Assembly: GCF_001939735.1 (NCBI RefSeq)
Contig: NZ_MJIL01000087.1
Location: forward strand, 1-64,000
Source: Photobacterium proteolyticum
Lineage (GTDB): Bacteria; Pseudomonadota; Gammaproteobacteria; Enterobacterales; Vibrionaceae
Reading direction: 5' to 3'
DNA: 64,000 nt
The translations under genes and the position numbers were made by a program. Shown here piece after piece: positions 1 through 64,000 of the stretch. The first letter of the stretch is position 1; every line of letters begins with the position of its first letter. Under the pieces are notes generated by a model. That model had not been told where the DNA came from and made no database searches. It saw only the letters and a program-made list of their open reading frames with translations.

Positions 1-345
1 AGCCAGAGCCGGATATCAATGCATTGCTCCCCTGGAACTTCTCACATTAATAACCGCCCCGTGGGTTTATGGGGCGCATACGCTTCTTTGGCTCTAGAGG
101 AAGGATCATTGGGAGGTAAAGATTGAAATTATGTCGTCGTAAACTTAAAGCGTTTTTGCATAGTTAGGCATATCTCTCTAGTTGTGAAATACAATATGAA
201 TATATGCCCATATGCTAATTAGATGCGGATAATAAGGTGGACACTTACCTAATAAGCACCTCTATTAAGGTTAGTGTCCGGTTCTAAGAGTTGGTTCGCT
301 CACAACTAGGAAACACGGGTCCCTAATTAATAGCTGCAGCTCTAA
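1..345. other. Gene-free left edge with two inverted repeats
   Basis: No convincing reading frame is seen. A GC-rich inverted repeat, CGCCCC / GGGGCG, lies at about 55-82 without a clear T-tract. A second imperfect inverted repeat spans about 239-279: GGACACTTACCT faces AAGGTTAGTGTCC, with most arm bases pairing. This could be a hairpin or an insertion-sequence end remnant, but no transposase fragment is visible beside it. Its origin is unresolved. Confidence 0.35.
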
Positions 346-1647
346 CTACCGATTGTTCCAACAACTCTTGGCTTCTTGCAGATAATTTTCATCTTGAGTT
401 AAACGACGAACTATCTCTTCGACAGCCTGTTGCGAGTATATGTGTCTGTTAGCCAGAGCTTGATGATGATGAAACTCATTGTTACTCCTTTTCCATTTCA
501 ATTTACCTACAATCGCTTGAAAACAATTGTTGTTGAAAGTTGGCTCGCCTTTTTTATCCTTAGCAACCAAGCAGCGTTTCAATTTAGTTGGTTCGAAGCG
601 TACTTTTAACTGTTCGTTAATAGCCCTAATCGCTGTTGCTTGGCTATATTTATGTGATTGTTCTGGATCAACCGTTTTTTGAACAATCAAGGCATTCTTA
701 AGCTGCTCTAGATCCTCTGCTTTCCCGTTGGCCTTAGCGATAATTATTTGGCCTTCTGCATCATCCTTCGCATACACCAGCGAGACATTGATAGGTATCG
801 CAAACTCGATATCATTTGTCCGTTCTATCTCGTCCTGAACTGTTTTAGCTAACTCCAACATTTCCTCTGCTGCTTCACCATAATAGCTTTTCAATAGTGA
901 TTTGGGTGGTAACTTGAAATCGCCCACTAAAGAGATCATTCCAGAATGCTGAGACTGTAAAAATTGAACTTCAGTGAATTCTTCAAATTTCGATGAATAG
1001 TTAAGGATTCCTGCTTGGAATACACGTGATGCCAAACCTTGAAGCTCAGGCATTAGCAGATGAACGGCATCATCTCGCCATCCAGCGATAAGCTCGATAT
1101 TCTTACGTGTTTTATCACCACTCTTAAATACTTTATCTAGACAATTCCGCAAAGAAATAGTTTGCTTAATGCCCTTTTTGGTCGGCTTACAGTAAATTGC
1201 CATTTCACCATCAGACTCGATAATCATCGACTTCAGTAACTGCTCCCAGGATGTTGAGAATAGCATCACGAACCCATCAAGTTTGTTCTCTAGTGACGGT
1301 CGGTTATACAGTTCGAGTGCCAGCATCATGTTGTCGCGGGATTTTTTGATTAGAGCCTTAGCTAGATTTGATTTACACTTGTGGCCTAATTCTTGATAAT
1401 GCTTACTTTGGGACAAGCGCTTTTTGAATTCAACGAAGCCTATATCTAAGGTGTTAACTGCTTCATACTCATCACCATCTAGAAAGGATAAGAACTGGGT
1501 AATTTGCCCTTTGCTAAAGTAAGAATTGAAAGTGTTTGGTTTCCAGCCAGTGGCACCTATGACTTCTTGCTTAGTAAATGTTTTTTGTTGGCGTTGCTTC
1601 TCCTTTAGAAACTCAAAAAACTTTTTCTGTGCACTATCTCTCGACAT
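346..1647 (-). CDS. DUF3644 domain-containing protein
   Basis: A 433-residue protein that I recognise as DUF3644-type. The N-terminal 60 residues look like a winged-helix or HTH-like segment (TKQEVIGATGWKPNTFNSY). The DUF3644 core follows at about 95-290, with an NMMLALELYNRP helix, a WEQLLK segment and a WRDDAVHLL motif that resembles the conserved R-x4-H of HEPN-like folds. The C-terminus (about 330-420) is basic with an EFHHHQAL segment. No signal peptide or membrane segment is seen. It stands alone, is more AT-rich than the chromosomal genes to its right, and sits just past the end of a tRNA array, which suits an accessory locus. DUF3644 proteins are often found in defence-gene neighbourhoods, but a defence or RNase role here is inference. 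No partner gene is seen inside the window. Confidence 0.72.
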   Translation of the reverse strand: MSRDSAQKKFFEFLKEKQRQQKTFTKQEVIGATGWKPNTFNSYFSKGQITQFLSFLDGDEYEAVNTLDIGFVEFKKRLSQSKHYQELGHKCKSNLAKALIKKSRDNMMLALELYNRPSLENKLDGFVMLFSTSWEQLLKSMIIESDGEMAIYCKPTKKGIKQTISLRNCLDKVFKSGDKTRKNIELIAGWRDDAVHLLMPELQGLASRVFQAGILNYSSKFEEFTEVQFLQSQHSGMISLVGDFKLPPKSLLKSYYGEAAEEMLELAKTVQDEIERTNDIEFAIPINVSLVYAKDDAEGQIIIAKANGKAEDLEQLKNALIVQKTVDPEQSHKYSQATAIRAINEQLKVRFEPTKLKRCLVAKDKKGEPTFNNNCFQAIVGKLKWKRSNNEFHHHQALANRHIYSQQAVEEIVRRLTQDENYLQEAKSCWNNR

Positions 1648-1935
1648 ACATACCTTCGTTACTGATTAAAGTAAAAAAACCAAACTCAAGATATCAAACT
1701 CATTTCATTTATTCTTTGATAATTACGCGTTTTTTAGAGTCGAGATACCAGGAAAAATCAGACACAAGAATACACAGAAACACTACCACCGGACTCAGAC
1801 CAGAAACATAGAAATTCAGCCTTGGGTATGGTGGCACGAAAATTACACACAGTTCATCAACACAGGAAATTTACACAGGGAACAGGAGATAGACAGGAGG
1901 GAAAATTTGGAAAGTGATAACTCCAAACTTCAGGC

Positions 1936-1962
1936 ACAAAAAAACCAGCTCGAAGCTGGTTT
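1936..1962 (-). terminator. Intrinsic terminator of the tRNA array
   Basis: Read on the minus strand, AAACCAGCT-TCG-AGCTGGTTT runs directly into a T-rich tract. It lies 55 bases beyond the last tRNA-Cys and closes the tRNA transcript. A close relative of this hairpin lies beyond the tRNA-Cys at 17261. Confidence 0.8.
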
Positions 1963-2016
1963 ATTGTTTAAGGTAATAACCTTCTAAGTTCGATATTTAA
2001 TTATCAAACTAAAATA

Positions 2017-2090
2017 TGGAGGCGCGTCCCGGAGTCGAACCGAGGTCCACGGATTTGCAATCCGCTGCATAGCCACTCTGCCAACGCGCC
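2017..2090 (-). tRNA. tRNA-Cys (GCA), copy 1
   Basis: A 74-base cloverleaf with encoded CCA. The acceptor stem GGCGCGT pairs with ACGCGCC, the anticodon loop TTGCAAA gives GCA, and the T loop is TTCGACT. It is the last gene of the array in transcription order and lies 11 bases after tRNA-Leu. Its sequence matches the copies at 2379, 2741 and 17261. Confidence 0.95.
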
Positions 2091-2101
2091 TTATATTTAG
2101 A

Positions 2102-2188
2102 TGGTGCCCCGGGCCGGACTTGAACCGGCACAACGCGAACGTCGAGGGATTTTAAATCCCTTGTGTCTACCAATTCCACCACCAGGGC
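2102..2188 (-). tRNA. tRNA-Leu (TAA), copy 1
   Basis: An 87-base class II tRNA with a long variable arm and encoded CCA. The acceptor GCCCTGG pairs with CCGGGGC with one G-U pair. The anticodon loop TTTAAAA between AGGGA and TCCCT gives anticodon TAA for the UUA codon. The variable arm CGACGTTCGCGTTG and T loop TTCAAGT are normal. Confidence 0.95.
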
Positions 2189-2284
2189 ACGCAATTCTTG
2201 ATTGCGATGCTCCTAACCAATGTGCTTTATAAAAAAGCGGTTAGACACCATCTTTGATACTGAGTACATCAATATCGCAAAATT

Positions 2285-2375
2285 TGGAGCGACACACGAG
2301 GTTCCCGATCTTCGAGGAGCTAGGCGTGACCTCAACCTTGGCAAGGTTGCGCTCTACCAGCTGAGCTAGTGTCGC
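2285..2375 (-). tRNA. tRNA-Gly (GCC), copy 1, with rearranged T arm (possible pseudo-tRNA)
   Basis: The 5' part is an ordinary tRNA-Gly: acceptor GCGACAC, D arm TAGCTCAGCTGGTAGAGC, and anticodon stem-loop CAACC-TTGCCAA-GGTTG with anticodon GCC. The 3' acceptor strand GTGTCGC and encoded CCA are also intact. Where a TTCGA T arm should lie, about 21 unrelated bases (starting CCTAGCTCC, ending ATCGGG) replace about 6. The gene is 91 bases instead of 76, and no standard T stem or T loop can be folded. Unless the extra bases are removed, this is probably a non-functional or highly unusual tRNA. The 362-bp duplication carries an identical second copy. Confidence 0.7.
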
Positions 2376-2378
2376 AAA

Positions 2379-2452
2379 TGGAGGCGCGTCCCGGAGTCGA
2401 ACCGAGGTCCACGGATTTGCAATCCGCTGCATAGCCACTCTGCCAACGCGCC
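2379..2452 (-). tRNA. tRNA-Cys (GCA), copy 2
   Basis: Same 74-base sequence as the copy at 2017, shifted by exactly 362 bases. Anticodon GCA and encoded CCA. It lies 3 bases before the tRNA-Gly copy at 2285 and 11 bases after the tRNA-Leu copy at 2464 in transcription order. Confidence 0.95.
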
Positions 2453-2463
2453 TTATATTTAGA

Positions 2464-2550
2464 TGGTGCCCCGGGCCGGACTTGAACCGGCACAACGCGA
2501 ACGTCGAGGGATTTTAAATCCCTTGTGTCTACCAATTCCACCACCAGGGC
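2464..2550 (-). tRNA. tRNA-Leu (TAA), copy 2
   Basis: Same 87-base class II tRNA as at 2102, shifted by 362 bases. Anticodon TAA, long variable arm, encoded CCA. The 96-base spacer between it and the upstream tRNA-Gly is also repeated. Confidence 0.95.
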
Positions 2551-2646
2551 ACGCAATTCTTGATTGCGATGCTCCTAACCAATGTGCTTTATAAAAAAGC
2601 GGTTAGACACCATCTTTGATACTGAGTACATCAATATCGCAAAATT

Positions 2647-2737
2647 TGGAGCGACACACGAGGTTCCCGATCTTCGAGGAGCTAGGCGTGACCTCAACCT
2701 TGGCAAGGTTGCGCTCTACCAGCTGAGCTAGTGTCGC
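2647..2737 (-). tRNA. tRNA-Gly (GCC), copy 2, with the same rearranged T arm
   Basis: By eye identical to the copy at 2285, including the roughly 21 foreign bases in the T arm. Acceptor, D and anticodon arms are normal for tRNA-Gly(GCC) and the encoded CCA is present. The shared defect shows that the T-arm change came before the tandem duplication. Confidence 0.7.
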
Positions 2738-2740
2738 AAA

Positions 2741-2814
2741 TGGAGGCGCGTCCCGGAGTCGAACCGAGGTCCACGGATTTGCAATCCGCTGCATAGCCAC
2801 TCTGCCAACGCGCC
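2741..2814 (-). tRNA. tRNA-Cys (GCA), copy 3, first gene of the array
   Basis: A 74-base tRNA-Cys with anticodon GCA and encoded CCA, identical to the other copies. It is promoter-proximal: to its right the sequence leaves the repeat and becomes unique. TTTTATATG on the minus strand about 10-20 bases upstream could be part of a promoter, but this is weak. Confidence 0.95.
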
Positions 2815-3023
2815 TTCGTGTTACATATAAAAGCAGTCTTTCGACTTACCGCTTAACGAGTCTCCCCGCTGCGGTACGAGGTGTAATTTACTGATTTTAA
2901 ATAATGAGTCAATGAAAAAATGTCGATTTTCTTTCAACTGCTCAAAAAGCAACAAAAGCAGCGATAAACCATGCAAAAACTGATCAATAACACAACACAC
3001 CCTGTTTGCACTGAAGACGCACA

Positions 3024-3057
3024 GCTTAAAACAATAAAGGCCGCAGTGCGGCCTTTA
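3024..3057 (-). terminator. Intrinsic terminator after nspC
   Basis: The minus strand reads AAAGGCCGC-ACT-GCGGCCTTT followed by a T-rich run. It lies about 22 bases past the nspC stop and ends the norspermidine operon. Confidence 0.88.
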
Positions 3058-3078
3058 TGATTCAAAAACGAAGCTGAA

Positions 3079-4212
3079 CTAGCTAACACTCCACTGTGAC
3101 AGCGAGCGCTTAAAGTCGTCGTAGCCAAACTCGTTCAGTTTTTCGATGTCCCCATTCTGACGCTGACAGTACACCGACGGCATCTTCAAACCGTTAAACC
3201 AATTGAGCTTCACCATGGTATAGCCTGCGCTGTCCATAATATGGAGGCGCTGACCAATCTCCAGCGGCTGCTCAAACTGAGTCACACAGAACTGGTCGCC
3301 CGCCAGACAAGAACAGCTACCAATCACATACTGATGATCGCCGCTGTCGCTTGCTTCTGCGATAGAGGCAGGCTCATCGTAGATTAACGTATCAAGACGG
3401 TGCGCTTCGGTCGCACTATCTACAATCGCTGTCTTGACTTCGTTTTCAACGATATCAACCACGGTAACAACCAAATCCGTCGTCTTGGTGATGATAGCCT
3501 CACCCGGCTCCAAATACAGCTGAACACCGTGCTTTTCAGAGAATGCCTTCAATGCCGCAGCCAGCTTTTCAAGCTGGTAACCCGGCCAGGTAAAGAACAC
3601 GCCACCGCCCAGACTCACCCAATCAAGCTTATTCAGATATGGACCGAACTGCTCAGAAATAGCATCGAGCAAAGCGATAAAGGCATCAACGTCTTTGTTC
3701 TCACAGTTCATGTGGAACATCACACCGTCCAGCGTTTCAAACACTGACGGGTCGATATTGTCTGCCTGAACACCCAAGCGCGAGAACTTACGCGCCGGGT
3801 TCGCCAAATCCTGACCGGCATAGCTCACGCCCGGGTTCAAACGCAGCCCTAACGACGCCTTGCCTTCAACAAGATGACGGTAAGCCGCCAGCTGGCTTTG
3901 CGAGTTGAAAATCATCTTGTCGCAGATATCAGCCACTTCTTTGACGTCATCTTCGCTGTAGCCAACGCTGTATGCGTGCGTCTCGCCACCGAAAGTTTCA
4001 TAGCCCAGCTTCACTTCATACGGACCACTGCTGGTCGTACCGTCCAAATAAGGCTTTATGATGTCGAATACGCCCCAGGTCGAGAAGCACTTCAGAGCCA
4101 ATACCAGCTTCACGCCAGACAGCTCTTTCAGCAGCTTGGCCTTCTCCAGATTGGCAATCAGCTTTTCTTCATCAATCATGAAGAAAGGGGTTTTTAGATC
4201 AGTCTTGTTCAT
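3079..4212 (-). CDS. nspC: Carboxynorspermidine decarboxylase
   Basis: A 377-residue fold-type III PLP decarboxylase, the expected length. It makes norspermidine from carboxynorspermidine in the cytoplasm, the last step of the pathway. The PLP lysine is K41 in LALKCFS. A glycine-rich phosphate-binding segment (SLGGGVF) is at about 200, and a C-terminal GSCSCLAGD motif contributes the second-subunit active-site cysteine. The ATG start has GGA about 10 bases upstream. It is the third gene of a minus-strand operon with the dehydrogenase and the fused aminotransferase-decarboxylase, an order known from Vibrio. A strong hairpin lies in the 92-base gap before it, so its expression may be attenuated relative to the upstream genes. 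Confidence 0.95.
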
Positions 4213-4237
4213 TGTTCGGTCCGTGTATTGCAGATCC

Positions 4238-4276
4238 GTAAACTAAATAAAGCTGGTATCGGAATACCAGCTTTAT
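4238..4276 (-). terminator. Hairpin in the gap before nspC (attenuator-like)
   Basis: ATAAAGCTGGTAT at 4247-4259 pairs perfectly with ATACCAGCTTTAT at 4264-4276 around a 4-base loop. On the minus strand it is followed by TTTAGTTTA, a short imperfect T-tract. It could end part of the transcription from the upstream dehydrogenase gene or stabilise its mRNA. Confidence 0.65.
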
Positions 4277-4304
4277 CAATACTATTTATTTTGGGGTTAA
4301 GTTG

Positions 4305-5549
4305 TTACTTAAGGATGTTGATCAGAGGCTGACCCACTTCCAGCTCTTGTACGTGCCAGTCCAGACCGATACCCGGCATTGTTTCCAGGAACGGATCCGG
4401 GTCTAGCTGTTCCATGTTGAACACGCCAGCTTCTGCCCAAGTACCGCGGAAGTACTGAAGCGCAGCAGAGATAGCCGGAACACCAGTGGTGTAAGAAATC
4501 GCCTGATGCTCAACATCTTCGTAAGCTACTTCGTGATCAGCATTGTTGTAGATGAACACGCTGCGCTCTTTGCCGTCTTTTTTACCCTGAACCCAAGTAC
4601 CGATACAGGTCTTACCGGTGTAGCCCGGCGCCAGAGACGTTGGATCTGGCAGGATAGCCTTCAGTACTTTCAGCGGCTCAACCACAGTACCGTCTTGTAG
4701 CGTTACAGGATCCGGGCTTAGCAGGCCGATATCGCGCATGCAGTTGAAGTAGTTCAGGTATTTGTCACCAAAGCCCATCCAGAATTCGATACGCTTGGCA
4801 GGAATGAATTCCTTCATAGAGCGAACTTCATCGTGCGCCATCGAGTAAACTTTGTGGCTGCCTACTTCCGGGAAGTCGAACTCCATCATACGGGTGTGAC
4901 ATGGTACCTGCTTCCACTCACCATCTTCCCAGTAAAAAGAATCACCCTGGATTTCCAGCATGTTTGTTTCTGGATCGAAGTTAGTTGCGAACTTCTTGCC
5001 GTGATCACCGGCGTTAACATCCATCACATCGATAGTGTCGATTTCATCAAACAGGTGCTTAACCGCATAAGCGGCAAATACGCTTACTACGCCCGGATCG
5101 AAACCGGCACCAAGAATGCCTGTGATACCCGCTTCTTTGAATTTCTCGCGGTAGCCCCACTGCCAATCGTAGGCCTGTGGAACCTGCTGGCCTTCAGAGC
5201 ACAGGTCAACCGCTACAGATGTATCCAGGTAAGATACCTTGGCCTGGTAACACGCTTCCATGATTGCCATGTTCACCCATGGAGGACCAGCGTTGATAAC
5301 CAGATCAGGCTGTACTTCCTTGATCAGGGCAACCAATGCTTCAACGTCGTCAGCATTTACAGCGCGTGCTTCCAGCTTCTTTGATGGATCTTTCAGGTTG
5401 TTCTTCTTCTGGATCGACGCAATGATTTTTTCGCACTTAGAAACAGTACGGGATGCAATCGTAATATCACCAAGAACGTCGTTGTTTTGAGCTGCTTTAT
5501 GCGCAATTACCCAGCCAACACCACCAGCACCAATTTGTAGAATAGCCAT
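4305..5549 (-). CDS. Carboxynorspermidine dehydrogenase (saccharopine dehydrogenase family)
   Basis: A 414-residue protein of the saccharopine dehydrogenase-like family. It begins with a Rossmann nucleotide-binding segment, ILQIGAGGVGWVIAHKAA, at residues 3-20. The C-terminal domain has the DPETNMLEIQGDSFYW and GFGDKYLNYFNC segments typical of carboxynorspermidine synthases. It condenses diaminopropane with aspartate semialdehyde and reduces the Schiff base with NADPH to carboxynorspermidine. GGAAG precedes the ATG. It sits between the diaminobutyrate enzyme and nspC, which settles the substrate choice over lysine-pathway saccharopine dehydrogenase. It is often labelled Lys1-like in annotations. 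Confidence 0.92.
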   Translation of the reverse strand: MAILQIGAGGVGWVIAHKAAQNNDVLGDITIASRTVSKCEKIIASIQKKNNLKDPSKKLEARAVNADDVEALVALIKEVQPDLVINAGPPWVNMAIMEACYQAKVSYLDTSVAVDLCSEGQQVPQAYDWQWGYREKFKEAGITGILGAGFDPGVVSVFAAYAVKHLFDEIDTIDVMDVNAGDHGKKFATNFDPETNMLEIQGDSFYWEDGEWKQVPCHTRMMEFDFPEVGSHKVYSMAHDEVRSMKEFIPAKRIEFWMGFGDKYLNYFNCMRDIGLLSPDPVTLQDGTVVEPLKVLKAILPDPTSLAPGYTGKTCIGTWVQGKKDGKERSVFIYNNADHEVAYEDVEHQAISYTTGVPAISAALQYFRGTWAEAGVFNMEQLDPDPFLETMPGIGLDWHVQELEVGQPLINILK

Positions 5550-5649
5550 CGTTATTTTCTTCCGTTAATAATCAATACGTTTTAGAACGCTGGTGCTGCC
5601 ACAACTGTTTCCAGCCAGTGCGCAGCAGCACCTATTGTTAGTAAATCAA

Positions 5650-8538
5650 TTAATCAACCAGCGTACGGGCCAGATCATTAATATCGTTAAGTAAGGTTTC
5701 GAAATCAGCCATCGTCAGACACGGGTTCAGAATAGTGAACTTAAGTGCCACTTTTCCGTCGACCACGGTTTCACCCAATACAGCAACACCTTTCACCAGA
5801 GCTTCAATACGCAGCTGCTTGTTGAACTGATCGATATCGACTGTTTGATCGCCAAGGGAGCGGAACAATACCGTCGACAAAGCGGGATCGGCCAGCAATT
5901 CAAAGTCAGCAGACTGATTGATCAAATCGGCAACCTGCTGCGCCTGTCCCAGCAAATGATCATACATCGCGCCAAGCGCCTGGGTGCCCACACACTGCAT
6001 CGTCATCAGCACTTTCAGTGCATCAAAGCGCTTAGTAGTAGCAATCGACTTGTCGACCAGGTTTGGCAGCAGATCATCTTCACGATTCAGGTAATCAGCA
6101 TGGTGCAGCAGGTATTTAAAGTGCTCTTTGTCTTTCAGCAATACCGCACCGCAGCTGATTGGCTGATAGAACAACTTATGGAAGTCCACGCTGAGCGAGT
6201 CTGCTCGCTCAATACCGTGCAAGCGCGTCTTATGGCGGCTCAAGATCAACGCGCCACCGTAGGCGCCATCAACATGCAGCCACAGGTTGTGCTGCTGGGC
6301 AACATCTGCCAGACCAGCCAGGTCATCAATCGCACCGTGATCGGTCGTCCCTGCTGTACCCACAAGGGCAAACGGCATCAAGCCTTCGCTTTTCATCGAC
6401 TCTATGGTCGTCACCAGCGAGGCCAGCTTGATTGTGCCATCTGGGTTGGTATCGACACACTCCACGGCATGTTCACCCAGTCCAAGCAGCGATGCAGATT
6501 TCTGTACCGTGAAGTGAGACTTCTTAGAACATAGGATACGCAGTTTGCCCGCATAATCCGGCAAACCTTCTTTTTGGATGTTATGGCCGGAAATCGTATC
6601 TGCCGCCCAGTCACGTGCCAGCAACAAGCCCATCAGGTTGCTCTGGGTACCACCACTGGTAAACACGCCATCAGCCTGCTCGCCAAGCTCATAAACACCG
6701 CACAACCAATCGACAACCTTCTGTTCCACATAAGTTGCAGAACTTGCCTGATCCCATGAGTCCATTGACTGGTTCAATGAGCTGATAAATGCCTCGGCGG
6801 CAACCGCTGGCAATAAAGGCGGTGTATGCAGATGCGCAATGCAGCTTGGATGCTGAACCATGATCGAGTTCTTGGCGATCAGTTCTCCAGTCTGCTCAAT
6901 GACTGTCTCCAGCGGCAGCTGCTGATCGTCCAGCTCGATGTTGTTGATCAAGTTTTTCAGTACCAGCGGCTCGAGCCCTGAGTACGGCGCATCAGCCGCT
7001 TCGAAAACTTGTTTCAGAACTTGTGTGGTCTGGTTTAGCGCAACCTCAAGCTCGTCTGCACCGCCTTCACCGGTGTGGATGAAGTACGAACGCCACTGCT
7101 CCTGATCCGATTCCGCATTGGCTTCTGAAATTGTTGCCGGGCCAGCTGTAGCAAGAATGGCCTTGCTCAACGCTTCGAGGGCAAAATCAATTTGCTCGTA
7201 GCTAATAATCAACGGTGGCAGAAAACGCAGAACAGAACCCTGACGTCCGCCTTTTTCGATGATCAGACCACGCTCCAACGCAGCGCGCTGGATATTCGCC
7301 GTCATTTCAGGATCGGCTTCAGGCTCACCGAACTTGTTCTTCTGATTGTTTGGCTTAACAATCTCAACACCCAGCATCAAACCTTTGCCGCGTACTTCAG
7401 CGATACAATCGGTATATCCGGCAATGCGCTCCAGGCCCTCACGCAGGTACTGGCCAGCTTTTTCGGCATGCTCTACCAGGTGATCACGACGAATAATTTC
7501 CAACGCTTTTGCACCGGTCGCCATTGCCAGCTGGTTACCACGGAATGTGCCGGTATGCTCACCCGGACGCCAGGTATCAATCGACTTGTCAAAGAGCAAT
7601 ACAGACATCGGCAGACCGCCACCGACAGCTTTCGACAAACAAAGAATGTCTGGGGTAATGCCTGATTCTTCAAACGCAAAACGGTGACCGGTTTTACCGA
7701 TACCACACTGGATTTCATCAAGGATCAGCAGAATGCCATGTTCTTTGGTGATACGACGCAGCTCTTGTAGCCAGAAAGCCGGAGCCGGGATCACCCCACC
7801 CTCGCCTTGCACAGGCTCAACAATGATCGCCGCGGGTTTCTGTACGCCGCTTTCATCGTCGCTCAGCATACGTTCGATATAACGAATGCTTTGTTTGGCT
7901 CCTTCATTGCCTTTCAGGCCGAACGGGCAGCGCAGGCTATATGGGAACGGCAGGAAGTGGACATCTGCCATCAGCCCCTGACGACGCTCTTTCGTCCCCA
8001 GGTTACCCATCAACGCCATGGTTCCGTTAGTCATACCATGGTAGGCACCATGGAAAGCCGCCATCGTGTTTCGGCCAGTGGTTTGCTTGGCCAGTTTAAT
8101 CGCCGCTTCTACAGCGTCGGCACCGGAAGGGCCACAGAACTGAATACGGGCGTTGGCTGCAAAATCATCCGGTAGGAAGTTCATCACTTCTTTGATGAAT
8201 TTATCTTTGGCCGGGGTTGTCATATCCAGAGTCTGGTACGGCAGCCCCTGGTTTAGCTGTTCGATAATTGCCTGGTTGATTTCTGGGTGGTTATAACCCA
8301 GAGCCAGTGTTCCGGCACCAGCCAGACAGTCTAGAAATAGTTGGCCTCGGCTATCTTCCACCAGCGCGCCTGATGCTTTCTTGATAGCAAGAGGCAGCCT
8401 TCTCGGATAGGAGCGCACTTCCGACTCATAATGCTCCTGACTCAGCAGCAGTTCATCGGGTGTCAAATCGTACAATTCATGTACAACCGGTACGTTTGAG
8501 GCTAGCTTGATATCGTCTAAATCAAACACATTACTCAT
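5650..8538 (-). CDS. Fused L-2,4-diaminobutyrate aminotransferase / decarboxylase
   Basis: About 962 residues with two PLP enzymes in one chain. Residues 1 to about 460 are a class III aminotransferase (EPVQGEGGV, DEIQCGIGKTG, LSKAVGGG with the PLP lysine) that makes diaminobutyrate from aspartate semialdehyde and glutamate. Residues about 490-962 are a group II decarboxylase (TSGGTQSN, HVDGAYGG, VDFHKLFY with the PLP lysine) that gives 1,3-diaminopropane. The fusion feeds the two downstream norspermidine enzymes and is known in Vibrio. An ATG three codons earlier (8547) is possible, but the ATG at 8538 has GGA at a better distance. It is the first gene of the operon; 100 bases separate it from the dehydrogenase. 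Confidence 0.94.
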   Translation of the reverse strand: MSNVFDLDDIKLASNVPVVHELYDLTPDELLLSQEHYESEVRSYPRRLPLAIKKASGALVEDSRGQLFLDCLAGAGTLALGYNHPEINQAIIEQLNQGLPYQTLDMTTPAKDKFIKEVMNFLPDDFAANARIQFCGPSGADAVEAAIKLAKQTTGRNTMAAFHGAYHGMTNGTMALMGNLGTKERRQGLMADVHFLPFPYSLRCPFGLKGNEGAKQSIRYIERMLSDDESGVQKPAAIIVEPVQGEGGVIPAPAFWLQELRRITKEHGILLILDEIQCGIGKTGHRFAFEESGITPDILCLSKAVGGGLPMSVLLFDKSIDTWRPGEHTGTFRGNQLAMATGAKALEIIRRDHLVEHAEKAGQYLREGLERIAGYTDCIAEVRGKGLMLGVEIVKPNNQKNKFGEPEADPEMTANIQRAALERGLIIEKGGRQGSVLRFLPPLIISYEQIDFALEALSKAILATAGPATISEANAESDQEQWRSYFIHTGEGGADELEVALNQTTQVLKQVFEAADAPYSGLEPLVLKNLINNIELDDQQLPLETVIEQTGELIAKNSIMVQHPSCIAHLHTPPLLPAVAAEAFISSLNQSMDSWDQASSATYVEQKVVDWLCGVYELGEQADGVFTSGGTQSNLMGLLLARDWAADTISGHNIQKEGLPDYAGKLRILCSKKSHFTVQKSASLLGLGEHAVECVDTNPDGTIKLASLVTTIESMKSEGLMPFALVGTAGTTDHGAIDDLAGLADVAQQHNLWLHVDGAYGGALILSRHKTRLHGIERADSLSVDFHKLFYQPISCGAVLLKDKEHFKYLLHHADYLNREDDLLPNLVDKSIATTKRFDALKVLMTMQCVGTQALGAMYDHLLGQAQQVADLINQSADFELLADPALSTVLFRSLGDQTVDIDQFNKQLRIEALVKGVAVLGETVVDGKVALKFTILNPCLTMADFETLLNDINDLARTLVD

Positions 8539-9552
8539 GGGTGTCATCCAATAATTAACACGTCATATGAAACATGACGCTCGGCAGAACATACCTGAGG
8601 TAATATCCGACTCAACTTATATAGCATGCAATCTGATTAATACATTACATAGCCACATAGAGGGTCATTAGGATTGTCAGGTATTCTTTTCCTGCCGGTA
8701 AACACAAAGATACCATCAGCCAAAAGCTAATGAGGTAACAGGTTTACAGCAAAAAGCTGAAATGATTTAGATAGGAAATATCAAGGTTCAGTAATAATAC
8801 TGCAGTTAGGTAAGACTAAGCTGATTTGGGTTTTCAATGTTAGTGTTTTCAATGTTGGGTTCCTTCAATATGCTCCTGCTCTATTTGGTGGCAGGTCCGC
8901 GCTATTAATGCCCTTCTACTGACGAAAGGTTCGCCAGTACCTACGGCACGTTGTGACACAATCAGCCTGAATTCATCACAACGCATATGTCTCAGTAATA
9001 CTGCCCCCTGAGATTGCGCAGAAAAGTAACATATTGTGTGTCTGGATGCCAAGTGTTATTTCACAAGCTGCCCGCCCCTATCAAAACTGAGATTATCCTC
9101 TCTTATATATAGCGATAACGACACTTTGCCTAACCGCATCCGTTGACACTTTTTTAATACAATGTGACTCGCCTTAAGGATATAAACCTGATTTCACAAC
9201 AGAACATGAAGCAGTTCAAAAATCATACAACAGAGTTATGTTAGGTTAATCAACAGGAATCAAAGTTAATTTAAACTACGTCTCGGCATGGTGATCGTTA
9301 TGAACAGTCATTTTCTGTCAAAGAAGAAACTATCGGCTTGTATAGGCCAGCTCCTCCCCTGAGGTAAAACATACGCTGACAGTCTGTCAAGCATGGCTTA
9401 CTTCATCTCTCTGGCAAAACTCAACTTCCACCTCAAAATCACGATACCCGATCCCGGTTAATTTCAGCTTCTCTCTTCATTCATCAATTAATTTAATACT
9501 TTGGGCGTAGCTCTGCTTTCATTCGCCCTAAAAACAATGATAAGGAAATAAT
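8539..9552. other. 1-kb intergenic region between divergent genes
   Basis: It must hold the promoters of the norspermidine operon (leftward) and of the EIIC-like gene (rightward). No RNA gene or repeat is recognised. A 67-codon open frame on the minus strand at 8849-9052 has no recognisable motif and is not called. I could not assign promoter elements with confidence. Confidence 0.5.
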
Positions 9553-10575
9553 ATGGAAATTATCCTCGGTATTGCTGCACTACTGGCAGCATTGGGTTTG
9601 TTTTCAGTATTCAGTTTCAAGGCTCCCAACGGCAGTGCGGCTATGAGTGGTCTTGCTGATGCCGCCATTGCGACCTTTCTGGTTGAAGCCATTCATAAAT
9701 ATGTCATGGGGAACCTGCTTGGCATCGAGTATTTGGCTGATTTTGGCAACATGGTCGGTGGCATGGGGGGTGTCGCGGCGGCTACTCTCGTCATGCTACG
9801 AATGGGAGTACAACCTGTCTTTGCCATCGTCACGGGTCTAGCTATGGCTAATCTCGGGATCCTCGAGGGCTTCATTGCCGGTTACCTGTTCTCTTTCGCA
9901 ACACCGCTATTTAAGAAATACCTTCCCGAAGGCGTCGATGTCATTGTCGGTGTCTTGACCCTGGCACCACTGGCCAGACTACTTGGTATCTTCATAAGCC
10001 CGGGACTGGATATGCTGATGGGCACACTGGCCAATATGATCACCGAAGCTACCCTGCTATCGCCGCTTGCTATGGGCTTCTTGCTAGGCGGACTGATTAA
10101 GATGGTCTGTACTTCACCGCTCAGCTCAATGGCACTCACAGCTATGCTCGGTTTGACGGGCTTGCCGATGGGAATTGCAGCCATCGCCTGTGTCGGTGGT
10201 TCATTTACCAACGGGTATATTTTCCACAGCCTCAAGCTCGGCAAGTCCAGTAACACCGTTAGTGTGATGCTGGAACCTCTCACTCAGGCCCATATCGTTA
10301 CCCGTAACCCTGTGCCTATTTTTATGTCGAACTTCCTCGGTGGTGCCATGGCAGGTACCATCGCCGCCTACTTCGGTATTATCAATGATGCCCCAGGCAG
10401 TGCAGCACCGATTCCAGGACTGCTAGCCTCTATCGCCTTCAACGATCCGCTAACACTGTTTATGGCAGTGGTTGCTGCCGCTTTCGCAGGCGTTGTCGGT
10501 GGTGTCATTGGTAACCAGATCTATAAACGTTTGTTGGCTGACCGTGTTCCATTACAACAATTTGTAAATGGTTAA
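9553..10575 (+). CDS. PTS EIIC-like membrane protein (PTS_EIIC_2 family)
   Basis: A 340-residue, very hydrophobic protein with about nine or ten membrane segments and Gly-rich stretches (GNMVGGMGGVAAATL, CVGGSFTNGYIFHSL). This matches the stand-alone PTS EIIC-like family PF13303. Family members are thought to be sugar permeases or relics of them. No EIIA or EIIB domain is fused, and no PTS partner gene lies nearby, so substrate and phosphorylation route are unknown. Start: ATG with AAGGAA about 6 bases upstream. It is monocistronic, with a strong terminator 30 bases after the stop and a LysR gene further right. The LysR protein could control it, but nothing in the sequence shows that. Confidence 0.82.
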   Translation: MEIILGIAALLAALGLFSVFSFKAPNGSAAMSGLADAAIATFLVEAIHKYVMGNLLGIEYLADFGNMVGGMGGVAAATLVMLRMGVQPVFAIVTGLAMANLGILEGFIAGYLFSFATPLFKKYLPEGVDVIVGVLTLAPLARLLGIFISPGLDMLMGTLANMITEATLLSPLAMGFLLGGLIKMVCTSPLSSMALTAMLGLTGLPMGIAAIACVGGSFTNGYIFHSLKLGKSSNTVSVMLEPLTQAHIVTRNPVPIFMSNFLGGAMAGTIAAYFGIINDAPGSAAPIPGLLASIAFNDPLTLFMAVVAAAFAGVVGGVIGNQIYKRLLADRVPLQQFVNG

Positions 10576-10604
10576 TCATCAAAAGTAAGACACAACGTCG
10601 ATAT

Positions 10605-10636
10605 AGGCTTACCCTTTGGTAAGCCTTTCTTTTCTT
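10605..10636 (+). terminator. Intrinsic terminator after the EIIC-like gene
   Basis: AGGCTTACC at 10605-10613 pairs perfectly with GGTAAGCCT at 10618-10626 around a CTTT loop, followed by TCTTTTCTT. Confidence 0.9.
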
Positions 10637-10781
10637 CCGCAATACTTCTTATTAATCCAGTCATCACTAACGTGATCAACAGAGCAAAACGAGCACCTCA
10701 ATTCATTCATTTACTAAATGTCTTACATTTAATTGCTATAATTCAACAACCCTAGAAATTGTTGCAAAAAGTATACTAATA

Positions 10782-11684
10782 ATGCGAAACACCGATGACT
10801 TCCTGATTTTTTACCACCTGATCGAACAAGGCTCTTTCAGCAAAGCTGCCGAGCAGGTTGGTTTAACCAAATCCGTTGTCAGTAAACGTATCACCCGACT
10901 TGAAGAAGAGCTTGGCGTACAGCTTCTATACCGCACAACACGCAAACTTACCCTGAGTGAGGCCGGTGAAGTCTTCTTCAGTCATGCCCGCGAGGTATAC
11001 CTTTCGGTACAAAATGCTGAGGATGCGATGAGCGGCCTTGGTGAGAGCCTTTCCGGCAGTATCCGTATCACCGTTCCGACAATTTCCGGAGAGCTGATTT
11101 TACCTCAGGCCATCGCCGAATTTAGCGATAAGTACCCTGAGATCACGGTTCATATGGATCTGGACAATCGTTTCGTCGACATAGTCGAGGAAGGCTATGA
11201 TCTGGCCATCCGCACCGGTGTGCTTCCGGACTCAAGTTTTATCGCCCGCCGACTCGCTGATGCCCATTGGGTGATCTGTGGTGCTCCTGCTTACTTTGAG
11301 CGTCGCAGCGAGCCAAAGACTTACCAAGATTTGGCAGATCACAACTGTCTTGCCTATTCCTATCAAGAAACGGGAGCCACCGAATGGCTGTTCAAAGGGC
11401 CATCGTCACCTTTTACCGTTAAAGTCGCTGGCAATTTCAGTACCAACAATGCATCGGCATTAAGGCGTGCCGCGCTTATTGGACAGGGACTGGTATATGT
11501 GCCCAAAGTATTGGTCGCCGACGATCTGAGAGAAGGAAGACTGGTAGAAGTGCTACAGCACCAGGTCGCGAAGTGTCTCGGGATCTTTGCCATCTACCCC
11601 TACACTCGCCACCAACCTGCAAAAATAAAGCTATTCATTGAACACCTTTATCAATGCTATCGACAACATGAAGATAAGTTCTAG
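10782..11684 (+). CDS. LysR-family transcriptional regulator
   Basis: A 300-residue LysR regulator of standard length. The winged HTH is at residues 5-62 (GSFSKAAEQVGLTKSVVSKRITRLEEELGVQLL, read in parts). The substrate-binding domain runs from about 90 to 290, with SGSIRITVP at its start. The subgroup resembles those with a FYHLIEQGSFS N-terminus found near transport and metabolic genes. The ATG has no strong Shine-Dalgarno. It is convergent with the lactate permease gene and follows the EIIC-like gene after a terminator, so its target is open: lactate use or the EIIC-like gene are the nearest candidates. Confidence 0.88.
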   Translation: MRNTDDFLIFYHLIEQGSFSKAAEQVGLTKSVVSKRITRLEEELGVQLLYRTTRKLTLSEAGEVFFSHAREVYLSVQNAEDAMSGLGESLSGSIRITVPTISGELILPQAIAEFSDKYPEITVHMDLDNRFVDIVEEGYDLAIRTGVLPDSSFIARRLADAHWVICGAPAYFERRSEPKTYQDLADHNCLAYSYQETGATEWLFKGPSSPFTVKVAGNFSTNNASALRRAALIGQGLVYVPKVLVADDLREGRLVEVLQHQVAKCLGIFAIYPYTRHQPAKIKLFIEHLYQCYRQHEDKF

Positions 11685-11687
11685 ACA

Positions 11688-11723
11688 CTAAAAAGTGTGG
11701 CCATCTCTGGCCACACTCTTCTT
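11688..11723. terminator. Bidirectional intrinsic terminator
   Basis: AGTGTGGCC at 11694-11702 pairs with GGCCACACT at 11709-11717. Rightward it runs into CTTCTTAT; leftward it runs into TTTTTAG. It serves both the LysR gene and the converging lactate permease gene. Confidence 0.88.
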
Positions 11724-11750
11724 ATATTGATACTTTCAGATATCAAATCA

Positions 11751-13337
11751 CTAAATCAGGGTACTCATTATCGCTGCACCCACGCCGTAAACCACCATGG
11801 GTACAACCGTTCGCTTGATAATAAAACCTTCTTTATTGGCAATGCCGAGAATAGTCGATACCGCAATAATATTATTGATACACACCATATTCCCCATAGC
11901 GCCACCCACTGATTGCAACGCCAAGATTGTTGTCTGTGGCAACCCGACGTTAATGGCGATGGTTTGTTGAATAGCCCCAAAAGTAAGGTTAGACACCGTC
12001 GCCGATCCCGAGAAGAAAGCCCCAAGCGCACCAAGATAAGCCGCAACATACTGCCAGCTGGTTCCCATCAGATCGGAAAACGCCTGGCCTGTTGTCATAA
12101 TGGGTGAGTTTTCACCACCCGTCATCATCAGCTTAACCATAATCAAGGCACCAACAAGCGCAATAAATGGCATCTTGATACGGTTTCCAGTTTCAGCAAA
12201 CATCTGCTTCACCACACCGGCTGGTAGTCTGAACAATGGGATTGAGATCAGGACCACCAATAGGAACGGAATAAGCGCAGGTACATACAGTGTTTTATAT
12301 GCCCAAGACACATCTGTGCCTAAAATGTGACTGAGTTTAAATATCAACGCCTGGCTGATACTAAAATCTCCCAACGGACCAAAGGACACACTGAACATCT
12401 CTGTGCTGTCCGTTAACATCCCCTTAATGCCAAATTGCTTGATGCGGGTAACTATCAAAATCACAATCAGCAAAATAGTCGGCGTCATTGCTTTGAAAAC
12501 ATCATGCGCCGCAACGGGAGCAGATGCCGTGCTTTCCGCAGATGATGGGGTTGGAACCAGGCCAAAACCACTTCGCGCCGTAATCACAGACAGCACCAAG
12601 CCGATGGCACCACCCACCAAGGCAGGAAACTCATAGTTCCATTGCGCCAGCAAGAAATAAGGCACCGTACAAGATAAAGTACTTACAAGAACAAACAGGT
12701 AATTACGGCGAATTTCATTCCAGCTCACGATAAAACGCAATGCCATAGGAGGGATAATAAAAGCAGCGATAAGATGAATGAGTGCTGTGATCTTGCCCGT
12801 TTCTAGCAAAGCGACATCATCCAGCCCCAAATTCGAGAAGCCAAACCACGTTGGTGTGCCTACCGCACCAAAAGATACTGGCACAGAGTTCATTACCAAT
12901 GCCAGCATGGCAACTTTCAACGGATTGAAGCCAAGGCCTACCAATATAGGTGCCGCGATGGCTGCCGGGGTACCAAAACCGGATGCTCCTTCGATCATAA
13001 AGGCAAATGCCCAGCCAATGATCATCAACTGCGCAACCTGATTGCGGCTAATACCTTCCAGCCAGCGACGAATAACGTCCTCTGCACCTGATAGATATAT
13101 CATTCGATTCAAAAGAATAGCACCAGCAACAATTGAAATCGGCGTGATTGCAGACAACATACCAGCAATGATATTGGCATTAATTAAGGTTATATCAGTG
13201 CCAAAGTAAAACAATTGCAGTGCACCGACCATTGCTGCCGTAATAGGCAAAGCAATATGAGACGGTACGCCATTCTTCTTTGTCATCATCCAAATAAGAA
13301 TAACAATTGGTATCACCGATAAAAATAGGGACGTCAT
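11751..13337 (-). CDS. L-lactate permease family transporter (LctP)
   Basis: About 528 residues with roughly 12-14 membrane segments, the length of LctP/LldP proton-lactate symporters. Typical blocks are GASGFGTPAAIAAPILVGLGF, SFGAVGTPTWFG, and GSATVSNLTFG near the C-terminus. The open frame extends to 13436, but the ATG at 13337 (MTSLFLSV) is chosen because GGAG lies 9 bases upstream and the protein then starts in the first membrane helix. It should import lactate or glycolate at the inner membrane. The D-lactate dehydrogenase gene lies upstream in the same direction across a 0.7-kb AT-rich gap with its own terminator, so the two are a functional pair but not clearly one transcript. Confidence 0.9.
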   Translation of the reverse strand: MTSLFLSVIPIVILIWMMTKKNGVPSHIALPITAAMVGALQLFYFGTDITLINANIIAGMLSAITPISIVAGAILLNRMIYLSGAEDVIRRWLEGISRNQVAQLMIIGWAFAFMIEGASGFGTPAAIAAPILVGLGFNPLKVAMLALVMNSVPVSFGAVGTPTWFGFSNLGLDDVALLETGKITALIHLIAAFIIPPMALRFIVSWNEIRRNYLFVLVSTLSCTVPYFLLAQWNYEFPALVGGAIGLVLSVITARSGFGLVPTPSSAESTASAPVAAHDVFKAMTPTILLIVILIVTRIKQFGIKGMLTDSTEMFSVSFGPLGDFSISQALIFKLSHILGTDVSWAYKTLYVPALIPFLLVVLISIPLFRLPAGVVKQMFAETGNRIKMPFIALVGALIMVKLMMTGGENSPIMTTGQAFSDLMGTSWQYVAAYLGALGAFFSGSATVSNLTFGAIQQTIAINVGLPQTTILALQSVGGAMGNMVCINNIIAVSTILGIANKEGFIIKRTVVPMVVYGVGAAIMSTLI

Positions 13338-14004
13338 TAAAATATACTCCGTGTATTCAGACCCAGTTATCGCCATATAAAACAGCATGTGTATAGTAAT
13401 TCGGGTCTTGCTAACTTTGACGTGTAAACTACACATCCATTTTTATTATTGAAGGCTGAGTGTATTATTATTGTGGGTTGAATATTTTAATGACCTTTTT
13501 AATTATTACCACTACCAAAACAACAGTTAGTTAACCAAACGCCTACAAATCAAATAGAAACATATTGTCAACGAAACACCCCCGATCAAAACAAACCTTA
13601 TCAAACAACCACTTAAAGACAAAAATCAAAAACACCAATTATAATTAAAGAGGTATATGACACAGTAAGTTTCACAAACATTCACTATATAAACGACAAA
13701 TACAAGTAAATATGACAATTTATTCAAGAGTAATCCCAATAGTTAACATGGGTTAAAAAATACAATATTGTAAACTTACAAAATAACTTATACCGCAGGC
13801 ATAAATAGCGTTTAAAGGTGAAATAAAATAACAACAAAAATTAGTAGCAGCACTTGTTTATATATATTTATGATATGAAAAATTAAGATTAAATGTGAAT
13901 AATATAAAATGACAAAGGTCTAACAATGCAATAATTAACCCTAAATACTTATTGCAAGGTATCTGCATTTAGGATTAATAAAAACTTTTCATTTTAGCCA
14001 TAAA
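13338..14004. other. AT-rich intergenic region upstream of the lactate permease
   Basis: About 670 bases, strikingly AT-rich and without open frames. It holds the promoter of the permease gene and probably its regulatory sites. I see several short A/T runs but no operator I can name. Confidence 0.45.
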
Positions 14005-14035
14005 AAAGAGCAAGCTGTGTTGCAGCTTGCTCTTT
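14000..14035 (-). terminator. Intrinsic terminator after the D-lactate dehydrogenase gene
   Basis: AAAGAGCAAGCTG at 14005-14017 pairs perfectly with CAGCTTGCTCTTT at 14023-14035. On the minus strand the stem ends in a run of six T. It separates the dehydrogenase transcript from the permease gene. Confidence 0.92.
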
Positions 14036-14072
14036 CAATTTAAAAACATTATCCGCGGATAAATCTATAAAA

Positions 14073-16919
14073 TTAGCTTCTACGCGCCTGACTTACTTTA
14101 TCGACCAAATAGAGAATAGAGCGATACTCTATACCGCTATGTTCCGACAGACCAATCTCACAAGTGCGGCTATTCGAGTAACCTTCTTTACAGTTTTCAG
14201 GCACCTGAGCTTTGAGTGGCGACAGTGCCGACTCATTGAGCTCTGGCGTCGTAAAGCCCTTATCACCGGCGAAGCCACAACATTGAATATCTTCAGGGAT
14301 TATTACCTGATTGGCACAAGCCTCGGTCACTTGCTGCATAACTCCGGCCAACCCTTTACGGCGTGAAGTACAGGTAATATGTAGCATTACAGGTTCATCC
14401 TGAGGAGTAATATCAAGGCGTGGCATCACAAAGTCCGCCACAAACTTGAACGGCTCGTAGATAGTAATATCCTTACGCAACGTATCTTTGCTCAGGCTTG
14501 CACACGGGCTGGTATCCATTAGCACAGGCAGTGTTCCCTGCTCTGATGCTGCCCATAATGCCTCTTCAAGCTGCTTGGCTTTGCTATTGGCCGTATCAAC
14601 AAACCCTTTGCTCTTATACGGCATCCCACAGCACTGGCTACTTAAATCATTGGGCAGAACGACTTCATAACCTGCCTTTGCAAGCAGCGACATCGTTACT
14701 TCTGCTAACGGACGCGCATCCATAGCCTTCTTCTCGGTCCCCATATTCCTCGAAGCACAGCTCGGAAAGTAAACGACTTTTTGCTTAGACACCGAATGGA
14801 TGATCAACGCCTCGGGCTTCGGCATCTTGCCTGCCGACCTTGGCATATGCGGCGTCCAGAGCGGAATTTTCTGGCCGGATATTTTATGGGCAGCCTTCGA
14901 TAGCGCCTGCATATTCTTACTGCCTAGAACCGAGTGCATTCCATTCGCAGCACTGAGCCCTACCCGCGTAGCTGCAGTAATGCCATTAAAGTTGTTTGCC
15001 GTCCAACGAGCTATGCTTTTCGCCATCCCGGAATGGTCTTCACGTAGCTTGCGCATCAGATCACCGGTATTAATTCCGACAGGGCAGCGATCGGCACACA
15101 GCCCTGTGGCCGCACAGGTATTTATTCCCTGGTATTTAAATGACTTTTCCATTTCTGCCAGTCGTGCCGGATCTTCATCGGTACGACGCAAGCGGCTGAT
15201 CTCACGAAATACGGTATTACGCTGCCGCGGCGTTAGCGACAGGTTGCGCGACGGGCAGACTGGTTCACAGAAGCCGCACTCAATACACTTATCAATCAAG
15301 GTATCGGCAGCCGGCATCTCCTTGAGATCTTTAACATGGGCCTGATGGTCATCATTGAGAATAACCCCCGGATTAAGGATTCCGGTACTGTCAAAGATAC
15401 GCTTGATTTGCTGCATCAGGGCATAGCCTTCCTCGCCCCACTCCAACTCTACAAACGGTGCCATGTTGCGTCCGGTGCCATGTTCAGCTTTTAGCGAGCC
15501 TTGGTAGTCAACCGCAACTAGCTGAGCGACCGCATCCATAAATGCACTATATCGCTCTACCTCTTCTTCAGTATCAAATGCCTGAGTGAAGACAAAGTGC
15601 AGGTTACCGGCAAGCGCATGACCGAAAATAATCGCTTCGTGATAGTGATATTGGGTAAACAGTTCCTGCAATTCACGTACAGCAGGGGCCAGCTGTTCAA
15701 TTGGGAAAGCAACATCCTCAATGATAACGGTGGTACCTGTTTCACGCACTGCGCCTACAGCGGGAAACAGCCCTTTGCGGATACCCCAAAGCTGAGCACA
15801 CACTTTCGCATCACGGCTAAAGGCAACTTGCTCAATCGGTGAGAACGCGTTGATAAGTGAAGTTAACGCTTCCCTCTGCTCAGACAGCGCCTGTTCATCT
15901 TCAGCATGAATTTCGATTAATAGTGCTGCCGCCTCGGCATTGCCGTTAGCACCTAATTGGGCAATAAAGTCAGGCATTCCCGGCTCATCGGCAACAGAAG
16001 CCAGTGAACGGCTATCCATCAGCTCGACAGCGGCAACATTGGTCTTGCTGAGCTCACTGACGGCTAGGCAGGTCTTTTCGATATCAGCAAAAACAAACAG
16101 TCCCGACGCCTTGAAAGCATGGTCAACAACTGTGTTATAGGTAATATCGGCGATAAAACCCAGTGTCCCTTCCGAGCCTATCATCAGGTGCTGAAGGATC
16201 TCGATCGGATCATCATAATCCACTAGCGAGTTAAGACTGTAGCCGGTGGTATTTTTTAGACGATATTTGTGCCTGATTTTATCCGCTAGCTCAGGGGTAT
16301 CGTGACAATGCTGTGCCAGAGCCGATAGGTCTGTCAGCAACACTTGATGACTTTGTTTGAATTGGGCAACACTATCGGCATCCAGCGTATTAAGAATGGT
16401 GCCATCAGCCAGGACAATGGTCATTCCGGCCAATGTCTTATAACTGTTTTGCGCCGTGCCACAACACATACCGGACGCGTTATTTGCAGCAATGCCCCCG
16501 ATTTTACAGGTGTTGATAGACGCCGGATCCGGACCAATCTTACGGCCATACGGTGTCAGAAACTTATTAGCCTCTGCGCCGATGACTCCCGGCTGTAACC
16601 AGATTTGCTCGCCGTCGTTGAGAATTTTGTGATTGCGCCAGTTATTCGTGAGTGTGATAAGCACTGAATCAGATAACGCCTGCCCCGATAAGCTTGTTCC
16701 TGCCGCCCGGAAAGTCACTGGAATATTCAGGTTGTAACATGCCTTTATCGCGAAAACGACTTCATCCAAGGTATCAAGCTGAAGTATTAACTTGGGGACC
16801 AAGCGATAGAAACTAGCATCAGTACCGTATGCCAACGTTAAGGTGGGATCGGTGATAATCCGCTTATCATCAATCTGATGTTGTAATTGATCAATCAATG
16901 TCTTGTAGGGCTGCTGCAT
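14073..16919 (-). CDS. FAD- and Fe-S-dependent D-lactate dehydrogenase (GlcD/GlpC-type fusion)
   Basis: About 948 residues. The N-terminal half is a PCMH-type FAD-binding domain (PVTFRAAGTSLSGQA, GSEGTLGFI, HGTGRNMAPF) plus the FAD-oxidase C-terminal domain. In the middle are two 4Fe-4S motifs, CIECGFCEPVCP and CAATGLCADRCP. The C-terminus has two CCG-type cysteine-rich domains (SSQCCGMPYKSKG and IQCCGFAGDKGF). This is the layout of large D-lactate or D-2-hydroxyacid dehydrogenases that pass electrons to quinones at the membrane. The frame opens nine codons earlier, but GGAG lies 6 bases before the ATG at 16919, so that start is preferred. The lactate permease gene downstream supports lactate as substrate; glycolate or another 2-hydroxyacid is possible. 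Confidence 0.88.
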   Translation of the reverse strand: MQQPYKTLIDQLQHQIDDKRIITDPTLTLAYGTDASFYRLVPKLILQLDTLDEVVFAIKACYNLNIPVTFRAAGTSLSGQALSDSVLITLTNNWRNHKILNDGEQIWLQPGVIGAEANKFLTPYGRKIGPDPASINTCKIGGIAANNASGMCCGTAQNSYKTLAGMTIVLADGTILNTLDADSVAQFKQSHQVLLTDLSALAQHCHDTPELADKIRHKYRLKNTTGYSLNSLVDYDDPIEILQHLMIGSEGTLGFIADITYNTVVDHAFKASGLFVFADIEKTCLAVSELSKTNVAAVELMDSRSLASVADEPGMPDFIAQLGANGNAEAAALLIEIHAEDEQALSEQREALTSLINAFSPIEQVAFSRDAKVCAQLWGIRKGLFPAVGAVRETGTTVIIEDVAFPIEQLAPAVRELQELFTQYHYHEAIIFGHALAGNLHFVFTQAFDTEEEVERYSAFMDAVAQLVAVDYQGSLKAEHGTGRNMAPFVELEWGEEGYALMQQIKRIFDSTGILNPGVILNDDHQAHVKDLKEMPAADTLIDKCIECGFCEPVCPSRNLSLTPRQRNTVFREISRLRRTDEDPARLAEMEKSFKYQGINTCAATGLCADRCPVGINTGDLMRKLREDHSGMAKSIARWTANNFNGITAATRVGLSAANGMHSVLGSKNMQALSKAAHKISGQKIPLWTPHMPRSAGKMPKPEALIIHSVSKQKVVYFPSCASRNMGTEKKAMDARPLAEVTMSLLAKAGYEVVLPNDLSSQCCGMPYKSKGFVDTANSKAKQLEEALWAASEQGTLPVLMDTSPCASLSKDTLRKDITIYEPFKFVADFVMPRLDITPQDEPVMLHITCTSRRKGLAGVMQQVTEACANQVIIPEDIQCCGFAGDKGFTTPELNESALSPLKAQVPENCKEGYSNSRTCEIGLSEHSGIEYRSILYLVDKVSQARRS

Positions 16920-17209
16920 TGTGGCTCCGTGTACTTCCATATGCATAATGCATCTATTGTTATCGGTCGGGCTTGTGCTTCGCGGTGCGATTCACGCATT
17001 TATTGTAATAGCCATAGTTTAACGAGGGCGATTTAGTAAATAAATAACCTTGAATTCACAAGTTCGTTGCAAAATATCGATCAATTGGTTGAGCATACCG
17101 ACACAATGCGTTCAGTCGCTTCAACCATAAACACAGAATCTTGGCCGAGTTTAAGATTAAGTATTGAGTGAGGGGGGCAAGGGTGCAGAAAGTAAAACCA
17201 AATTTCAGG

Positions 17210-17235
17210 CATAAAAAAACCAGCTCTAGGCTGGT
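17210..17235 (-). terminator. Intrinsic terminator after the single tRNA-Cys
   Basis: ACCAGC at 17219-17224 pairs with GCTGGT at 17230-17235. The minus strand then runs into seven T. Its sequence context (TTCAGGCATAAAAAAACCAGCTC) closely resembles that of the terminator at 1936, so tRNA-Cys and terminator appear duplicated as one block. Confidence 0.8.
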
Positions 17236-17242
17236 CTAATGC

Positions 17243-17262
17243 CATCCCATCAAGATGGGATG
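17243..17262. repeat. Short perfect hairpin beside tRNA-Cys
   Basis: CATCCCAT-CAAG-ATGGGATG touches the 3' end of the tRNA-Cys at 17261. It may act in 3'-end processing. It is absent from the tRNA-Cys copies at 2.0-2.8 kb. Confidence 0.6.
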
Positions 17263-17334
17263 GAGGCGCGTCCCGGAGTCGAACCGAGGTCCACGGATTT
17301 GCAATCCGCTGCATAGCCACTCTGCCAACGCGCC
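17261..17334 (-). tRNA. tRNA-Cys (GCA), isolated copy next to pgsA
   Basis: The same 74-base tRNA-Cys as in the array 14.4 kb to the left, with anticodon GCA and encoded CCA. It lies downstream of pgsA, the place where E. coli has glyW-cysT-leuZ. Here only the Cys gene remains next to pgsA and the Gly and Leu partners are in the distant array. Confidence 0.95.
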
Positions 17335-17523
17335 TTCGTTATTGCTTCTTTTTGGTAACCGTCAGAGTCATGCCCTGTTCGGTATGCGCGCCATTTTACA
17401 GAACCCACAGGGGCTGTCACGCAAAAAATGAAAAAATGAAACTGTTCGCTGCAATTTCCACCAATTCCGACAAAACATCTTCTAACATTAGGCTGAATGT
17501 TGTTGCAACTGCCTCATAGGCAA

Positions 17524-17548
17524 CAAAAAGCGGCCTAAAGCCGCTTTT
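17524..17548 (-). terminator. Intrinsic terminator after pgsA
   Basis: AAAAGCGGC at 17526-17534 pairs with GCCGCTTTT at 17540-17548. On the minus strand it is followed by TTTTTGTTG. It lies about 20 bases past the pgsA stop, so the tRNA-Cys beyond it needs its own promoter. Confidence 0.88.
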
Positions 17549-17569
17549 CTACAGTTCTTTCACCTATAC

Positions 17570-18127
17570 TCAGGCATCCTCTGAATTAAGCAAATCGTCC
17601 TTTGCAGCCTTCAGGTAAATGTACATTGACCAATATGTCAGCACCATTGCCACGTACAGCGCAATATAGCCAATCCACACTAACCATTCGGTTGGGTGCC
17701 AAAGCAGAACAAGCAACGCAAACATCTGTGATCCTGTTTTGACCTTGCCAACCCAAGAAACAGCAACGCTGGAACGCTTGCCCAGTTCTGCCATCCACTC
17801 ACGAAGCGCCGAGATAATAATCTCGCGACCTATCATGGTCACGGCAGGGATTGTTACCCACAAAGAATGATAATGCTCGACAACGAGCACCATTGCCGTC
17901 GCCACCATAACTTTATCGGCAACAGGATCGATAAAAGCACCAAAGCGCGTCGTCTGATTAAGCTTGCGAGCCAGATACCCATCAAACCAATCTGTCACCC
18001 CGGCTACAAAGAAGATCAATGCGGTCGCGAACGGCGCCCAAGTGTAAGGCAGATAGAATGTGACCACAAAAAATGGGATAAGCAATAGCCGGATGAAGCT
18101 GAGGATATTTGGAATCGTTAAACGCAT
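17570..18127 (-). CDS. pgsA: CDP-diacylglycerol--glycerol-3-phosphate 3-phosphatidyltransferase
   Basis: 185 residues, the usual length. The CDP-alcohol phosphotransferase signature is complete: D46, D49-G50, R54, G63, D67 and D71, within DWFDGYLAR and GAFIDPVAD. Four or five membrane helices. It makes phosphatidylglycerol phosphate at the inner membrane, the first committed step to phosphatidylglycerol and cardiolipin. It follows uvrC after about 44 bases, the order conserved in gammaproteobacteria (uvrY-uvrC-pgsA). The Shine-Dalgarno is weak (AAGAA), so co-transcription with uvrC is likely. Confidence 0.97.
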
Positions 18128-18171
18128 AATTTATTAGTTCTTATGATTGACTTCATTAGGGTGCCGCAAAG

Positions 18172-20022
18172 CTAACTGTGTTGCAATGCGTCATAAATTT
18201 TCTCGGCCAAGGACTTACTGATACCGGGTACCTTAGCGATTTCTTCTCTGCTTGCTCTTTTTAGTTCTTGTAGACCACCCATATACTTCAATAGTGCTTG
18301 TCGGCGCTTCGGTCCTATACCTTCGACATCTTCCAATGCACTACGTTTTCTGACCTTGGCTCGCTGAGCCCGGTGACCACTAATCGCGTGATTATGGCTT
18401 TCATCGCGAATATGCTGGACCAAATGCAAAGCCGGTGAATCAGACGGCATCGAGAACTCTTCCCCTGTGACCAAAAGTAGGGTTTCCAGTCCAGGTTTAC
18501 GTGTGGTTCCCTTTGCCACCCCCACCAACATTGATCGCTTCGGCCACTCTTTCATCAGCGGACTAACTACATCATACGCTCTTGAGAGCTGACCTCTACC
18601 CCCATCGATAAAAATTATGTCGGGAATCTTATCTGGATCTAATTGTTTTCCATACCTTCGAGCAAGAACTTGTGCCATTGCCGCATAGTCATCTCCCCCT
18701 GTTATCCCGGTGATATTGTAACGGCGGTACTCCTGCTTTAATGGCCCGTCCTGATTAAATACCACACAGGAGGCAACGGTTTTCTCACCCATGGTATGGC
18801 TGATATCAAAACATTCCATCCGCTCGAGAATATTAAGTTTCAGTGCCTCGCTCAACGCCGTGAAACGCTGCTGAATGGTCATTTTGTGATTTAGCTTGCT
18901 GGTCAGTGCCGTGTTGGCATTTGTTTGCGCCAACTTCTGATAGCGAGCACGATTTCCACGCGACTGGGTTTTTAGCTCCACTTTCCGCCCGGCCAGCTCA
19001 GTCAATGTCTCTTCCAACACTGCTTTCTCTTCGCCCAGATCGGCTCCGAGCAAAATCACAGAAGGGATAACCCGGCCTTCTGCCTGGTTAAGATAAAACT
19101 GGCTGACAAAACTGGAAAGCACTTCCGTTAAATCGGCATCATTGGGCATTTTTGGGAAATAGCTACGGCTGCCGAGGATTTTGCCCTGACGGATATACAG
19201 CGCATGGATACAGGCCATTCCACGCTCATGGGCAATACCGATAACGTCCATATCATCTTCGTTGTCATGGCTGACAAACTGCTGCTCCTGAACCCTGCGC
19301 AAAGCCTGGATTTGATCGCGATAGGTAGCCGCTTTTTCAAAGGCAAGCTGCTGGCTGGCCTGCTCCATTTTTTCAACCATGGTGGCAATAACCTGACGAT
19401 CTTTGCCCTGTAGGAACAGACGGACAAAGTTTACCTGCTCCTGGTAATCTTCGTCACTGACTAGCCCTTTCACACACGGGCCGAGACAACGACCAATCTG
19501 GTACATCAGGCACGGACGGCTACGGTTGGCATAAACGGAATCTTCGCACTGACGCACCGGAAAGATTTTTTGCAGCAAGTGTAGGCTTTCGCGTACCGCG
19601 CCCGAGTCAGGATAGGGACCGAAATACTCCCCTTTGCGTTTCTTTGCACCCCGGTGAATCATCAGTCGAGGATAGGCGTTGGCACTAAGAAAGATATAAG
19701 GATAGGACTTGTCATCACGCAGCAATACATTGTACTTGGGCAAGTACAACTTAATGTAGTTGTGCTCGAGAATCAGCGCTTCTGTCTCGGTGTGCGTCAC
19801 AGTGACATCCACTTTGCGTATATTCTTCACCAAGGCACGGGTTTTCTCTCCCGACACGTTGGTACGAAAATAGCTCGACAGGCGCTTTTTCAGATCTTTG
19901 GCTTTGCCAACGTAAATGACCTCGTCAGCCTCGTCGTACATTCGGTATACGCCGGGCTGATGAGTAACAGTTTTGAGAAAGCTTTTTGAATCAAAGCTTT
20001 TTTCGTCAACAGATTCGGACAC
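18172..20022 (-). CDS. uvrC: Excinuclease ABC subunit C
   Basis: A 616-residue UvrC, normal length. In order: GIY-YIG nuclease (about 18-95, PGVYRMY and [14 protein letters not shown]) for the 3' cut, a cysteine cluster around 160-190, a UVR motif (about 205-240), the RNase H-like endonuclease for the 5' cut (about 390-540, with [19 protein letters not shown]), and C-terminal helix-hairpin-helix motifs ([25 protein letters not shown]). It acts with UvrAB in nucleotide excision repair. The start codon is GTG and its G is also the last base of the uvrY TAG stop (TAGTG), so translation is coupled to uvrY. Confidence 0.98.
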
Positions 20023-20666
20023 TACAACGTCTCTGTGTCTAACATTCCATGACGAATTGCAAGGTGGGTCAGCTCTACATCACCGTTGATATCCAGTTTA
20101 TTGAACAGGCGATAACGATAACTGTTAACCGTTTTGGGGCTTAAGTTCAGCTGCTCAGAAATCTCTGTCACTTTCTGGCCTTTGGTGATCATCATCATGA
20201 TCTGCAGCTCACGCTCAGACAGGTCTTTAAAAGGATTCTCAGAATCTGGTGCAAACTGGCTTAGCGCCATTTGTTGTGCAATTTCTGGGGATATATAGCG
20301 TTGTCCGCTATTCACCATACGGATCGCATTGACCATTTCATCCGGACCAGCACCTTTAGTCAGGTACCCCGCAGCCCCAGCCTGCATCACTTTGGTCGGG
20401 AACGGATTTTCGGTATGAATGGTTAAAACGATAATTTTGACATCGGGATTAAAACGTAAAATCTTACGTGTCGCTTCAAGGCCACCGATCCCAGGCATAT
20501 TCATATCCATAAGAATGATATCCGCGTGTTCAGCACGGCACCACTTTACGGCTTCTTCACCACTGTCGGCTTCCCCTACCACTTTTATACCACGGACATC
20601 TTCAAGAAGACGTCGGATCCCTGTGCGAACCAGTTCGTGATCATCTACAAGGAATACATTAATCAA
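20022..20666 (-). CDS. uvrY: Two-component response regulator UvrY (VarA/GacA type)
   Basis: 214 residues. The receiver domain (1-120) has the acidic pocket D8-D9, the phosphorylated D54 (LMDMNMPG) and K104-type residues. A LuxR-type HTH lies at about 145-205 ([28 protein letters not shown]). It is the partner of a BarA/VarS/GacS sensor kinase and drives CsrB-type small RNAs that titrate CsrA. The start is TTG at 20666 with GGAG about 8 bases upstream. It overlaps uvrC by one base. The sensor gene is not in the window. Confidence 0.96.
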
Positions 20667-21330
20667 GCTGTATCTCCAATATGATTTGGCTCTGCACCCA
20701 GCCAGAATTGGCGGGATAGCTATTACTGATCTTACCCAATTTTACCCTAACTTGAAATCTGAACTGATGCTGTTTCTGTGTATCAGCGCAAAGTTTCCGC
20801 TAGAATTCATACTTGACAAAAAGGGCTCTAATACTGCTTTTTGCATGTTTGAAACTCAATCATGCTGCACAGCAGTATTTACCATATATGCAAAAAAATA
20901 AAGTATAAAATTCAATATATCCAGAAGGTTATCTGCCACAAAGGGAAATAGACTAACATCATATATATTGAGTATGTTCTTAATAGCAAGTTATCACTGA
21001 TAACACTATGAGGTATAGGAAAAAATCAGCTTTACGCGAACAATTTTCGAACAAATAACAATTATCTCTTTTCATATCCATTACTTATAGACACGACAAA
21101 TAAAATAACGTGCTAGAATCCAAATCGTAGCACTGTCTAACTATCGGTACAATTTTAGCTTAGAAAGCCCAATAAAAAGATCATTACAATTCTTCAGTTT
21201 CTAAGTAAATCTAAAGTTTGTATCAATTTTGCGAATATTTATGATTAGGTGGCTTATAACCTGAGTGCGTACGTGCCACCTTAGGTTTCGCAAGCACCAC
21301 GATCCCCCCCGAGCCAATAGCAAAGAAGCG
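20667..21330. other. Intergenic region between uvrY and the ECF operon
   Basis: About 660 AT-rich bases with no credible gene. It holds the uvrY promoter. An inverted repeat AGGTGGC / GCCACCT at about 21247-21281 forms a stem with a long loop; its role is unknown. A short plus-strand open frame (20686-20901) shows no family resemblance and is not called. Confidence 0.45.
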
Positions 21331-21332
21331 AT

Positions 21333-21356
21333 TAACATTTAGACGTCTAGATGTAA
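21333..21356 (+). promoter_or_regulatory. MetJ-type operator (tandem met boxes)
   Basis: TAACATTT-AGACGTCT-AGATGTAA: the middle 8-mer (21341-21348) is the perfect MetJ consensus AGACGTCT, the right neighbour matches at 5 of 8 positions and the left at 4 of 8, all in 8-base phase. MetJ with S-adenosylmethionine represses methionine genes through such tandem boxes. The site is about 220 bases before the ECF operon start and predicts repression by methionine supply. Confidence 0.78.
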
Positions 21357-21390
21357 GGCTTTCCTTTATTGGCCGGCTTCATGTATGATT

Positions 21391-21505
21391 GCCGCCGCTT
21401 ATGTCTACCCACATAACCGCACTTGCACAAAATGGATATTTGCGCGCAGGCGAGAACACACTTTTGGTGTGTTTTTTTGTTCCTGTTGAATAGGTTGGCG
21501 GCCGT
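21391..21505 (+). ncRNA. Structured 5' leader with an intrinsic-terminator hairpin (attenuator candidate)
   Basis: Within the leader of the ECF operon, ACACAC-TTTTG-GTGTGT is followed directly by a run of seven T (about 21447-21474), a good intrinsic terminator ahead of the first gene. GCCGCC near 21391 can pair with GGCGGC near 21497, enclosing the hairpin in one domain. That would suit conditional termination. I do not recognise a known riboswitch core here (no S-box, FMN, TPP or purine motif), so the ligand, if any, is unknown. Confidence 0.45.
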
Positions 21506-21577
21506 CTGCTTCTACTAGAGCTTTTCAGGTAGGCATGACAAAGAAAATACCCATAAAGAGTAAATTAAGGTTATGTC

Positions 21578-22129
21578 ATGAATCTTTCAGCCAAGACAGT
21601 GGTTCTTATTGCCATCGGCGCAGCACTATATGGTATAGGCGGCCTGCCTATGTTTGGTATCCCTGTTTTTGCTAATACCACACTCAAGCCTGCTATGGCC
21701 GTACTGGCCTTGTTCAGCGTATTATTCGGGCCGCTTGTCGGTTTTCTGGTGGGCTTCATCGGCCACTGGGTAACAGACTTGTTTGCCGGCTGGGGCGTGT
21801 GGATCACCTGGGTATTGGGCTCAGGCATTGTTGGCATGCTAATCGGCCTCTATCCCAAAATCACCAAAGAGCGCCTGGAAAAAGGCCGGTTTTCAAAACT
21901 GGATTTCACCCTGTTTATCTTGCTTGCCTTTATCGGCAATGTTGTCGGTTATGGCTGCTCGGCCTTCCTTGACGCCGTCCTTTATGCTGAACCATTCACC
22001 AAAGTCTTGGCCCAACTTACCATTATTGCTGCAGGCAACACCCTGCTTATTGCCGTTGTCGGCCACTTCATTTTAACCGCCGTTGCCAAGCGAAAAAAAC
22101 AAAGCTACAACCTGAAAGAGGCCTACTAG
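21578..22129 (+). CDS. mtsA: ECF transporter substrate-binding (S) component, UPF0397 family
   Basis: 183 residues with about five or six membrane segments. It matches the UPF0397 family strongly ([27 protein letters not shown]-like and [15 protein letters not shown] segments). These are the substrate-specific membrane parts of energy-coupling factor importers. Automatic annotation often calls the family a riboflavin S component, while genome-context work named a methionine-regulated system MtsABC. The MetJ box upstream favours the methionine-related assignment; the exact substrate is not proven. It starts a plus-strand operon: the ATPase gene begins 3 bases after its stop. Confidence 0.88.
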
Positions 22130-22132
22130 AGC

Positions 22133-23830
22133 ATGACTATTGCGTTTTCTAACTTCTCGTTCAAGTATTGGGCATTAGAAAAGCCGACCCTAAAAAATAT
22201 CAATCTCACGATTGAAAAAGGCGAGAAGGTTGTCATTGTCGGCCCGAGCGGTAGCGGCAAGTCAACCCTTGGTCAGTGCCTTAACGGCCTTATTCCGTTT
22301 GCAGTCAAGGGTGATATCACCGGAAGTCTGTCTATCAACGGCCAAGATACCCGTGAGATGGATCTCCACCAGTGTACCAACATGGTCGGCACCGTCCTGC
22401 AAGATACCGATGGCCAGTTTGTGGGGCTAAGCATTGGCGAGGATATCGCCTTCGCATTAGAAAACCAGATGGTTGAACAAAGCGAGATGCACAATATCGT
22501 TAAGCAAACGGCGAAGATGGTCGATCTGGAGGAAATGCTGGACCTGTCACCGTTCGATCTCAGCGGCGGCCAAAAGCAACGAGTCTCGCTGGCGGGTGTA
22601 ATGGTAGACGATGTCGATATCCTGTTATTCGATGAGCCACTGGCAAGCCTGGACCCTAAAACGGGCAAGGCAACCATCGAAATTATCGATCAGCTACATA
22701 AGAATTCAGGCAAAACCGTCATCATTATCGAGCACCGTCTCGAAGATGTTCTTCACCGCAACGTCGACCGAATCATCCTGATGGAGCGCGGGGAAATTGT
22801 AGCTAACATGACGCCTGACGAATTGCTGGCCAGCCCGTTACTCGCCCGGCACGGGATCCGTGAACCACTTTACCTGTCGGCACTCAAAGCGGCTGGCTGC
22901 GAAGTCACCGCAGCCGACAAACCCGCCCACCTGTCGACGCTTGACCTCGACAGCTTCAAACCTCAGCTACTTAACTGGTATCAGCAAAAAGGTATCACAG
23001 AACAGAATGAGACCAGTCAGCCTCTGCTCTCGGTTAACAACCTGAGCTATTCATACGATGACCAGCGCAAGACACTGGACGATGTGAGCTTCAGCATCAA
23101 TAAAGGCGAATTTGTTTCAGTCCTCGGCAAAAACGGCTCCGGAAAATCCACTCTGACCCGCTTAATCATGGGGGTACTTGACCCGGACGAAGGCAGCATT
23201 GAGTTTAACGGACTTGATCTTAACGAAAGATCTATTTTTGAACGAAGCGAGCACATCGGTGTGGTTTTGCAAAATCCGAATCACATGATTTCACACCATA
23301 TGATCTTTGACGAGGTTGCCTCAGGCCTTCGCAACCGCAATGTACCGGAGCAAATGGTCGAGAAAAAGGTCCATGAGATCCTGGAACTATGCGGGCTGGG
23401 CAAATACCGCCACTGGCCAATCGAAGCACTGAGTTACGGCCAGAAAAAGCGGGTGACTATCGCCACTATCTTGGTGCTTGAGCCCGAACTGCTGATCCTG
23501 GATGAGCCGACTGCCGGACAAGACTACCATCACTATACGACTATGATGGCATTCATTCGTGAGCTCAACCAGAAGCTTGGGATCACTATCCTGATCATTT
23601 CCCATGATATGCATCTAGTGCTGGAGTATACCGATCGCTCCGTGGTCATTGCCGACAGTCAATTGCTGGCCGACCAGGCTGTCCATAGCATTTTCAGCCA
23701 ACCCGAGCTGCTTGAGCAAGCTAACCTAACCGTAACTAGCCTCTATACCATGGCCAAAGCGCTGGGTATCGAGCGTATTGACAACTTTATCCGTTGCTTC
23801 ATCGACCATGAGGCAAGAAAAACCGCATGA
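22133..23830 (+). CDS. mtsB: ECF transporter duplicated ATPase component
   Basis: 565 residues carrying two complete ABC ATPase domains in one chain. Domain 1 (about 5-235): Walker A GPSGSGKST, signature LSGGQKQR, Walker B ILLFDEP. Domain 2 (about 300-520): Walker A GKNGSGKST, signature LSYGQKKR, Walker B LLILDEP. This is the fused EcfA/EcfA' arrangement that powers an ECF importer from the cytoplasmic face. The ATG lies 3 bases after the S-component stop, and the end overlaps the T-component start by 4 bases (ATGA), so the three proteins are translationally coupled in one complex. Confidence 0.93.
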   Translation: MTIAFSNFSFKYWALEKPTLKNINLTIEKGEKVVIVGPSGSGKSTLGQCLNGLIPFAVKGDITGSLSINGQDTREMDLHQCTNMVGTVLQDTDGQFVGLSIGEDIAFALENQMVEQSEMHNIVKQTAKMVDLEEMLDLSPFDLSGGQKQRVSLAGVMVDDVDILLFDEPLASLDPKTGKATIEIIDQLHKNSGKTVIIIEHRLEDVLHRNVDRIILMERGEIVANMTPDELLASPLLARHGIREPLYLSALKAAGCEVTAADKPAHLSTLDLDSFKPQLLNWYQQKGITEQNETSQPLLSVNNLSYSYDDQRKTLDDVSFSINKGEFVSVLGKNGSGKSTLTRLIMGVLDPDEGSIEFNGLDLNERSIFERSEHIGVVLQNPNHMISHHMIFDEVASGLRNRNVPEQMVEKKVHEILELCGLGKYRHWPIEALSYGQKKRVTIATILVLEPELLILDEPTAGQDYHHYTTMMAFIRELNQKLGITILIISHDMHLVLEYTDRSVVIADSQLLADQAVHSIFSQPELLEQANLTVTSLYTMAKALGIERIDNFIRCFIDHEARKTA

Positions 23831-24666
23831 AAACAAACAAAATCAAATTTGGTATCAGCTACGCCAATACCGGTTCACCGCTGCATGCATTAAACGGCAT
23901 CACCAAGTTCATTCTCTTCATGGGCTGGGTGACTATGGTACTGATCACATTTGACCTCCGAGTCATTTGCGGTCTAATCCTGGTCGGGTTCAGCTTACTG
24001 AAACTCAGTCGAGTCCCGTTTGCAACCTACAAGCCGCTAATGATAGGCACGGCATCGGTGTTGATGATGAACGCCCTGTTTATGTTCCTGATCGCCCCGC
24101 AACAGGGCGTGGAATATATGGGTAGCGAAACCGTACTGTTGGCGATGGCAGGCAACTATTCGATCACCGCAGAAACCTTGTTCTACCTGCTGACAGTGAC
24201 GCTGAAGTATTTCAGCATGTTCCCTATCGCATTGGTCTTTGTATTTACCACCCACCCGACCGAATTCTCGGCCAGCTTGAACAAGCTTGGTGTCCCTTAC
24301 CGCATTGCCTATGCGGTCAGCCTGACTTTGCGCTATCTGCCAGAGGTGACCAAAGACTTTATCAATATCATGCATGCCCAACAGGCTCGTGGCGTCGATA
24401 TATCGAAAAACGTGCCTGTAGTGACAAGAATCAAGAATGTCGCCAAAATCCTTGGCCCACTTATTTTCTCGAGCCTGGATCGTGCCGATGTGATATCCAA
24501 TGCCATGACACTAAGGGGCTTCGGACGCAACAAGAAACGCTCTTGGTATAGCCTCAAACCAATGACAAAGAACGACTATATCGTACTCGCCGTTATTGCC
24601 GGTGTACTCACGCTGGGCTTTATCAACCGCTACCAGTCTGAGCAACTATTCTGGTACCCGCTCTAA
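23827..24666 (+). CDS. mtsC: ECF transporter transmembrane (T) component
   Basis: 279 residues, a CbiQ/EcfT-family membrane protein with about five or six helices. The diagnostic coupling-helix motifs are present: an AQQARG (A-x-x-R-G) motif near residue 182 and MTLRGFGRNKKR near 228, which bind the two ATPase domains. It links the S component to the ATPases in the inner membrane. The start ATG overlaps the mtsB stop (ATGA). A terminator follows the stop within about 25 bases, so the operon has three genes. Confidence 0.92.
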   Translation: MKTNKIKFGISYANTGSPLHALNGITKFILFMGWVTMVLITFDLRVICGLILVGFSLLKLSRVPFATYKPLMIGTASVLMMNALFMFLIAPQQGVEYMGSETVLLAMAGNYSITAETLFYLLTVTLKYFSMFPIALVFVFTTHPTEFSASLNKLGVPYRIAYAVSLTLRYLPEVTKDFINIMHAQQARGVDISKNVPVVTRIKNVAKILGPLIFSSLDRADVISNAMTLRGFGRNKKRSWYSLKPMTKNDYIVLAVIAGVLTLGFINRYQSEQLFWYPL

Positions 24667-24689
24667 AGGCGACGGGAAGGTCATTATTT

Positions 24690-24717
24690 ACAAGCCGCCA
24701 GCGTGCGGCTTTTATTT
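24690..24717 (+). terminator. Intrinsic terminator of the ECF operon
   Basis: AAGCCGC at 24692-24698 pairs with GCGGCTT at 24705-24711, followed by TTATTTTG. Confidence 0.85.
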
Positions 24718-24963
24718 TGCCCTCAGCAACGGCAGCTAAAACTTCCAGCCAACCGACCCTGACCAATCTTTTTCTCTAACACTTTTCAAAGCGGCGTGAT
24801 TTCCCCCCCACCAGCTCACTCCCACGAAGCTAAAGATAACGCTCTCTGGTCAATTCAAATTGCATACAATTAGCGCAAAAATATAAAACATTTTAAGAGA
24901 CTGATTTATAACAACTTAAACTAAACCCCCAACCCAAGATGTTGCAAAATTGTGATAAAAAAG

Positions 24964-24979
24964 TTGACCATCAAGTCAA
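24964..24979. promoter_or_regulatory. RutR-like operator 1 upstream of xdhA
   Basis: TTGACCATCAAGTCAA, a 16-base near-palindrome. The E. coli RutR consensus is TTGACCA-NN-TGGTCAA. It lies 72 bases before xdhA and 28 bases (about three helical turns) from the next copy. The likely binder is the TetR protein encoded at 55830-56444. Confidence 0.72.
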
Positions 24980-24991
24980 CAAAAGCCAATA

Positions 24992-25007
24992 TTGACTCAA
25001 CGGTCAA
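24992..25007. promoter_or_regulatory. RutR-like operator 2 upstream of xdhA
   Basis: TTGACTCAACGGTCAA, with the same TTGAC-N6-GTCAA arms as operator 1. It ends 28 bases before the xdhA start codon, where a bound repressor would block transcription or elongation. Confidence 0.72.
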
Positions 25008-25035
25008 TTAATCACAGTCGAGAACAGGAGGTCCC

Positions 25036-26496
25036 TTGATTAAGTTCTTACTCAACCAGGAAGTGCGTGAGGAAGACCAAGTCTCACCGAATATGACGGT
25101 GCTGAGTTACTTACGTACCCATGTAAAGAAAACAGGAACCAAGGAAGGTTGCGGTTCTGGTGACTGTGGTGCATGTACAGTAGTTCTCGGTGAGCTTGTT
25201 AACGGCAAGCTACAATATCGCTCGGTCAATTCATGCCTGACTTTCATATCCGCATTGCATGGCAAACAACTGATCACCGTTGAAGATCTCCAGTCGACAG
25301 ACAATAAGCTTCATCCCGTCCAGCAAGCCGTTGTCGATTTTCACGGCTCGCAGTGTGGCTACTGCACCCCCGGTTTTATCATGTCGATGTTTGCCCTGGG
25401 CAAAAACAAGCCTAATGCCAACAAAGAAGAAATTTTTGAATCACTGGCAGGCAATCTTTGTCGCTGTACCGGCTATCGCCCTATCGTCGATGCCGCTATG
25501 TCACTGAGTACAGAAAAGCCCCTGCTGGATCAATTTGCTGAGCTTGAGCAGGCCACTGTCGCCAAGCTTAAACAACTCGAAGATCAGCCAGCCACGCTGA
25601 CCTATGACGACCTCTACAGCTTCTCGCCAAGATCAACCGACGAGCTTGCGACTTTGCTGCTCACACATCCCGATGCCCGGCTGGTAGCCGGCGGTACCGA
25701 CCTTTCGCTGGAAGTCACCCAGTTTCACCGCCCGATAGACAAGTTGATCAACCTCGGACTGGTTGAAGACATGAAGCACCTCCTTGAAACGGATACCCAT
25801 ATTGAAATCGGTGCCAACCTGCCAATCAGTGATTGCTATCAGGCACTAAGCAAGTACTACCCGGATTTTGGTGAGCTATTGCATCGCTTTGCCTCACTGC
25901 AAGTCCGAAACCAAGGCACGCTGGGCGGCAATATCGGCAACGCCTCCCCGATTGGCGATACCCCGCCACTTCTGATCGCACTTGATACCGAATTGGTGCT
26001 GCGCAAGAGCAACCAGAGACGCACAATCGCCCTGGAAGACTATTTCATTAGCTATAAGGTCACGGCACAGCAGCCATCCGAGTTCATCGAGAAGATCCTT
26101 ATTCCCAAGCCGGCGAATAACACAGACGGTCACAAAGAGTTTCGCGCCTATAAGCTCTCCAAGCGTCTTGATGATGATATCTCGGCTGTTTGCGGGGCAT
26201 TTAACATCGACGTTAAAAACGGCAAAGTCGCCGATGCCCGAATTGCCTTTGGTGGCATGGCGGCCACGCCGAAACGTGCCTCGAGCTGTGAAGAGGCGCT
26301 CATCGGCAAGGTATGGTCGATAGCCACGGTCAAAGCTGCCATGCAGGCACTAGAGCAAGACTTCGAGCCACTGAGTGACTTTAGGGCCAGCAAAGAATAC
26401 CGGACCCTGACCGCTGCCAACATGCTGCACCGCTTCTTCATCGAGCAACAGAATACCAACAGTCAAATCGAAACAAGGGTGACCTCATATGTCTAA
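25036..26496 (+). CDS. xdhA: Xanthine dehydrogenase small subunit (2Fe-2S and FAD)
   Basis: 486 residues. The N-terminal ferredoxin-like 2Fe-2S cluster uses C39, C44 and C47 (CGSGDCGAC). The second cluster uses CGYCTPG and LCRCTGYRP at about 107-147. The FAD-binding domain is at about 195-365 (VAGGTDLS, TLGGNIGNASPIGD), followed by the flavin C-terminal domain. With XdhB it oxidises hypoxanthine to xanthine and xanthine to urate, passing electrons to NAD in the cytoplasm. Start: TTG with a perfect AGGAGGT about 4 bases upstream, chosen because it begins at the family's conserved MIKFLLN. It is first in the operon, behind two RutR-like operators, and overlaps xdhB by 8 bases. Confidence 0.95.
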   Translation: MIKFLLNQEVREEDQVSPNMTVLSYLRTHVKKTGTKEGCGSGDCGACTVVLGELVNGKLQYRSVNSCLTFISALHGKQLITVEDLQSTDNKLHPVQQAVVDFHGSQCGYCTPGFIMSMFALGKNKPNANKEEIFESLAGNLCRCTGYRPIVDAAMSLSTEKPLLDQFAELEQATVAKLKQLEDQPATLTYDDLYSFSPRSTDELATLLLTHPDARLVAGGTDLSLEVTQFHRPIDKLINLGLVEDMKHLLETDTHIEIGANLPISDCYQALSKYYPDFGELLHRFASLQVRNQGTLGGNIGNASPIGDTPPLLIALDTELVLRKSNQRRTIALEDYFISYKVTAQQPSEFIEKILIPKPANNTDGHKEFRAYKLSKRLDDDISAVCGAFNIDVKNGKVADARIAFGGMAATPKRASSCEEALIGKVWSIATVKAAMQALEQDFEPLSDFRASKEYRTLTAANMLHRFFIEQQNTNSQIETRVTSYV

Positions 26497-28897
26497 TCAC
26501 AATCATCCGGCGATGACCCACGAAGAAATGGTCGCCCGGGTCAAAAGGGATCTGAAAACTGGCGTCGGCAAAAGCGTGAAGCATGACAGTGCCAGCAAAC
26601 AGGTTACGGGTGAAGCCGTCTACATCGATGACAGACTTGAGTTTCCGAACCAGCTTCATGTCTATGCCCGCCTGAGTACTCAGGCCCATGCCGTTATCAC
26701 CAAGCTGGATGTTTCACCCTGCTACGAATTTGACGGTGTGGCAATCGCTATCACCAGCAAAGACATCCCGGGCCAGCTTGATATCGGCGCCATTTTACCC
26801 GGCGATCCCCTGCTTGCCGATGGCAAGGTGGAATACTATGGCCAACCGGTTATAGCTGTTGCTGCCAATGATCTGGAGACCGCCCGCAAGGCGGCTCAGG
26901 CGGCCATTATCGAGTACGAACCTTTGCCTGCCATTTTGGACGTCGAAGAGGCCCTTGCCAAAAAGCACTTTGTCACTGAAAGCCACCAGCAAAAGCGCGG
27001 CGACTCTGCAGCTGCCTTGAAAAAAGCTAAACATATTCTGGAGGGTGATATTCATATCGGCGGGCAGGAGCACTTCTATCTGGAAACACAGGTCAGCAGC
27101 GTCATGCCAACCGAAGACGGCGGTGTGATTGTCTATACCTCGACTCAGAACCCCACTGAAGTCCAGAAATTGGTTGGTGAAGTCCTTGGGGTGCCGATGC
27201 ACAAAGTCGTTATTGATATGCGCCGGATGGGCGGCGGCTTTGGTGGCAAGGAAACACAAGCCGCAGCCCCAGCCTGCCTGTCTGCCGTTATCGCGACGCT
27301 AACAGGCCGCCCGACAAAGATGCGCCTGTATCGCAACGAAGATATGACCATGACAGGCAAGCGCCACCCGTTCTACAACCAATACAAGGTTGGGTTTGAT
27401 GATGACGGTCGGATTCAGGGGATCGATATCACCGTTGCCGGTAACTGCGGTTACTCGCCGGATCTGTCCAGCTCCATCGTCGATCGCGCCATGTTCCACT
27501 CCGACAATGCCTATTACCTGGGCGATGCTACAGTCACCGGCCATCGCTGCAAAACCAACACCGCCTCAAATACCGCCTACCGCGGCTTCGGTGGCCCGCA
27601 AGGCATGATGACCATAGAACACATCATGGACGAGATTGCACGCTACCTGATAAAAGACCCGCTCGAGGTCCGCAAGCAGAACTATTACGGCCATGAAGAG
27701 CGCAATGTCACCCACTACTATCAGACAGTGGAGGACAACTTCATCCACGATATCACGGCCCAGCTTGAAGCCAGCAGCGATTATCATCAGCGCCGTAAAG
27801 ACATCGCCGAGTACAACAAAACCAGCCCAATCCTCAAAAAAGGGCTGGCCATCACGCCGGTCAAATTCGGGATATCCTTCACCGCAACGTTTCTGAACCA
27901 GGCCGGTGCCCTAATCCACATCTATACCGACGGCAGTATCCACCTCAATCATGGTGGTACTGAAATGGGCCAGGGTCTCAATACCAAAGTGGCACAGATA
28001 GTGGCGCAGGAGTTTCAGGTCGATATCGACAAGATCCAGATCACCGCCACCAACACCGACAAAGTACCGAATACTTCGCCGACAGCCGCTTCGTCTGGCG
28101 CTGATCTGAACGGCAAGGCGGCACAAAATGCGGCTCAAACCATCAAGCAACGCCTGATTGATTTTGGTGCCGTTCACTTCAAAGTCGACAAGGAAGAGAT
28201 TGTCTTCAAAAATGGCATTGTCCAGATCCGGGATAAATTCATGCCGTTTGAGGAGTTTGTCCAACTGGCCTACTTCAATCAGATTTCGCTTTCGAGTACC
28301 GGCTTCTATCGGACACCAAAAATTTACTACGACCATCAAAAAGCTCGAGGACGTCCCTTTTATTATTATGCGTATGGGGCATCATGTTCAGAGGTAGTCA
28401 TCGACACTCTTACCGGCGAATACAAGATCTTACGAGCAGATATTCTTCATGACGTCGGCGCCTCCCTTAACCCGGCGATTGATATCGGACAAATCGAAGG
28501 CGGGTTCATTCAGGGAGTAGGATGGCTAACTACTGAAGAACTGGTCTGGAATGAACAAGGCCGCTTGATGACCAACGGTCCGGCTAGCTACAAGATCCCT
28601 GCAATAGCCGACATGCCAATCGACTTCCGCACACACCTGCTGGAAAACCGCAGTAATCCGGAAGATACCGTCTTCAATTCCAAAGCCGTGGGTGAGCCCC
28701 CTTTCATGCTGGGTATGTCCGTCTGGAGCGCGTTAAAAGATGCCATTGCCTCTGTTGCCGTCGATGGCGCGATCCCGAAACTCGATACCCCGGCGACGCC
28801 CGAGCGCGTGCTGTGGGCAGTTCAGGCGGTCCAACAACCGCAATATACAGAAGTAACCCAAGAAAACCCTGCAGAGGCCACAACGAACATCAAATAA
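26489..28897 (+). CDS. xdhB: Xanthine dehydrogenase large subunit (molybdopterin)
   Basis: 802 residues, standard for the molybdenum subunit. The a/b hammerhead domain is N-terminal (about 35-145). Molybdopterin-binding motifs follow: GGGFGGKET (about 250), AYRGFGGPQG (about 365), EMGQGLNTK (about 490) and, near the C-terminus, AVGEPPFMLG with the catalytic glutamate. It carries the site where purines are hydroxylated. Its ATG lies inside the 3' end of xdhA, an 8-base overlap that suggests coupled synthesis of the two subunits. The next gene is the maturation factor XdhC. Confidence 0.96.
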   Translation: MSNHNHPAMTHEEMVARVKRDLKTGVGKSVKHDSASKQVTGEAVYIDDRLEFPNQLHVYARLSTQAHAVITKLDVSPCYEFDGVAIAITSKDIPGQLDIGAILPGDPLLADGKVEYYGQPVIAVAANDLETARKAAQAAIIEYEPLPAILDVEEALAKKHFVTESHQQKRGDSAAALKKAKHILEGDIHIGGQEHFYLETQVSSVMPTEDGGVIVYTSTQNPTEVQKLVGEVLGVPMHKVVIDMRRMGGGFGGKETQAAAPACLSAVIATLTGRPTKMRLYRNEDMTMTGKRHPFYNQYKVGFDDDGRIQGIDITVAGNCGYSPDLSSSIVDRAMFHSDNAYYLGDATVTGHRCKTNTASNTAYRGFGGPQGMMTIEHIMDEIARYLIKDPLEVRKQNYYGHEERNVTHYYQTVEDNFIHDITAQLEASSDYHQRRKDIAEYNKTSPILKKGLAITPVKFGISFTATFLNQAGALIHIYTDGSIHLNHGGTEMGQGLNTKVAQIVAQEFQVDIDKIQITATNTDKVPNTSPTAASSGADLNGKAAQNAAQTIKQRLIDFGAVHFKVDKEEIVFKNGIVQIRDKFMPFEEFVQLAYFNQISLSSTGFYRTPKIYYDHQKARGRPFYYYAYGASCSEVVIDTLTGEYKILRADILHDVGASLNPAIDIGQIEGGFIQGVGWLTTEELVWNEQGRLMTNGPASYKIPAIADMPIDFRTHLLENRSNPEDTVFNSKAVGEPPFMLGMSVWSALKDAIASVAVDGAIPKLDTPATPERVLWAVQAVQQPQYTEVTQENPAEATTNIK

Positions 28898-28932
28898 CAA
28901 CAATCAAGATAACAACCGCCAAGGAGTATGAC

Positions 28933-29778
28933 ATGTATAACGATAACTGGATCCATGAACTGGCCAAACTCGATGAACAAGGTGAAGCCTGTGTCATGGT
29001 AACGGTACTGGCCGACAAGGGCTCTGTCCCGCGCGATGCCGGAACCAAAATGCTCGTTACCCGAAACACTATTGTGGCAACCATTGGCGGTGGTCATCTT
29101 GAGCACAAAGCAGTAAAAATGGCACGCGACATGCTTCTAATGGGAGACAGGCATACCAAAGTTGAACATTTCAACTTAGGCGCCCGCCTTGGTCAGTGCT
29201 GTGGGGGCATGGCAACGCTCAGTTTCGAGCCTATCGGCCACCAGCAAAACCACTTGGTGCTTTTCGGTGCCGGTCATGTTGCCAAAGCATTGCTCCATAT
29301 TGTGGCAACCCTGCCCTTCCGTGTGACATGGATTGACCAGCGGGAGCACGAGTTCCCGGAAGAGTTACCAACCGGAGTGAAAAAACTGGTCTCCGATGAT
29401 CCCGTGGCCGAGGTCAAAGATATGCCCGCCAACAGCTACTACTTGGTCATGACCCACAACCACCAGCTGGATTTTGATCTCGCCAAGGCAATTCTCAACA
29501 GAAATGATACCGCCTACTTCGGCATGATAGGGTCACTGACCAAAAGGAAAAAATTCGACTACCGATTAACAGAGCGCGGCTACAGTCAGGAAACGATCGA
29601 GCAAATGACCTGCCCGATCGGAATCAGTGCCGTAAAAGGAAAACACCCGGCAGAAATTGCTGTGTCGGTCGCTGGCGAGTTGATTGCCCATTATCAGGGA
29701 GTCCCCATGGAGCAAAAACGCCCGACAAGTACCACAGCAGCAGAACCGGCAACTCAGGCGAGCAATAACAGTGCCTGA
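28933..29778 (+). CDS. xdhC: Xanthine dehydrogenase accessory protein XdhC
   Basis: About 281 residues. The N-terminal XdhC/CoxI domain has AKGSVPRDAGTKMLV-type and TIGGGHLEHKAV segments, followed by a CCGG-type motif (GQCCGGMATL). The C-terminal Rossmann domain starts at LFGAGHVAKAL (about 115) and includes MTHNHQLD and GMIGSLTKRKKF. It binds the molybdenum cofactor, has it sulfurated and inserts it into XdhB. The frame opens further left inside xdhB, but the ATG at 28933 with AAGGAGT 5 bases upstream is the real start. It lies 35 bases after xdhB in the same operon. Confidence 0.94.
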   Translation: MYNDNWIHELAKLDEQGEACVMVTVLADKGSVPRDAGTKMLVTRNTIVATIGGGHLEHKAVKMARDMLLMGDRHTKVEHFNLGARLGQCCGGMATLSFEPIGHQQNHLVLFGAGHVAKALLHIVATLPFRVTWIDQREHEFPEELPTGVKKLVSDDPVAEVKDMPANSYYLVMTHNHQLDFDLAKAILNRNDTAYFGMIGSLTKRKKFDYRLTERGYSQETIEQMTCPIGISAVKGKHPAEIAVSVAGELIAHYQGVPMEQKRPTSTTAAEPATQASNNSA

Positions 29779-29797
29779 GCGATAAAGGAATAGCACC

Positions 29798-31135
29798 ATG
29801 ACAACGGAAAAAATCGCGTATCGCGCATCCATCTTACACAGTATTGCCGACCCGAAAGATGTCGGCCTGGAAAAGAGCTATCAATATTTTGAAGATGGCA
29901 TGATCGTGGTTGAAAACGGCCATATCGTGGATATCGGCGAGGCTGAACAGGTTCAGGCTCGCCACCCAAGTAACATAGAGACCGTGAAGTTTGAAAACAA
30001 GCTGCTCACCTCCGGGTTTATCGACACACATATTCACTACCCGCAAACAGGCATGATTGCCTCCTACGGCGAACAGCTACTCGACTGGCTGGAAAATTAC
30101 ACCTTTCCGGAAGAGCTCCGCTTTAAAAATCCTGTCTATGCCCAGAAAGTGGCCTCGTTGTTTTTGGATGAACTGGCCAGCAACGGAACAACAACCGCGC
30201 TGGTTTTCGGCACCGTTCATAAAGAATCGGTCTATGTGTTTTTTGAGGAAGCCGAAAAACGCAAGCTGCGGATGATTGCCGGCAAGGTACTGATGGACAG
30301 AAATGCACCCGAGTACCTCACTGATACGCCGGAATCCGGCTACCTGGATTCCAAGGAGCTTATCGAACGCTGGCATAACCGGGGGCGATTGTTATATGCC
30401 GTCACCCCGCGGTTTGCCCCAACCAGTACCGATGCCCAGCTCGAAACCGTTGGCAGGCTACTCAAAGAATACCCAAACGTATTTATGCACACGCACTTGT
30501 CGGAGAACAAAAAAGAGATTGAGTGGGTCATGGAGCTCTTCCCTGACAGAGACAACTACCTTGATGTCTACGATCATTTCGGCATGTTGCATGAGCGCTC
30601 GGTGTTTGCCCATGGTATCCACCTGTCAGACTGTGAATGCCAACGTTTGTCCGAAAGCGGCTCGGCAATCTCATTCTGCCCCACTTCCAACCTTTTCCTC
30701 GGCTCAGGGTTGCTCAACCTGCCGAAGCTGGAGAAGTTTAATATCAATGTCGGGATGGGAACTGATGTCGGTGCAGGTACCAGCTTTTCACTGCTACAGA
30801 CCATGAGCGAAGCATACAAAATCATGCAGCTTCAGCAGGAGAAACTGCACCCGCTGAAATCGCTGTTTCTGGCCACGCTGGGTGGCGCCCGTGCACTGCG
30901 TCTTGAAGATAAAATCGGCAACCTCGAAGTTGGCAAAGAAGCGGATTTCGTAGTTCTCGATCTGCACGCTACCCAGTTGATGCGTTTTCGTATGAACCAG
31001 GCGAAGAATCTGGAAGAAAAACTGTTCGTCCTGATGAGCCTGGGAGATGACAGAACGGTTAGCCAAACCTATATCTACGGTGAAAAGGCCTACGATATCA
31101 ACGGACAGCACTCTGACCAAAAAATAGCCGTGTAA
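29798..31135 (+). CDS. guaD: Guanine deaminase
   Basis: 445 residues, amidohydrolase fold. Metal ligands are H78 and H80 in GFIDTHIHYPQ, a later histidine in MHTHLSEN, HGIHLSDCE, and the aspartate in GMGTDVGAGTSFSLL. It deaminates guanine to xanthine, feeding the XdhAB enzyme encoded just upstream. AAGGAA precedes the ATG, and the gene begins 19 bases after xdhC, so it is the fourth gene of the xdh operon. No membrane segments. The SYGEQLLDWLENYTFP block is specific to guanine deaminases and rules out the related S-adenosylhomocysteine deaminases. Confidence 0.96.
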   Translation: MTTEKIAYRASILHSIADPKDVGLEKSYQYFEDGMIVVENGHIVDIGEAEQVQARHPSNIETVKFENKLLTSGFIDTHIHYPQTGMIASYGEQLLDWLENYTFPEELRFKNPVYAQKVASLFLDELASNGTTTALVFGTVHKESVYVFFEEAEKRKLRMIAGKVLMDRNAPEYLTDTPESGYLDSKELIERWHNRGRLLYAVTPRFAPTSTDAQLETVGRLLKEYPNVFMHTHLSENKKEIEWVMELFPDRDNYLDVYDHFGMLHERSVFAHGIHLSDCECQRLSESGSAISFCPTSNLFLGSGLLNLPKLEKFNINVGMGTDVGAGTSFSLLQTMSEAYKIMQLQQEKLHPLKSLFLATLGGARALRLEDKIGNLEVGKEADFVVLDLHATQLMRFRMNQAKNLEEKLFVLMSLGDDRTVSQTYIYGEKAYDINGQHSDQKIAV

Positions 31136-31194
31136 GCCAATACCAGCACTAAACAAGGACTTTTCTGGCTGCCTGGCAGCCAGTCACACTAACC

Positions 31195-31536
31195 ATGAGC
31201 ACTGAATTTATGTCTGATAACAAGAATACACAAACTCGCGTCACGACCGTATTACAGCGCATGAGTGAAATGGTCAGCAAGGACGCCAGATATGCCGACA
31301 TCTTTGCCGGCGAGCTAAACACCATGCTAGAGAAGATTAAACAACAAGACGGATTCGGTGAGCAGGCCGAATATGACCCGCGAGGAGACGGCCGCGAGGG
31401 TACGTTCAGCCTGGATTACGTTGCCGGTATTGACGATGACTGCCCTCATGGCATACCTACGACTCATGATTGTGAGCTTCGGATTCAGCACGGCGTCTGT
31501 GCCGGTTGCGGCCGCCAGACTGTTTATCCCAAGTAG
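31195..31536 (+). CDS. Small unknown protein with C-terminal Cys/His motif, end of the xdh operon
   Basis: 113 residues, not recognised. The N-terminal half is helical and charged. The last 35 residues hold CPHG, THDC and GVCAGCGR, so three or four cysteines and two histidines that could bind a metal. No signal peptide or membrane segment. It begins about 60 bases after guaD in the same direction with no terminator between, so it probably shares the purine-induced transcript. An internal ATG at 31210 (MSDNKN) is an equally good start, and neither has a strong Shine-Dalgarno. A role in molybdenum-enzyme maturation or purine use is a guess from position only. Confidence 0.68.
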   Translation: MSTEFMSDNKNTQTRVTTVLQRMSEMVSKDARYADIFAGELNTMLEKIKQQDGFGEQAEYDPRGDGREGTFSLDYVAGIDDDCPHGIPTTHDCELRIQHGVCAGCGRQTVYPK

Positions 31537-31879
31537 AGTCACAGCTCCAGTAACAACACAGGAGCCTGCTCACTGAGCCGTCTCCTGTATTACGGTTAAT
31601 CTATTTTATCCAAACAAACAATCTTATCTGGACGATAAAAGCACTTTGAGTAACAATTATAACTAATAAGCAGCCCTGTCTTTTATCCACATGCTATATA
31701 TGATCTTAGCCCCCTATCTAGTTTGATTATGCGAAAAAAACAAATCAATAATCATCATATCCTCCTAACCAAACATACTCCCTCTAAAGCACCAAGCGTG
31801 TATATAAAATAAGACATCATGGTATGAGTTACCTTCTATGATAGATATACCAGTCATACGTAGTTGGATAATACTCAAC
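31537..31879. other. AT-rich gap before the DUF2235-amidase pair
   Basis: About 340 bases. Base composition drops sharply from the GC-richer xdh operon. No terminator is obvious for the operon to the left and no repeat or attachment site is recognised. The promoter for the next pair must lie here. Confidence 0.4.
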
Positions 31880-32956
31880 ATGAAAAAAATAATTATATGT
31901 TTTGATGGAACTGGAAATGAACCCAAAGATGCAGAACAGAAAATCTCATCAAATGGAAAACTAAAAGATAACAACATATCAAATGTCCTAAAATTACACT
32001 TACTATCTGGAGGAAATATTGAGAACACATCAAATCACTTTACTGATCAGGTTTCATTCTACTATTCTGGTGTAGGAACTAGGGGGAACTTCTTAAGGCG
32101 GTTAGTAAAAAAAGCAATTGCTTTAGATGCGCCACAAAAGATAATGAAGGAAGCTCAAAGAGACATAGAGAAAAAATATAGGAAGAATGATAGCTTATAT
32201 ATCTTTGGATTTAGCCGTGGAGCAGCAATCGCAAGAATGTTCGCTTCAAATCTTTATAAATATGGGTTGCAAGATACCGACGGTGAACTTGATTCTAATC
32301 CTAAAATTGAGATGCTTGGAGTTTGGGATACTGTCGCATCATTTGGTAAACTAAACATAATATCAAAGAATCGCCCTATTTCAGATGTTATTTTTGAGGA
32401 TAACAGAATCTCTCCTGCAATTAGAAATGCTTACCACCTTGTTTCAATAGACGAGAACCGTTTAGCATTCAGGCCTACTCTCATGAATCATCAGGATAAT
32501 ATACAAGAGGTATGGTTCCCTGGTGTTCATAGCAATATAGGAGGAGGATATAAGCAAAGTGGTCTATCTGATATCACACTCGATTTTATGCTTAACGCCG
32601 GAAAAAATCACGATTTAGAGTTCTTGTCTGTTAAAGATATTCCTAATAATAACTTACAAGGGATAGACCAGCACGGTGACATGATAACAATTGATAGGGA
32701 TGATATTTTATATAGCCCTAACAGTAAAGGAAAACTACATAAGCATAAAGAATTTTGGCGAAAAGGTATTAAGAAGTTCATCATGGCTCCAAGAGATGTT
32801 GTCGTTGTTAAAAATAACATCGTATCAAACCAACTTCCAATAGTTCACTATTCTGCAATTGAAAGAATGAACCACAAAAGGAAATATAAGCCATATTCAT
32901 TATTAGATGAAGACTATCTAATTCTTGATGAACATGGAAATATACAATCAAAATAA
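31880..32956 (+). CDS. DUF2235 alpha/beta-hydrolase (Tle1-like phospholipase family)
   Basis: About 358 residues. It begins with the family's hallmark FDGTGNEP (residues 8-15), followed by the nucleophile elbow GFSRGAA with Ser112, an aspartate in GVWDTVAS (D150) and a histidine in WFPGVHSNIGGG (H216). These form a complete Ser-Asp-His triad. DUF2235 includes type VI secretion phospholipase effectors of the Tle1 kind. No signal peptide is seen. The frame opens at 31838, but the ATG at 31880 (MKKIIICFDGTG) fits the family start. The gene is far more AT-rich than its neighbours and is followed 38 bases later by an amidase gene. No VgrG, PAAR or immunity gene is visible. Function here is inferred from family only. 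Confidence 0.82.
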   Translation: MKKIIICFDGTGNEPKDAEQKISSNGKLKDNNISNVLKLHLLSGGNIENTSNHFTDQVSFYYSGVGTRGNFLRRLVKKAIALDAPQKIMKEAQRDIEKKYRKNDSLYIFGFSRGAAIARMFASNLYKYGLQDTDGELDSNPKIEMLGVWDTVASFGKLNIISKNRPISDVIFEDNRISPAIRNAYHLVSIDENRLAFRPTLMNHQDNIQEVWFPGVHSNIGGGYKQSGLSDITLDFMLNAGKNHDLEFLSVKDIPNNNLQGIDQHGDMITIDRDDILYSPNSKGKLHKHKEFWRKGIKKFIMAPRDVVVVKNNIVSNQLPIVHYSAIERMNHKRKYKPYSLLDEDYLILDEHGNIQSK

Positions 32957-32994
32957 ACAACTCCAACTTTCATAGTTTGTAATGAGGTATAAAA

Positions 32995-33525
32995 ATGAAA
33001 AAATGTGCCTTAGTCATTGGACATAAAAAACAGTCACCTGGAGCTCTCAACAAATCATCAGGAACAACAGAGTTTGCCTTTAACGAACAACTTGCATTAG
33101 ATATTGAAGAGAGAGTAAGCGGAGTAAATGTACAACGTATATATAGACGTACCTATCGTACTTTACCTACGGATATTAATGAGCTCAACCCAGACTTTAT
33201 TATCAGCTTACATTGTAATGCCTTTAATGAGTCAGTATCAGGAACAGAGGTACTCTACTACCATCGTTCAAAAAAAGGAAAACGAATAGCTAGCATTTTA
33301 AATGATCATTTAGTGGATGCTCTTGAACTAAATGACCGAGGAGTTAAACCTAAAACATCAGAGGATAGAGGAGGCTACCTACTTAAACATACAACCGCCC
33401 CCTGCCTTATTGCAGAACCATTTTTTATAGATAACAACAAAGATTTTCAGGTTGTAAATGACAAAAGAGAGGGGCTAATTACAGCCTATGTCAATGCTAT
33501 TCAATCAATTTCAAAATCACTATAG
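32995..33525 (+). CDS. N-acetylmuramoyl-L-alanine amidase (Amidase_3 family)
   Basis: 176 residues, just the catalytic domain. The zinc-site residues of Amidase_3 are all present: H10 (VIGHKK), E26 (TTEFAFN), H73 (SLHCNAF) and the catalytic E141 (LIAEPFFID). It would cleave the bond between N-acetylmuramic acid and the stem peptide of peptidoglycan. There is no signal peptide, binding domain or AMIN domain, unlike AmiA-C, so export would need another route such as lysis or a type VI system. AGGT precedes the ATG by about 6 bases. It shares low GC and direction with the DUF2235 gene, and the pair looks like one acquired unit. Confidence 0.85.
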   Translation: MKKCALVIGHKKQSPGALNKSSGTTEFAFNEQLALDIEERVSGVNVQRIYRRTYRTLPTDINELNPDFIISLHCNAFNESVSGTEVLYYHRSKKGKRIASILNDHLVDALELNDRGVKPKTSEDRGGYLLKHTTAPCLIAEPFFIDNNKDFQVVNDKREGLITAYVNAIQSISKSL

Positions 33526-33866
33526 TAATAAGCAAGTAATATATCTATAACCAATTACTACGCGTCTCCAAATATACAGAATGCTATGCCTATCATCCCT
33601 CTCTGCAGGGATGATAGCCCAATTGACAATCCAAAATACCATCTATAACAACGGTTCAGTCAGAGAACCATATTATGATTGCCATTCACCATATAGCCTT
33701 AATCACAGTGATAATGATTACAATTATCGTGCAATTTCTCCTATTCAACCAGTTATTCATCAATAAGCCACTTTTCCGCAATCTATCTCACACTGATATA
33801 AATCAGCGCCTATGCTTAAACTTGGCAAAAACAATATTTATATGTGCCACTTATGGAGGAAGTATT
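33526..33866. other. Intergenic region before the bacterioferritin operon
   Basis: About 340 bases. CTATCATCCC (33590-33599) pairs perfectly with GGGATGATAG (33608-33617), a strong stem without a T-tract that may mark the end of the AT-rich pair. A Fur-box-like sequence follows at 33710. The frame of the first bacterioferritin gene stays open into this region, but the coding start is at 33867. Confidence 0.55.
33710..33728. promoter_or_regulatory. Fur-box-like site upstream of the bacterioferritin genes
   Basis: GATAATGATTACAATTATC matches the 19-base Fur consensus GATAATGATAATCATTATC at 16 of 19 positions. It lies about 140 bases before the first bacterioferritin start and predicts iron-dependent control. 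Confidence 0.7.
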
Positions 33867-34331
33867 ATGCAAGGCAAGACCCAAGTACTCAGTTACTTGA
33901 ATCAGGTGCTTACCGTAGAGCTAACTTCGATTAACCAGTATTTTCTGCATGCGAGAATTTTCAGAAACTGGGGGCTGGATGAGCTGAACGAGAAAGAATA
34001 TAAAAAATCAATCAAAGACATGAAGCAAGCTGACGATCTGATTGAACGTATTCTGTTCCTCGAAGGGCTTCCCAACCTGCAACACCTCGAGAAGTTACGG
34101 ATAGGTGAAGACGCCGAAGAAATGCTTCAATGTGATCTTGCACTGGAGATGGAACAGTTGGCACTGCTGCGAGAAGCCATTGCTTTTTGTGAAACCGAGG
34201 CCGATTTCGTCAGCCGGGAGTTACTGGAAGACATCCTGGCCTATGAAGAAGAGTATGTCGACTGGATTGAAACTCAGCAGGAACTGATTCGTAACATTGG
34301 CATTGAAAATTATCTGCAATCTCAAATGTAG
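33867..34331 (+). CDS. bfr: Bacterioferritin, haem-binding type subunit lacking the ferroxidase centre
   Basis: 154 residues. The start ATG at 33867 has TGGAGGA 6 bases upstream; the frame opens further left but that part is non-coding. By alignment to E. coli Bfr, E18, Y25, E94 and E127 are kept, but E51 is D, H54 is Q and H130 is Y, so the di-iron ferroxidase site is broken. The haem-ligand Met52 is kept (KDMKQAD). This is the pattern of the haem-binding subunit in two-subunit bacterioferritins, which form mixed 24-mers that store iron in the cytoplasm. The partner gene starts 16 bases downstream. Confidence 0.93.
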   Translation: MQGKTQVLSYLNQVLTVELTSINQYFLHARIFRNWGLDELNEKEYKKSIKDMKQADDLIERILFLEGLPNLQHLEKLRIGEDAEEMLQCDLALEMEQLALLREAIAFCETEADFVSRELLEDILAYEEEYVDWIETQQELIRNIGIENYLQSQM

Positions 34332-34347
34332 AAAATAGGTGACGCAT

Positions 34348-34815
34348 ATGAAAGGTAATAGCAAAATCATCGGCACGCTCAACGCATTATTGGCCGGAGA
34401 GCTCACCGCAATGGATCAATACTTTATCCATTCCCGCATGTATCAGGACTGGGGGCTGGAGAAGTTATATGAACGCATTGACCATGAATTTGACGATGAA
34501 AAAGGCCATGCATCCCGCCTTATTGAACGAATTCTATTTCTCGAAGGCACGCCGGATATGACCAAGCGTGAAGATCTCAAGATTGGCAAAGACGTACCCG
34601 AAATGCTTGAAAATGATCTGCTGCTGGAATATTCCGTCGACAAGGCGCTCAAAGAAGCAATCAAGGTCTGTGAAGAAGAGCAGGACTATCAGTCACGCGA
34701 AATCCTTGAGGTCATGCTAGCGGATACCGAAGAAGATCACGCCTACTGGCTTGAGAAGCAGCTGGGGCTGATTAAGAAAGTCGGCCTGCAAAACTACCTC
34801 CAGTCGCAAATGTAA
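34348..34815 (+). CDS. bfr: Bacterioferritin, ferroxidase-type subunit lacking the haem methionine
   Basis: 155 residues. All ferroxidase ligands are present: E18, Y25, E51, H54, E94, E127 and H130 (DDEKGHASR and DTEEDHAYW). The haem-ligand position 52 is Lys, not Met. So this subunit oxidises Fe(II) but should not bind haem between like subunits, the reverse of the gene upstream. The start at 34348 (MKGNSK) is preferred over 34339, because it gives the usual N-terminus and AGGTGA lies about 6 bases upstream. The two genes form one operon ended by a hairpin at 34833. Confidence 0.94.
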
Positions 34816-34832
34816 TTCCCAGATAAAGCGAG

Positions 34833-34875
34833 TACAACCGAGCGGTTACCCCCCTCGGTTGTATCACTCTTTCTT
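34833..34875 (+). terminator. Intrinsic terminator of the bacterioferritin operon
   Basis: TACAACCGAG at 34833-34842 pairs with CTCGGTTGTA at 34854-34863, followed by TCACTCTTTCTT. The T-tract is interrupted. Confidence 0.72.
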
Positions 34876-34918
34876 GAAGCCACAAAGTTGCTAGATAATT
34901 ACTGATTATAGAGCTTGT

Positions 34919-36877
34919 TCATTCGCCTCTGAACTGTCCGACAATGCCTTGCAAAGTCATCGATAACTCAGATAACTCCTTACTCGATTCTACTGTTCTT
35001 GCCGCTTCAACTGCACTTTGTTCAGAGATCTTGTTGACATTAACAACATTTTTGTTGATTTCTTCAGTTGTTACACTTTGTTCTTCTGAAGCATTCGCGC
35101 TTTGAGTATTCATATCATTAATTTTGGCTATTGCCTCTGTGATCACATTAAACGCATCACCAGACTTACCTGCATCAACCACGCTGGCCTTCACAAAATC
35201 GCTGCTCTTTTCCATACTTGCCACCACATCATGCGTTCCTTGCTGCAGGCGCTCAATAAGTTCCTGGATCTCAGTCGTCGAATCTTGAGTTCGCTTGGCC
35301 AACCCGCGTACCTCATCAGCAACAACAGCAAATCCCCTCCCTTGCTCTCCCGCCCGAGCGGCCTCAATTGCTGCATTGAGGGCCAACAAGTTAGTTTGAT
35401 CGGCGATACCACGGATGACATCGAGGATCCCGCCAATATTATCGGCTTCCTGTGCCAGCTCACCTAACCGGCTCGAAGTAAGACTTATTTCATCATCAAG
35501 CTTACTAATACTTTCAATTGTACCTTGTACAATCTCAATACCTGTTTGCGCCTCACTATGAGCATCATTGGCAAACTGCGCGGCCTTAACAGCATTCTGT
35601 GCGACTTCCTGTACAGAGATAGACATCTGGTTCATGGCAACAGCTACCTGATCCGTCATATGCTGCTGCTCTTGCGCTCCTCTACTGGTATTAGTGGTTA
35701 TTGTAGTTAGATGCTCGGATGCATCCCCCAAACGCTTGCTAGCATCCGTTATATTACCAATAATCCCTTTAAGACTATCGGCTGTTGTCTGTATTGCGGA
35801 TAGCAAAATACCAACTTCATTTTTACCTCCGCGCTTAACCCGAATAGTTAAGTCTCCCTTTGCCAATTGATTTGCCGCATCAACAGCCTCACCAATCGGG
35901 CGGGAAATACTATTAGAAATTACAATTCCACACCCAAATGACATAACAACAGTGATCAGTCCACCAGCAATAATAACCAAGGTTGCCAATGAAGAAGCAT
36001 CTTCAGATGAAGCTTTGCGCTTACTCATTAGATCTGCTTCAATACGAACAACGGTAGCAACCTTTTCACGTAGGCCATCCATATAAGTTTTTCCCTGCTT
36101 CTGGGAAACAACATTATACAAGTCGTCGATCAGCTTAAACTGATTGACATTACGAACAAGAGCAATGGCTGCTTCAGCATAGTTATTCACCCACTCATTC
36201 ACATTTCTGGACAACATAGTGTGTTTTATCGGAGGCAATAACCTAGCCAGATCCCGGCGTCCAGTATTGTAGGGCTCAAGAAACTCTTCCTTTCTGTTAA
36301 GCATGAAACCGCGCAGGCCTGTCTCCATATTGATCACTGCAGCAAGGATTTCATCACCTGTATATCCGAAATCACCATTAGCAATTTCTGCCCTCAATCC
36401 ATCCATTTTTTGCTTGCCGATCCCGGAGGCAATTAAATCCTGTAGCTGGCGGTGATATTTCTCACCCTCCCGAATGTTTTCTCGAAGAGCAATAATTCCG
36501 TCAGCATATGCTTGCCAAGCTTTGGCATCTTTCGCTATAGCAGCAAAACGCTCTTGCTGAGATGGATTGTCACTGGTGAGCTCTACAACCGTTTTTAGGT
36601 GGTTTAAGAATTTGTTTTTGCCGGCTATATAGGGCTCCAGGTAATCATCCTGACCACCGATAGAAAAACCCCGCAGTCCTGTTTCCTGATCAACCATCGC
36701 ATTGACCAAGCCATTACTATGCTCAATCACACGGTAAGTATGTTCCACCATCTTAGAGGTCGAGCTCATCGTCTGGATAGAATTCCAAACAATTGAAAAA
36801 AGTACCAATAAGACGATGATGGTGGCGCAGTTACCAAGAAGCAACTTATTCCGAATTGACATATTTGATAAATTCAT
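34919..36877 (-). CDS. Methyl-accepting chemotaxis protein with CHASE3-type sensor
   Basis: 652 residues. Membrane helix 1 is at about 14-35, and the periplasmic sensor at about 36-300 carries the CHASE3 hallmark ETGLRGF twice (about residues 61 and 186), one in each helical half. Membrane helix 2 is at about 303-325, then a HAMP linker (to about 380), then the coiled-coil signalling domain. That domain has the conserved hairpin tip [20 protein letters not shown] and [15 protein letters not shown], which binds CheA and CheW. No C-terminal NWETF pentapeptide tether is present. The ligand is unknown. It stands alone, convergent with the bacterioferritin operon. Confidence 0.94.
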
Positions 36878-37888
36878 AATATTTCCTAAACCCTAATCCT
36901 TGGACTTAGCAAGCAAGCGAAAAGGTAGCCAACGTATAGTAAAGAACATAGCAGCTACCTCCTCCTTAACAAACCTAAATGAGTTAGGCTTCAAACTCAT
37001 TTTTAAGCTTGCCTGGCAGGTAAACTAAATAAACAACCAAAACACATATAATTAGTTATAGAAAAATTTTATTGTTTTACCAATGTTATTTTAATACGTA
37101 AAAACACTACTAATTAGTACGCCATAAGCCAGAATTTAATTTATATTAAATAATAAAAGGCTAGCACAACATTAGCATTAGGTTATATAGACCTTCATCA
37201 CAAATTAGCTAACCCCTCTTATAATCGCTTTTATTCCTAAAAAATATCGAAGACATCTAATACCCCCTTCCATGCCACTGCTTTAATGATTATGAAACCT
37301 TATACCCACCATTACCACCACTTCTACCAACCCAGATTAAACCTTTAAAACATCAACTTACAACAAACCAAGTTAAGAAGGAGCAAAAGAAAAGCCTAAC
37401 AGAAGCGATGAGATGATAATATCACCGTTAATTGTATAGCGATTCAGGCTGGTAATATTATCAAGTTACATGATCACCAGCACTATTGATAAGTGAGATT
37501 AATTATCTTTTAGTTTGTTTGATTAATTTAAATATCAATATATATATAAAACAATTGATAGCAATAGTTAAAATCACAGAAAGTCGCATATACAGCATTC
37601 TATTCCAAAAGTTGCAAATTCAGCCTTAATAAACCTACCATCACAGGTTTCAGCTACGTTATTTCCTATATAAAGCACATTACCGTCGGTTCTATCAGTT
37701 TTATCAACCAATAAATGACCACTAAAAATTATAAGAACACAATTCTTGCTTCAAGCAGCTTGCCCTATAAGTATGCAAAAACTATCCTCAACTTAGGGAT
37801 ATATGCCATCCGGTGATTTTCGTTGAAAAAGTTCTTCCGGCGAAAGAAGAGCTTACTATCGTACTTTTCGTCAGAACAAGGGCTGGTC
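36878..37888. other. 1-kb AT-rich intergenic region
   Basis: No gene, RNA or mobile element is recognised. It holds the chemoreceptor promoter on the left and the antiporter promoter on the right. Several imperfect AT-rich inverted repeats occur (for example GATAATATCACC near 37415 with GGTAATATTATC near 37450), but none is distinctive enough to name. Confidence 0.4.
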
Positions 37889-39118
37889 ATGGAACTGTTT
37901 TTTGTCCTTCTCATCCTGCTGGTCACCACTCGTATATTTGGCGAAATCGCCGAGCAACTTGGCCAGCCGAGCCTCGTCGGCGAACTTATCGCCGGCATAA
38001 CGCTTGGTGCCTTGGCTGCACAGTTCCAAACAGAGCTCTTCCCCCAGCTCGACGAACTTGGCAGCAGCCCTGTTTTTAATACGATCACCGATCTGGGCAT
38101 GTTTTTTATCATGCTTCTAGCCGGCATTGAGCTGCAACCCAGCCGACTCATTGAATACTCAAAGGATGCTCTAGCCGTTGCGGTGAGTGGCATGATACTG
38201 CCAATGGCCCTCGGTATCGGGCTGGGCTGGCTGTTTCTCCCATCATCAGATGCTTTTTTTGCCCAATGTGTCTTTCTCGGCACCGCACTTACCATCACGG
38301 CGGTACCCGCTACCGTGCGCATCTTGATGGATCTGGGTAAACTCAATTCAAGATCAGGACAGATCATCGTTTCGGCAGCCGTCTTCGATGATGTCCTGAG
38401 TTTGTTGTTACTGGCCTGGCTCACGGCACTGATCAGTGCCGATCCGCAAGCCAACAGTTTCGAGCTATTACCTCTTATTGCCAAAGTCGTTGCCTTTTTT
38501 GTCATTACTTTCATTGTCGGTGTTTTCGTTTTTCCGTTCGGTGGCCGTTTTATGGGGGCAATTAAGCAACGGGAGTTTAAGTTCAGTGCTCTTCTCATCG
38601 GTGCTATGGCCTTTTCTGTACTGGCGGAACTGCTCGACCTCCACTTTATTATTGGGGCTTTTATGGCTGGGTTGTTTTTTGATCGCCGGACCATCAGTGA
38701 GTCAGCATACATTGAAGTACGATACAAAACCTCTGCCATGACCTACGGGTTTCTGGCTCCCATTTTTTTTGCATCTGTTGGTCTCCACCTCGATTTATCC
38801 GCAGTCTTCACCGTACCGCTTTTCGTCGTCAGTCTGCTGCTTGCAGCCTTTTTCGGCAAATTTATCGCCGCAGGTGCAGCGGCCCACTGGATGGGGCTTT
38901 CATGGCAGGATTCTGCTGCTGTTGGCGTGGGAATGAGCGCACGGGGTGCGGTTGAGCTGGTTATCGCCGATATTGCCCTCAAAGCCGGTTTGTTTTCTAA
39001 TCTCATCGTCAGTTCCCCCGTAGCAGAAAATATATACTCGGCCGTTGTGATCATGGCTGTAATAACGACATTAATGACACCGATACTGCTTAAATATATT
39101 TATTCACGTAATACATAA
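37889..39118 (+). CDS. CPA2-family cation/proton antiporter
   Basis: About 409 residues from the ATG at 37889; a TTG at 37823 would add 22 basic residues. About 11-13 membrane helices. Family blocks: VTTRIFGEIAEQLGQPSLVGELIAGI, MFFIMLLAGIELQP, ALTITAVPATVRILMDLG (core helix), AAVFDDVLSLLLLAW with the exchange aspartates, and GMSARGAVELVIADIAL. No TrkA-N or RCK regulatory domain follows, so it resembles simple NapA/KefB-like Na+/H+ or K+/H+ exchangers. It is monocistronic and its substrate cation cannot be read from the sequence. Confidence 0.88.
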   Translation: MELFFVLLILLVTTRIFGEIAEQLGQPSLVGELIAGITLGALAAQFQTELFPQLDELGSSPVFNTITDLGMFFIMLLAGIELQPSRLIEYSKDALAVAVSGMILPMALGIGLGWLFLPSSDAFFAQCVFLGTALTITAVPATVRILMDLGKLNSRSGQIIVSAAVFDDVLSLLLLAWLTALISADPQANSFELLPLIAKVVAFFVITFIVGVFVFPFGGRFMGAIKQREFKFSALLIGAMAFSVLAELLDLHFIIGAFMAGLFFDRRTISESAYIEVRYKTSAMTYGFLAPIFFASVGLHLDLSAVFTVPLFVVSLLLAAFFGKFIAAGAAAHWMGLSWQDSAAVGVGMSARGAVELVIADIALKAGLFSNLIVSSPVAENIYSAVVIMAVITTLMTPILLKYIYSRNT

Positions 39119-39557
39119 CCTGCACCATAAACCAACAAACCGTAAATGCTTAGTTAAATAAACCGCGAACAATTTCACAATAAGGGCTCTTAAACCTACC
39201 ATTACTTTTAAATCAGTCTATTCCATTACATACCTCCCCTAACACCCACATTGCAATAGTTAAACTAATACATAAAAGTCAGCCGAGAGATCAGACAACC
39301 TAAACAAACAGCACATTAAACAAGGCAAGAACACGAAGAGCAGATAAAAAATCACAAAAACAGCAAAACACCGAAACTTTAAAACAAATGACACATAAGA
39401 AATACTTCTCACAAACATAAAAATAAATAATGAATAGCTCGCTCTTTTTGCGACATAACGCCAATGTTTGACATTACCAGTAATGTTAATATCCCCCCGC
39501 AATTACAGTTTCTTACAAAGATTCGCATTCATTATCCATTAATAAAGAGATTTAGTT
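39119..39557. other. Intergenic region before the first POT-like gene, with duplicated promoter segment
   Basis: The last 110 bases (about 39450-39557) closely match the segment before the second copy at about 41507-41616, so promoter and leader were duplicated with the gene. Inside it ACATTAC-CA-GTAATGT (39471-39486) is a perfect palindrome and a possible operator. Confidence 0.6.
39471..39486. promoter_or_regulatory. Perfect palindrome upstream of the first POT-like gene
   Basis: ACATTACCAGTAATGT has two perfect 7-base arms around CA. The matching position in the second copy (41529-41544) reads ATATTGTCAGTAATGT, with one arm decayed. An operator that differs between the two paralogues would let them be regulated differently. 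The binder is unknown. Confidence 0.45.
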
Positions 39558-41036
39558 ATGTGGAATAGACTTAATAAGTCAATGATGGTTTGCCAAATGA
39601 TGTTTGGCCTATCATTTTACGGCGTGATGGTAATTCTGACTCGATTCTTCCTGGATGATCTCGGGTATAGTGAAGCTAATACCATGATGGTCGTCGGCGC
39701 CTTTTCTTCGATTGGTCCACTATTTGCCATCGCTGGCGGATTTATCGCTGATAAATTCCTAGGAGCATACCGCTCTCTGACTATCAGTTTCGGTGGGTTT
39801 GCAACAGGTTATACCTTACTGGTACTGGGTGCCTCGGCATCAAACGTTCAAATGAGTCTCGTCGGTATCGCACTCGCCAGCTACTCCAGGGGTCTGATGT
39901 CTCCTTCTTACCCAAGCCTATATAAACGTACCTTTGCAACAGAAGAAGATTTTGAAAATTGCTATCCGGTAAACTATTCAGTAAACAACATTGGCTCCTT
40001 CCTGGGTCAATACCTGTTCCCAATGGTTGTACTGGCTATCGGCTTCAATGGCAGCTTTATGCTATCAGCAGTTATAGCCTTCATCGCGTTTGCCACTCTG
40101 GTTATTTCTCACAAGCCTTTGGTTGGTGTCGGTGCCGAAATTGACCAAAAACCAGTTAGTCCTAAAAAGTGGGTAGCATTTGTTGGTATCTCGCTATGTA
40201 TGATCGGCCTGGTATTCTTCATGTTCTCCAACATGGATATCGGTAAGAACATTGTTTACGTCATCGGCGCGGCGGCAATTGGCTACTTTATCTCACTGAT
40301 GATCAAAGCTGATAAATCTGATGCTCTGAAGATGGGCACCATCCTTATCATTACCGTGCTAACAACAGCCTTCTTCGTCTACTATGGCCAGATAATGACT
40401 TCCATGACCATGGTAACTATCAATACTATGCGTGGTGACCTGTTTGGATTCATTCCTATTGCGCCAGAAGCATCCATGGCAATGAATCCACTATGGTGTA
40501 TCGTTGGTGGCCCGCTAATCGCGATGACTTTCTCTTCCCTTGAGAAGCGCAACATCAACTTCTCGACAGCGACAAAGGTTGGTTTCGCGTTCATCCTGAC
40601 TGCGATTGCATTCGGTATTCTGACAGCTGCAGTAATGGGCGTTGGTCCCGACGCAGTGATCCGCCCGGAAATCTTCCTGGCCGTTCACTTCTTCCAAGCA
40701 CTGGCTGAAGTGATCGTAGGTAGTATGGTTGTTGCCTTCATCTTGTCGGTCGCACCAAAGCATATAGAGAACTTCTCTGTTAGCCTGTTCTCTGTGGCCA
40801 TCGCACTAAGTGGTATTGTTGGTGCGGTATTCTCGACTTCAATTGCTCTTGAAAAAGGCCAGGAAATCACTCAGGAAATTATCCAGTCTGTTTACGGTGG
40901 CTATTTCAGCACACTGACTATTCTAGCTGCGGTTATGGTAGTGGTAGCATTGATGGCTTCTCGCATCATTCGCATCATGCTTAAGAGCAGCGAAACTGCA
41001 AATGAAGAGTTGGCGCCTGCACAAGCTGAAGGCTAA
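39558..41036 (+). CDS. POT/PTR-like MFS transporter, copy 1
   Basis: 492 residues with about 12-14 membrane helices. It resembles proton-dependent oligopeptide transporters of the major facilitator superfamily (RFFLDDLGYSEANTMMVVGAF, FIADKFLGAYRSL, NIGSFLGQYLFP). However, helix 1 lacks the E-x-x-E-R proton and substrate motif of true POT proteins; it reads MMFGLSFYGVMV instead. Substrate and coupling are therefore uncertain. GAGA lies about 9 bases before the ATG. Copy 2 starts 2059 bases to the right and is about 93% identical by eye. A clear terminator follows, so each copy is its own transcript. Confidence 0.82.
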   Translation: MWNRLNKSMMVCQMMFGLSFYGVMVILTRFFLDDLGYSEANTMMVVGAFSSIGPLFAIAGGFIADKFLGAYRSLTISFGGFATGYTLLVLGASASNVQMSLVGIALASYSRGLMSPSYPSLYKRTFATEEDFENCYPVNYSVNNIGSFLGQYLFPMVVLAIGFNGSFMLSAVIAFIAFATLVISHKPLVGVGAEIDQKPVSPKKWVAFVGISLCMIGLVFFMFSNMDIGKNIVYVIGAAAIGYFISLMIKADKSDALKMGTILIITVLTTAFFVYYGQIMTSMTMVTINTMRGDLFGFIPIAPEASMAMNPLWCIVGGPLIAMTFSSLEKRNINFSTATKVGFAFILTAIAFGILTAAVMGVGPDAVIRPEIFLAVHFFQALAEVIVGSMVVAFILSVAPKHIENFSVSLFSVAIALSGIVGAVFSTSIALEKGQEITQEIIQSVYGGYFSTLTILAAVMVVVALMASRIIRIMLKSSETANEELAPAQAEG

Positions 41037-41078
41037 ATTCTCAAGCTCAGCTTCTATCTAAAATGAGTTGCTTGCTCC

Positions 41079-41107
41079 AAAAGGCTTCCCTATGGAAGCC
41101 TTTTTAT
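41079..41107 (+). terminator. Intrinsic terminator after POT-like copy 1
   Basis: AAAAGGCTTCC at 41079-41089 pairs with GGAAGCCTTTT at 41094-41104, running into T. Confidence 0.9.
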
Positions 41108-41616
41108 AAAAGAAAAGACAACATTAATGAAACTAATAAAACTTAAATATATTGATATTCTAAGTAAATAATCAGCCCATAAACTAACAAGCACCAAATA
41201 CTCATTTAAAAAAGCAAACAGTTATTATCACAATAAGGGATTGTTAAACTTATAGTTGTTTATGCTAATTGCCTACCCATTTAGCATAAATTCTGAAACG
41301 CCTGTAATTTTGAATAGCTAAACTAATAGCAGAAAATCGATTACCTCATCAGACCACTTGATTTTTACAGCATAATTAATGCTTAAAATCCGTTCAAACA
41401 GGCTAAAAGTCGATATTTGAGCTAGATCAAAAAACTTCACACAAAAACCATCATAAGAAATACTATATTAATCCATTATAATAAATAATGTATATCTCGC
41501 AGGTTTTGAGACATAACGCCAATGTTTGATATTGTCAGTAATGTTAATATCCCTCCCGCAATTACAATTTCTTACAAAGATTCCCTTTAATTATCCATTA
41601 ATAAAGAGATTTAGTT
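41108..41616. other. Intergenic region between the two POT-like copies
   Basis: About 500 AT-rich bases. The final 110 bases are a diverged copy of the promoter and leader of copy 1. An FNR-like palindrome lies at 41417. No other gene is seen. Confidence 0.5.
41417..41430. promoter_or_regulatory. FNR-like site upstream of POT-like copy 2
   Basis: TTGAGCTAGATCAA matches the FNR consensus TTGAT-N4-ATCAA at 9 of 10 defined positions. It lies about 190 bases before the copy-2 start codon. The equivalent position before copy 1 has no such site. Single matches of this kind can arise by chance in AT-rich DNA. Confidence 0.4.
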
Positions 41617-43095
41617 ATGTGGAATAGACTTAATAAGTCAATGATGGTTTGCCAAATGATGTTTGGTCTATCATTTTACGGCGTGATGGTAATTTTGACC
41701 CGATTCTTCTTAGAAGATCTCGGGTATAGTGAAGCTGATACCATGATGGTAGTAGGTGCCTTCTCTTCGATTGGTCCTCTATTTGCCATTGCAGGCGGAT
41801 TCATCGCCGACAGATTCCTTGGCGCATACCGCTCCCTAACTATCAGTTACGGCGGCTTTGCTACAGGTTATACCCTGCTGGTACTGGGTGCTTCTGCATC
41901 AAATGTTCCTATGAGCCTTGTCGGCATCGCGCTGGCCAGTTACTCCCGTGGCCTGATGTCTCCTTCCTACCCAAGCCTTTATAAGCGTACCTTTGCAACA
42001 GAAGAAGATTTTGAAAATGGCTATCCGGTAAACTACTCGGTAAACAACATTGGTGCCTTCCTGGGTCAGTACCTGTTCCCAATGTTTGTTCTTGCTATCG
42101 GCTTCAACGGAAGCTTTTCGCTGTCAGCGGCAATGGCCTTCATCGCATTTGCCATTCTGGTTGTTTCTCACAAGCCTTTGGTCGGTGTCGGCGCCGAGAT
42201 TGACCAAAAACCAGTCAGCCCCAAAAACTGGGCCGCATTCATCGGTATCTCGCTATGTATGATTGGCTTGGTATTCTTCATGTTCTCAAACATGGATATC
42301 GGTAAGAACATTGTTTATGTAATCGGTGCGGCGGCAATCGGCTACTTTATCTCACTGATGATCAAAGCTGATAAATCTGATGCGCTAAAGATGGGTACAA
42401 TCCTTATCATTACCGTACTGACAACAGCCTTCTTCGTTTACTACGGTCAGATGATGACTTCCATGACCATGGTAACTATCAACACTATGCGTGGTGACCT
42501 ATTCGGATTCATTCCAATTGCACCAGAAGCATCAATGGCAATGAACCCACTATGGTGTATCGTTGGTGGCCCGCTAATCGCAATGACTTTCTCTTCACTT
42601 GAGAAGCGCAACATCAACTTCTCGACAGCGACAAAGGTTGGTTTCGCGTTCATCCTGACTGCGATTGCATTCGGTATCCTGACAGCAGCGGTAATGAGCG
42701 TCGGTGAAGATGTGGTTATTCGCCCAGAAGTCTTCCTGGCTATCCACTTCTTCCAGGCACTGGCTGAAGTTATCGTAGGTAGTATGGTTGTTGCCTTTAT
42801 CCTGTCGGTTGCACCGAAGCACATCGAGAACTTCTCTGTAAGCCTGTTCTCTGTCGCCATCGCACTAAGCGGCATTGTCGGCGCGGTATTCTCTACCTCG
42901 ATTGCCCTTGAGAAAGGCCAGGAAATCACCCAGGAAATCGTCCAGTCTGTTTACGGTGGCTACTTCAGCACACTAACCATGCTGGCTGTGGTTATGGTAG
43001 TTGTGGCACTGATGGCATCTCGCATCATTCGCATCATGCTTAAGAGCAGCGAAGCCGCAAAAGAAAGCATGGCTTCTGCACAAGCTGAAAGCTAA
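41617..43095 (+). CDS. POT/PTR-like MFS transporter, copy 2
   Basis: 492 residues, colinear with copy 1. Changes are scattered, mostly conservative, and cluster in the loop around residues 355-375 (MSVGEDVVIRPEVF instead of MGVGPDAVIRPEIF) and at the C-terminal tail. Both copies keep open frames and identical start contexts, so both are probably functional. Like copy 1 it lacks the E-x-x-E-R motif of classic peptide symporters. The duplication included the promoter segment, but the upstream palindrome is decayed here and an FNR-like site lies further up, so expression may differ. Confidence 0.82.
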   Translation: MWNRLNKSMMVCQMMFGLSFYGVMVILTRFFLEDLGYSEADTMMVVGAFSSIGPLFAIAGGFIADRFLGAYRSLTISYGGFATGYTLLVLGASASNVPMSLVGIALASYSRGLMSPSYPSLYKRTFATEEDFENGYPVNYSVNNIGAFLGQYLFPMFVLAIGFNGSFSLSAAMAFIAFAILVVSHKPLVGVGAEIDQKPVSPKNWAAFIGISLCMIGLVFFMFSNMDIGKNIVYVIGAAAIGYFISLMIKADKSDALKMGTILIITVLTTAFFVYYGQMMTSMTMVTINTMRGDLFGFIPIAPEASMAMNPLWCIVGGPLIAMTFSSLEKRNINFSTATKVGFAFILTAIAFGILTAAVMSVGEDVVIRPEVFLAIHFFQALAEVIVGSMVVAFILSVAPKHIENFSVSLFSVAIALSGIVGAVFSTSIALEKGQEITQEIVQSVYGGYFSTLTMLAVVMVVVALMASRIIRIMLKSSEAAKESMASAQAES

Positions 43096-43130
43096 GTTCA
43101 GTTTGCTAGCTTGAATTGAGCACTCCTCTA

Positions 43131-43160
43131 ATAAGGCTTCCGTACGGAGGCCTTTTTTCT
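43131..43160 (+). terminator. Intrinsic terminator after POT-like copy 2
   Basis: AAGGCTTCCGT pairs with ACGGAGGCCTT (one G-T pair) at 43133-43154, followed by TTTTCTATTT. Confidence 0.9.
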
Positions 43161-43414
43161 ATTTAGTCACTGCATTAATGACTGCCGCCTGATTTCACCC
43201 TGCCTCTTTCATATATCTCGCCTGTAGTGTTGTAACCGGCCTTTAACCGACCTCCCCCATGTTCTATGACAGCAAAAATATGCCTAACAATGCACATTTA
43301 ATCCACAATATGGTCTGACATCATACAAATGGGAAAAATATCTCCAAAACATTAATTTGCCTATTGAATGTCATGTAACAAAACATTACATTTCACGCCC
43401 TTATTAATAAATAT

Positions 43415-43433
43415 AATAACTATTATCATTAGC
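43415..43433. promoter_or_regulatory. Fur-box-like site upstream of the di-haem peroxidase gene
   Basis: Read on the minus strand, GCTAATGATAATAGTTATT matches the 19-base Fur consensus at 15 positions, including an uninterrupted TAATGATAAT. It ends 15 bases before the ATG at 43449, close enough to block transcription when Fur-Fe is bound. Confidence 0.65.
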
Positions 43434-43448
43434 ATTCAAAGGAAAGGC

Positions 43449-43928
43449 ATGCCCAACACTACTCCATTTACACGTCGAGCACTATCAAGCGCCGTACTCT
43501 TAGGTACACTTTCTCTGCTTAACGGCTGCCTGGATCATGACTCAACGTCAACACCAGCCCAGAAACCATCGACAACTCCAACTCCAACTCCAACTCCAAC
43601 TCCAACTCCAACTCCAGCGCCTGTCACGCCGCCTGCTACAACGGCAAAAGCCTTTACTTTCTCAGCCAAAGTCACCCATGACGAGGCCGCAGGCAGCACC
43701 TATACGCTCTCACAGCCTAGTTCCAAGTTGACAATTACCGGCACCGTAGATAATGACGGCCGAATTGACGCCACTATACCGGCAGGTACCGAGCTTGATC
43801 AGCCTTTGCAAGTCAGTGTTACATTATCTCTTGATACATTTAAGTATCTGAGTGAAAACCCTAGAAACAATTGCCAGCAACCAAAAGGCTTCACGCCTTG
43901 CCAAAACAAGCCTGCAATACAAAGCTGA
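43449..43928 (+). CDS. Lipoprotein N-terminal part of a frameshifted di-haem peroxidase
   Basis: About 159 residues. A lipoprotein signal peptide ends in LLNGC with Cys27 as the lipid anchor. A Thr-Pro repeat linker follows (about 42-58), then a beta-rich segment (FTFSAKVTHDEAAG). AAAGGA lies 4 bases before the ATG. The frame stops at 43928, while the frame that continues into the haem domains is open from 43852, a +1 shift. The overlap falls in the GAAAACCC stretch at about 43854-43861. Either a single-base indel has split one gene, or the assembly has an error there. Without the downstream part this is only an anchor and linker. Confidence 0.7.
   Translation: MPNTTPFTRRALSSAVLLGTLSLLNGCLDHDSTSTPAQKPSTTPTPTPTPTPTPTPAPVTPPATTAKAFTFSAKVTHDEAAGSTYTLSQPSSKLTITGTVDNDGRIDATIPAGTELDQPLQVSVTLSLDTFKYLSENPRNNCQQPKGFTPCQNKPAIQS
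43574..43615 (+). repeat. Hexanucleotide repeat AACTCC x7
   Basis: Seven perfect tandem AACTCC units encode the Thr-Pro linker of the lipoprotein. Slippage would change linker length in two-residue steps without breaking the frame. Confidence 0.95.
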
Positions 43929-45867
43929 CGAAGGCATATCACCCCGTGTTCCTGAAATAACCTTACGTACCACCGCAGAATTTGCCCTCGCCGATGCAGA
44001 TCTCAACGGGCTGCTTTCAGCTCAGGAAATCCAGCAAAAATACAGCGATAGCATACAGAGCGACTACGATGCCGAGGTGGAGGACCTGATGACAGCTGCG
44101 GAAGCTGCCCGCAAAAACCCCTCCAAGCTCTATTATAAAACTACCTATGAAATGATGGGCAAATTCCGGGCAGACAAACCGGCCAAGCATGCCTTCTTTG
44201 CAACCAATAGCGACATCATTCGGACCGCTCGCCAGTCGCTGTTCAACAAAGCCAGCACACCGAATGAAGAAGTGAGTGATTTCTTACGCCTGGACAGCAC
44301 GGGCTGGCCTCTCATTGATCAGACTCTCGCCTATACCGAGCAGTCTTGGTCATGTGTGGATGACATCCGACGGGTATCTATCAAAAGCTATGGCACCCGA
44401 TTGTGGAATACCAATGATCAGGTCACCACTAGCTCAACCCATTCCGGGCTCGGCAACCTTATTCAGACGGCAAACAGTTCTTCAGTGTGCAGCAAGTCAT
44501 CCTGGCGCCTGCCAACAGTTACCGAACTGTCGGCACTGTTTTCCGGAACTGAAATTAAGTTTCCGAATACCTTTCCAACCCTGGACATCTCCACCCAATA
44601 TTGGGCGACCAACGAGAACAACGAACAGGTACTTGTTAACTTTTCATCAGGTGCCGCAGTTACAACGCAGCCTATTGAAACAGATAGTGCCCGAGTGATG
44701 CTGCATAGCTTCGAACCTTATGATGTATGGTTCAACATCGACCCGGTTGACACGCCTGTTGATCTTACCGAGCTACGAAATACCTATTCGCAATCGCCGT
44801 CTGAATGGCCAGCACCTATCGTTGACGAAGGAATCGAGTGGGAAGAACTGGGTCTGCGTCCTGCCGTCCCATTTCCTGCTGATAACCCGTACTCAGAAGA
44901 AAAAGTTGCCTTAGGTAAGGCGTTATTCTTTGATACCAGCCTGTCAAAAGATGACACCATTTCGTGTGCCAGTTGTCACGATCCGGCCAAAGGCTGGGCT
45001 GACGGAATAAGAACGGCAATCGGCATTGACGGTCAAAAAGGACCAAGAAATACGCCGACAATCATCAATACAGCCTATTACGATACCTTGTTCCTGGACG
45101 GCCGTGTGGGTTCACTGGAAGAGCAATCTTTACACCCCATCTCTAACCCTATTGAGATGGGTCTTCCTCATGACGAACTGCTACTAAAACTGGATCAAAA
45201 AACGGAATACGCCGCAATGTTTAACGCGGCATTCGGGAATGAAACCATTACGCTGGATCGCATTGCCAAGGCCATCGCCACATTCGAACGTACCATCATC
45301 AGTAAAGAGAGCGCATTTGATCAGTTCCTGAAAGGCGATAGCAATGCCCTTACTGATCAGCAGCTACACGGCCTGCACCTCTACCGAACCAAGGCTCGCT
45401 GTATGAACTGCCATAGCGGCCCAATGATGACGAACAATAAGTTCGAAAATATCGGTCTGACATATTATGGCCGTAGCCTGGAAGATCGCGGGCGTTACAA
45501 TGTGACTTACAAGGCTGAAGATATGGGGCGCTTCAGGATTCCGATACTTCGTGATATCAAGGCAACCGATCCGACGACTCACCTTGGCTTGTTCCAGCTG
45601 GCGATGACCTTCCCTTCCAGCGATCGCGTCTTTGGGTTATTAGCGATGTATAACAACGGCATGACACGAAACCGCAGCGGCAACTTCCCGCAATATGCAG
45701 CCAAATACGACCCGAACTTCCCGACGGTATCACCTCAGATCGAACGTCTCGCGATGACCTCGGCAGAGCTCAAGGCACTTGACGCCTTTATGTCTGCTAT
45801 CTCTGCCGATATCCGTCCTGACAGCGCCAGCCCTGAAGAAATGGGGATTACCCCTGCTAGCCACTAA
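43852..45867 (+). CDS. Di-haem cytochrome c peroxidase-like domain with DUF1566-like insert (downstream part of frameshifted gene)
   Basis: Open for 671 codons from a GTG, but probably the continuation of the lipoprotein frame to its left. At about 130-290 lies a DUF1566-like region (WRLPTVTELSALFSGTE, YWATNENNEQVLVNF). From about 345 the MauG/CcpA-type di-haem peroxidase domain begins (VALGKALFFDTSLSKDD), with haem motifs CASCH (about 378) and CMNCH (about 525) and a C-terminal helix ending in LKALDAFMSAIS. As a lipoprotein it would sit in the periplasm or outer membrane and accept electrons from cytochromes, with peroxide or an unknown substrate. A Fur-box-like site upstream suggests iron control. 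A strong terminator follows. Confidence 0.82.
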   Translation: MKTLETIASNQKASRLAKTSLQYKADEGISPRVPEITLRTTAEFALADADLNGLLSAQEIQQKYSDSIQSDYDAEVEDLMTAAEAARKNPSKLYYKTTYEMMGKFRADKPAKHAFFATNSDIIRTARQSLFNKASTPNEEVSDFLRLDSTGWPLIDQTLAYTEQSWSCVDDIRRVSIKSYGTRLWNTNDQVTTSSTHSGLGNLIQTANSSSVCSKSSWRLPTVTELSALFSGTEIKFPNTFPTLDISTQYWATNENNEQVLVNFSSGAAVTTQPIETDSARVMLHSFEPYDVWFNIDPVDTPVDLTELRNTYSQSPSEWPAPIVDEGIEWEELGLRPAVPFPADNPYSEEKVALGKALFFDTSLSKDDTISCASCHDPAKGWADGIRTAIGIDGQKGPRNTPTIINTAYYDTLFLDGRVGSLEEQSLHPISNPIEMGLPHDELLLKLDQKTEYAAMFNAAFGNETITLDRIAKAIATFERTIISKESAFDQFLKGDSNALTDQQLHGLHLYRTKARCMNCHSGPMMTNNKFENIGLTYYGRSLEDRGRYNVTYKAEDMGRFRIPILRDIKATDPTTHLGLFQLAMTFPSSDRVFGLLAMYNNGMTRNRSGNFPQYAAKYDPNFPTVSPQIERLAMTSAELKALDAFMSAISADIRPDSASPEEMGITPASH

Positions 45868-45920
45868 GAAGAGATGCATACTGATAGCCTCACCTTGAGG
45901 TAGCTGATAACACTATCCCC

Positions 45921-45960
45921 CGATAGCTAGGATCTTATATTCCTAGCTATCGTTTTTTGT
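45921..45960 (+). terminator. Intrinsic terminator after the peroxidase gene
   Basis: CGATAGCTAGGA at 45921-45932 pairs perfectly with TCCTAGCTATCG at 45941-45952, followed by six T. Confidence 0.95.
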
Positions 45961-46140
45961 CCCACGAGTACTTATCCTAGTCTATTATTCTGACCTGACC
46001 TTCTTAACAACACGTCTACCAAATTTACGTCTCCTTCATGATGACGGTTCCGATTCCTTATCCTACACTTTGTCTTGTAAGGATTATTAGCCACTAACGT
46101 AAATTTATCTTGCAGTGATCACTCAGGCAGGAGGACAGTT

Positions 46141-46284
46141 ATGAGCTTAGCTCGATTGCTTTCTCTCGTATTGAAGCGTAAGCGTGCTGAAGATAAACAT
46201 GCAAAGCTGAAATCTCGATTGAACTATGCCATGTCTCAGAACAACTATTCTGAGAAGCAACATCAACACCGTAACAACGACTAG
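46141..46284 (+). CDS. Small basic protein, 47 residues
   Basis: A short gene starting MSLARLLSLVLKRKR and ending in a polar, His- and Asn-rich tail (KQHQHRNND). AGGAGG lies 6 bases before the ATG, a near-ideal ribosome site, which is the main support. The N-terminus could form an amphipathic helix. It lies alone between two terminated or independent genes. I do not recognise the family. Confidence 0.62.
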   Translation: MSLARLLSLVLKRKRAEDKHAKLKSRLNYAMSQNNYSEKQHQHRNND

Positions 46285-46453
46285 CCTACCAACTTGCCTG
46301 GACAGCTTATTATAAAACGATCGCATCCTGCGCTTGTTAGCTAGAAAGGCAAGTTCACTACATACTGTATGATATCTATTACTTAAGACGAGCAGCAGAC
46401 TGAATATATCTATGCTTAAATTAGCTGTAGTAGTGACCTGTCGGACGGTGTAA

Positions 46454-47587
46454 ATGGAAATCGGGCTAAGAGCTATAGGCAGATCCAGGTGGTGGTGGCC
46501 TATTCGTGTTGTACTTGCTGGTGGACTGTTAGTTCTTCCCCCCTTGGCTGGTGCCTATTGGGCAGGAAAACCACTGGCCCCTTACCTGAACTTATTACCC
46601 TCGACACTCTATGTAGAACAACCGCCGTTTTCATGGCCCGTCTTTCTCATGCTGAGTGCCTTTATTCTTGTGTGTACTTTGCCCTTCTTATATCGCTATT
46701 ACTCTGTCCCCAAAGTTGCGGTCTATAAGCCCCCTTCACGTTTCAGGTATCCCTGGTGGGGATGGATGGGATTAGTGTTGCTCCTCGTCAGCTGGACAAT
46801 GGCCATGGCGCATAATGACACTCCCCAGGGATTACAGCGTTATACCTTCACGCCTATTTGGCTGGGGTATATCCTGGTTATTAATGCGCTGAGCGTTAAG
46901 CGAGTCGGATCCTGTCTGATGATCGAACGCCCCAAGATGTTTCTGCTGCTATTTATTGTCAGCTCGGCATTCTGGTGGTTCTTTGAATACCTCAACCACT
47001 TTGTCCATAACTGGTACTATCTAGGACCACCTATTTCCCCGCTGACACGGGTAGTGACTGCCAGCCTGGCTTTTTCTACAGTACTGCCTGCTGTTTTGAG
47101 TACCGTTTACTGGATAGCAACGTTTAAGCAATTTCACCATGCCTACACAGATTACTGGACATTTAAGGTGCCGCATCCAAGAGCCGTGGCCCTGTTGGCC
47201 TTATCCATATCTACCCTCTCACTGTTCGCGCTGGGAGCCTGGCCTGATTCTACCTATCCCCTGATCTGGGTATCACCGCTCATTGTATTGATATCCTTAC
47301 AGGCCCTGACCGGGCAGCAAACGATTTTTTCTGTTCTGCAGCATGGTGACTGGCGGCCGTTTTGTCTACCGGCACTGGCCGGCCTACAATGTGGATTTTT
47401 CTGGGAGCTTTGGAATTATGGCGGTATGACTCCCTGGAAGTACAACATACCTTTCGTTGATCGCTTCCACCTGTTCGAGATGCCCCTGCTTGGCTATGCG
47501 GGTTACCTGCCTTTCGGGCTCGAGTGTATTCTGATCGCATCTTTTCTTGGGCTTACCGTCCACAACGGACCGCAAGCCCAACGGTGA
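46454..47587 (+). CDS. Unknown multi-pass membrane protein
   Basis: 377 residues with about nine or ten hydrophobic segments, not recognised. It is rich in Trp and Tyr. Two related-looking blocks stand out: FWWFFEYLNHFVHNWYY (about 177-193) and FFWELWNYGGMTPWKYNIP (about 318-336). Both carry an aromatic-rich F/W-E-(Y/L)-W/L-N pattern within a membrane region, which might mark a repeated half-structure or active site. No signal peptide beyond the first helix. It is convergent with the thioesterase-like gene, with only 6 bases between the ends. An enzyme or carrier role is equally possible. Confidence 0.72.
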   Translation: MEIGLRAIGRSRWWWPIRVVLAGGLLVLPPLAGAYWAGKPLAPYLNLLPSTLYVEQPPFSWPVFLMLSAFILVCTLPFLYRYYSVPKVAVYKPPSRFRYPWWGWMGLVLLLVSWTMAMAHNDTPQGLQRYTFTPIWLGYILVINALSVKRVGSCLMIERPKMFLLLFIVSSAFWWFFEYLNHFVHNWYYLGPPISPLTRVVTASLAFSTVLPAVLSTVYWIATFKQFHHAYTDYWTFKVPHPRAVALLALSISTLSLFALGAWPDSTYPLIWVSPLIVLISLQALTGQQTIFSVLQHGDWRPFCLPALAGLQCGFFWELWNYGGMTPWKYNIPFVDRFHLFEMPLLGYAGYLPFGLECILIASFLGLTVHNGPQAQR

Positions 47588-47593
47588 TGGATG

Positions 47594-48097
47594 TCAGGAG
47601 CTCACAGCGACAGCAGCCGGAGACGAAACCACCTTCAGCGACAGAGTCAGTGAGAAAGTGGCTACTGGCTCATTCCCGTCGCGCGTCGGGCATGTGACGG
47701 TAACGGAGACGGGTTCATTTATCCGCTTCCCGGTTTGGTGGCTCCTTTCTAGCATCTCGCTGATCATCTTCCCCTGATAACAGCTAAAGACCACATCATC
47801 TTCGGGCCGACGTAAAAACTCTCCCTGAACAGATTTAAAAGCCAGCGACACATCCAGCCCTGAATGGTTAGCCATATCCATCGCCAACAAGCCTGCAGCC
47901 ACATCAGCCCCAATGGCCAATGCTCCAAAGTACATGCTCTCAAGATGGTTTTTTGTCTTGTCATTGAGCGGGATCTTCAGTGACAGGTGTTCATCGCTTA
48001 TCTCCAGGATTTCCGGAGTACAATAATCAATTAGCTTAACTTTCTGTTTGCTAAAACTTTTCAACATCTCATTTGCCTGATCGACTCTGCTATCCAT
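47594..48097 (-). CDS. Hotdog-fold thioesterase-like protein (DUF4442 type)
   Basis: 167 residues. The central part (SDEHLSLKIPLNDKTKNHLESMYFGALAIGADVAAG) matches DUF4442/YiiD-C-like hotdog proteins, which hydrolyse or bind acyl-CoA or acyl-ACP thioesters. N-H-L-x-S-M-Y-F-G is the helix that usually carries the active site. No membrane segment. It lies downstream of the puuD transcript on the same strand but behind a strong terminator, so it has its own promoter and no evident link to purine use. Substrate unknown. Confidence 0.75.
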   Translation of the reverse strand: MDSRVDQANEMLKSFSKQKVKLIDYCTPEILEISDEHLSLKIPLNDKTKNHLESMYFGALAIGADVAAGLLAMDMANHSGLDVSLAFKSVQGEFLRRPEDDVVFSCYQGKMISEMLERSHQTGKRINEPVSVTVTCPTRDGNEPVATFSLTLSLKVVSSPAAVAVSS

Positions 48098-48177
48098 TGC
48101 CTTCTCTCTTTTCCATCAACTCATTAGACCAGTTAAGTTCGTTGTATCGAAAAAGTCAAACTTCGATTTAAAAATAC

Positions 48178-48206
48178 AAAAAATCCCCGACAACGTGTTG
48201 TCGGGG
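48178..48206 (-). terminator. Intrinsic terminator of the puuE-puuD operon
   Basis: CCCCGACAAC at 48185-48194 pairs with GTTGTCGGGG at 48197-48206. On the minus strand the stem ends in ATTTTTTG. It lies about 80 bases past the puuD stop. Confidence 0.92.
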
Positions 48207-48287
48207 AGCACTAAAAATATGCAAGGAGATTTAACGGACAAACATGTGAAGTGAATCCACTTCCTAATATTGCAGAAGCACCGGGCG

Positions 48288-49523
48288 CTACTGGATCAAC
48301 GCTCCTTGCTCGACCCAGTCACCAATAAGCGCACGCTCTTCATCGGTCATTTGAGTGAGGTTGCCAAGCGGCATTACCCGAGTCTGTACTGTCTGCGCCA
48401 CGATACGTGGTGCATTGACTTTTATCTCCTCCGGAGTATCCAACATCACCCCGGCAGGCGCAGTTTTGAATGCCGCATGGGTAGGGTTGGCGGAATGACA
48501 AACCGAGCAACGTTTCTGAATTACTAAGTTAACCTCTTCAAAACGAATGTAGTTTGCTTGTGCCTGAGCCACTTCCTTGTCCTCAACACTCACTGGTGCC
48601 GATGCAACAGGCGCTGCCGACATTTTTGCTGCGTAAGGTGAGGTTACAAATGCCAGAGTAATCATACCCAAAGCCGCGGCTGGCACTGTCCAGGCATATT
48701 TCTGGCCGTCGTGACGCGTATTGAAGTAATGGCGAACAAGAATACTGAAGACAGCGAGGCCAGCCAGGATCAACCAGTTATATTCTGAGCCATAAGTGCT
48801 CGGGAAATGATTGCTGATCATAATGAACAATACAGGCAGTGTCAGATAGTTATTATGACGCGAGCGTAGCAGGCCTTTTGCCGGTAACTCGGAATCCGGC
48901 TCCCGGTTCTCTTCTACCGCTTTTACCAGTCCGCGCTGCGCTGGCATGATGACGCGAAAGACATTGCCGACCATGATAGTGCCGATAATCGCACCGACAT
49001 GAATATAAGCACCGCGGCCACTGAATACCTGGCTCAGCCCGTAAGCCGCCCCAACCAACCCGAGGAATAGTACTGCTCCAAGCAGCATCGGGGTCTGGCC
49101 CAGCTTCGAATTACAAAGGAAATCATAAATAAACCAGCCAGCCGCCAGCGCTGCAATCCCTAGCGCGATAGCTGTGGAAGGTTCTAGCCCCGAGCCCGGT
49201 GCAATCAGATAGATTTCCGCATTGAGGTAATACACCACTGCCAGCAGGCAGATACCTGAAATCCAGGTAAAGTATGCTTCCCACTTAAACCAGTGCAGCT
49301 TCTCAGGCATTGTGGGCGGAGCAAGTTTGTACTTCTCCAGGTGGTAGATCCCACCGCCGTGAATTGCCCATAGATCACCAGTTAGCCCTGTTTTGGGATT
49401 AACGCGGTTAAGGTTATTTTCAAGCCAAACAAAATAAAATGAAGCACCTATCCATGCTATACCCACAATCATGTGAATCCAGCGAATCGCCAGGTTCAAC
49501 CATTCTGTCATATGTGGATCCAT
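48288..49523 (-). CDS. puuD: Membrane-bound urate hydroxylase with C-terminal cytochrome c domain
   Basis: 411 residues. The first 300 hold about eight membrane helices with the PuuD signature (IRWIHMIVGIAWIGASFYFVWLE, HGGGIYHLEKYKLAP, WLILAGLAVF). The C-terminal 90 residues are a c-type cytochrome with one haem motif, CSVCH (about 341-345), and a distal MPLGN methionine. It oxidises urate to 5-hydroxyisourate and sends electrons to the respiratory chain, replacing soluble uricase. AGGAG precedes the ATG by 7 bases. It is the last gene of the puuE-uraD-alc-allA-puuD operon. Confidence 0.95.
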   Translation of the reverse strand: MDPHMTEWLNLAIRWIHMIVGIAWIGASFYFVWLENNLNRVNPKTGLTGDLWAIHGGGIYHLEKYKLAPPTMPEKLHWFKWEAYFTWISGICLLAVVYYLNAEIYLIAPGSGLEPSTAIALGIAALAAGWFIYDFLCNSKLGQTPMLLGAVLFLGLVGAAYGLSQVFSGRGAYIHVGAIIGTIMVGNVFRVIMPAQRGLVKAVEENREPDSELPAKGLLRSRHNNYLTLPVLFIMISNHFPSTYGSEYNWLILAGLAVFSILVRHYFNTRHDGQKYAWTVPAAALGMITLAFVTSPYAAKMSAAPVASAPVSVEDKEVAQAQANYIRFEEVNLVIQKRCSVCHSANPTHAAFKTAPAGVMLDTPEEIKVNAPRIVAQTVQTRVMPLGNLTQMTDEERALIGDWVEQGALIQ

Positions 49524-49567
49524 AACTAACTCCTGTCATGTTCAGCGCCCTGATCGCCCTTGGCTTA

Positions 49568-50119
49568 TCAGAGTGCTTCGGTTAACGCCGCCTGCTCCAA
49601 ACTGTCCAAAGCCAGATCCACCTGAACATCATCGGTGAAATACACTTCATCACAGTTGTTGCCCTCACCCGCCCTATCAACGATCAGGAACTGATCCTGA
49701 TCGCTGAGTGCCAAAACCGGGTGGTGCCAGACACCTTTATGGTAATTCACCCCCTGTTTACCGTTGCTGAGAAAGGCTCTCAGAGCATTGGGATCAGGTT
49801 TATCACCTTTGGGGGCAACAAGGATCAGGTATTGATTGCCCAGAAGCGGAATAAAGGCCTGAGAACCCAGCGGATGACGCTCCATCATCTTTACCGTCAA
49901 CGGATATTGCAGTGGTGTTGCCTGGAAGATGCTGATAATCGGCTTGCCGCCTTCATCAGCAACATCCACTTCGGCCAGACTGTGATAACGGCGAGTCGAA
50001 CCGTTATTAATCATAAAATAATCACTCGCACCCTTATCGATCACATCACCGAATGACTGAAATGCTTCCTTTGTCAGTGGCTCAATGGTCAACTGCCTTA
50101 CCGTGGTCGCTGGTTGCAT
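49568..50119 (-). CDS. allA: Ureidoglycolate lyase
   Basis: 183 residues, slightly longer than E. coli AllA. Family blocks: IEPLTKEAFQSFGDVID at the N-terminus, the metal-site region MMERHPLGSQAFIPL, and GVWHHPVLAL, then FLIVDRAGEGNNCDE. It splits ureidoglycolate into glyoxylate and urea, the last step of the pathway seen here. AGGAGAG precedes the ATG. It lies 22 bases after allantoicase and 44 bases before puuD in the same operon. Confidence 0.95.
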   Translation of the reverse strand: MQPATTVRQLTIEPLTKEAFQSFGDVIDKGASDYFMINNGSTRRYHSLAEVDVADEGGKPIISIFQATPLQYPLTVKMMERHPLGSQAFIPLLGNQYLILVAPKGDKPDPNALRAFLSNGKQGVNYHKGVWHHPVLALSDQDQFLIVDRAGEGNNCDEVYFTDDVQVDLALDSLEQAALTEAL

Positions 50120-50141
50120 TATTCTCTCCTGAGCTGATTAG

Positions 50142-51131
50142 TTACGCTTGTTGTTTAAAACCAAACAAGCGAAGACGACTGATCCCGCCATCAGGGAAGA
50201 TATTCAGGCGCACATGTGTGATCGGCCCGATGTCATTCACCTGATCAGAAAATTCATGAATACTGTCGGCAGCCAGCTTCTGAGATGGCAGCAATTCACG
50301 CCAGAACAAACTTTGGGTCGCTACCTGATCATCAGTCCCACCCTGCACATAGGCGGCCTGGATAGAGCAGCTATCGGGGAAATTGCCCTTGAAATGTGCG
50401 GTATCGACTGCAACTTTGTTGACTGTTCCCGGATGGCCGAGAGCCACAATGACCCAGTCATTTCCCGGCGTCCGGCGGCGGGCCGTTTCCCAGCCGTCAC
50501 CCATGTTCTCACCGCGCCCCGGACGAAGAATATTGGCTTTCTTGCCAAAGTGTTCATCGCTGCAGGCCAATGCACGGCCACCATTTTCCAGCGCCGCCAA
50601 ATCCACTTCTACGTCAGCTGCGGTTTTATCCCAGTCCACACTTGGCAAGCCATAAACCCGCAGGCGCGCAACACCACCATCGGGATAGATATTCAGCCTG
50701 ACATGGGTAAACACCTGTTCATTATCAACGGTATGTTCATGATGGCTGTCACCCTGCAGGCTTTGTGATGGCAGGATCTCCTGCCACTCTGTTGCCTCTG
50801 TCGGATCACCGTCCAGGCTATAGCAGGCATCAACAGACGCTGAAGGAGGGTAGTTACCTGTGAAAAACGAAGTATCGATATCCAGCCCTTTGATCGTGCC
50901 AGCAAAGCCGAGGCGGACAATACAATAATCGTACCCTTCTTCGCGTTTGCGGCGAGATTCCCAGCCATCCATCCATTTGCCGTTGTCGTCATACAAGTCT
51001 TCTTTAAACACCGGCTGAGCACTGCTGATCAGACGGCTCTTGTCGGCAAAGAAATCATCGGTGGCATAAATGGCAACCGCGCCAATTTTCTCATCTGCCA
51101 GGTTGACGTATTGTTCAAATGTCGTTGTCAT
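50142..51131 (-). CDS. alc: Allantoicase
   Basis: About 329 residues made of two related jelly-roll domains, each with the pattern GWE(S/T)(R)RR, then [25 protein letters not shown] in domain 1 and [24 protein letters not shown] in domain 2 (read in parts). LPSQ(S/K)L and THVRLNI(Y/F)PDGG also recur in each half. It hydrolyses allantoate to ureidoglycolate and urea. The frame opens ten codons earlier, but AAGGAAAGGA directly precedes the ATG at 51131 (MTTTFEQY), so that start is chosen. Third gene of the puuE operon. Confidence 0.95.
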
Positions 51132-51204
51132 TTCCTTTCCTTCTTCAATTCCATTCGTCATGAAATGCGTGGTTTGAGTTAGTAATCAGGACATCAGCCT
51201 CGGC

Positions 51205-51720
51205 TTACATGTCCTGCAGGCGAAATAGTGCGATCTTGTTGATCTCCTCTATCGCCTTCGCAAACTCAGCTGCACTGTCATTTCCTAATCGCATCTCAAA
51301 GGATTCGAGTATTTGGTAACGATTGGCCCCTTTCACTGCCATAATGAAGGGAAACTTGAAGCGCTCTTTGTAGCTGTTGTTAAACTGGGTGAATTGTTCG
51401 AATTCTTCCGGAGTACACTGATCGATCCCTGCCCCTGCCTGCTCGGCTGTCGACGCCGCAGTCAGTTCTCCGGTTACGGCGGCACGACCGGCCAAATCCG
51501 GGTGAGCATTGATCAGCGCAAGTTGTTCCTTAACATCCGCTTGCAGCAAGACTTCTGCCATCCGCTGATGAAGAGCTTCAACCTGATTATCGGTATCTGA
51601 CACCCCTTCATCATAGGTACGTTCAGCCACCCAGGAACTGTGTTCGTAAATATCAGCAAAGTGGGCAACAAATTCTTCGCGGCTCATCTGAGCTGGCTGA
51701 CAGGTGTTAAAGCTTGCCAT
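51205..51720 (-). CDS. uraD: OHCU decarboxylase
   Basis: 171 residues, standard length. The catalytic histidine lies in INAHPDLAG (about residue 70), followed by the SxxEQ-type segment TASTAEQAG and the FKFPFIMAVKG block. It decarboxylates OHCU to S-allantoin. The ATG at 51720 has AAGGAGT 8 bases upstream and its A is the last base of the puuE stop (TAATG), so the two genes are translationally coupled. The longer frame to 51798 lies inside puuE and is not used. Confidence 0.95.
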   Translation of the reverse strand: MASFNTCQPAQMSREEFVAHFADIYEHSSWVAERTYDEGVSDTDNQVEALHQRMAEVLLQADVKEQLALINAHPDLAGRAAVTGELTAASTAEQAGAGIDQCTPEEFEQFTQFNNSYKERFKFPFIMAVKGANRYQILESFEMRLGNDSAAEFAKAIEEINKIALFRLQDM

Positions 51721-52646
51721 TATCGTGACTCCTTCATGCTTGGGTGCGGATGGTGTTCGTGCCAGTGACGGGCAATATCTATTCGGCGGCAAAACCAAAC
51801 ATCGTCATGCTGCTGGACATAGTCGAGAAAGCGTTTCAGGGAAGCGATACGCCCCGGCCGTCCAATCAGGCGGCAATGCAGGCCGACCGACATCATCTTC
51901 GGCGCAGTCTCCCCTTCTTCATACAAGGTATCGAAGGTATCTTTGAGGTAGCTGAAGAACTGATCACCGGCATTGAAACCCTGAACGGTAGCAAAACGCA
52001 TGTCGTTGACGTCGAGGGTATAAGGGATGACCAGCTGTGGCTTGCCTGCTTCCTCATGCCAGTAGGGCAGATCGTCATCATAGGCATCAGAGTCATACAG
52101 GAAGCCCCCTTCTTCAGCGACAATCTTGCGGGTATTAGGGCCGGTTCTTCCTGTATACCAGCCCAAAGGACGCTGACCGGTGATCTTCTTGATGATCTCG
52201 ATCGCTTTCACCATATGATCCCGCTCCTCGCTGTAATCCATGTTCTGGTAGTCAATCCAGCGATAGCCGTGGCTACAGATTTCATGGCCAGCCGCAACCA
52301 TCGCCCTGGCGACATCGGGATGTCGCTCCAGCGCCATTGCCACAGCAAAAACAGTCAGCGGTATATCGTATTTTTCGAACAATTTCAGAACTCGCCATAC
52401 TCCTGCACGGCTGCCGTATTCGTAGATTGACTCCATACTGATATGCCGCTGCCCCTGAAGCGGCTGCGCGGACGGTATTTCAGACAGAAAAGCTTCCGAT
52501 TCTTTATCTCCGTACAAAATACAACGCTCGCCACCCTCTTCGTAGTTCAGTACGAAAGAAATCGCGACGCGGGCATCATTTGGCCAATGGGGATGCGGGG
52601 GCGTATCACCATAACCAATCAGATTACGCGGATAGTCTGTACTCAT
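51720..52646 (-). CDS. puuE: Allantoinase PuuE (polysaccharide-deacetylase-like)
   Basis: 308 residues. A NodB-like deacetylase fold adapted to allantoin, with family blocks RNLIGYGDTPPHPHWP, EEGGERCILYGD, EICSHGYRWIDYQNM, GWYTGRTGPNTR and SVGLHCRLIGRPGR. PuuE hydrolyses allantoin to allantoate without the metal site of classical allantoinases. The ATG at 52646 (MSTDYPRN) is preferred because AAAGGAG lies about 7 bases upstream. It is the first gene of the minus-strand operon, with a RutR-like operator about 125 bases upstream. Confidence 0.95.
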   Translation of the reverse strand: MSTDYPRNLIGYGDTPPHPHWPNDARVAISFVLNYEEGGERCILYGDKESEAFLSEIPSAQPLQGQRHISMESIYEYGSRAGVWRVLKLFEKYDIPLTVFAVAMALERHPDVARAMVAAGHEICSHGYRWIDYQNMDYSEERDHMVKAIEIIKKITGQRPLGWYTGRTGPNTRKIVAEEGGFLYDSDAYDDDLPYWHEEAGKPQLVIPYTLDVNDMRFATVQGFNAGDQFFSYLKDTFDTLYEEGETAPKMMSVGLHCRLIGRPGRIASLKRFLDYVQQHDDVWFCRRIDIARHWHEHHPHPSMKESR

Positions 52647-52768
52647 CACATGACTCCTTTCTAGCGTTCCAAATGCCAATCATGTTCCAGTTGCTTGGCA
52701 AGGCAATATCTAAACTTTTAGCACAGATTGTATACAATCAAAAGTGGAAATGTGAAAATTATGTTTAA

Positions 52769-52784
52769 TTGACTTTAGGGTCAA
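52769..52784. promoter_or_regulatory. RutR-like operator 3 between puuE and uraH
   Basis: TTGACTTTAGGGTCAA, the same TTGAC-N6-GTCAA arms as the xdhA sites. It lies in the divergent promoter region of the puuE operon (leftward) and uraH (rightward), and is closer to puuE. Confidence 0.72.
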
Positions 52785-53033
52785 ATTAAACAATGTCATC
52801 AAACCCCTTTAACATCAACGCATAAGTTCATAATTTGTCATTTCGCCCACAAAATTGGTTAACACTTTTGTTACATAAGACTTTACTATTTGCACTCATT
52901 GTGTACATAGTTAGTAAAAGTTAAATACAATCTCAGCAAGGTTGAACTATCTCAACAAGCACCTGTTGACTTCTAACCTCTTGCTGATATTGATCTTTTA
53001 AGTTAACAATGGAGAGCGCTCAGCGCGTGACAA

Positions 53034-53390
53034 ATGATGGGACGATTAACGACACATGTACTAGATACTGCAAATGGCATTCCAGGCGCAGAAATCAAAG
53101 TGGAACTGTATCGGATTCAAGATGCCTCTTTGCACTGGGTTAAAACCGTATATACCAATGCTGACGGACGAACCGATGAGGCTATTTTGGATAACGAGAG
53201 CTTTAGTCCGGGTAAGTATCAGTTAATCTTTCATACCGCCGACTACTTTAAACAACAGGGAGTGTCACTGCCTGATATCCCCTTCCTTGATGATGTGGTG
53301 ATCCGCTTCGGCATCGCTGACTCAAGTTCGCACTATCACGTGCCCCTACTCGTATCACCTTATAGTTTCTCAACTTATCGAGGGAGCTAA
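53034..53390 (+). CDS. uraH: 5-hydroxyisourate hydrolase (transthyretin-like)
   Basis: 118 residues. It starts RLTTHVLDTANGIPG with the catalytic histidine in THVLD, has an arginine in the middle (GRTDEA region), HYHVPLLVSPYSFSTYRGS at the end, and the C-terminal YRGS tetrapeptide that marks HIU hydrolases over transthyretins. It converts HIU, the PuuD product, to OHCU for UraD. Two adjacent ATG codons (53034 and 53037) are possible starts; the Shine-Dalgarno is poor. It is divergent from puuE across a region with a RutR-like operator. Confidence 0.95.
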   Translation: MMGRLTTHVLDTANGIPGAEIKVELYRIQDASLHWVKTVYTNADGRTDEAILDNESFSPGKYQLIFHTADYFKQQGVSLPDIPFLDDVVIRFGIADSSSHYHVPLLVSPYSFSTYRGS

Positions 53391-53846
53391 AGCTTCTTTA
53401 ACGCTGTCAGGGCAGCATACAAGTGTGTTCTGCCCAATAGCGAAAACAAAAAATCATTACTCGCCTTCCCCCTTTGAATGAATGTGGTATTCACAGGCAC
53501 CGGCATGCACTGTTCTGGATATGGTTCGGCACACCCATGGTGCATCAAACTAAATTGTATACATATTTACTATTAAGCAATTAATTAGCGATCTACTGCT
53601 GTCACTATCTTTTCTACTGGCCCTGAAAGGGTTGCCATACGGGCTTTTGCTGCATTCAAAAAGCAGACCCAGTAAAAAAGATAACAAATACAGAAAGCTG
53701 GAACGATTTTTGCGAAGCGTAGAGAATATGAACTGTAGAAATACAGACACTAATAGTCGGATAAAACAGAAATAACAGGCTTCATTGTGAACGATATAAA
53801 TACAAATTGAGTTCATTTTAGGGACGTTAGAAAGAGGAATGTAGTC
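53391..53846. other. Intergenic region between uraH and the purine permease gene
   Basis: About 450 bases without a credible gene. No clear terminator after uraH and no RutR-like palindrome is seen. A minus-strand 88-codon frame (53550-53816) shows no family resemblance. Confidence 0.4.
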
Positions 53847-55196
53847 ATGAATGACACTAAGGCAGAAGTACTAAATGAAAAGGCGCAGGGTTCCGCCCCT
53901 TTCCTGGAACGGTTTTTCCAGTTAAAAGCACATGGAACTAACGTAAGAAATGAGCTCATCGGTGGCCTCACTACCTTTGCGACCATGGCTTATATCATTT
54001 TTGTTAACCCAAGCATTATGTCTGCCTCGGGCATGGATGCCGGGGCGGTCTTTGTCGCGACCTGTATCGGCGCAGCAATCGGTACCCTGCTGATGGGCCT
54101 GTTTGCCAACTGGCCGGTTGGCCTGGCACCAGGCATGGGGCTCAATGCCTTTTTCTCGTTTACCGTCGTCGGTGAAATGGGCTACAGCTGGGAAGTCGCG
54201 CTAGGCGCGGTCTTTATTTCAGGTGTGCTTTTTGTTGGTATGAGCTTTTATAAGGTCCGGGAATGGATCATCGAAAGCATACCTGAAAGCCTGCGTTATG
54301 CGATGACCGCTGGTGTCGGCCTGTTTCTTGGCCTCATCGGCCTGAAAACAGCAGGGATTGTCGTCGAGAGTCCGGCAACTCTGGTCACGCTGGGAGACTT
54401 TACCCAGCCGCAGGCACTGCTTGCCGCTATCTGCTTTCTGATCATCACAGTGCTGAGTGAACGCAAGGTGTTCGGCGCAGTCCTGATTGGCATAATCGGC
54501 GTAACTTTGGTCGGTATGATGCATGGCCTTGTCGAGTACCAAGGGCTGATTTCATCACCGCCGAGTCTTGCACCAACCCTGCTTGCAATGGACATTACGG
54601 GCGCACTGAATATCTCAATGGTCAGCGTGATCCTCGCTTTCCTGTTCGTCAATATGTTTGATACCGCCGGCACCCTGATAGGCGTTGCCGAGCGCGCCAA
54701 TCTGGTAAACAAAAAGACAGGTCGTATCGAGGGGCTGAGCAAGGCACTGAAAGCCGACAGTATCGCCAGCGTCGCAGGTGCCTGTGTTGGCTGTCCGCCT
54801 GTTACCAGCTATGTCGAGAGTGCTTCCGGTGTTGCTGCCGGCGGTCGCACCGGCCTGTCAGCCATCGTGATCGCCGCCCTCTTCCTGGCTGCCATTTTCT
54901 TCTCTCCGCTTGCCGGAATGATCCCTAGCTATGCCACAGCGGGCGCGCTGATCTACGTTGCTTTCGTCATGATGAGCAGCATGCAGCATGTCAAATGGAC
55001 AGATTTTACCGATGCTGCCCCTGCCGCCATTACTGCACTGATGATGCCGCTGACCTTCTCGATTGCCAACGGCATTGCTCTGGGCTTTATCACCTACACA
55101 GTGCTGAAAGTCGCCACCGGCAAAACCAAAGATGTGTCGATAAGCATGTATACGCTGACCGCTATCTTTATCGCCAAGCTCATTTACATCGGCTAG
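53847..55196 (+). CDS. AzgA-type purine (guanine/hypoxanthine/adenine) permease
   Basis: 449 residues, about 12-14 membrane helices, of the AzgA/PbuG/PurP branch of NCS2-like nucleobase transporters. Diagnostic segments: NELIGGLTTFATMAYIIFVNP, FANWPVGLAPGMGLNAFF, FVNMFDTAGTLIGVAERAN and GACVGCPPVTSYVESASG. It imports purine bases at the inner membrane by proton symport, supplying GuaD and XdhAB. AGAGGA lies about 10 bases before the ATG. It sits between uraH and the decayed UraA/XanP-type permease and is probably the only purine importer left in this cluster. Confidence 0.93.
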   Translation: MNDTKAEVLNEKAQGSAPFLERFFQLKAHGTNVRNELIGGLTTFATMAYIIFVNPSIMSASGMDAGAVFVATCIGAAIGTLLMGLFANWPVGLAPGMGLNAFFSFTVVGEMGYSWEVALGAVFISGVLFVGMSFYKVREWIIESIPESLRYAMTAGVGLFLGLIGLKTAGIVVESPATLVTLGDFTQPQALLAAICFLIITVLSERKVFGAVLIGIIGVTLVGMMHGLVEYQGLISSPPSLAPTLLAMDITGALNISMVSVILAFLFVNMFDTAGTLIGVAERANLVNKKTGRIEGLSKALKADSIASVAGACVGCPPVTSYVESASGVAAGGRTGLSAIVIAALFLAAIFFSPLAGMIPSYATAGALIYVAFVMMSSMQHVKWTDFTDAAPAAITALMMPLTFSIANGIALGFITYTVLKVATGKTKDVSISMYTLTAIFIAKLIYIG

Positions 55197-55286
55197 ACCA
55201 CACGACCGTGACACTACGCAGTTTGTAGAAGTCATTCTTTGTACCAAAACGCGTTAATTCGAACGATGGATTACAGAGGATCACCA

Positions 55287-55557
55287 ATGAAACTTCTCTA
55301 CACACTTAACGAACGTCCCCCCTACGGGATCACCCTATTACTGGCCTTGCAGCACATGCTGGCTTCAATCGGGGGGATCGTCGCCATCGCACAATGTCTG
55401 GGCGTAGGGCCAGTCAGGTATCACCATTGTCACAGTATTGCTCAACCAGTGAATGCCTGAGACTGATGCCAATGATGAAGAAACAGATACAATGCAGCTA
55501 AAAGAGATAGACGAACAGCCCCTAACAACGGGTGAAACTGCAGAGTCCAAGCAATAA
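55287..55557 (+). pseudogene. Internally deleted NCS2 (xanthine/uracil-type) permease remnant
   Basis: The start is authentic: AGAGGA, then ATG and a reading MKLLYTLNERPPYGITLLLAL with QHMLASIGGIVA, the N-terminus of XanQ/UraA-type permeases. After about 35 codons the frame is lost. In another frame SGITIVTVLLNQ, a TGA stop, and an acidic hydrophilic tail (MPETDANDEETD to TGETAESKQ, TAA at 55555) look like the last helix and C-terminal tail of the same permease. About 400 codons of membrane domain are missing. This is a deletion pseudogene of a second purine importer. Confidence 0.78.
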
Positions 55558-55829
55558 CAACCGGTACTCATACAGGCTGCCCGACGCCTCAGTGTTCAGG
55601 CAGCTATACAGGAACAGATGAAGATGCCCGCCAGCATCTAGTAACTCCCGGGTTAGTCAATGCTCAAAAGGCCAAGCAGTTGATGTGGCTGTTACCTGAA
55701 ATTAAGCATCTGGTAACAAGTGCCTAAAAACAAGCACCTGAAAAAAGTGCAAAAGACAATCCAGCCTCTTAAAGGCTGGCCAACTTGGAAGGGAGGAATC
55801 ACAGAACCAATACAATCAGGACAAAGGCG
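55558..55829. other. Intergenic region after the permease remnant
   Basis: No gene called. CCAGCC-TCTTAAA-GGCTGG at about 55762-55780 is a hairpin without a good T-tract. Short open stretches rich in polar codons may be further debris of decayed coding sequence, but no family can be named. Confidence 0.4.
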
Positions 55830-56444
55830 TTATTCTGGCTGTTCCAGCTTACAGCCGTTAATCACCAAGTGAGTCAGAAACTCAGCCGCATTAGCAAAGT
55901 CCTGTTCATCAAGCTGTTCTTTATCCATCACCTTGCAGATCTGCCAGCTGAAGTCGGCATAGGTTTGCGTGGCCGCCCATATCGTAAACATCAAGTGCTG
56001 TGGTGACACCCGCGCCATTGCTCCGCGCTCGATCCAGCTTTCGAATTTGGCAATGATCATCTGCGACTGGCTGTGAAGTTTATCGGCAATATCGTCAGGA
56101 AGGTACTTGGCCCCCGTCATCACCTCGTTGGCAAACGCCTTGGAGGCATAAGGGTGGTCACGAGATATTCTCAGCTTTGTCTTGATATATTCGCTGAGAG
56201 CTTCAGCCGGATCATCAAGTTCTTCAACCGGACGGGAAGCCTCAAGCAAAGGTTGGGTGACACTTTCGAGCACTGCTCGGTATAAGTTGTCCTTGGCTTT
56301 GAAGTAATAATAGATATTAGGCTTGGGTACATCGGCAGCCTTGGCAATATCAGCCACCTTGGTCGCCGCATATCCTTGCTCTGCAAAAAGCTGACAGGCA
56401 ACTTGTATAATCAGCTCTTGATTTTTCTCTCTTATCCGTGACAT
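55830..56444 (-). CDS. RutR-like TetR-family regulator of purine genes
   Basis: 204 residues. The N-terminal TetR HTH (about 8-55) reads ACQLFAEQGYAATKVADIAKAADV and NIYYYFKAKDNLYRAVL. The C-terminal domain (about 75-200) matches the YcdC/RutR type (HPYASKAFANEVMTGAKYLP, FTIWAATQTYADFSWQI). E. coli RutR binds TTGACCA-NN-TGGTCAA and is released by uracil or thymine. Four such palindromes lie near the purine genes and a DMT exporter in this window. The simplest reading is that this protein represses purine catabolism and senses a purine-pathway compound. It is the only such regulator inside the cluster. Confidence 0.88.
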   Translation of the reverse strand: MSRIREKNQELIIQVACQLFAEQGYAATKVADIAKAADVPKPNIYYYFKAKDNLYRAVLESVTQPLLEASRPVEELDDPAEALSEYIKTKLRISRDHPYASKAFANEVMTGAKYLPDDIADKLHSQSQMIIAKFESWIERGAMARVSPQHLMFTIWAATQTYADFSWQICKVMDKEQLDEQDFANAAEFLTHLVINGCKLEQPE

Positions 56445-56536
56445 CGACAGTCCCGCCTATCCGATAAATTCAAATACCTAAACCATATATTGCATGCCAC
56501 CGATACCAGCCTTTTATCAATATGTCATGGCATTGT

Positions 56537-56806
56537 TATATACCCAAGCTACCTCAAGATGCTCGTTTCAGCGAGAATTACTTGGCTTGTAGGCTAGGCA
56601 CCGATTTGAAAATCTAGTGGTTCTAAATTGATAATCGGTAACAACGCATAGAAGCCAAGTAAACTCGCCCTTTGGGAGTGAGCCAGCGTGCCCATTTCTG
56701 TGTCAAATAACGTTGAAAGGGGCTACCATTCCTACCGCTATTTTCCTTGAACTGAACACGCTGGTCTCACTCTGAATCCTGCATCTTGAGGTAGTTTGGG
56801 TATATA
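56537..56806. mobile_element. MITE-like element with 25-bp terminal inverted repeats
   Basis: About 270 bases bounded by TATACCCAAGCTACCTCAAGATGC (split: TATACCCAAG, CTACCTCAAGATGC) and its near-perfect inverse GCATCTTGAGGTAG, TTTGGGTATA, with one mismatch. TA is repeated at both outer edges, suiting a TA target duplication. No transposase frame lies inside, so it is non-autonomous. Elements with these ends occur in Vibrionaceae genomes as I recall, but I cannot name the parent insertion sequence. Confidence 0.75.
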
Positions 56807-56928
56807 TGTTTTTTCTATAGTAATGGATATCTGATAGCGACGAAAGCTCCGATGCCCGGTTCAGTTACCCTGAACAGTGGCATTTACATCAACAAGGACG
56901 CTCTGTTTGTCAGTAGCCAACACCCGAG

Positions 56929-57204
56929 CTACTGCCAGCTCTCGGCTTCATCAACAAGGTGCTGGCTGGTATCAATGGCATTAAGTACAGCAAGATATAG
57001 ATCAGAATCCTCTTCACCATATGCGGCCAATTGGGCTTTGACTTGGTAAAGCTCCTCAAGGTTTTGTTCTTGTTGAGCAAGGTAACGCCCTACCTGCCCG
57101 CTGTTTTCGCTAGCCAGAGCAGGCTCATGATCAACGATTGCAAACAGAACTGTCAATCCCACCGCGAGCGACGCAAAAACACCAGCTTTTGATATCTTCA
57201 ACAT
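56929..57204 (-). CDS. Small secreted protein of unknown function
   Basis: 91 residues from the ATG at 57204, which has AAGGAG 7 bases upstream. The first 31 residues are a signal peptide (basic MLKISK, a hydrophobic run, and cleavage probably after ALA in EPALASEN). The mature 60 residues are helical, acidic and rich in Gln and Glu (RYLAQQEQNLEELYQVKAQL), with no cysteine. It would lie in the periplasm. It is divergent from the DMT transporter gene, with a RutR-like site between them. Family not recognised. Confidence 0.7.
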   Translation of the reverse strand: MLKISKAGVFASLAVGLTVLFAIVDHEPALASENSGQVGRYLAQQEQNLEELYQVKAQLAAYGEEDSDLYLAVLNAIDTSQHLVDEAESWQ

Positions 57205-57330
57205 GCCTGAACTCCTTCTGCTAACGACTCCAAGTACTTTGTCAAACAATCGAACACCTTACAATTAATGTCAGCTGAACCTGTTAGTGATTGTTAATAA
57301 ACACATGTCGTGATTAATATCACAAATTTG

Positions 57331-57346
57331 TTGACCAGCGGGTCAG
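57331..57346. promoter_or_regulatory. RutR-like operator 4 upstream of the DMT transporter
   Basis: TTGACCAGCGGGTCAG differs from a perfect TTGACC-N4-GGTCAA site only at the last base. It lies 60 bases before the DMT start and in the divergent region of the small secreted protein gene. Confidence 0.65.
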
Positions 57347-57405
57347 GTATTGGTTAAATAGCCCGCGATTTGACCCTAATCACTGTTTTCTCGAGTAACT
57401 TGCCT

Positions 57406-58329
57406 ATGACAATGACAACCAGCCACACTGCGCACCTCAAAATGTTTGCCTTCACAACACTGATCAGCCTTTCATTCCCGATTGGTAGTCACATTACCGC
57501 GCAGCTAAATCCACTGGTTGTTACTTGGATACGCTACCTCCTTGCCAGCCTGCTGTTTTTGGGACTTCTGCTGGGACAAAAACAGTTCCGTATACCAACC
57601 GCCAAAGACTTTGTGCGCTACACAGTGATCTGCCTGCCGGCACTGACCTACTTCGTCACCATGTTTATTGCACTGCAAGATACCAGTGCCCTTGATACCA
57701 GCGCGCTGTATACCACGGTTCCGCTTATGAGCGCCATGCTGGCCGCGGTGATCTTCAGACGTCGTACGCCACTGACGGTCATTATTGCCCTACTGGGCGG
57801 AATGCTGGGCGCAGGGTTGATTATTTTTCGTGGCGATCTGTCTGCAGCAGGTTCTATCGCATTAACCAGTTCGAACAAAATCTATCTGATCGGCTGTTTG
57901 GCAATGGCCCTGAACCCGATCGTGGTCAAAAAATACTATCGCGGCGAATCCATTACCCATATGACTTGCTGGACATTAATCTGTGCCACAGGGCTGCTGA
58001 CACTGGGGGCAGCACCCCAACTCGCCACCACGGACTGGTCTGTCATTTCATCCGACATCTGGCTTGGCATTGGTTATCTGGCCGTTTTTGCAACAGCACT
58101 GAGTTTCTTTTTATTCCAGCAAGGAAGCGTGTCGCTAGCACCCGAGCAGGTATCGGCGTATACCTACCTGATCCCGGTGATGGTGTTAATCGTCGATCGC
58201 GCGCTGGGACATGTCGAGCCTTGGTCACATGTTGGTTACGGCGTGGTAATAGTGATGCTCTCAATGATGGTGATGATTGGAGGTACCTCAATTATCGCAA
58301 CGTTACGCCGTCACAAAACCACCCCCTAA
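57406..58329 (+). CDS. DMT-superfamily (EamA) transporter
   Basis: About 307 residues with ten membrane helices in two EamA repeats. Typical signatures are FPIGSHITAQLNPLVVTWIRYLLAS in repeat 1 and LSFFLFQQGSVSLAPEQVSAYTYLIPV in repeat 2. Such proteins export or exchange small metabolites at the inner membrane. Starts at 57406 or 57412 (two ATG codons) are better than the TTG at 57370. A RutR-like site lies 60 bases upstream, so it may export a purine, pyrimidine or a by-product under the same regulator. Substrate unknown. Confidence 0.88.
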   Translation: MTMTTSHTAHLKMFAFTTLISLSFPIGSHITAQLNPLVVTWIRYLLASLLFLGLLLGQKQFRIPTAKDFVRYTVICLPALTYFVTMFIALQDTSALDTSALYTTVPLMSAMLAAVIFRRRTPLTVIIALLGGMLGAGLIIFRGDLSAAGSIALTSSNKIYLIGCLAMALNPIVVKKYYRGESITHMTCWTLICATGLLTLGAAPQLATTDWSVISSDIWLGIGYLAVFATALSFFLFQQGSVSLAPEQVSAYTYLIPVMVLIVDRALGHVEPWSHVGYGVVIVMLSMMVMIGGTSIIATLRRHKTTP

Positions 58330-58359
58330 TCAATTAACCGTGAACATGCTGAGCCATTA

Positions 58360-58701
58360 TCAGCCCGGGGGCCAATGCATATTGCGTCCGCCAAGCAAGT
58401 GCAAATGGATATGGTAGACCGCTTGTCCGCCCTGACGATTGCAGTTCCAGACCAGGCGGTAACCGTCCTCAGCCAGAGACAAGTCCTTGGCCAGTTGTGT
58501 TGCCGTCAGGATCATATGGCCAATCAGTGTTGAGTGTTGCTTTCCGAAATCGTTAATCGTCACGATATGCTGATGCGGCACGATAAGAACATGCGTCGGA
58601 GCCTGAGGGGCATTGTCGTTAAACGCGACAATTTGCTCATCTTCATAAAGCAAGGTCGAAGGTATCTCTTTGTTCGCAATTTTGCAGAATATACAGTCCA
58701 T
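58360..58701 (-). CDS. HIT-family hydrolase (HinT type)
   Basis: 113 residues. It begins DCIFCKIANKEIPS, has THVLIVPHQHI in the middle and the catalytic histidine triad HIHLHLL near the C-terminus (about 97-103), then GGRNMHWPPG. It hydrolyses AMP-lysine-like or nucleoside phosphoramidate bonds in the cytoplasm. HinT proteins usually lie elsewhere with fadR/ycf genes; here it stands alone and convergent with the DMT gene. Confidence 0.95.
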   Translation of the reverse strand: MDCIFCKIANKEIPSTLLYEDEQIVAFNDNAPQAPTHVLIVPHQHIVTINDFGKQHSTLIGHMILTATQLAKDLSLAEDGYRLVWNCNRQGGQAVYHIHLHLLGGRNMHWPPG

Positions 58702-58959
58702 TAGCTCCCTTCCTCCGCATAGTGGTATTAACTGTTAACTGGCTTGTCAGCCTGCTCTAAAACTAGATGTATCAAGAATCAGTATAAGCATAACTGGATA
58801 TTATCTTTTTACCTTCTACCAGCCGGGATAAGTCCCCCCTGTCCAATAAATAAGGCTCTGAAGACTACGCAGGAAAAAGCACCATCACTTATGCTGAGAA
58901 GTGTCACGCTTGACGGATCTGTCATCAAAGGGAGGTTCGTTTGTTGGAAGGAGCAACCA

Positions 58960-59895
58960 ATGACCACCGCTTTTATCACTCATGGCGACTATCTGAAGCA
59001 TGTGATGGGGGCGGATCACCCCGAGTGCCCGGAGCGTCTAGGGGCCATCACACAGTATCTTGCATCAACTGAACTGGGCGATAGGGTCAAATGGATGGCG
59101 GCACAAACCGCCTCAGATGAACAAATAGAGCGAATCCACCCAGCCGAATACATCTGCTGGCTCGACAGCCTGCAGCCTGAGAAAGGCTTGGTTTATGCCG
59201 ATGCTGATACCGCTCTGAATCCGCATACGATGCGTGCCGCCCGCCTGGCAGCAGGCGCCGTTACTATGGCCACCGATATGGTACTCGACCAGCAGGTTAC
59301 CAATGCTTTTTGCGCGGTTCGACCGCCCGGGCATCATGCCGAAACCAGTACAGCAATGGGGTTTTGCTTCTTTAACAATATCGCGGTTGGCGTCGAGCAT
59401 GCCCTTAGCCGGGAAGAGATAAAACGGGTCGCCATTCTCGACTTTGACGTCCACCACTGCAACGGCACTATCGACAGCTTCAAAAATCGCCCGGAAGTAT
59501 TGGTTTGCTCGACCTTTCAGCACCCTTTCTATCCGCTTAGGTATTACGACATTCAGCGCCCGAACATAGTCAACTCCCCCCTGCGTGCCGGTACCAAAGG
59601 CAGTGAGTTTCGCCTTGCAATTAAGCGCGACTGGTTACCCGCTCTGCACAAGCACCAGCCGCAAATGATATTTATCTCAGCCGGATTTGACGCCCACAAA
59701 GACGATCCGCTGGGACAACTTTTGCTCGATGAGAGTGACTACCGCTGGGTGACGAATATCATCACCGATGCTGCTGCCTGCTATGCCGAAAACAGAATCG
59801 TGTCTACTTTGGAAGGGGGCTACAACCTGCTGGCACTGGCACACAGTGTCCACGCACATATCGATGTACTCGCGGGAAAGACAAACGATACCTGA
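58960..59895 (+). CDS. Histone deacetylase family protein
   Basis: About 311 residues from the ATG at 58960, which has GGAAGGAG 7 bases upstream; the frame opens earlier but is non-coding there. Zinc-site and catalytic residues of the class II-like family are present: HPECPERL, RPPGHHAETSTAMGFCFFNN (split as RPPGHHAE and GFCFFNN), LDFDVHHCNGT with the zinc Asp and His, and SAGFDAHKDDP. Bacterial members remove acetyl groups from small amines such as polyamines or from proteins. Polyamine deacetylation is conceivable beside the norspermidine pathway elsewhere in the window, but unproven. Confidence 0.93.
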   Translation: MTTAFITHGDYLKHVMGADHPECPERLGAITQYLASTELGDRVKWMAAQTASDEQIERIHPAEYICWLDSLQPEKGLVYADADTALNPHTMRAARLAAGAVTMATDMVLDQQVTNAFCAVRPPGHHAETSTAMGFCFFNNIAVGVEHALSREEIKRVAILDFDVHHCNGTIDSFKNRPEVLVCSTFQHPFYPLRYYDIQRPNIVNSPLRAGTKGSEFRLAIKRDWLPALHKHQPQMIFISAGFDAHKDDPLGQLLLDESDYRWVTNIITDAAACYAENRIVSTLEGGYNLLALAHSVHAHIDVLAGKTNDT

Positions 59896-59912
59896 TCTAT
59901 ACAACAGGCTGA

Positions 59913-59957
59913 GAAAAAACAAGAAAGGCCAGCAGTATGAGTCATACTGCTGGCCTT
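59913..59957 (-). terminator. Intrinsic terminator of the peptide ABC operon
   Basis: AAGGCCAGCAGTATGA at 59925-59940 pairs with TCATACTGCTGGCCTT at 59942-59957. On the minus strand it continues TCTTGTTTTTTC. It may also stop rightward transcription from the deacetylase gene. Confidence 0.9.
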
Positions 59958-59985
59958 GGATACACGGCTCAACTAATGCGCGAAA

Positions 59986-60960
59986 CTAGTCGAACAAGTG
60001 ACAGGCAACGAGGTGCTCTCCACCCTGTTCGCCGGTATTGTGAGTAGCTGGCCGCTCTTCTTTACACCGACTTGAAGCATGAGGGCAACGCGTGCGGAAA
60101 GTACATCCGCTCGGCGGTGCCAACGGTGAAGGGACATCCCCCTGCAGCTTCATTGACTCTTTGCTGGCAGTCGGATCCGGAATAGGAATCGCCGACAGCA
60201 ACGCCTTGGTGTAAGGGTGCTTGGGGTTGCGATAAAGCACTTCAGCCGGCGCTTTCTCGACAATCCTTCCCAAGTACATCACACCAACTTCATCACAAAT
60301 ATGCTGAACCACACCCAGATCATGGGCAATAAACAAGAAAGAGATACCCTTTTTCTCTTGTAGCTCCGCGATCAAGTTAAGTACCTGAGCCTGCACCGAC
60401 ACATCAAGTGCTGATACCGGTTCATCGGCAACAATGAACTTAGGTTCCAATACCAGTGCCCGCGCAATACCAATCCGCTGGCGCTGACCACCCGAGAATT
60501 CGTGGGGATAACGATTCAATACCTGAGGACGGAGGCCAACAATCGCCATCACTTCGGCAATTTTTGCTTCACGCTCCTCTTCGGTCCCGATCTTGTGAGT
60601 ATCCAAAGGCTCGCGCAAGATCTCGTGGATCGTCATTCGCGGGTTGAGCGAAGCATACGGGTCCTGGAAAATGATCTGAATATCACGCCGCATTGCTTTA
60701 AGTTCACGATTGCTTAGCGAAGAGATATCTACGCCTTCCAGCTTCACTTCACCTGAGGTTGGCTCGTGCAGACGCAAGACACAACGCCCCAGTGTCGACT
60801 TACCGCAACCGGACTCGCCCACCAGACCAAGTGTTTTCCCCCGCTCGATGGAAAAGCTGACATCATCAACCGCTTTACAAACCGCTTGAGTTCCAAAGAA
60901 GCGACTGCCCGCCGTAAAGTGCTTCTTAAGGCCGTTAACCTCTAACAATACTTCGCTCAT
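59986..60960 (-). CDS. Oligopeptide/dipeptide ABC transporter ATP-binding protein (OppF/DppF type)
   Basis: 324 residues. Walker [10 protein letters not shown], signature LSGGQRQR-like segment (FSGGQRQRIGIARAL), Walker B FIVADEPVSALDVSVQAQ and the H-loop FIAHDLGVV. The C-terminal oligo_HPY domain holds a cysteine pattern (GCTFRTRCPHASSRC, about 285-300) seen in OppF/DppF, which can bind an Fe-S cluster. It powers peptide import as a heterodimer with the next gene. Its ATG overlaps the stop of that gene by 4 bases. Last gene of the operon, followed by a terminator. Confidence 0.95.
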   Translation of the reverse strand: MSEVLLEVNGLKKHFTAGSRFFGTQAVCKAVDDVSFSIERGKTLGLVGESGCGKSTLGRCVLRLHEPTSGEVKLEGVDISSLSNRELKAMRRDIQIIFQDPYASLNPRMTIHEILREPLDTHKIGTEEEREAKIAEVMAIVGLRPQVLNRYPHEFSGGQRQRIGIARALVLEPKFIVADEPVSALDVSVQAQVLNLIAELQEKKGISFLFIAHDLGVVQHICDEVGVMYLGRIVEKAPAEVLYRNPKHPYTKALLSAIPIPDPTASKESMKLQGDVPSPLAPPSGCTFRTRCPHASSRCKEERPATHNTGEQGGEHLVACHLFD

Positions 60961-61943
60961 TGGGCATCTCCATTCGGGCTATAACAAGCAACCTTGTGAT
61001 TTTCACATCCACTAAGCTGAGGAACGGCTTGATGGCACTGAGTATGAACCTTGTCACAACGGTCTGCAAAACGGCAGCCGTTCGGCAGGTGCAGCAAGTC
61101 AGGAACCACCCCCTTAATCGTTGGCAGGCGCGGGATCTTCTTATCACGTACAACCGGGATCGACTCCAGCAAACCTTTGGTATAAGGGTGTTTCGGATTA
61201 GCAAAGATCTCTTCTACCGGTCCTTCCTCGATAATTTGACCGCAGTACATCACCACCACACGCTGGCATGACTCAGCCACCACACCTAGATCGTGGGTAA
61301 CCAAGATCACGGCCATATTTAGCTCTTTTTGCAAGCGGACCATTTCATCCATCACCTGAGCCTGTATGGTCACATCCAGTGCGGTTGTCGGCTCATCCGC
61401 CAACAGCAGATCCGGGCCACATGACAGTGCCATCGCAATCATTACCCGCTGGCGCATACCACCGGATAATTCATGTGGGTACTGATCAATCCTTTTCTCG
61501 GGAGAAGGGATCCCAACAGTATCCAGCATTTCGATAGCCCGGGCACGAGCCTGCTTTTTGCTGACACTGTTGTGAAGCCGGATCACATCGATCATCTGCG
61601 TTGAGATCTTCAACACCGGATTCAATGCCGTCATCGGCTCCTGGAAGATCATCGAAATTTCGTTACCACGAACTTTCCGATACTCTTTCTCGCTCAGACC
61701 TACCAGCTCACGACCTTTAAAGGTAATACTGCCATCAACAATTTTTCCCGGCGGTGACGGCACCAGCCCCATTATTGATAACGAACTAACTGACTTGCCG
61801 CAGCCAGACTCACCGACAATAGCGACCGTTTCACCCGGCATCACCTTAAAGTTCACTCCGTTAATTGCGCGAACCGTGCCTTTGTCGGTTTTAAATTCAA
61901 CCGTAAGATTCTCCACCGATAGCAGTGGGGTTTGCTCAGACAT
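60957..61943 (-). CDS. Oligopeptide/dipeptide ABC transporter ATP-binding protein (OppD/DppD type)
   Basis: About 328 residues from the ATG at 61943 ([10 protein letters not shown]), with GGAAGA about 6 bases upstream; the longer frame to 62015 overlaps the permease gene and is not used. Walker [10 protein letters not shown], signature LSGGMRQR, Walker [18 protein letters not shown]-loop [11 protein letters not shown]-terminal CRFADRC cysteine motif is present. It forms the ATPase pair with the OppF-type protein. The gap to the permease gene is a single base. Confidence 0.95.
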
Positions 61944-61944
61944 A

Positions 61945-62838
61945 TTAAATCTTCCTTGGGTCCAACGCGTCTTGCAGCGAATCAGAGAACATATTGAAGG
62001 CCAATACCAATACAAACAGCATGCCTGATGAGGCGAAGAAGTTGCAGAAATGGCCGGCTGTTACCTCACCACTGGCTTCTGCAATCATCAGTCCCCAGCT
62101 AATGCTGTCTTTTACGCCCAGCCCCAGGAAGCTCAAGATAACTTCACTTTTGATTGCGGTAATAAACAACAGGGTCATTTCCACCAGCAGGATGTGAGAG
62201 GTATTAGGGAGCAGATGTTTGAAGATCACCCGGTAAACCGGCACACCCAGCGAACGGGCCGCCTCGGTAAACTCCATATTTTTCAGCTTAATAACCTCTC
62301 CGCGCACCAATCGCGCCGTGCCCATCCAGAAACAGGACATCATGGCGATATGCATGGCATAAGGGTTATCAGCCAAGGCAACGGCAAACGCTGCCACCAT
62401 CAGGTAGTAAGGGATACAATCGAGGCAGTTCATCAGCCATAGAAAAAGTTCATCAATCCAGGTACCAGAAAAGTAACCCGTTGTTGAACCCACCAATGCC
62501 CCGGTAATCGTTGCAACCACCGCAACGGTCAGGCCGACTTCAAAAGCCGTTTTGGTACTGTAGATTGCCCGTTGGAAAATATCCTGGCCGTTAATATTGG
62601 TACCGAACCAATACTCGGCCGTTGGGCCCATTTGCCCGTCGGCGAGCAGTTCGTCCCACCCCTGGGCAATTACGCCGAGCCATACCAAAATCGCGGTAAG
62701 CAGGTACAAGCCAACCACAGAAAGGCTGATCATTCCCACTTTGTCACGCGTGAATTTGTGAAAAGCTTTGGTCCATAGGGATTCACGTTTTTCCGGTGCC
62801 ACCGCGCTACTTCCCTGGTCCATTATTGCGTCCGACAT
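61945..62838 (-). CDS. Peptide ABC transporter permease (OppC/DppC type)
   Basis: 297 residues with a cytoplasmic N-terminus and six membrane helices. The N-terminal OppC_N segment (FTRDKVGMISLSVVGLYLL) is followed by a binding-protein-dependent permease domain with an EAA-like loop (ARSLGVPVYRVIFKHLLPN, about 185-205) that docks on the ATPases. It pairs with the OppB-type permease encoded 12 bases upstream. The periplasmic loop is longer than in short DppC proteins. Confidence 0.94.
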   Translation of the reverse strand: MSDAIMDQGSSAVAPEKRESLWTKAFHKFTRDKVGMISLSVVGLYLLTAILVWLGVIAQGWDELLADGQMGPTAEYWFGTNINGQDIFQRAIYSTKTAFEVGLTVAVVATITGALVGSTTGYFSGTWIDELFLWLMNCLDCIPYYLMVAAFAVALADNPYAMHIAMMSCFWMGTARLVRGEVIKLKNMEFTEAARSLGVPVYRVIFKHLLPNTSHILLVEMTLLFITAIKSEVILSFLGLGVKDSISWGLMIAEASGEVTAGHFCNFFASSGMLFVLVLAFNMFSDSLQDALDPRKI

Positions 62839-62850
62839 TGCTTATTGTCC

Positions 62851-63804
62851 TTATTTAAGAGAAATACGCGGATCAACAACGCGATACAAAATATCTACCA
62901 GGCTAACCACAAGGATGAACATCAATGTGGTCAATACGATAATTGCCTTCAAAACAGGCAGATCACCGGTGGTAATCGCGTCGTAGGCTGTCAATCCAAC
63001 ACCCGGAATACCGAAGTAGCTTTCCAGTAAAAGCGCACCACCCACTACAACGAAAGGAATGGAGAACACAATACGGGTTACTATCGGAATCAGGGAATTT
63101 CTCAGGACATGCTTGAATAAAATCGTGCTCGCACTGTGACCAAACGCCTTGGCCGTGCGAACATGGTCCCGGGTCGTCTCTTCAACAATCACCGCTCGGT
63201 AGAATCGGGTGTTATAGCCCAGGGCCACGAACACCGATGATATGGTCGGTACAGTGATGTAGTAGAGGTAATCCGAGAGGGAATTCACTTCCCAGCCATA
63301 GACTGGGAAGAGATTCAGGCCATAACTGGAGCAGAAAATCAGTTGCGTCGTTATGATTACAATGAGATACGAAATACTCATCCCCACTACAGAAGACGAC
63401 ATGATCAACTTATCCAGCCAACTGGATCGGTGCATGGCAGCAAACAACGCCAGCATGACCCCCAGCACGTTACCCAGAATAAATCCGGGCAACTGCAAGG
63501 CAATCGAGACCGGAATGGTCTTCGCCAGAATCGACGTCACCTTTTCACCGGTTGAATCGGAATACCCGAAATCAAACAAGACAACTTCCTTGATGTACTC
63601 AAAGTAGCGTACAAAGAAAGGCTGGTCGTAACCGAGCTGATGTCGGATTTCATTGATCTCTTCGATGGTAGGGTTCCGGCCCAGCAAGTCGTAAGTCTTG
63701 TCTGGTCCGAAATAAACCATCAACACAAAGCTGATAAGTGTCACCCCAAAAAGCAACGGGATGCTGTACATCAGCTTCCTGAAACAGTGTTTTAAAATCT
63801 CCAT
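62851..63804 (-). CDS. Peptide ABC transporter permease (OppB/DppB type)
   Basis: 317 residues with six membrane helices. The N-terminus (FRKLMYSIPLLFGVTLISFVLM) and the EAA loop (AKAFGHSASTILFKHVLRNSLIP, about 215-237) are typical of OppB. The EIRHQLGYDQPFFVRYFEYI segment in the first periplasmic loop is standard for the family. It lies 16 bases downstream of the binding-protein gene at the window edge. Confidence 0.94.
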   Translation of the reverse strand: MEILKHCFRKLMYSIPLLFGVTLISFVLMVYFGPDKTYDLLGRNPTIEEINEIRHQLGYDQPFFVRYFEYIKEVVLFDFGYSDSTGEKVTSILAKTIPVSIALQLPGFILGNVLGVMLALFAAMHRSSWLDKLIMSSSVVGMSISYLIVIITTQLIFCSSYGLNLFPVYGWEVNSLSDYLYYITVPTISSVFVALGYNTRFYRAVIVEETTRDHVRTAKAFGHSASTILFKHVLRNSLIPIVTRIVFSIPFVVVGGALLLESYFGIPGVGLTAYDAITTGDLPVLKAIIVLTTLMFILVVSLVDILYRVVDPRISLK

Positions 63805-63820
63805 AATGACCCAGCTTTAG

Positions 63821-64000
63821 TTATGATTTGATGTCAACGTATTTCAGATAGTTACCCATTACGTCACGCTGTGGCCACATGATGGCGTTTTTGTGCCACA
63901 TGCGAATACGCGTGCGCGAGTAACCGCCGATACCGACACAGTCGTCGACAACCATCTGGTTCATCTTCTTGTAGATTTCGGTACGTTCTGGGCTTGGCTG
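63821..64000 (-). CDS. Peptide ABC transporter substrate-binding protein (C-terminal part)
   Basis: The last 59 codons of a gene that continues beyond the right edge. The reading (PSPERTEIYKKMNQMVVDDC, RIRMWHKNAIMWP, GNYLKYVDIKS) is the C-terminus of a family 5 extracellular solute-binding protein, the periplasmic receptor for this peptide transporter. The transported peptide class cannot be told from this fragment. Confidence 0.88.
   Translation of the reverse strand, partial: QPSPERTEIYKKMNQMVVDDCVGIGGYSRTRIRMWHKNAIMWPQRDVMGNYLKYVDIKS

Follow-up and report, generated by a model that had tools for sequence, protein, structure and literature searches.

What are the two 91-nt tRNA-Gly(GCC) genes that lie within a Cys-Gly-Leu tRNA array of the window, the 64,000-nucleotide stretch of Photobacterium proteolyticum DNA analysed here, and how did they come by so unusual a T arm? 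The original prediction, made from the letters of the sequence, regarded them as tRNA genes in which the T arm had been rearranged in the course of decay. The defect itself is real in both copies, which are identical to each other and sit inside a 362-bp Cys-Gly-Leu repeat. Although ARAGORN reports each as a tRNA-Gly(gcc), each scores 42.4 bits against the Rfam tRNA model RF00005, relative to 56.6-58.3 bits for the neighboring Cys and Leu genes of the window and 65.7-68.6 bits for the canonical tRNA-Gly of related genomes. At that score we obtained no cloverleaf that fits the extra bases well: the RF00005 alignment pairs only 3 bp of the T stem, skips a stretch of 26 nt and leaves the genes without the standard T stem-loop expected of a functional tRNA-Gly(GCC). 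As had been claimed, the rest of the gene is intact, including the acceptor stem (7 of 7 pairs), the D and anticodon stems, the GCC anticodon and the encoded CCA. The T-arm replacement had also been recognized correctly, but not its size. Relative to the canonical T arm of the same genome, ACGAGTTCGAACCTCGT, it is AGTTC that is swapped for 20 other bases (canonical ACG, AGTTC, GAACCTCGT; window ACG, CCTAGCTCCTCGAAGATCGG, GAACCTCGT), a net gain of 15, and not TTCGA that is exchanged for about 21. The array and the parts of the two genes, including assignments argued for below, are as follows, all on the minus strand:

2741..2814 (-), tRNA-Cys(GCA), array gene 1 (ARAGORN)
2647..2737 (-), 91-nt tRNA-Gly(GCC), upstream copy, read as a chimera and identical to the downstream one (ARAGORN, RF00005, alignment with L093)
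2647..2706 (-), its 60-nt 3′ part (model R1, 75.3 bits)
2667..2686 (-), its 20-base insert, identical to that of the downstream copy (sequence)
2464..2550 (-), tRNA-Leu(TAA) (ARAGORN)
2379..2452 (-), tRNA-Cys(GCA) (ARAGORN)
2285..2375 (-), 91-nt tRNA-Gly(GCC), downstream copy, read as a chimera (ARAGORN, RF00005, alignment with L093)
2345..2375 (-), its 5′ half, comprising the acceptor, the D arm and the 5′ side of the anticodon stem, of apparent canonical tRNA-Gly origin (L093 alignment); the crossover falls within the shared repeat
2285..2344 (-), its 60-nt 3′ part, matching the tail-copy element (model R1, 75.3 bits)
2305..2324 (-), its 20-base T-arm insert replacing AGTTC (sequence compared with the canonical gene)
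2102..2188 (-), tRNA-Leu(TAA) (ARAGORN)
2017..2090 (-), tRNA-Cys(GCA), final array gene (ARAGORN)
1942..1962 (-), terminator-like hairpin and T run 3′ of the array (consensus match only)

Directly behind the array, a gene at 346-1647 (-) encodes a 433-aa protein with DUF3644 and EC042_2821-like restriction-endonuclease-like domains that matches the PADLOC candidate defence family PDC-S19. Upstream of the array, 3079-8547 (-) holds genes for decarboxylase-like, saccharopine-dehydrogenase-like and long fused proteins, which we take to resemble a polyamine (norspermidine) pathway. A lone tRNA-Cys lies off the array at 17261-17334 (-), its mature part identical to the array copies and with a terminator-like stretch behind it.

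The most direct evidence on the origin of the two genes comes from a second Cys-Gly-Leu array in the same genome (locus L093, contig G000:C60), in which Cys is followed by a canonical 76-nt Gly, a separate element and then Leu, and in which that element ends in a tRNA-Gly 3′ half with exactly the window insert. Aligned with this array, the window unit has zero differences across Cys and the Gly 5′ half, then a single 115-nt gap flanked by two copies of GGTAGAGCRCAACCTTGCCAAGGTTGAGGTCACG, and after it near-identity over insert, spacer and Leu. Because one gap between shared repeats separates the two arrangements, sequence comparison gives good support to the conclusion that the window genes are deletion chimeras of a canonical tRNA-Gly 5′ half and the 3′ half of an element. 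The deletion would have occurred between nearby direct repeats, one in the canonical tRNA-Gly(GCC) and one in the tail-copy element downstream of it, and the chimera would afterwards have been duplicated along with the neighboring genes. That the defect predates the tandem duplication, as had been proposed, is the best explanation of its presence in both copies. The suggestion of recent decay held in part: the event appears to be recent, because the acceptor, D and anticodon arms are intact, but it was evidently a fusion by deletion and not the decay of a tRNA gene. The source of the altered T arm is a separate element that is conserved in the family together with much of its insert, and the L093 alignment rules out decay by point mutation. 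The original prediction had also called for comparison with the same locus in related genomes, and Photobacterium alginatilyticum (NZ_RSEJ01000001.1) has a 91-nt gene of like kind, 98% identical, in the same slot; an error in a single assembly is unlikely because this second genome shows the same gene form.

How widespread is the element from which the 3′ half was drawn? A 60-nt sequence model (R1) gives most elements scores of about 39-77 bits and canonical tRNA-Gly never more than 35.2 bits. Matches to it better than E = 5e-9, a limit of our own choosing below the canonical score of about 5e-8, were found in 130 of 296 Vibrionaceae genomes; the 130 is a count of model matches, with sequences collected from 94 genomes. 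Many Vibrionaceae genomes are thus without an element detectable by R1, and the positives fall in 8 of 13 genera, which may be an undercount given strict filters and few candidates. In an order-wide sample, 13 of 394 genomes matched at E 1e-8 or better, and all 13 are Vibrionaceae. Named carriers, from 32 stretches found with one strict pattern, are Photobacterium, Vibrio, Enterovibrio, Grimontia and Aliivibrio. Across positions 1-5000 of the window and four other loci (L060, L064, L066 and L067), only RF00005 reached its gathering score in Rfam 15; in the window, RNAI, isrK and STnc gave weak sub-gathering matches, which lie away from the tRNA genes on hairpins of terminator-like or other kinds and were discarded. 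In literature searches we did not find the element among the titles and openings of abstracts listed, most subscription papers being beyond reach.

Six of 227 copies were dropped (scores below 30, or canonical genes cut at contig edges), leaving 221 from 94 genomes, of which 203 could be read in their 5′ half and had a tRNA upstream of them within the locus. By limits that are our own, we classed copies by ungapped identity to the canonical 5′ half as full (at least 25 of 31), partial (18-24) or non-tRNA-like (below 18). The 5′ half was tRNA-like in 26 of the 28 copies that occupy a tRNA slot (with another gene, usually Cys, Met or Leu, no more than 70 nt away) and in 19 of 47 far from any upstream tRNA, and the 128 with a canonical Gly no more than 140 nt upstream comprised 31 that were tRNA-like, 31 partial and 66 that were not. 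Within this last group, the conserved part begins 28 to 132 nt behind the canonical Gly. Ten genomes have both slot copies and non-full elements: in three, the window genome included, some insert is identical between the two forms, and in seven none is. Because their slot and element inserts differ, the fusions in those seven genomes are older or of other origin. Elements occur in Gly-Met as well as Cys-Gly-Leu arrays, and in some arrays lie just before or after the terminator and are repeated there; several of the repeats past a terminator may hardly be transcribed.

A question arising from these observations is whether the copies are anything more than debris. Amplified tRNA arrays could shed partial copies that do nothing, with gene conversion by canonical tRNA-Gly tidying their 3′ parts; we regard this as the main rival to an RNA reading, although an unlikely one. 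Pseudogenes of tandem tRNA arrays are indeed partial copies with drifting anticodons, as is the Gly element, and the patchy presence of the element (130 of 296 genomes), its frequently drifted 5′ half and its occurrence in tandem repeats, some past terminators, fit such an origin. So does position 59, at which non-full elements follow the canonical allele of the same genome in 65 entries, with 2 against and 4 ambiguous (genome entries, uncorrected for kinship), a pattern of concerted evolution with the canonical genes. Gene conversion alone could therefore maintain the tRNA-like parts without function, but it could not maintain the insert, because canonical tRNAs have none. It is in the insert that the element departs from array pseudogenes: across 174 distinct sequences its ends, CCT and RGG, are conserved, and the best conserved columns of the element read AAGGTTGAGGTCACGCCT, about 16 variable bases and RGGARCCTCGTGTGTCGCTCCA. 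When a single copy was drawn at random from each of 87 genomes, leaving out rows with unusual first letters, the insert is alike at 0.85 within the window's genus vs. 0.58-0.67 for nearby spacers and at 70% between genera vs. 58-63% for spacers; within genus g12 it reaches only 0.72 vs. 0.59-0.66, and shuffled inserts are alike at 53%. A neutral pseudo-tRNA should show nothing above spacer conservation, an expectation that fails here, albeit more weakly in g12.

Could the thing conserved be a glycine tRNA of a special kind, altered in its T arm, which is charged and serves in translation or elsewhere? The window genes on their own, with acceptor, D and anticodon arms and GCC anticodon intact, would agree with this. 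Their relatives would not: 24 of 81 full copies have an anticodon other than GCC, the figures being 8 of 41 for the partial copies and 21 of 77 for the others, and many relatives have no tRNA-like 5′ half at all. In one species the Gly body carries Asn anticodons, as at locus L085, where 91-nt Gly forms at 1249-1339 and 2866-2956 (-) have the anticodon ATT or GTT and ARAGORN names them tRNA-Asn. In addition, the cloverleaf drawn for the window gene lies 8.5 kcal/mol above the predicted minimum, although plain folding misses the cloverleaf of the canonical tRNA-Gly gene too. We therefore consider a special tRNA very improbable and, because the anticodon drifts, the sequences indicate that decoding is not what the element is kept for.

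Folding provides a second line of evidence that bears on debris. The 73 copies without a tRNA-like 5′ half have a mean folding z of -2.1 vs. dinucleotide shuffles, with 9 of the 73 above zero. In a best-window test, a 12-nt helix with the tail (P up to 0.05) was found in 24 of 80 non-tRNA-like copies; the partial class gave 5 of 43 and the full class 5 of 71. In predicted folds, a closing helix of at least 7 pairs is present in 44 of 63 non-tRNA-like copies vs. 42% with shuffled upstream sequence, and in 43 of 56 full copies vs. 40%; the partial class has no such excess (9 of 31 vs. 34%). When the upstream sequences were clustered at 75% identity, 21 of 26 clusters beat their own shuffles and 5 did not (Wilcoxon P 5e-4), and at 68% identity 17 of 19 did so. 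Part of this closing helix is inherited acceptor stem, because copies shifted by indels land in the non-tRNA-like class. Even so, that divergent 5′ strands pair with the tail above the level of shuffles, and that a closing helix is commoner than in shuffles, is not what array pseudogenes would lead one to expect. Other aspects of the fold are less clear-cut. No single consensus fold was found for the 60-nt element (-0.49 kcal/mol over 174 distinct sequences), and two models of its T arm, CACG/CGTG and TGAGGT/ACCTCG, are indistinguishable because the tRNA-derived columns barely vary. Hairpins in the insert average a z of -0.82 vs. mononucleotide shuffles (n = 111, 36% below -1); stable ones are exceptional, the strongest being found in a set of U-rich inserts.

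What else is built in this way? RtT is an old E. coli RNA of unclear role, and the E. coli tyrT-tyrV operon has four RtT units whose ends are the tail of tRNA-Tyr through CCA. At E up to 0.001 the RtT model (RF00391) finds matches in 18 of 61 Vibrionaceae genomes, and in 12 of the 18 they lie above the curated cut-off. Among 20 RtT loci fetched, which include two pairs from the same arrays, an upstream tRNA was present in 17 and was Ser in all 17, and in 16 of these 17 the last 20 bases match the tail of that tRNA-Ser with 0-3 mismatches. The remaining locus is close to the end of a contig, where fixed coordinates misfit, and an exact 20-nt tail copy is present there. The genome of the window has an RtT-like RNA of its own (L204 1501-1629 (+), equivalent to G000:C51:22643-22771), which scores 43.3 bits against a cut-off of 45, lies 47 nt behind a tRNA-Ser(TGA) and has the Ser tail, copied exactly over 20 nt, as its end. 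RtT has been described as an RNA that is set free from the transcripts of tRNA operons and has a link to the stringent response (PMC4986893).

The Gly element resembles RtT (RF00391; rttR) in layout. Each lies about 45 nt behind a tRNA, may be repeated in tandem, has a high degree of structure and copies the preceding tRNA's 3′ end as its own end, up to CCA; this position, shortly behind a tRNA whose 3′ copy and CCA it shares, is that of the parent Gly elements, the window chimeras being fused into the tRNA itself. Their bodies differ, however, and neither model matches the other's tested loci: RF00391 had zero matches up to E 1 in positions 1-5000 of the window and zero up to E 0.01 in L060, L064, L066 and L067, with four matches in the positive control L170, and R1 matched none of seven RtT loci. 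Judged by the RtT model, the Gly element is not an RtT homolog. The copied part differs as well, running from the anticodon loop onward in the Gly element but only from about the T loop in RtT. Tail copies of fMet whose body reads GACGGAT..CCGCYCGG are present in 12 of 296 genomes, from 4 genera, whereas a reversed control pattern had zero matches in the 296. At locus L064, 1309-2296 (+) contains four initiator tRNA-Met genes, each 91 nt long and bearing an insert in the T loop, which sit after the operon terminator in a 299-bp repeat with Gly elements and terminators; other fMet fragments retain a normal T arm. A single copy of a tRNA-Leu tail, whose T loop holds a hairpin-like insert, lies at L129 1998-1977 (-). 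That the same layout recurs with unrelated bodies (fMet, RtT) is difficult to reconcile with debris.

Recurrence of this kind raises the possibility of small elements that inserted at tRNA 3′ ends and duplicated the tail, the RNA body being cargo or scar. Site-specific integrases duplicate tRNA tails on insertion, the order of tRNA, short body and copy of the tRNA's own 3′ end would fit attL and attR, and the tails on RtT bodies are those of Ser(GGA), Ser(TGA) or Tyr, depending on the host tRNA. Against such remnants, the Gly tail copy itself bears the insert, the bodies are short (about 45 to 150 nt), and among the matches listed from phage records none covers 80% of the 91-nt query, while the lone listed record of the plasmid collection to cover at least 80%, a 2.06-Mb Vibrio campbellii replicon, is a 76-base match to a canonical tRNA. 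A phage or plasmid origin is thus unsupported among the matches listed, and we consider integration remnants improbable, though an integration origin of the tail copies would be compatible with a present RNA role.

We favor, by a modest margin over even chances, a joint explanation in which the window genes are deletion chimeras and their parent is an RtT-like structured RNA made with the tRNA, the latter inferred from conservation, folding and shared layout. The element would share a transcript with the tRNAs and be set free as they are processed. Because its 3′ strand (T stem, acceptor strand and CCA) copies the tail of the preceding tRNA, ordinary tRNA-trimming enzymes would finish its 3′ end; its 5′ strand, which is often un-tRNA-like yet tends to pair with the tRNA-derived 3′ strand, would fold back onto the tail around stem-loops of its own. 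Among the roles offered in the original prediction, that of supplying RNA fragments would come closest to this view. The RNA made from the 91-nt chimera is probably tRNA-shaped and possibly chargeable with glycine, but would serve elongation poorly because it lacks the T loop, the partner of the D loop in a tRNA. A partial parallel is 3′ETS-leuZ, a spacer RNA of the E. coli glyW-cysT-leuZ operon, which like the window array is of the Gly-Cys-Leu type. It is reportedly a sponge RNA, differing from the Gly element in that it acts by pairing with small RNAs and, to our knowledge, has not been described as a copy of a tRNA tail.

The Gly element, RtT and the fMet elements may belong to a general class of tail-copy RNAs in gamma-proteobacterial tRNA operons, a proposal that we make tentatively and with more doubt than conviction. 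In such a class, structured RNAs that are unrelated to one another would all copy, as their own ends, the 3′ strand and CCA of whichever tRNA lies immediately upstream; tRNA maturation enzymes would therefore finish them and their amounts would follow tRNA synthesis, and deletion between tail and tRNA would yield chimeric tRNAs like the window pair.

What looked like an odd pseudo-tRNA thus becomes the sign of an element conserved in Vibrionaceae tRNA arrays that Rfam 15 leaves unlabelled in the scanned loci and that is tied to RtT through its layout. There is a practical consequence, in that chimeras of this kind appear in the output of tRNA finders under the name of glycine or even asparagine tRNAs. 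The rule that the tail copies the host tRNA is a simple and testable one and, if true, it would show a route by which small RNAs could be made in step with tRNA.
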